Below, in pieces: positions 1-13,259 of a stretch of DNA of 13,259 nt. The stretch covers positions 1-13,259 of the forward strand of contig JAAOIF010000005.1 in assembly GCA_015163925.1 (NCBI GenBank), written 5' to 3'. The notes below the pieces were generated by a model that worked only from the letters and a program-made list of their open reading frames with translations, did not search any database and was not told the DNA's origin. The DNA is from Candidatus Thioglobus sp. (GTDB lineage: Bacteria > Pseudomonadota > Gammaproteobacteria > PS1 > Pseudothioglobaceae). The position numbers and the translations under genes were made by a program. Position 1 is the first letter of the stretch; the number at the start of each line of letters is the position of its first letter.

Positions 1-1
1 G

Positions 2-115
2 TTTGCGGCTGAATTTTCCGAGCAAAATGATAAGGCGATTTTGGAATTTTTCAACCAGACTGATGCCCTCAGACGCAAGGCTCGTTTTGAGGAGTCGCAT
101 TCAGTTGGCGATTGA
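2..115 (+). other. coding-like sequence in another frame, fused to the rpsD tail
   Basis: The frame starting at base 2 is open from the window edge to a TGA at 113-115 and has ordinary protein-like composition ([20 protein letters not shown] within it). It runs in a different frame from the S4 tail, and S4 homology starts at about base 93, so this looks like part of another gene joined to rpsD near bases 90-95. I do not recognise the protein. It could be a recombination junction, a contig-end chimera, or chance open frame. The bases after about 95 in this frame are simply the S4 coding sequence read out of frame. Confidence 0.4.
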
Positions 116-257
116 GTTAGCACAGCAAGCCGGTCAGGTTGATTGGGTGGAAGTAGATAGCAAAGCGTTTAAAGGTGTTTTCAAAAATCCACCTGCTCGT
201 GATGAGATTTCATCAGATATTCAAGAGCATTTGATTGTTGAATTATATTCAAAATAA
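93..257 (+). CDS. rpsD: 30S ribosomal protein S4, C-terminal part (5' part missing or replaced)
   Basis: Residues encoded from about base 93 to the stop match the last 54 or so residues of ribosomal protein S4: [12 protein letters not shown], then DWVEVD, and the highly conserved ending [15 protein letters not shown] (here [15 protein letters not shown]). S4 binds 16S rRNA early in 30S assembly and often represses its own operon. The position just before rpoA is the normal alpha-operon place (rpsM-rpsK-rpsD-rpoA-rplQ). Upstream of base 93 the S4 frame no longer encodes anything S4-like; the region that should carry the S4 motif VSIREKAKKQ is absent. Full S4 is about 206 residues, so only a quarter is visible. 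The identity of the tail is certain. Whether the gene is truly broken or the sequence is joined wrongly at this end cannot be told from the window. Confidence 0.9.
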
Positions 258-266
258 GGACAAATT

Positions 267-1247
267 ATGCAAGGTAGCGCAAGAGATTTTTTAAAGCCGA
301 AGTTAGTGGAATCGGCAAAAACTGGTGTAAATGAATATAGAATTATTCTTGAACCTTTGGAATGCGGCTTCGGTCACACGCTGGGAAATGCCTTGCGGAG
401 AACGCTTTTATCCTCAATGGTCGGCTCGGCAATTACCGAAGTTGCTATTGATGGAGTGATGCACGAATTTTCAACTATTGATGGCGTGCAGGAAGATGTT
501 TTGGACATTTTGCTCAACCTCAAAGAAGTCTCAGTGGCGCTTAACACCGCTGATAACGCCGAAGTGGTAATTGACAAAAAAGGCCCTTGTCAAATCACAG
601 TGGCAGATATTGAAGCTAACGGCACTGATATTTCAGTTTTTAATGCTGATAAAGTTATTGCCACAATCAACAACGGCGGGCATATGCGCCTCACCCTTAA
701 AATCGGCACTGGCGTAGGCTACGATACAGCTGTGGCAAGGGATGAGGAAGCTTCAACCATCGGCGGAATGCAATTAGATGCAAGTTTTTCGCCAATTAAA
801 CGCGTTAGTTTTACCGTTGAATCCGCCCGTGTTGAGCAAAAAGTTAATCTTGACAAACTCAATATTATCCTTGAAACCAACGGCTCGGTTGATGCTGAAG
901 AGGCCGTCCAGCGGGCTGCTACGATTTTAAGAGACCAATTATCCTCATTTGTGGAGTTAGAATTGGTTGAAGAAGAGGCGGCATTGCCGACCTCAAACGA
1001 TTTTGACCCCAAACTTTTAGCAGCGGTTGATGAATTAGAATTAACAGTCCGGAGTGCTAATTGCTTGAAAGCCGAGCAAATTTACTACATCGGCGATTTG
1101 ATTCAAAAGTCCGAGCAAGACTTGCTCCGAACCCCTAATTTAGGGCGTAAATCGTTAAATGAAATCAAAGAAGTATTGACCGAAAAAGGCCTTACTTTAG
1201 GCACTAATATTGAAAACTGGCCGCCAGTTGATTTGATGAGCGAATAG
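267..1247 (+). CDS. rpoA: DNA-directed RNA polymerase subunit alpha
   Basis: This 326-residue protein (E. coli has 329) is the alpha subunit, whose dimer nucleates assembly of the beta and beta' subunits and whose C-terminal domain contacts UP elements and activators. The N-terminal domain shows the dimerisation motif [13 protein letters not shown] at about residues 39-51. The linker ends near residue 250, and the C-terminal domain carries [17 protein letters not shown] and the helix-hairpin-helix segment [11 protein letters not shown]262 corresponds to E. coli R265, the main DNA contact. The start has an AAGGA Shine-Dalgarno a few bases upstream and lies 9 bases after the rpsD stop, so it is cotranscribed and probably translationally close to rpsD. 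Nothing unusual is seen in the protein. Confidence 0.98.
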
Positions 1248-1264
1248 CATAATAGCAGGAATTT

Positions 1265-1675
1265 ATGAGACATAGAAAATCAGGCAAGCAACTCAATCGC
1301 AACGCCTCACACCGCCAAGCGATGTTTAAAAATATGGCAAATTCTTTGTTTCTGCACGAAACAATTACCACCACTTTAGCCAAAGCCAAAGAGCTCCGCC
1401 GCGTGGTTGAGCCACTTATCACCAAAGCCAAAGCCGACAGTGTTGCTAATCGCCGCCGTGTTTTTGCCAAACTCCGCGATGATGCTATGGTCGCCAAATT
1501 ATTCACCAAGTTAGCGCCATTTTACCAAGACCGCCCCGGTGGCTATGTTCGCGTCCTCAAAGCCGGCTTTCGCTCTGGTGATAAAGCGCCGATGGCAATT
1601 GTCCAATTAGTTGATTTCACCAGCACTCCAGCACTCGCCGAAGCCGAAATTGACGCTGAAACCGAAGATTCATAA
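1265..1675 (+). CDS. rplQ: 50S ribosomal protein L17
   Basis: L17 is a large-subunit protein near the peptide exit tunnel. The N-terminus [17 protein letters not shown] and the following segment [27 protein letters not shown] are hallmark L17 sequence, and [25 protein letters not shown] is the conserved C-terminal part of the fold. The length is 136 residues against 127 in E. coli; the extra residues are an acidic tail ([14 protein letters not shown]), common in this family. A Shine-Dalgarno AGGA precedes the ATG, 17 bases after the rpoA stop. It is normally the last gene of the alpha operon, but here rpsU follows after only 15 bases. Confidence 0.98.
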
Positions 1676-1690
1676 AGGAAAAAAATAATT

Positions 1691-1906
1691 ATGCCATCTA
1701 TTAAAGTCAGAGAAAACGAACCATTTGATATTGCCCTGCGCCGTTTTCGCCGCTCGTGTGATAGGGCTGGAGTGATTACCGATATTAGAAAAAAAGAATT
1801 TTACGAGAAACCAACTTGGGTAAATAAACGGATGAAAGCCGCTGCTGTCAAGCGAACTCACAAGGAAAGGGCAAAAAATAGAGTTCATAGAAAGAGAATG
1901 TACTAA
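1691..1906 (+). CDS. rpsU: 30S ribosomal protein S21
   Basis: A 71-residue basic protein with the S21 signature: [21 protein letters not shown], then [13 protein letters not shown], and the Arg/Lys-rich end [10 protein letters not shown]21 sits near the anti-Shine-Dalgarno region of 16S rRNA and helps start translation. The length equals the usual 71. It begins 15 bases after the rplQ stop, with AGGA at 1676-1679 partly overlapping the end of rplQ. In many gammaproteobacteria rpsU instead heads the rpsU-dnaG-rpoD operon; here it extends the alpha operon, so its dosage is probably tied to rpoA and rplQ. No convincing intrinsic terminator follows it: the CCCC-TCAA-GGGG hairpin near 1940-1953 lacks a T tract. 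Confidence 0.97.
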
Positions 1907-2106
1907 AAAAATGTTTTTTACTTCGTCTTTTTCCTTTCTACCCCTCAAGGGGGCACTAAACAGTACAGCGTTAAAAGCCAAAAATTATTCAGTCATATAG
2001 GATTTCTATATTCCGTTCATAATTTTTAACTTTTGCCTTGTAGAATAAAAAAATACTTGCAAAAAATCATTTTTTTTAATTTTACTAAAAACACCAAAAA
2101 GCAATT
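1907..2106. other. AT-rich intergenic gap with candidate yqeY promoter
   Basis: This 200-base gap has no gene I can support. It contains a short GC hairpin (CCCC/GGGG, about 1940-1953, no T tract), an AT palindrome ATATAG-GATTT-CTATAT at 1995-2011, and near its end TTGCAA (2057-2062), 18 bases, then TTTACT (2081-2086), each matching sigma-70 consensus at 4 of 6. That pair could start transcription just before yqeY, but in such AT-rich DNA the match is weak evidence. Confidence 0.3.
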
Positions 2107-2556
2107 ATGTCAGCCCTAAAAACCCGCATTACCGATGATATGAAATCCGCTATGAAGGCGGGGGATAAGGGCGGTCTGAAAGCAATTCGGATGATTTTGC
2201 AAGCCGTCAAGCAGCGGGAAATTGACGAGCGGATTGAGTTAGATGATGGGCAAATATTAACGGTGATTCAAAAAATGGTCAAGCAGCGGCTTGATTCTAT
2301 TTCCCAATTTTCAGCCGCCGACCGGCAAGATTTGGTCAAAATCGAGCAAGCAGAATTGGCAATTATCAATAATTATATGCCGCCGCAACTCTCCGAATCC
2401 GAACTCCAAACCGCCGTGGATAAGGCGATTGCCGACACCGGCGCTAATTCTATGGCAGACATCGGCCGGCTGATGGGGCTACTTAAAAATCAGTTGCAAG
2501 GCAAAGCCGATATGGGCAAAGTATCAAGCCTCATCCGCTCAAAACTCTCCCCTTGA
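2107..2556 (+). CDS. yqeY: GatB/YqeY-domain protein
   Basis: This 149-residue protein matches the YqeY family along its whole length: TRITDDMKSAMKAGDK at the start, AIRMILQAVKQREIDERIELDD, QFSAADRQDL, a helical middle with YMPPQLSE, and the C-terminal GLLKNQLQGKADMGKVSSLIR. The family is related to the tail domain of the amidotransferase subunit GatB, which binds tRNA; the role of free-standing YqeY is not established. Its presence after rpsU recalls the rpsU-yqeY-dnaG-rpoD order in many genomes, but dnaG and rpoD do not follow here. No Shine-Dalgarno is visible before the ATG; the start is chosen because the family N-terminus begins there. The stop codon lies inside the first copy of a repeat that fills the downstream gap. 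Confidence 0.93.
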   Translation: MSALKTRITDDMKSAMKAGDKGGLKAIRMILQAVKQREIDERIELDDGQILTVIQKMVKQRLDSISQFSAADRQDLVKIEQAELAIINNYMPPQLSESELQTAVDKAIADTGANSMADIGRLMGLLKNQLQGKADMGKVSSLIRSKLSP

Positions 2557-2740
2557 ATAAAAACTATCACCCCTGAACCACCTGTAACCCTGAATAAAAA
2601 ACTGTCACCCTGAACTTGATTCAGGGTCTCATCCAGCAAGCACGGTCTGCTTTTTACAAAAACGAGATTCTGAATCAAGTTCAGAATGACAATAGGTGGG
2701 AAGTTCAGAATGACAATGGGTTGAGTTCAGAATGACAGTG
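2551..2740. repeat. nested palindromic repeat cluster between convergent genes
   Basis: Two 28-base arms, 2603-2630 and 2664-2691, are inverted copies of each other with four mismatches, separated by 33 bases. Each arm is also its own perfect 8-bp hairpin: ACCCTGAA/TTCAGGGT (2607-2627) and ATTCTGAA/TTCAGAAT (2667-2687), both with 5-base loops. On the left, 2551-2578 and 2588-2615 are near-identical direct copies. On the right, GTTCAGAATGACA occurs three times (2679, 2703, 2725). Similar CTGAACTTGATTCAG elements are familiar from memory as dispersed intergenic repeats in proteobacteria. With no T tract, a role as a classical terminator is doubtful, but the cluster could act as an RNA 3'-end stabiliser between the convergent yqeY and the gene ending at 2753. 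Confidence 0.85.
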
Positions 2741-2752
2741 GGGCTGACTCAG

Positions 2753-3385
2753 CTACTGCAAATCAGCACGAGTAGATGGGCGTTTGGAGCGTGGAGTTTT
2801 GGGGGTTTTTGGCTTGGCGGATTGCTTTTTGGCAATAATATCTTTGGCGGAAGCAAGCTCATTTACACTTTTTTGAATGGCTTGAAATGCCTTCGGGGCT
2901 TGGATTTCAACCATTTGCTGGACAATCCATTTCTCGTCCGCTGCGGTCATAGCTTTTTGAATTTTATCTGCAAAATAACGCAAAAATAAATAATTTGGCT
3001 CATCGTTTTTAAACTTATAATCGCTATAATCTTGCGCTCGGCTGGCATAAGTTTGGATAAATTCTTGCCAATATTCGCCCTCGCCGAGGCGGTCTGACTT
3101 GTTTTCTTGGTAGTAAGCGGCGGATTGTTCAATTATTAGGCTTATCAATTTTTGCCGCTGCTGAGGGCTAAAAGACGAATAAACCAAGCGGTCGGCGGAT
3201 TGAATTAGAAAGCATAAATATTCTTGAATGACGGCAAAAACTTGCGCTTTTTCAATCACAAAAGCTTCATTTATCAAGTCTTCTAAGTGATTTTTAGTAA
3301 TCCGCCAGATGTTGAAAGCCAAGGCGCTGGAGACATCTTCAATGGTTCTAACTTGGGTTTTGTGCCATTTGCTTTTTACTCGCAT
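2753..3385 (-). CDS. conserved hypothetical protein, mostly alpha-helical
   Basis: A 210-residue soluble protein of unknown function. Its N-terminus MRVKSKWHK, followed by ALAFNIWRI, FLCFLIQ-like helix EYLCFLIQSADRLVY, and a late YLFLRYFADKI segment, resembles a family of hypothetical proteins I recall from beta- and gammaproteobacteria; no catalytic motif is apparent. There is no signal peptide or membrane segment. The last 30 or so residues are a low-complexity Lys/Pro/Ser/Arg tail (KPKTPKTPRSKRP) that could bind nucleic acid. The gene begins 24 bases after the rhodanese stop on the same strand, so the two may be cotranscribed. Its ATG has no Shine-Dalgarno, but TGTTAAAAT, an extended -10 shape, lies 6 bases upstream (minus strand), suggesting an own promoter and a leaderless message. 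Confidence 0.8.
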   Translation of the reverse strand: MRVKSKWHKTQVRTIEDVSSALAFNIWRITKNHLEDLINEAFVIEKAQVFAVIQEYLCFLIQSADRLVYSSFSPQQRQKLISLIIEQSAAYYQENKSDRLGEGEYWQEFIQTYASRAQDYSDYKFKNDEPNYLFLRYFADKIQKAMTAADEKWIVQQMVEIQAPKAFQAIQKSVNELASAKDIIAKKQSAKPKTPKTPRSKRPSTRADLQ

Positions 3386-3391
3386 AAGCAG

Positions 3392-3400
3392 ATTTTAACA
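3392..3400 (-). promoter_or_regulatory. candidate extended -10 (TGTTAAAAT) of the hypothetical gene
   Basis: Read on the minus strand, TGTTAAAAT fits the extended -10 form TGnTAnnnT and ends 6 bases before the ATG at 3385. No good -35 is seen, which extended -10 promoters can tolerate. Transcription from it would begin almost at the start codon. Confidence 0.35.
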
Positions 3401-3409
3401 AAAAATTAG

Positions 3410-3697
3410 CTATTCGCAGTTGTAGTTTTTGAATGAGCCGAGGTCGTAAACTTGCTCAAAACCCATTTGCACTAAGTAATTTTTAGCACTTGATGAACGC
3501 GCTCCGGAGACACAATACAGGACAATTGCCTTGTCGGCAGCAATAATATTTTTGGCATTAGTAATGGATTGCAAGGGCAAATTTACCGCATTCGGCAACG
3601 CGCCTTGGGCAAATTCACCGCTTGACCGCACATCAACTAATTGCGCCCCTTCGCTCAAGAGTTTGCACGCATCGCTGCCTGTTAAAGTGTTGAACAT
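3410..3697 (-). CDS. single-domain rhodanese (sulfurtransferase)
   Basis: A 95-residue stand-alone rhodanese domain, the size of PspE/GlpE-type proteins. Rhodaneses carry sulfane sulfur as a persulfide on an active-site cysteine and pass it to cyanide, thiols or partner proteins. The sequence shows LVDVRSSGEF at residues 20-29, the structural motif GALPNAVNLPL at 32-42, and the active-site loop YCVSGARS with Cys62; the six-residue loop C-V-S-G-A-R is typical of sulfur-transferring rather than phosphatase-like members. No signal peptide is visible, so it is probably cytoplasmic. GGAAA seven bases before the ATG serves as Shine-Dalgarno. The gene is divergent from serS and probably heads a two-gene unit with the hypothetical gene after it. 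The true sulfur donor and acceptor are unknown. Confidence 0.92.
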   Translation of the reverse strand: MFNTLTGSDACKLLSEGAQLVDVRSSGEFAQGALPNAVNLPLQSITNAKNIIAADKAIVLYCVSGARSSSAKNYLVQMGFEQVYDLGSFKNYNCE

Positions 3698-5037
<1,340 letters not shown>

Positions 5038-5044
5038 TTTCCTG

Positions 5045-5145
5045 TACTTTGGTGGAGCGGTGGAAACACCCAACAGGCGGACGGCAGCATTAAAATCCCG
5101 CAAGTTTTACAAAAGTATATGAGCGGGCAAACTAAGATAAAATAG
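5045..5145 (+). pseudogene. decayed second copy of the serS 3' end
   Basis: Bases 5045-5145 repeat the last 100 or so bases of serS (about 4936-5037). Stretches GCGGACGGCAGCATTAAAAT and AGTTTTACAAAAGTATATGA occur in both copies. In the second copy the frame reads [22 protein letters not shown] and a TAG stop, against [22 protein letters not shown] in serS. The second copy differs at synonymous positions, has another last seven residues, and is two bases shorter near 5055-5072, so it is broken upstream. There is no start codon or ribosome-binding site for it. It looks like the leftover end of a replaced or duplicated serS rather than a gene. It fills most of the serS-yajC gap. Confidence 0.85.
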
Positions 5146-5170
5146 CGTTTTTAAAATAACAGGAGATAAA

Positions 5171-5506
5171 ATGAATTTATTAGATTTAATTGCACCAAAA
5201 GCTTTAGCAGAAGGCGGCTCAGGCATTTCTGGCACAGGTTTTAGCGAATTTATTCCGCTGATTATTTTGTTTGTGATTTTTTATTTTTTGCTAATTCGCC
5301 CTCAGCAAAAACGCGCAAAAGAGCATAAAACATTATTGGCAGAGCTGAAAAAAGGCGATGAAATCGTGACTAACGGCGGCATGGTCGGGCAGGTGAAAGC
5401 GGTAGATGAGTCATTTGCTTCAGTGGAAATTGCCGCCGGAGTGGTGGTAAAAGTGCAAAAACAAGGCATCAACCAAAAATTACCAAAAGGCAGCGCTAAG
5501 GCATAA
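5171..5506 (+). CDS. yajC: preprotein translocase subunit YajC
   Basis: YajC is a small inner-membrane protein that associates with SecD and SecF in the holotranslocon. The 111 residues have a short N-terminal segment, one membrane helix at about 27-43 (FIPLIILFVIFYFLLIRP), the diagnostic RPQQKRAKEH just after it, and a cytoplasmic domain with KGDEIVTNGGMVGQV at 61-75. A strong Shine-Dalgarno AGGAG lies five bases before the ATG. It is followed by secD after 22 bases, the usual yajC-secD-secF order. In many gammaproteobacteria tgt precedes yajC; here serS and its relic copy do. No clear promoter is seen directly upstream, so it may be read from serS. Confidence 0.97.
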   Translation: MNLLDLIAPKALAEGGSGISGTGFSEFIPLIILFVIFYFLLIRPQQKRAKEHKTLLAELKKGDEIVTNGGMVGQVKAVDESFASVEIAAGVVVKVQKQGINQKLPKGSAKA

Positions 5507-5528
5507 TCGGCTAAATTTTGAATAAAAT

Positions 5529-7379
5529 ATGAACCAATTTTCAACCCTTAAAAATACCCTGATTGCTTTGGCGTTGCTGCTGGCGGGGCTGTATGCCTTG
5601 CCGAATATTTTTGGCTCGGATTTGGCAGTGCAAATTTCCAGCGCTGGGACTGAGGCGATTGGCTCGGCGGAATTGAGCAAAATTAAGACTGAATTGCAAC
5701 AGGAAAAAATTGCTTATAAGTCGGCGGCACTTGGCAATCAGCGGGTGCTGCTGCGGTTTTCTGATAGTTCTAATCAGCTCTCGGCGAAGGATTTGCTGAA
5801 GAAAAAACTCGGTAGAAATTATGTGGTAGCACTGAATTTAGCCCCTTCAGTGCCGGCTTGGCTGGCGAGTTTTGGCGGCAAGGCGATGTCTTTGGGCTTG
5901 GATTTACGCGGCGGAGTGCATTTTTTGCTGGAAGTGGATATGCAAAAAGTTGTGGCAAATTCACTCATCGCTTCAAGCAAAGATTTGCGTTCTGCCATGC
6001 GCAAACAGAGGCTTCACAAAAGCATTAAGCAGGAAAAAAACCAAATTTTAGTGCGTCTGAAAAATGCTAATTTAAGGGCAAAAGCCATTCAAGTTGCTAA
6101 TTCAATTGAGGGTTTGGAAGTGTTGGAAAATGCTAATCAGCAGTTAGATTTATTGACAATTTCAATGAGTGAAAGCGCCCAGAGAGACGCTAAAAATGGG
6201 GCGTTGAAGCAAAATATTGCCACTCTGAGAAATCGGGTAAATGAGCTTGGAGTGGCGCAGCCGATTATTCAGCAGCAAGGCTTGGAGCGGATTGTGGTGC
6301 AGCTGCCGGGGGTGCAAGACAGCGCTAAGGCGAAGGAAATTTTGGGTGCGGTGGCGACCCTTGAATTTAGAATGGTGGATGAGGAAAATGACCCGCAAAT
6401 TGCCGTTCGCACTGGGCGGATGCCGATTGGTTCAAAGCTTTATTATTTCCGCGATGGGCGGGCGTTGCTGCTGAAAAATCGGGTGGTAACGACTGGCAAA
6501 AACATCACCGGTGCGGCTTCGGGTTTTGACCAAAACAGCGCCTCGCCGATGGTCAATATTACTCTTGATAGCGCCGGCGGACGGGCGATGCTGAATGTTA
6601 CTAAAAAATATTTGCATCACCGAATGGCAGCGGTTTTCATTGAAAATACCGTTGAAACCGTGAAAGTAAATGGCAAATCGGTCAAAAAACGCAGCACCAG
6701 CCAAGACATTATCAACGCCGCCACCATTCAAGGCACATTTTCAAATCGCTTCCAAATCACCGGAATTGACAGCGCCCGTGAGGCTCGGAATTTAGCCTTG
6801 CTACTGCGTGCCGGCTCGCTTGCAGCCCCGATTGAATTTATTGAAGAACGCACAATTGGCCCCAGTCTCGGCGCTGATAATATCGCTAAAGGGGTGCTGA
6901 GTGTGGTTATCGGCTTTGTGTTAGTGTTGATATTTATGGGGCTGCGTTATCGGGTTTTTGGGATGGTGGCAAATATGGCGCTGACCTTTAATTTGGTGCT
7001 GATTGTGGCAGTGCTGTCGCTTTTGCAAGCCACTTTAACCTTGCCCGGAATCGCCGGAATTGTGCTGACTGTGGGCATGGCGGTGGATGCAAATGTGCTG
7101 ATTTTTGAGCGAATTAAGGAAGAATTAGCGCTAAATGATAATATCCAAAAGGCGATTGCCGGCGGCTACGACAAGGCTTTTAGAACCATTGCTGACGCGA
7201 ATATTACTACTTTAATCGCCTCGTTAGTGCTATTTAGTTTTGGCACCGGGCCGATTAAAGGCTTTGCCATCACCCTTTCCATCGGCATTGTAACTTCAAT
7301 GTTTACCGCAATTATCGTCTCCCGCGCCGTTATCAATAAAATTTACGGCGGCAAAAAAATACAGGAATTATCAATATGA
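5529..7379 (+). CDS. secD: protein translocase subunit SecD
   Basis: SecD works with SecF in the inner membrane, using the proton gradient to help pull exported proteins into the periplasm. The 616 residues (E. coli 615) show the first membrane helix at about 8-27 followed by LPNIFGSDLAVQI, the large periplasmic region with SLGLDLRGGVHFLLEVDM at 121-138 and RNRVNELGVAQPIIQQQG, then five membrane helices in the last 170 residues. GMAVDANVLIFERIKEE contains D520, the equivalent of E. coli D519 that is required for proton-coupled action. The start agrees with the family N-terminus, but no Shine-Dalgarno is visible before it, so translation may depend on coupling with yajC. The stop overlaps the secF start by four bases (ATGA, 7376-7379). 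Confidence 0.98.
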   Translation: MNQFSTLKNTLIALALLLAGLYALPNIFGSDLAVQISSAGTEAIGSAELSKIKTELQQEKIAYKSAALGNQRVLLRFSDSSNQLSAKDLLKKKLGRNYVVALNLAPSVPAWLASFGGKAMSLGLDLRGGVHFLLEVDMQKVVANSLIASSKDLRSAMRKQRLHKSIKQEKNQILVRLKNANLRAKAIQVANSIEGLEVLENANQQLDLLTISMSESAQRDAKNGALKQNIATLRNRVNELGVAQPIIQQQGLERIVVQLPGVQDSAKAKEILGAVATLEFRMVDEENDPQIAVRTGRMPIGSKLYYFRDGRALLLKNRVVTTGKNITGAASGFDQNSASPMVNITLDSAGGRAMLNVTKKYLHHRMAAVFIENTVETVKVNGKSVKKRSTSQDIINAATIQGTFSNRFQITGIDSAREARNLALLLRAGSLAAPIEFIEERTIGPSLGADNIAKGVLSVVIGFVLVLIFMGLRYRVFGMVANMALTFNLVLIVAVLSLLQATLTLPGIAGIVLTVGMAVDANVLIFERIKEELALNDNIQKAIAGGYDKAFRTIADANITTLIASLVLFSFGTGPIKGFAITLSIGIVTSMFTAIIVSRAVINKIYGGKKIQELSI

Positions 7380-8296
7380 AAACACTAAATATTCCCACGA
7401 TTGACTTTGTCGGCAAGCGTTTGTGGGCGATTATTTTCTCAAGTTTGCTGCTTGCACTGAGTATTTTTTCTTTGGCAAATAATGGCTTGAAGCTCGGCAT
7501 AGATTTCACCGGCGGCACTCTGATTGAAGCCAGTTATCAGCAAAATGTGGATTTAGATTTGGTGCGTGAAAGCCTTGCTGCTGCTGATTTTAAAAGTGCA
7601 AATGTGCAATATTTTGGCTCCAGCAATGAGATTTTAATCCGCTTAGAACCGCAAAAAATTTCCAGTGCCAAACTGAGTTCCAAAATTATTCAGCTTTTGG
7701 GCGATGATGTGGATATTCGCCGAGTGGAATTTGTCGGTCCGAAAGTCGGCGAAGAGCTGACAAATGACGGCGGTCTGGCGCTATTATATGCGCTAATTGG
7801 AATTTTGATTTATGTGGCATTTCGCTTTGAATATCGCTTTTCCTTAGGCTCAATCGCCGCCCTAATTCACGATGTGATTGTAACTTTAGGGGTGTTTTCA
7901 CTGTTCCAAATTGAATTTGATTTAACCGTTTTAGCCGCTATTTTAGCGGTAATCGGCTACTCTCTCAACGATACTATTGTGGTTTTTGACCGCATCCGCG
8001 AAAACTTTTTATCCACTCGGCAAACCGACCCCTTGAAAATCATCAACGGCGCTCTGAACCAAACCTTGTCAAGAACAATTATGACCTCACTCACCACTTT
8101 GCTGGTGCTGCTGGCGCTGTTTTTCTTGGGCGGCGAAATCATTCACGGCTTCGCCTCAGCCCTGCTAATCGGCGTTGTAATCGGCACATATTCCTCAATT
8201 TATGTTGCCAGCTCAATGATTTTAGCCCTCGGCATCACCAAAGCAGATTTGCTACCGAGCGAGAAAGAGGAAAAATTGATAAGCAATCGCCCATGA
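7376..8296 (+). CDS. secF: protein translocase subunit SecF
   Basis: SecF pairs with SecD in the accessory Sec complex. The 306 residues (E. coli 323) contain membrane helix 1 near residues 17-35, the conserved KLGIDFTGGTLIEASY at about 40-55, a periplasmic domain, and five further helices from about residue 130. SLNDTIVVFDRIRENF holds D199, in the conserved charged motif used in proton coupling. AGGAA precedes the ATG, and the start overlaps the secD stop as ATGA, indicating translational coupling. The C-terminus is short and hydrophilic (KEEKLISNRP). No terminator is evident after the stop. Confidence 0.98.
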   Translation: MKTLNIPTIDFVGKRLWAIIFSSLLLALSIFSLANNGLKLGIDFTGGTLIEASYQQNVDLDLVRESLAAADFKSANVQYFGSSNEILIRLEPQKISSAKLSSKIIQLLGDDVDIRRVEFVGPKVGEELTNDGGLALLYALIGILIYVAFRFEYRFSLGSIAALIHDVIVTLGVFSLFQIEFDLTVLAAILAVIGYSLNDTIVVFDRIRENFLSTRQTDPLKIINGALNQTLSRTIMTSLTTLLVLLALFFLGGEIIHGFASALLIGVVIGTYSSIYVASSMILALGITKADLLPSEKEEKLISNRP

Positions 8297-8304
8297 AGAG
8301 CAAT

Positions 8305-8332
8305 GGTAAATTATTAATGGTTAATTATTAAT
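8305..8332 (+). repeat. two tandem copies of a 14-base AT repeat
   Basis: GGTAAATTATTAAT at 8305-8318 is followed directly by GGTTAATTATTAAT at 8319-8332, with one mismatch. It lies just after the secF stop in the 91-base gap before the small ribbon-helix-helix-like gene. It may be an operator for that gene or a simple slippage duplication. Confidence 0.6.
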
Positions 8333-8387
8333 GAAAAGCAAAGCAACAAAACAAGAAAGAAAAGCATATTTTAAGGGGTAATTAATT

Positions 8388-8591
8388 ATGGAAAAAGAAT
8401 ACGATTTTTCAAATGGCATCAGAGGCAAGTTTTATCAAAAAGATGCGCAATTTCATTTGCCTGTTTATCTTGAGCCGGAGATAGAAGATTTTGTTATGCA
8501 ATTAGCAAAAAGGCAAGATGTTGATTTAACTCAAATGGTCAATAGCTTGCTTTTAAAAGACAAAGCCTTGATTGAATTGGCGGATAAATAA
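8388..8591 (+). CDS. small antitoxin-like protein (ribbon-helix-helix type), no toxin partner seen
   Basis: A 67-residue protein preceded by AAGGGG nine bases before the ATG. Its start, YDFSNGIRGKFY, resembles the N-terminus of a widespread group of small antitoxin-like proteins, and the rest can be read as a short strand (FHLPVYL) followed by two helices (EPEIEDFVMQLAKRQ and LTQMVNSLLLKDKALIEL), the order of a ribbon-helix-helix DNA-binding fold. Such proteins usually pair with BrnT-, RelE- or PIN-type toxins. No toxin gene adjoins it: secF lies before it and a lipoprotein gene after it. It may be an orphan antitoxin, a stand-alone regulator, or have a very short partner I do not see. The fold assignment is by pattern only. 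Confidence 0.65.
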   Translation: MEKEYDFSNGIRGKFYQKDAQFHLPVYLEPEIEDFVMQLAKRQDVDLTQMVNSLLLKDKALIELADK

Positions 8592-8614
8592 TCGCCAATG
8601 ACTAAAATAAATCT

Positions 8615-8643
8615 ATGCCAAAAGCATTAAATTTAAGTATAAT
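8615..8643 (+). promoter_or_regulatory. sigma-70 promoter of the lipoprotein gene
   Basis: ATGCCA (8615-8620, 4 of 6 to TTGACA), a 17-base spacer, then a perfect TATAAT (8638-8643). Transcription should begin near 8650, at the foot of the leader hairpin. An in-frame ATG at 8615 falls inside the -35 box, which argues that it is not the start codon. Confidence 0.7.
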
Positions 8644-8650
8644 TCACAAA

Positions 8651-8679
8651 ATCCTAAACATTTTTAGGATATTTTTTTT
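8651..8679 (+). promoter_or_regulatory. leader hairpin with T tract (possible attenuator)
   Basis: ATCCTAAA-CATT-TTTAGGAT (8651-8670) forms a perfect 8-bp stem with a 4-base loop, followed by eight Ts (8672-8679). It has the shape of a weak intrinsic terminator but lies downstream of the predicted promoter and 7 bases before the Shine-Dalgarno (from 8687), so it would sit at the very 5' end of the lipoprotein mRNA. It could attenuate transcription, stabilise the 5' end, or end read-through from the upstream small gene. The stem has only three GC-type pairs out of eight. Confidence 0.5.
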
Positions 8680-8698
8680 AACTAAACGGAGAAATAAA

Positions 8699-9832
8699 AT
8701 GAAAAACTCAAACAAATTAAGCAAATTATTTGCTTTATCAATCCTAACTCTAACTCTTTCCAGCTGCGGCGGCAGTGCGGGGGGGGGGGGGGCTTCTGAG
8801 CAAGGCAGATTTAAAGATGCAAATGTTGACGGGCTTTCCTACACCGGCAGTTTTCCGGGCATAACCGAGGGCGGCGGCAAATTTAATTATCAAACTGGCG
8901 ATGTCTTGGCTTTTTCAGTTGGCGATATTGAGTTAGGCACTGCTACTGCTGCCGGCATTATTACCTTAAATGATTTATCCGGTAAAAACGCCAATCAAGT
9001 TTCAAAAGTTGCTCAACTCTTGCAAAGTCTTGATGCTGATAGCGACCTTCCTAACGGCATTACAATTAACGCTGCGGCACGGGCGGCATTAACAAAAGGC
9101 ACAACTGAAGTAGATACTATAATTACTGTATTGGCTGCTACAACGCCTGATTTTCTGGGGGATTTGGCTAATTTAGTAACTCTCGTAAGTGCGGCTGATA
9201 GTGCTGGCACTTATACTCAAGTATCAAAAACTAATGCAGATGCTCATTTGTTAGAGACCCTCAGTTGCGCTTATTCGGGCGGATTTGTCGGCACTCAGAC
9301 AGCCGCTGATGCAAGCACAAAAGTAGCATTTTTAATCAATAGCGATGGCACTGTAAAAATGGTAAATGCTGCTGGGACAACTGATACTGGCACTGTTAAT
9401 ATCAGCCTTGCTGGCAAGCCATCATGGACGCATGACAGCATAACATATACGCTTGAGACTATAAATAGCTTGTCAGGCGTTGGTGCTGATAAGCAAATTA
9501 CTGCTGAGAGAATTGGTGGCGAGCTTGATGCAATCTATCGGTTTACTGCTATTAGTGCTAACTATGGTATTTTTACTTTTGATGTGGCAGGCACAAATAC
9601 GGCAGTAACAGGCACGGCATACAATCTTGAGAATGACGAATCTTTTCCAATAACAGGTGATTTGTCTGATACTGGTGCGTTAGATGCAAGAATTGAAGAT
9701 GGACTTAACACTGCATTGAGTGCAAGCTTTGTTCTTACAGCAGGTATGGTTGGTATTAATGGTGTAGGCGTATGGTCTATTCTAGACGGTAGCAGCGGAA
9801 TATTTACTGGTAGCGGTTGTAAGTTAAATTAA
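8699..9832 (+). CDS. putative surface lipoprotein with in-frame poly-G tract
   Basis: A 377-residue exported lipoprotein. The start at 8699 is chosen over 8615 because CGGAG (8687-8691) precedes it, a promoter overlaps the earlier start, and it gives a textbook signal: two lysines, a hydrophobic core, then the lipobox LSSC with Cys23 as the lipidated residue. A Gly-rich spacer follows, encoded by 14 consecutive Gs. Next comes a module I recall from secreted gammaproteobacterial proteins: VDGLSYTGSF, GKFNYQTGDVLAFSVG, and NQVSKVAQLLQSLDADSDLPNGI (about residues 40-120). The remainder is Thr/Ala/Gly-rich and probably beta-stranded, with one Cys in LETLSC and another in the final residues GCKLN, possibly a disulfide. 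The substrate or function is unknown. It stands alone, with its own promoter and terminator. Confidence 0.85.
   Translation: MKNSNKLSKLFALSILTLTLSSCGGSAGGGGASEQGRFKDANVDGLSYTGSFPGITEGGGKFNYQTGDVLAFSVGDIELGTATAAGIITLNDLSGKNANQVSKVAQLLQSLDADSDLPNGITINAAARAALTKGTTEVDTIITVLAATTPDFLGDLANLVTLVSAADSAGTYTQVSKTNADAHLLETLSCAYSGGFVGTQTAADASTKVAFLINSDGTVKMVNAAGTTDTGTVNISLAGKPSWTHDSITYTLETINSLSGVGADKQITAERIGGELDAIYRFTAISANYGIFTFDVAGTNTAVTGTAYNLENDESFPITGDLSDTGALDARIEDGLNTALSASFVLTAGMVGINGVGVWSILDGSSGIFTGSGCKLN
8779..8792 (+). repeat. 14-G homopolymer in the coding sequence
   Basis: Fourteen consecutive Gs encode part of Ala27, Gly28-31 and the first base of Ala32, nine codons or fewer after the lipidated cysteine. 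At 14 the reading frame is open. One added G gives GGC TTC TGA, an immediate stop; one lost G leads to a TAA about 24 codons later. This is the arrangement of a slipped-strand phase-variation switch. The exact count should be treated with care because homopolymers are error-prone in sequencing. Confidence 0.9.
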
Positions 9833-9851
9833 ACCTAAATTAAGTAAAACC

Positions 9852-9881
9852 AAAAAGCCCGGCACTTGCTGGGTTTTTTTT
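9852..9881 (+). terminator. intrinsic terminator of the lipoprotein gene
   Basis: CCCGGC-ACTT-GCTGGG (9858-9873) forms a six-pair stem including one G-U, flanked by five As before it and eight Ts after it (9874-9881), which extend the pairing. It begins about 20 bases after the lipoprotein stop. The A run on the left could let it work weakly in the other direction as well. Confidence 0.9.
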
Positions 9882-9948
9882 GCATTAACCATTTTCAACT
9901 TGCAAGCCAGCCAGCAATTACTGTTATAAAATAGTTACAAACCAATTA

Positions 9949-9954
9949 TAAAAT
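9949..9954 (+). promoter_or_regulatory. candidate -10 box of the phosphodiesterase gene
   Basis: TAAAAT (within TATAAAAT, 9947-9954) ends 8 bases before the ATG at 9963, and there is no Shine-Dalgarno between. A second TATAAAAT occurs at 9925-9932. No strong -35 fits the first. The upstream terminator at 9852-9881 means the gene needs its own promoter somewhere in these 80 bases. Confidence 0.35.
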
Positions 9955-9962
9955 TTTGAAAA

Positions 9963-10427
9963 ATGACAAAAGTCGGCATTCTCTCAGACACTCACGGCTG
10001 GATTCATCCGCAAATCGTCAGCCTGATGAATAATTGCGCTCTGATTGTGCATGCCGGAGATGTGATTGACGCTAATACTTTGGAGGTTTTCACCCAGCAG
10101 ATTTTTGCTGTGCAAGGCAATAACGATGGGCATTTGCAGCTTCCGCAGGTTGAAACTGTAAAGCTGCCCGGCGGCGATTTGGCGATTCAGCACGGCCATC
10201 AGCACGGCTGGCACACCCCCTCACACGACCTATTGCGTAAGGCTCATCCACACGCCAAAGCCATAATTTATGGCCACACCCACAAGCAAGTAATTGATAA
10301 AACCGCCAGCCCATGGGTAATTAATCCGGGAGCTGGCGGCGAAATCCGCAACGGCGGCAGCTCAAAATGTTTGGTGCTAAATGCCAGCACAGAGCAAGAA
10401 TGGCAAATCACCGCCCACGCATTTTAA
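9963..10427 (+). CDS. YfcE/MJ0936-type metallophosphoesterase
   Basis: A 154-residue calcineurin-like phosphoesterase of the short YfcE/MJ0936 family, which hydrolyses phosphodiesters with two divalent metals. All metal-binding blocks are visible: SDTHG with D9 and H11, HAGDV with D33, GNND with N53, HGHQHG with H77 and H79, and GHTHKQ with H105 and H107. INPGAGGEIRN near residues 121-131 matches the usual NPGS end block. There is no signal peptide, so it is cytoplasmic. The natural substrate is unknown in this family. The start follows from the family N-terminus; no Shine-Dalgarno is visible. It lies between the lipoprotein terminator and the MNT-HEPN pair and has no obvious functional link to either. 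Confidence 0.93.
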   Translation: MTKVGILSDTHGWIHPQIVSLMNNCALIVHAGDVIDANTLEVFTQQIFAVQGNNDGHLQLPQVETVKLPGGDLAIQHGHQHGWHTPSHDLLRKAHPHAKAIIYGHTHKQVIDKTASPWVINPGAGGEIRNGGSSKCLVLNASTEQEWQITAHAF

Positions 10428-10481
10428 GCCGATTTACGCCACTTTCATCACTATAAAAACACCAAAACGCTTGCCAGTCCA

Positions 10482-10502
10482 AGCATTTTTTTATGCTAAA
10501 AT
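10482..10502 (+). promoter_or_regulatory. promoter and possible operator of the MNT-HEPN pair
   Basis: TGCTAAAAT at 10494-10502 is an extended -10 and ends 7 bases before the first ATG, with no Shine-Dalgarno. TTGCCA at 10471-10476 could be a distant -35. An inverted repeat AGCAT-N6-ATGCT (10482-10497) overlaps the -10, placing it well for a repressor; toxin-antitoxin modules are often autorepressed this way. Confidence 0.5.
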
Positions 10503-10509
10503 TTGACCT

Positions 10510-10809
10510 ATGAGATTGACTAATTCACAGCAAAATATCATCAAACAAACGGTTGCAGCGCAGTTTGATAAAGGCACAAAAGTAAGGCTTTTTGGCTCCA
10601 GAGCAGACGATAATCTAAGAGGCGGCGATATTGATTTATTGTTAGAATTCAACGCCAAAACCGCCCAACTTGCCAGCAAAATTCTACGCCTAAACAGCCT
10701 ATTACAAAAACAATTAGGCGCACAAAAAATTGATATTATCACTTTAGAGGCGCACCAAACACCAAATGCAATCCAGCAGCAAGCCTTAAAAACCGGAGTG
10801 CTTTTGTGA
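10510..10809 (+). CDS. minimal nucleotidyltransferase, MntA-type antitoxin
   Basis: A 99-residue DNA polymerase beta-superfamily minimal nucleotidyltransferase. The active-site signature is GSRADDNLRGGDIDLLLEF: Gly29-Ser30, nine residues, then D40 and D42; a third acidic residue is D75 in KIDIITLE. In the known MntA-HepT systems the MNT partner transfers AMP groups from ATP onto a tyrosine of the HEPN toxin and so silences it. That reaction is inferred here from the gene pairing. The ATG lacks a Shine-Dalgarno and follows an extended -10 by 7 bases. Its TGA overlaps the GTG start of the next gene (GTGA, 10806-10809), so the two are translationally coupled, with the antitoxin first. Confidence 0.88.
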   Translation: MRLTNSQQNIIKQTVAAQFDKGTKVRLFGSRADDNLRGGDIDLLLEFNAKTAQLASKILRLNSLLQKQLGAQKIDIITLEAHQTPNAIQQQALKTGVLL

Positions 10810-11264
10810 ATCCAGACTTGCGAATTGCCCAAATTATTAGTGTTCTTGAAAAAGAAGATGCCTTGCTCAAAGGTGTTTCTGCACGCTTTTTTAATCAAGA
10901 AAAATTAGATGCCGAATGGTTGGAAAACGCCCTTAACACGCCCGATGGCATTGACCGATTAGAATCATTTGCAGCAAAATTTTCGCGTATGCAAGATATG
11001 TTAATAGATAAATTATTGCCGTTATTTTTACAACATTTGGGCGAAATTCCAAAAACTGCCATTGATAATCTCAACCGTTTGGAGCAATTAAATATTATTG
11101 ATGATGCAAATTCTTGGGCTGATATGCGCCAGTTACGCAATAAATTAGTGCATGAATATGTGGATGATAATCAGCAATTATGTGAATATTTATTGCTGGC
11201 GAAAAAATTCTCAGCGAATTTAAGCGCTGGTTTTGTGAATTTGAAAAGCGCTTTGCAAGTATAA
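10806..11264 (+). CDS. HEPN-domain protein, HepT-like toxin (RNase)
   Basis: A 152-residue helical protein with a GTG start that overlaps the end of the nucleotidyltransferase gene. Near the C-terminal third, RQLRNKLVHEY contains the HEPN catalytic motif RX4HXY: R111, H116 and Y118. In HepT toxins this motif forms a metal-independent RNase site in a dimer, and the tyrosine is the residue that MntA AMPylates. Other conserved-looking blocks are FSRMQDMLIDKLLP (59-72) and TAIDNLNRLEQLNII (84-98), which I recall in HEPN proteins paired with MNT partners. It is somewhat distinct from the classical DUF86 HepT sequence. No Shine-Dalgarno is needed if it is reached by reinitiation. The motif is intact, so it is probably active; target RNA is unknown. 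Confidence 0.88.
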   Translation: MNPDLRIAQIISVLEKEDALLKGVSARFFNQEKLDAEWLENALNTPDGIDRLESFAAKFSRMQDMLIDKLLPLFLQHLGEIPKTAIDNLNRLEQLNIIDDANSWADMRQLRNKLVHEYVDDNQQLCEYLLLAKKFSANLSAGFVNLKSALQV

Positions 11265-11280
11265 TTAGCGCTTTGTAATT
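11223..11280 (+). promoter_or_regulatory. candidate pfp promoter with AGCGCT repeats
   Basis: A perfect TATAAT at 11260-11265 overlaps the stop of the HEPN gene. It is flanked by near-identical 14-base copies, AGCGCTTTGCAAGT (11247-11260) and AGCGCTTTGTAATT (11267-11280), exactly 20 bases apart, two helical turns. A third AGCGCT is at 11223-11228. No good -35 is seen, which would suit an activator-dependent promoter or a promoter blocked by a repressor. Transcription would start near 11272 and leave a short leader with AGGA before pfp. Confidence 0.4.
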
Positions 11281-11294
11281 TTTAGGAATCCAAT

Positions 11295-12539
11295 ATGAAA
11301 AATGCTTTTTACGCACAATCTGGCGGGGTTACGGCGGTAATTAACGCCTCGGCTTGTGGAGTGATTGAAACTGCACGGGCGCATTCTGACAAAATCGGCA
11401 CGGTGTATGCTGGGCAAAACGGCATTATCGGCGCTTTGAGTGAGAATCTGATTGATACTTCCAAAGAATCCGCCGCTGACATCAAGGCTCTGAAGCATAC
11501 TCCGTCTGGCGGTTTTGGTTCTTGCCGCTATAAAATGAAATCTTTAGAGGCAAATAAAGCCGAGTATCAGCGCCTAATTGAGGTTTTCCAAGCGCATAAT
11601 ATTGGCTATTTTTTCTACAACGGCGGCGGCGATTCGGCTGATACTTGCCTTAAAGTTTCGCAATTATCTGAGTCAATGGACTACCCGATTCAGGCCGTCC
11701 ATATCCCAAAAACCGTTGATAATGACTTGCCGATTACTGATAACTGCCCGGGTTTTGGCTCGGTGGCAAAGTATATCGCGGTCTCCACAATGGAGGCAAG
11801 TTTTGATGTTGCCTCAATGTGTGCTACTTCCACCAAAATTTTCGTATTAGAAGTAATGGGGCGGCATGCCGGCTGGATTGCGGCGGCTGGCGGCTTGGTT
11901 GATGAAAATATTCCAGTAGTAATTTTGTTTCCGGAGATTGATTTTGACGAGCCAAAATTCTTAGCAAAAGTGGATGCAAATGTCAAAAAATTTGGCTATT
12001 GCACAATCGTAGTTTCCGAAGGCACAAAATGGGCAGACGGGCGTTTTCTCGCCGAACAAGGCACTCGTGATGATTTTGGGCATGCCCAGCTCGGAGGCGC
12101 TGCCCCAGTGGTGGCGAATCTGATTAAAGAGGCTTTGGGCTATAAATATCACTGGGCGGTGGCGGATTATTTGCAACGCTCGGCGCGGCATTTGGCGAGT
12201 GAATCTGATGTGGAGCAAGCCTATGCGCTCGGCGAGGCGGCAGTGGAAATGGCACTTGCTGGCAAAAATTCGGTGATGCCGGCAATTATTCGCACCGGCA
12301 ATAATCCTTACACTTGGAAAATCGGTTCAGGCGAGCTAAAAGATATTGCAAATGTGGAAAAAATGATGCCAAAAAATTACATTTCTGCGGACGGTTTTGG
12401 CATTACCGCTGCCTGTCGTGAGTATTTGCAGCCGCTAATTGAGGGCGAAAATTATCCGCCATACAAAAACGGTTTGCCCGATTATGTAGTGCTGAAAAAA
12501 CAGCTGGCGGAGAAAAAATTGCCTGAATTTAAAATTTAA
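11295..12539 (+). CDS. pfp: pyrophosphate-dependent 6-phosphofructokinase
   Basis: This enzyme reversibly interconverts fructose 6-phosphate plus PPi and fructose 1,6-bisphosphate plus Pi. The 414 residues show the substrate block AQSGGVTAVINAS (7-19), NGGGDSADT (109-117), PKTVDNDLPITDNCPG (138-153) and VMGRHAGWIAAAGGL (187-201). Two positions indicate PPi rather than ATP: D113 where ATP enzymes have Gly (E. coli G104), and K139 in PKTVDND where E. coli has Gly. The catalytic T140 and D142 are present. The position before D113 is Gly rather than the usual Asp. AGGA precedes the ATG. It stands 30 bases after the HEPN gene and 18 before adk. In sulfur-oxidising and methylotrophic bacteria such enzymes support an energy-saving carbon cycle; that role here is inference. 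Confidence 0.93.
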   Translation: MKNAFYAQSGGVTAVINASACGVIETARAHSDKIGTVYAGQNGIIGALSENLIDTSKESAADIKALKHTPSGGFGSCRYKMKSLEANKAEYQRLIEVFQAHNIGYFFYNGGGDSADTCLKVSQLSESMDYPIQAVHIPKTVDNDLPITDNCPGFGSVAKYIAVSTMEASFDVASMCATSTKIFVLEVMGRHAGWIAAAGGLVDENIPVVILFPEIDFDEPKFLAKVDANVKKFGYCTIVVSEGTKWADGRFLAEQGTRDDFGHAQLGGAAPVVANLIKEALGYKYHWAVADYLQRSARHLASESDVEQAYALGEAAVEMALAGKNSVMPAIIRTGNNPYTWKIGSGELKDIANVEKMMPKNYISADGFGITAACREYLQPLIEGENYPPYKNGLPDYVVLKKQLAEKKLPEFKI

Positions 12540-13214
<675 letters not shown>

Positions 13215-13259
13215 TTAATTTTGCTTGGTTGAAATTTGTATTATTGAATTTCATCTCAC

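Follow-up and report, generated by a model that had tools for sequence, protein, structure and literature searches.

An assembly of 1,168,428 bases (230 contigs, 86% complete) holds eleven paralogous lipoprotein genes with a long run of G at the same place, just behind the lipobox. We propose that these genes form a multi-locus system for translational phase variation of surface lipoproteins, with slipped-strand mispairing as the switch; the sequences suggest such switching, and we consider this reading highly probable. Slippage-based on/off switching, which the sequence-only reading had suggested for one of these genes, is supported by the shared position of the run at 11 loci, by a mixture of frames with open bodies, by a difference of one G between sister copies, and by the failure to detect MutS.

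In the proposed mechanism, the G run would slip by at least one base during replication, and one length class in three would connect the signal peptide and lipobox with the body of the protein. The ON state would yield a lipid-anchored protein with a few glycines as a linker, whereas translation in the OFF state would stop within about 25 codons and leave a short acylated peptide. Steps of three would be silent because the run codes for glycine in a length-tolerant linker. As the 5' cassette is common to different bodies, each locus would switch alone, and many combinations of surface proteins would coexist in one population. We infer that slippage is the cause, that it is reversible, that the proteins are displayed at the surface, and that they have a role toward a host, phages, or neighbours.

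One of the eleven genes (C186) lies in the window, which is the whole stretch of 13,259 nt that we analysed. Its open reading frame runs from the ATG at 8699 to the stop codon at 9830-9832 (377 amino acids). The translation begins with a predicted lipoprotein signal peptide, MKNSNKLSKLFALSILTLTLSSC (8699..8767, + strand), which ends in a clear lipobox (LSSC; the cysteine codon TGC is at 8765-8767). The proposed switch is a run of 14 G (G14; 8779-8792, + strand) that begins 11 bases beyond the cysteine codon, 27 codons into the ORF, and is in frame in this assembly. Thus, there is indeed a 14-G run just behind a lipobox, as originally described. The body of the lipoprotein and its stop codon follow (8793..9832, + strand). 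The earlier claim that gain or loss of one G leads to an early stop also stands: the other two frames give TGA (8797) after 1 codon and TAA (8862) after 23 codons, so a one-base change at G14 truncates the product. The genome had also been put at about 40% GC; the value computed for the window is 43.5%. At this locus we saw the in-frame state only, in this one assembly.

G14 is the only run of at least 8 G or C in the window, and when the window was simulated 200 times with a first-order Markov model, the longest G run was 11, which was reached once. Fitting such a model to 143,877 bases of the assembly, a sample of regions that were picked for containing long G runs, leads to an expectation of 0.0018 runs of at least 14 in 1.17 Mb; for runs of at least 10, a first-order model predicts 0.66 in the whole assembly.

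Upstream of the ORF, a consensus scan identified a promoter-like site (ATGCCA, a spacer of 17, and TATAAT; 8615..8643, + strand; 10 of 12 matches). The region has 7 promoter-like sites, versus 4.6 (s.d. 2.3) in shuffled sequences, which is weak support on its own. The TATAAT of the window and the stretch downstream of it recur 5' of the genes on C25, C49, and C193. Between the putative -10 site and the ribosome-binding site is an AT-rich hairpin of 8 bp followed by T8 (8651..8679, + strand; arms at 8651-8658 and 8663-8670, T8 at 8672-8679), and C25, C49, and C193 have similar elements. (This hairpin was not listed by a terminator scan, which needs 3 G-C pairs, and an Rfam search of the window matched no RNA element.) The predicted ribosome-binding site, GGAG (8688..8691, + strand), is conserved in the cassettes of this group. 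A small ORF of 67 amino acids, without a Pfam family, lies between secF and the lipoprotein gene (8388-8591, + strand).

Across the assembly, we counted 17 runs of at least 8 G, 15 of at least 9, and 11 of at least 10. Eleven of the 15 runs of at least 9 G, and 10 of the 11 runs of at least 10 G, are directly behind the lipobox in the paralogous genes. The tracts at these loci contain 14 G (C186, in the window), 13 (C25, C49, and C193), 15 (C111 and C161), 12 (C182 and C211), 10 (C208), 9 (C163), and 46 (C151). The sequence before the tract is either TGCGGCGGCAGTGC or TGCGGCAG(T/C)TCCACTAATGC, which places it behind the lipobox cysteine, and the corresponding peptide is CGGSA or CGSSTNA at all 11 loci, with runs of 9-46 G. 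The remaining runs of at least 9 G are on C42 (9), C43 (two of 9), and C55 (12). (The run on C55, at L043 81-92, is intergenic, near the start of the contig and before palindromic repeats; it lies about 530 bases before an anthranilate synthase-like ORF, and we set it aside as a member of the group.) In the 143,877-base sample, G/C runs dwindle before the long ones appear, with 49 of length 5, 2 of length 6, and none of length 7. Runs of at least 9 A number 18 in the assembly, although it is AT-richer.

Signal peptide and body are in the same frame at four loci (C186, C111, C182, and C208) and out of frame at six (C25, C193, C161, C211, C151, and C163). (The frame of C49 is unreadable because its contig ends 4 bases past the run.) The out-of-frame bodies are nevertheless open, for 307 codons in C25, 472 in C211, and 143 in C161, and for 145 in C193, 77 in C151, and 37 in C163, which are cut by contig ends. 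Both frame states, with open bodies in the OFF state, are the mark of a contingency locus, and here they are found among paralogs (4 in, 6 out, 1 unreadable). Not every locus is proven to be a whole gene: C49, C151, C163, and C193 are cut by contig ends, the C161 body has a stop after its 143 codons, and C193 and C208 are doubtful. These two are possibly chimeric or cut, because the terminal residues of C193 match ThiC weakly and the C208 body is short and ends close to the edge of its contig.

We compared rates of nonsynonymous and synonymous change between the copies (dN/dS, by the Nei-Gojobori method). Between out-of-frame copies, dN/dS was 0.110/0.263 for C25 and C193 (over the first 120 codons) and 0.313/0.692 for C25 and C211. 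For the in-frame pair C111 and C182 it was 0.297/0.604. Mixed pairs gave 0.329/0.724 (C182 and C211), 0.339/0.914 (C111 and C211), and 0.261/0.747 (C161, out of frame, and C111). Two close pairs have 3 changes in 77 codons (C211 and C151) and none in 37 codons (C208 and C163). Judging by these rates, constraint on the out-of-frame copies has equalled that on the in-frame copies, which argues for genes that return into frame.

Sister copies also differ in the length of the tract. C163 and C208 are identical over the first 110 bases of the body and have runs of 9 and 10 G, and C151 and C211 have bodies that are 97% alike and runs of 46 and 12 G. All run lengths come from the consensus of short reads and could be wrong by one base or more, and the 46-G value is doubtful. 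(This run, at L045 9094-9139, is near a contig end and is perhaps an assembly error, or else a greatly expanded tract.) One alternative is that the runs exist but that errors of sequencing or assembly make their lengths and frames unreliable, so that the genes are perhaps all in frame. The assembly does have the style of a short-read assembly, with its 230 contigs and its 46-G run, and in another genome of the family (G028), poly-G with adapter-like ends is an artefact: the 9 of its 11 runs that we inspected (L121-L128) are at contig ends and not behind a lipobox, and the sequence beside them is presumably Illumina adapter. In contrast, the eleven loci have the run at one place with different flanks, and similar proteins that start inside the linker are found in what appears to be a different assembly. 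Furthermore, 9-15 G within an ORF would be prone to slippage even if the lengths were off. We consider this explanation improbable.

The evidence from database proteins is as follows. With the window lipoprotein as the query, five proteins were found, including itself and the one from C77. One of them, P0002, starts with MRGGGGTSV, inside the linker. P0011 and P0012 (MQTAVIILAGRGGG) and P0019 (MLGGGD) also have starts within the linker. In P0014, by contrast, the signal peptide is complete (NCGNNAGGGGG). The out-of-frame gene on C211 is itself a database protein (P0008), and it starts with MRGGGASAG. Such starts are what a gene caller produces for an out-of-frame allele. P0002, P0011, P0012, and P0019 apparently come from a different assembly, so we infer that a second assembly holds out-of-frame alleles as well. 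Pieces of this lipoprotein family also occur in two proteins named as Betaproteobacteria, P0188 (with the tag HAW59) and P0043, which is fused to a flavoprotein; their source is probably chimeric contigs or mixed bins.

Another alternative is that slippage occurs at the RNA level, by the polymerase or the ribosome, so that each cell makes some full-length protein whatever the length of the DNA tract. Long homopolymers can cause transcriptional slippage, and this would be compatible with slippage of the DNA. Nothing in our data specifically favours it, however, and the spread of lengths among sister copies reflects change in the DNA. We consider this explanation improbable, too.

The run might instead do no more than encode glycines that link the lipid anchor to the body, without any switching. 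The in-frame tracts do code for 3-5 glycines, and a glycine-rich stretch after the cysteine is also present in the homologs on C77 and in G001, P0004, and P0005. But in the tract-free homologs (C77 and the same-genus genome G001) the linker after the cysteine is encoded by mixed glycine and serine codons, and GGG accounts for just 302 of the 2,140 glycine codons (14%) in long ORFs, so a linker alone fails to explain pure GGG. Also, of the ten loci whose frame can be read, six are out of frame and hence make no linker. This explanation is very unlikely.

Phase variation by slippage of the DNA would be favoured by the lack of mismatch repair. MutS_I was not detected in any of 36 genomes from the family (some of which are incomplete), while 16 of 21 other genomes in the class have it; a control matched in 11 of 14. 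In this group, a cold-seep sponge symbiont and two clam symbionts are published as lacking MutL-MutS (PMC5361782). With MutS missing, slippage should stay uncorrected throughout the family. Yet the pattern TGCGGN{0,25}HG9 matches only 2 of 83 family genomes, namely the window's assembly (G000; 11 places) and G012 (1 place, without a lipobox), so the lack of repair is not enough to produce such runs.

We searched the 35 other MutS-less family genomes for runs of at least 10 G and found none in most of them, including the nearest complete relative, G001, which has a homolog of the lipoprotein without the tract. The runs that we inspected in G012 (6 of 6), G018 (4 of 4), G002 (1 of 1), and G013 (1 of 1) have no lipobox in front. 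(One run in G012, L115, is directly after a cysteine codon, and we rejected it because no hydrophobic signal sequence precedes the cysteine. The run in G013, L130, consists of 14 G midway through an open frame of 516 codons.) In a survey of the class, 78 of 369 genomes matched TGCGGN{0,25}HG9, with 11 places in G000 and 5 each in the next genomes, G312 and G327. A reversed control pattern was about equally common outside G000, so the pattern alone is weak evidence. A simple lipobox rule of our own making was passed by 11 of 11 loci in G000 versus 0 of 31 sites outside it (L162 and L173-L202, a subset of the listed places). Neutral drift after the loss of mismatch repair, with the out-of-frame genes dying, would fit the small genome and the lack of detectable MutS across the family sample, but it is hard to credit given that other MutS-less family genomes mostly lack runs of at least 10 G or have them without a lipobox, that the runs in the window's assembly share a single position within one family of genes, and that the out-of-frame copies have open frames and dN/dS like those of in-frame copies.

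The 5' parts of the eleven genes fall into two main types. Type 1, found at C25, C49, C193, and the window, combines TATAAT, a small hairpin trailed by a run of T, and a GGAG ahead of the start codon ATG. Type 2 is found at C151, C161, C163, C182, and C211, and in part at C208; C111 has an upstream sequence of its own. The closest family pairs are 91-98% identical at the nucleotide level across the signal region, and the window's signal region has an identity of 0.97 to that of C49. There are 55 pairs of loci, and the 10 that involve C49 have no body for comparison. In 38 of the 45 comparable pairs, the signal regions are more similar than the bodies, which suggests that the 5' part spread or was exchanged. 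For example, C161 and C182 are 97% identical upstream, 86% in the signal region, and 61% in the body. The other seven pairs (C151-C211, C163-C208, C111-C182, C111-C151, C111-C211, C193-C208, and C163-C193) have bodies that are more alike than the signals, and this argues against strictly modular cassettes. Exchange of cassettes among the loci is likely, though it has not been clean.

We tentatively suggest, although we lean against it as a full account, that the 5' cassette (promoter, lipoprotein signal peptide, and poly-G) is a portable switch that copying or recombination has placed before 11 or more bodies of different kinds in a MutS-less lineage with a small genome. Free slippage would then give combinatorial coats, as many as 2 to the 11th states for independent loci, which might be maintained because the bacteria meet an animal host or its phages. 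If so, even the OFF copies would each give off a tiny acylated peptide.

The bodies are of more than one kind. Big_2 domains score above the Pfam cut-off in the bodies of C208, C211, and C161. A stretch in the paralog bodies resembles Fn3 by eye, with no Pfam match above the cut-off. The C-terminal parts of the C25, C111, C182, and C211 bodies are similar to FISUMP (Fib_succ_major) proteins: against PF09603, with a cut-off of 33.9 bits, C111 scores 35.1 and is the only one to pass, while C25, C182, and C211 score 23.1, 22.8, and 17.9. For TIGR02145 (FISUMP), the paralog bodies score 26.3-32.9 bits versus a cut-off of 41.65. With the C182 protein as the query, there were 25 matched places in the assembly, 28 in G088, and 22 in G091, whereas G001 had 1 match, a weak one. 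Some of the 25 places are in very long open frames (1,066-2,824 codons) on C161, C196, C99, C212, and C158, each of which matches this FISUMP-type lipoprotein several times. We also considered whether the bodies might be targets of a diversity-generating retroelement, and rejected this: no reverse transcriptase (PF00078) was found in the 86%-complete assembly, and a control matched in 3 of 14.

The body of the window lipoprotein is of another kind and does not match any Pfam family. It has a paralog on C77 (49% identity over residues 2-285). A profile of five members of its family, across residues ~37-166, matches part of an AcfD homolog (PDB profile, E = 2.1e-7), so that about 130 residues of this family align to a stretch of a solved homolog of the SslE/AcfD surface lipoproteins. 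However, SslE/AcfD has 1,520 amino acids versus 377 in the window protein, which has no trace of the protease part, and its score against the NCBIfam model SslE_AcfD, 14.8 bits versus a cut-off of 800, places it outside that family.

As a kind, this system belongs with the known contingency loci. Most of the poly-G contingency genes known so far are from bacteria that colonise vertebrates. In Mycoplasma, the families of the Vsp/Vpma type are surface lipoproteins with a common 5' part and differing bodies that are switched singly by DNA recombination; here, the switch would instead be a homopolymer inside each gene. Work on Neisseria used G/C runs of at least 9 as the threshold for a tract, and reported averages of 15.4 poly-G tracts per genome in the meningococcus, 18.2 in the gonococcus, and 19.4 in N. 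lactamica (PMC5953494). All 11 of our runs have at least 9 G and lie in an ORF near its 5' end. As in Neisseria, there are many loci per genome and one length in three is in frame; in contrast to Neisseria, 11 of the 15 runs occupy a single position behind the lipobox in one family of lipoproteins, and the bacterium belongs to a lineage that comprises marine sulfur oxidisers and symbionts and in which MutS was not detected.

A search with SecD gave 26 loci, and 21 of these, with 69-76% identity, are from records such as thiotrophic symbionts of Bathymodiolus, Candidatus Ruthia, Ruthturnera, Thioglobus, and the SUP05 cluster; we take the family to be Thioglobaceae. The lineage of the window is likely to be host-associated, as judged from its relatives, which live as symbionts in mussels, clams, and sponges (see also PMC5361782). 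A literature search on phase variation in Thioglobus, SUP05, Bathymodiolus, or sponge symbionts returned, among the matches listed, none on this subject by title. As far as our searches show, both setting and design are new: the tract has a single position in one family of lipoproteins, the 5' cassettes are shared, and MutS is undetected. If the switching is real, it would suggest that a symbiont with a small genome invests in random surface variation where a quiet mutualist might be expected. The loss of mismatch repair, which is usually read as decay, would in this case raise the rate of switching.

The window has two other features. A nucleotidyltransferase gene (PF18765 and PF01909; PADLOC PDC-S09) overlaps a gene for a HepT-like protein (PF01934) at 10510-11264 (+ strand), and the pair looks like a MntA-HepT toxin-antitoxin system. 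At 2587-2691 is a palindromic dispersed repeat with arms of 28 nt, and similar copies are present on C49, C55, C77, C146, C151, C163, and C193.
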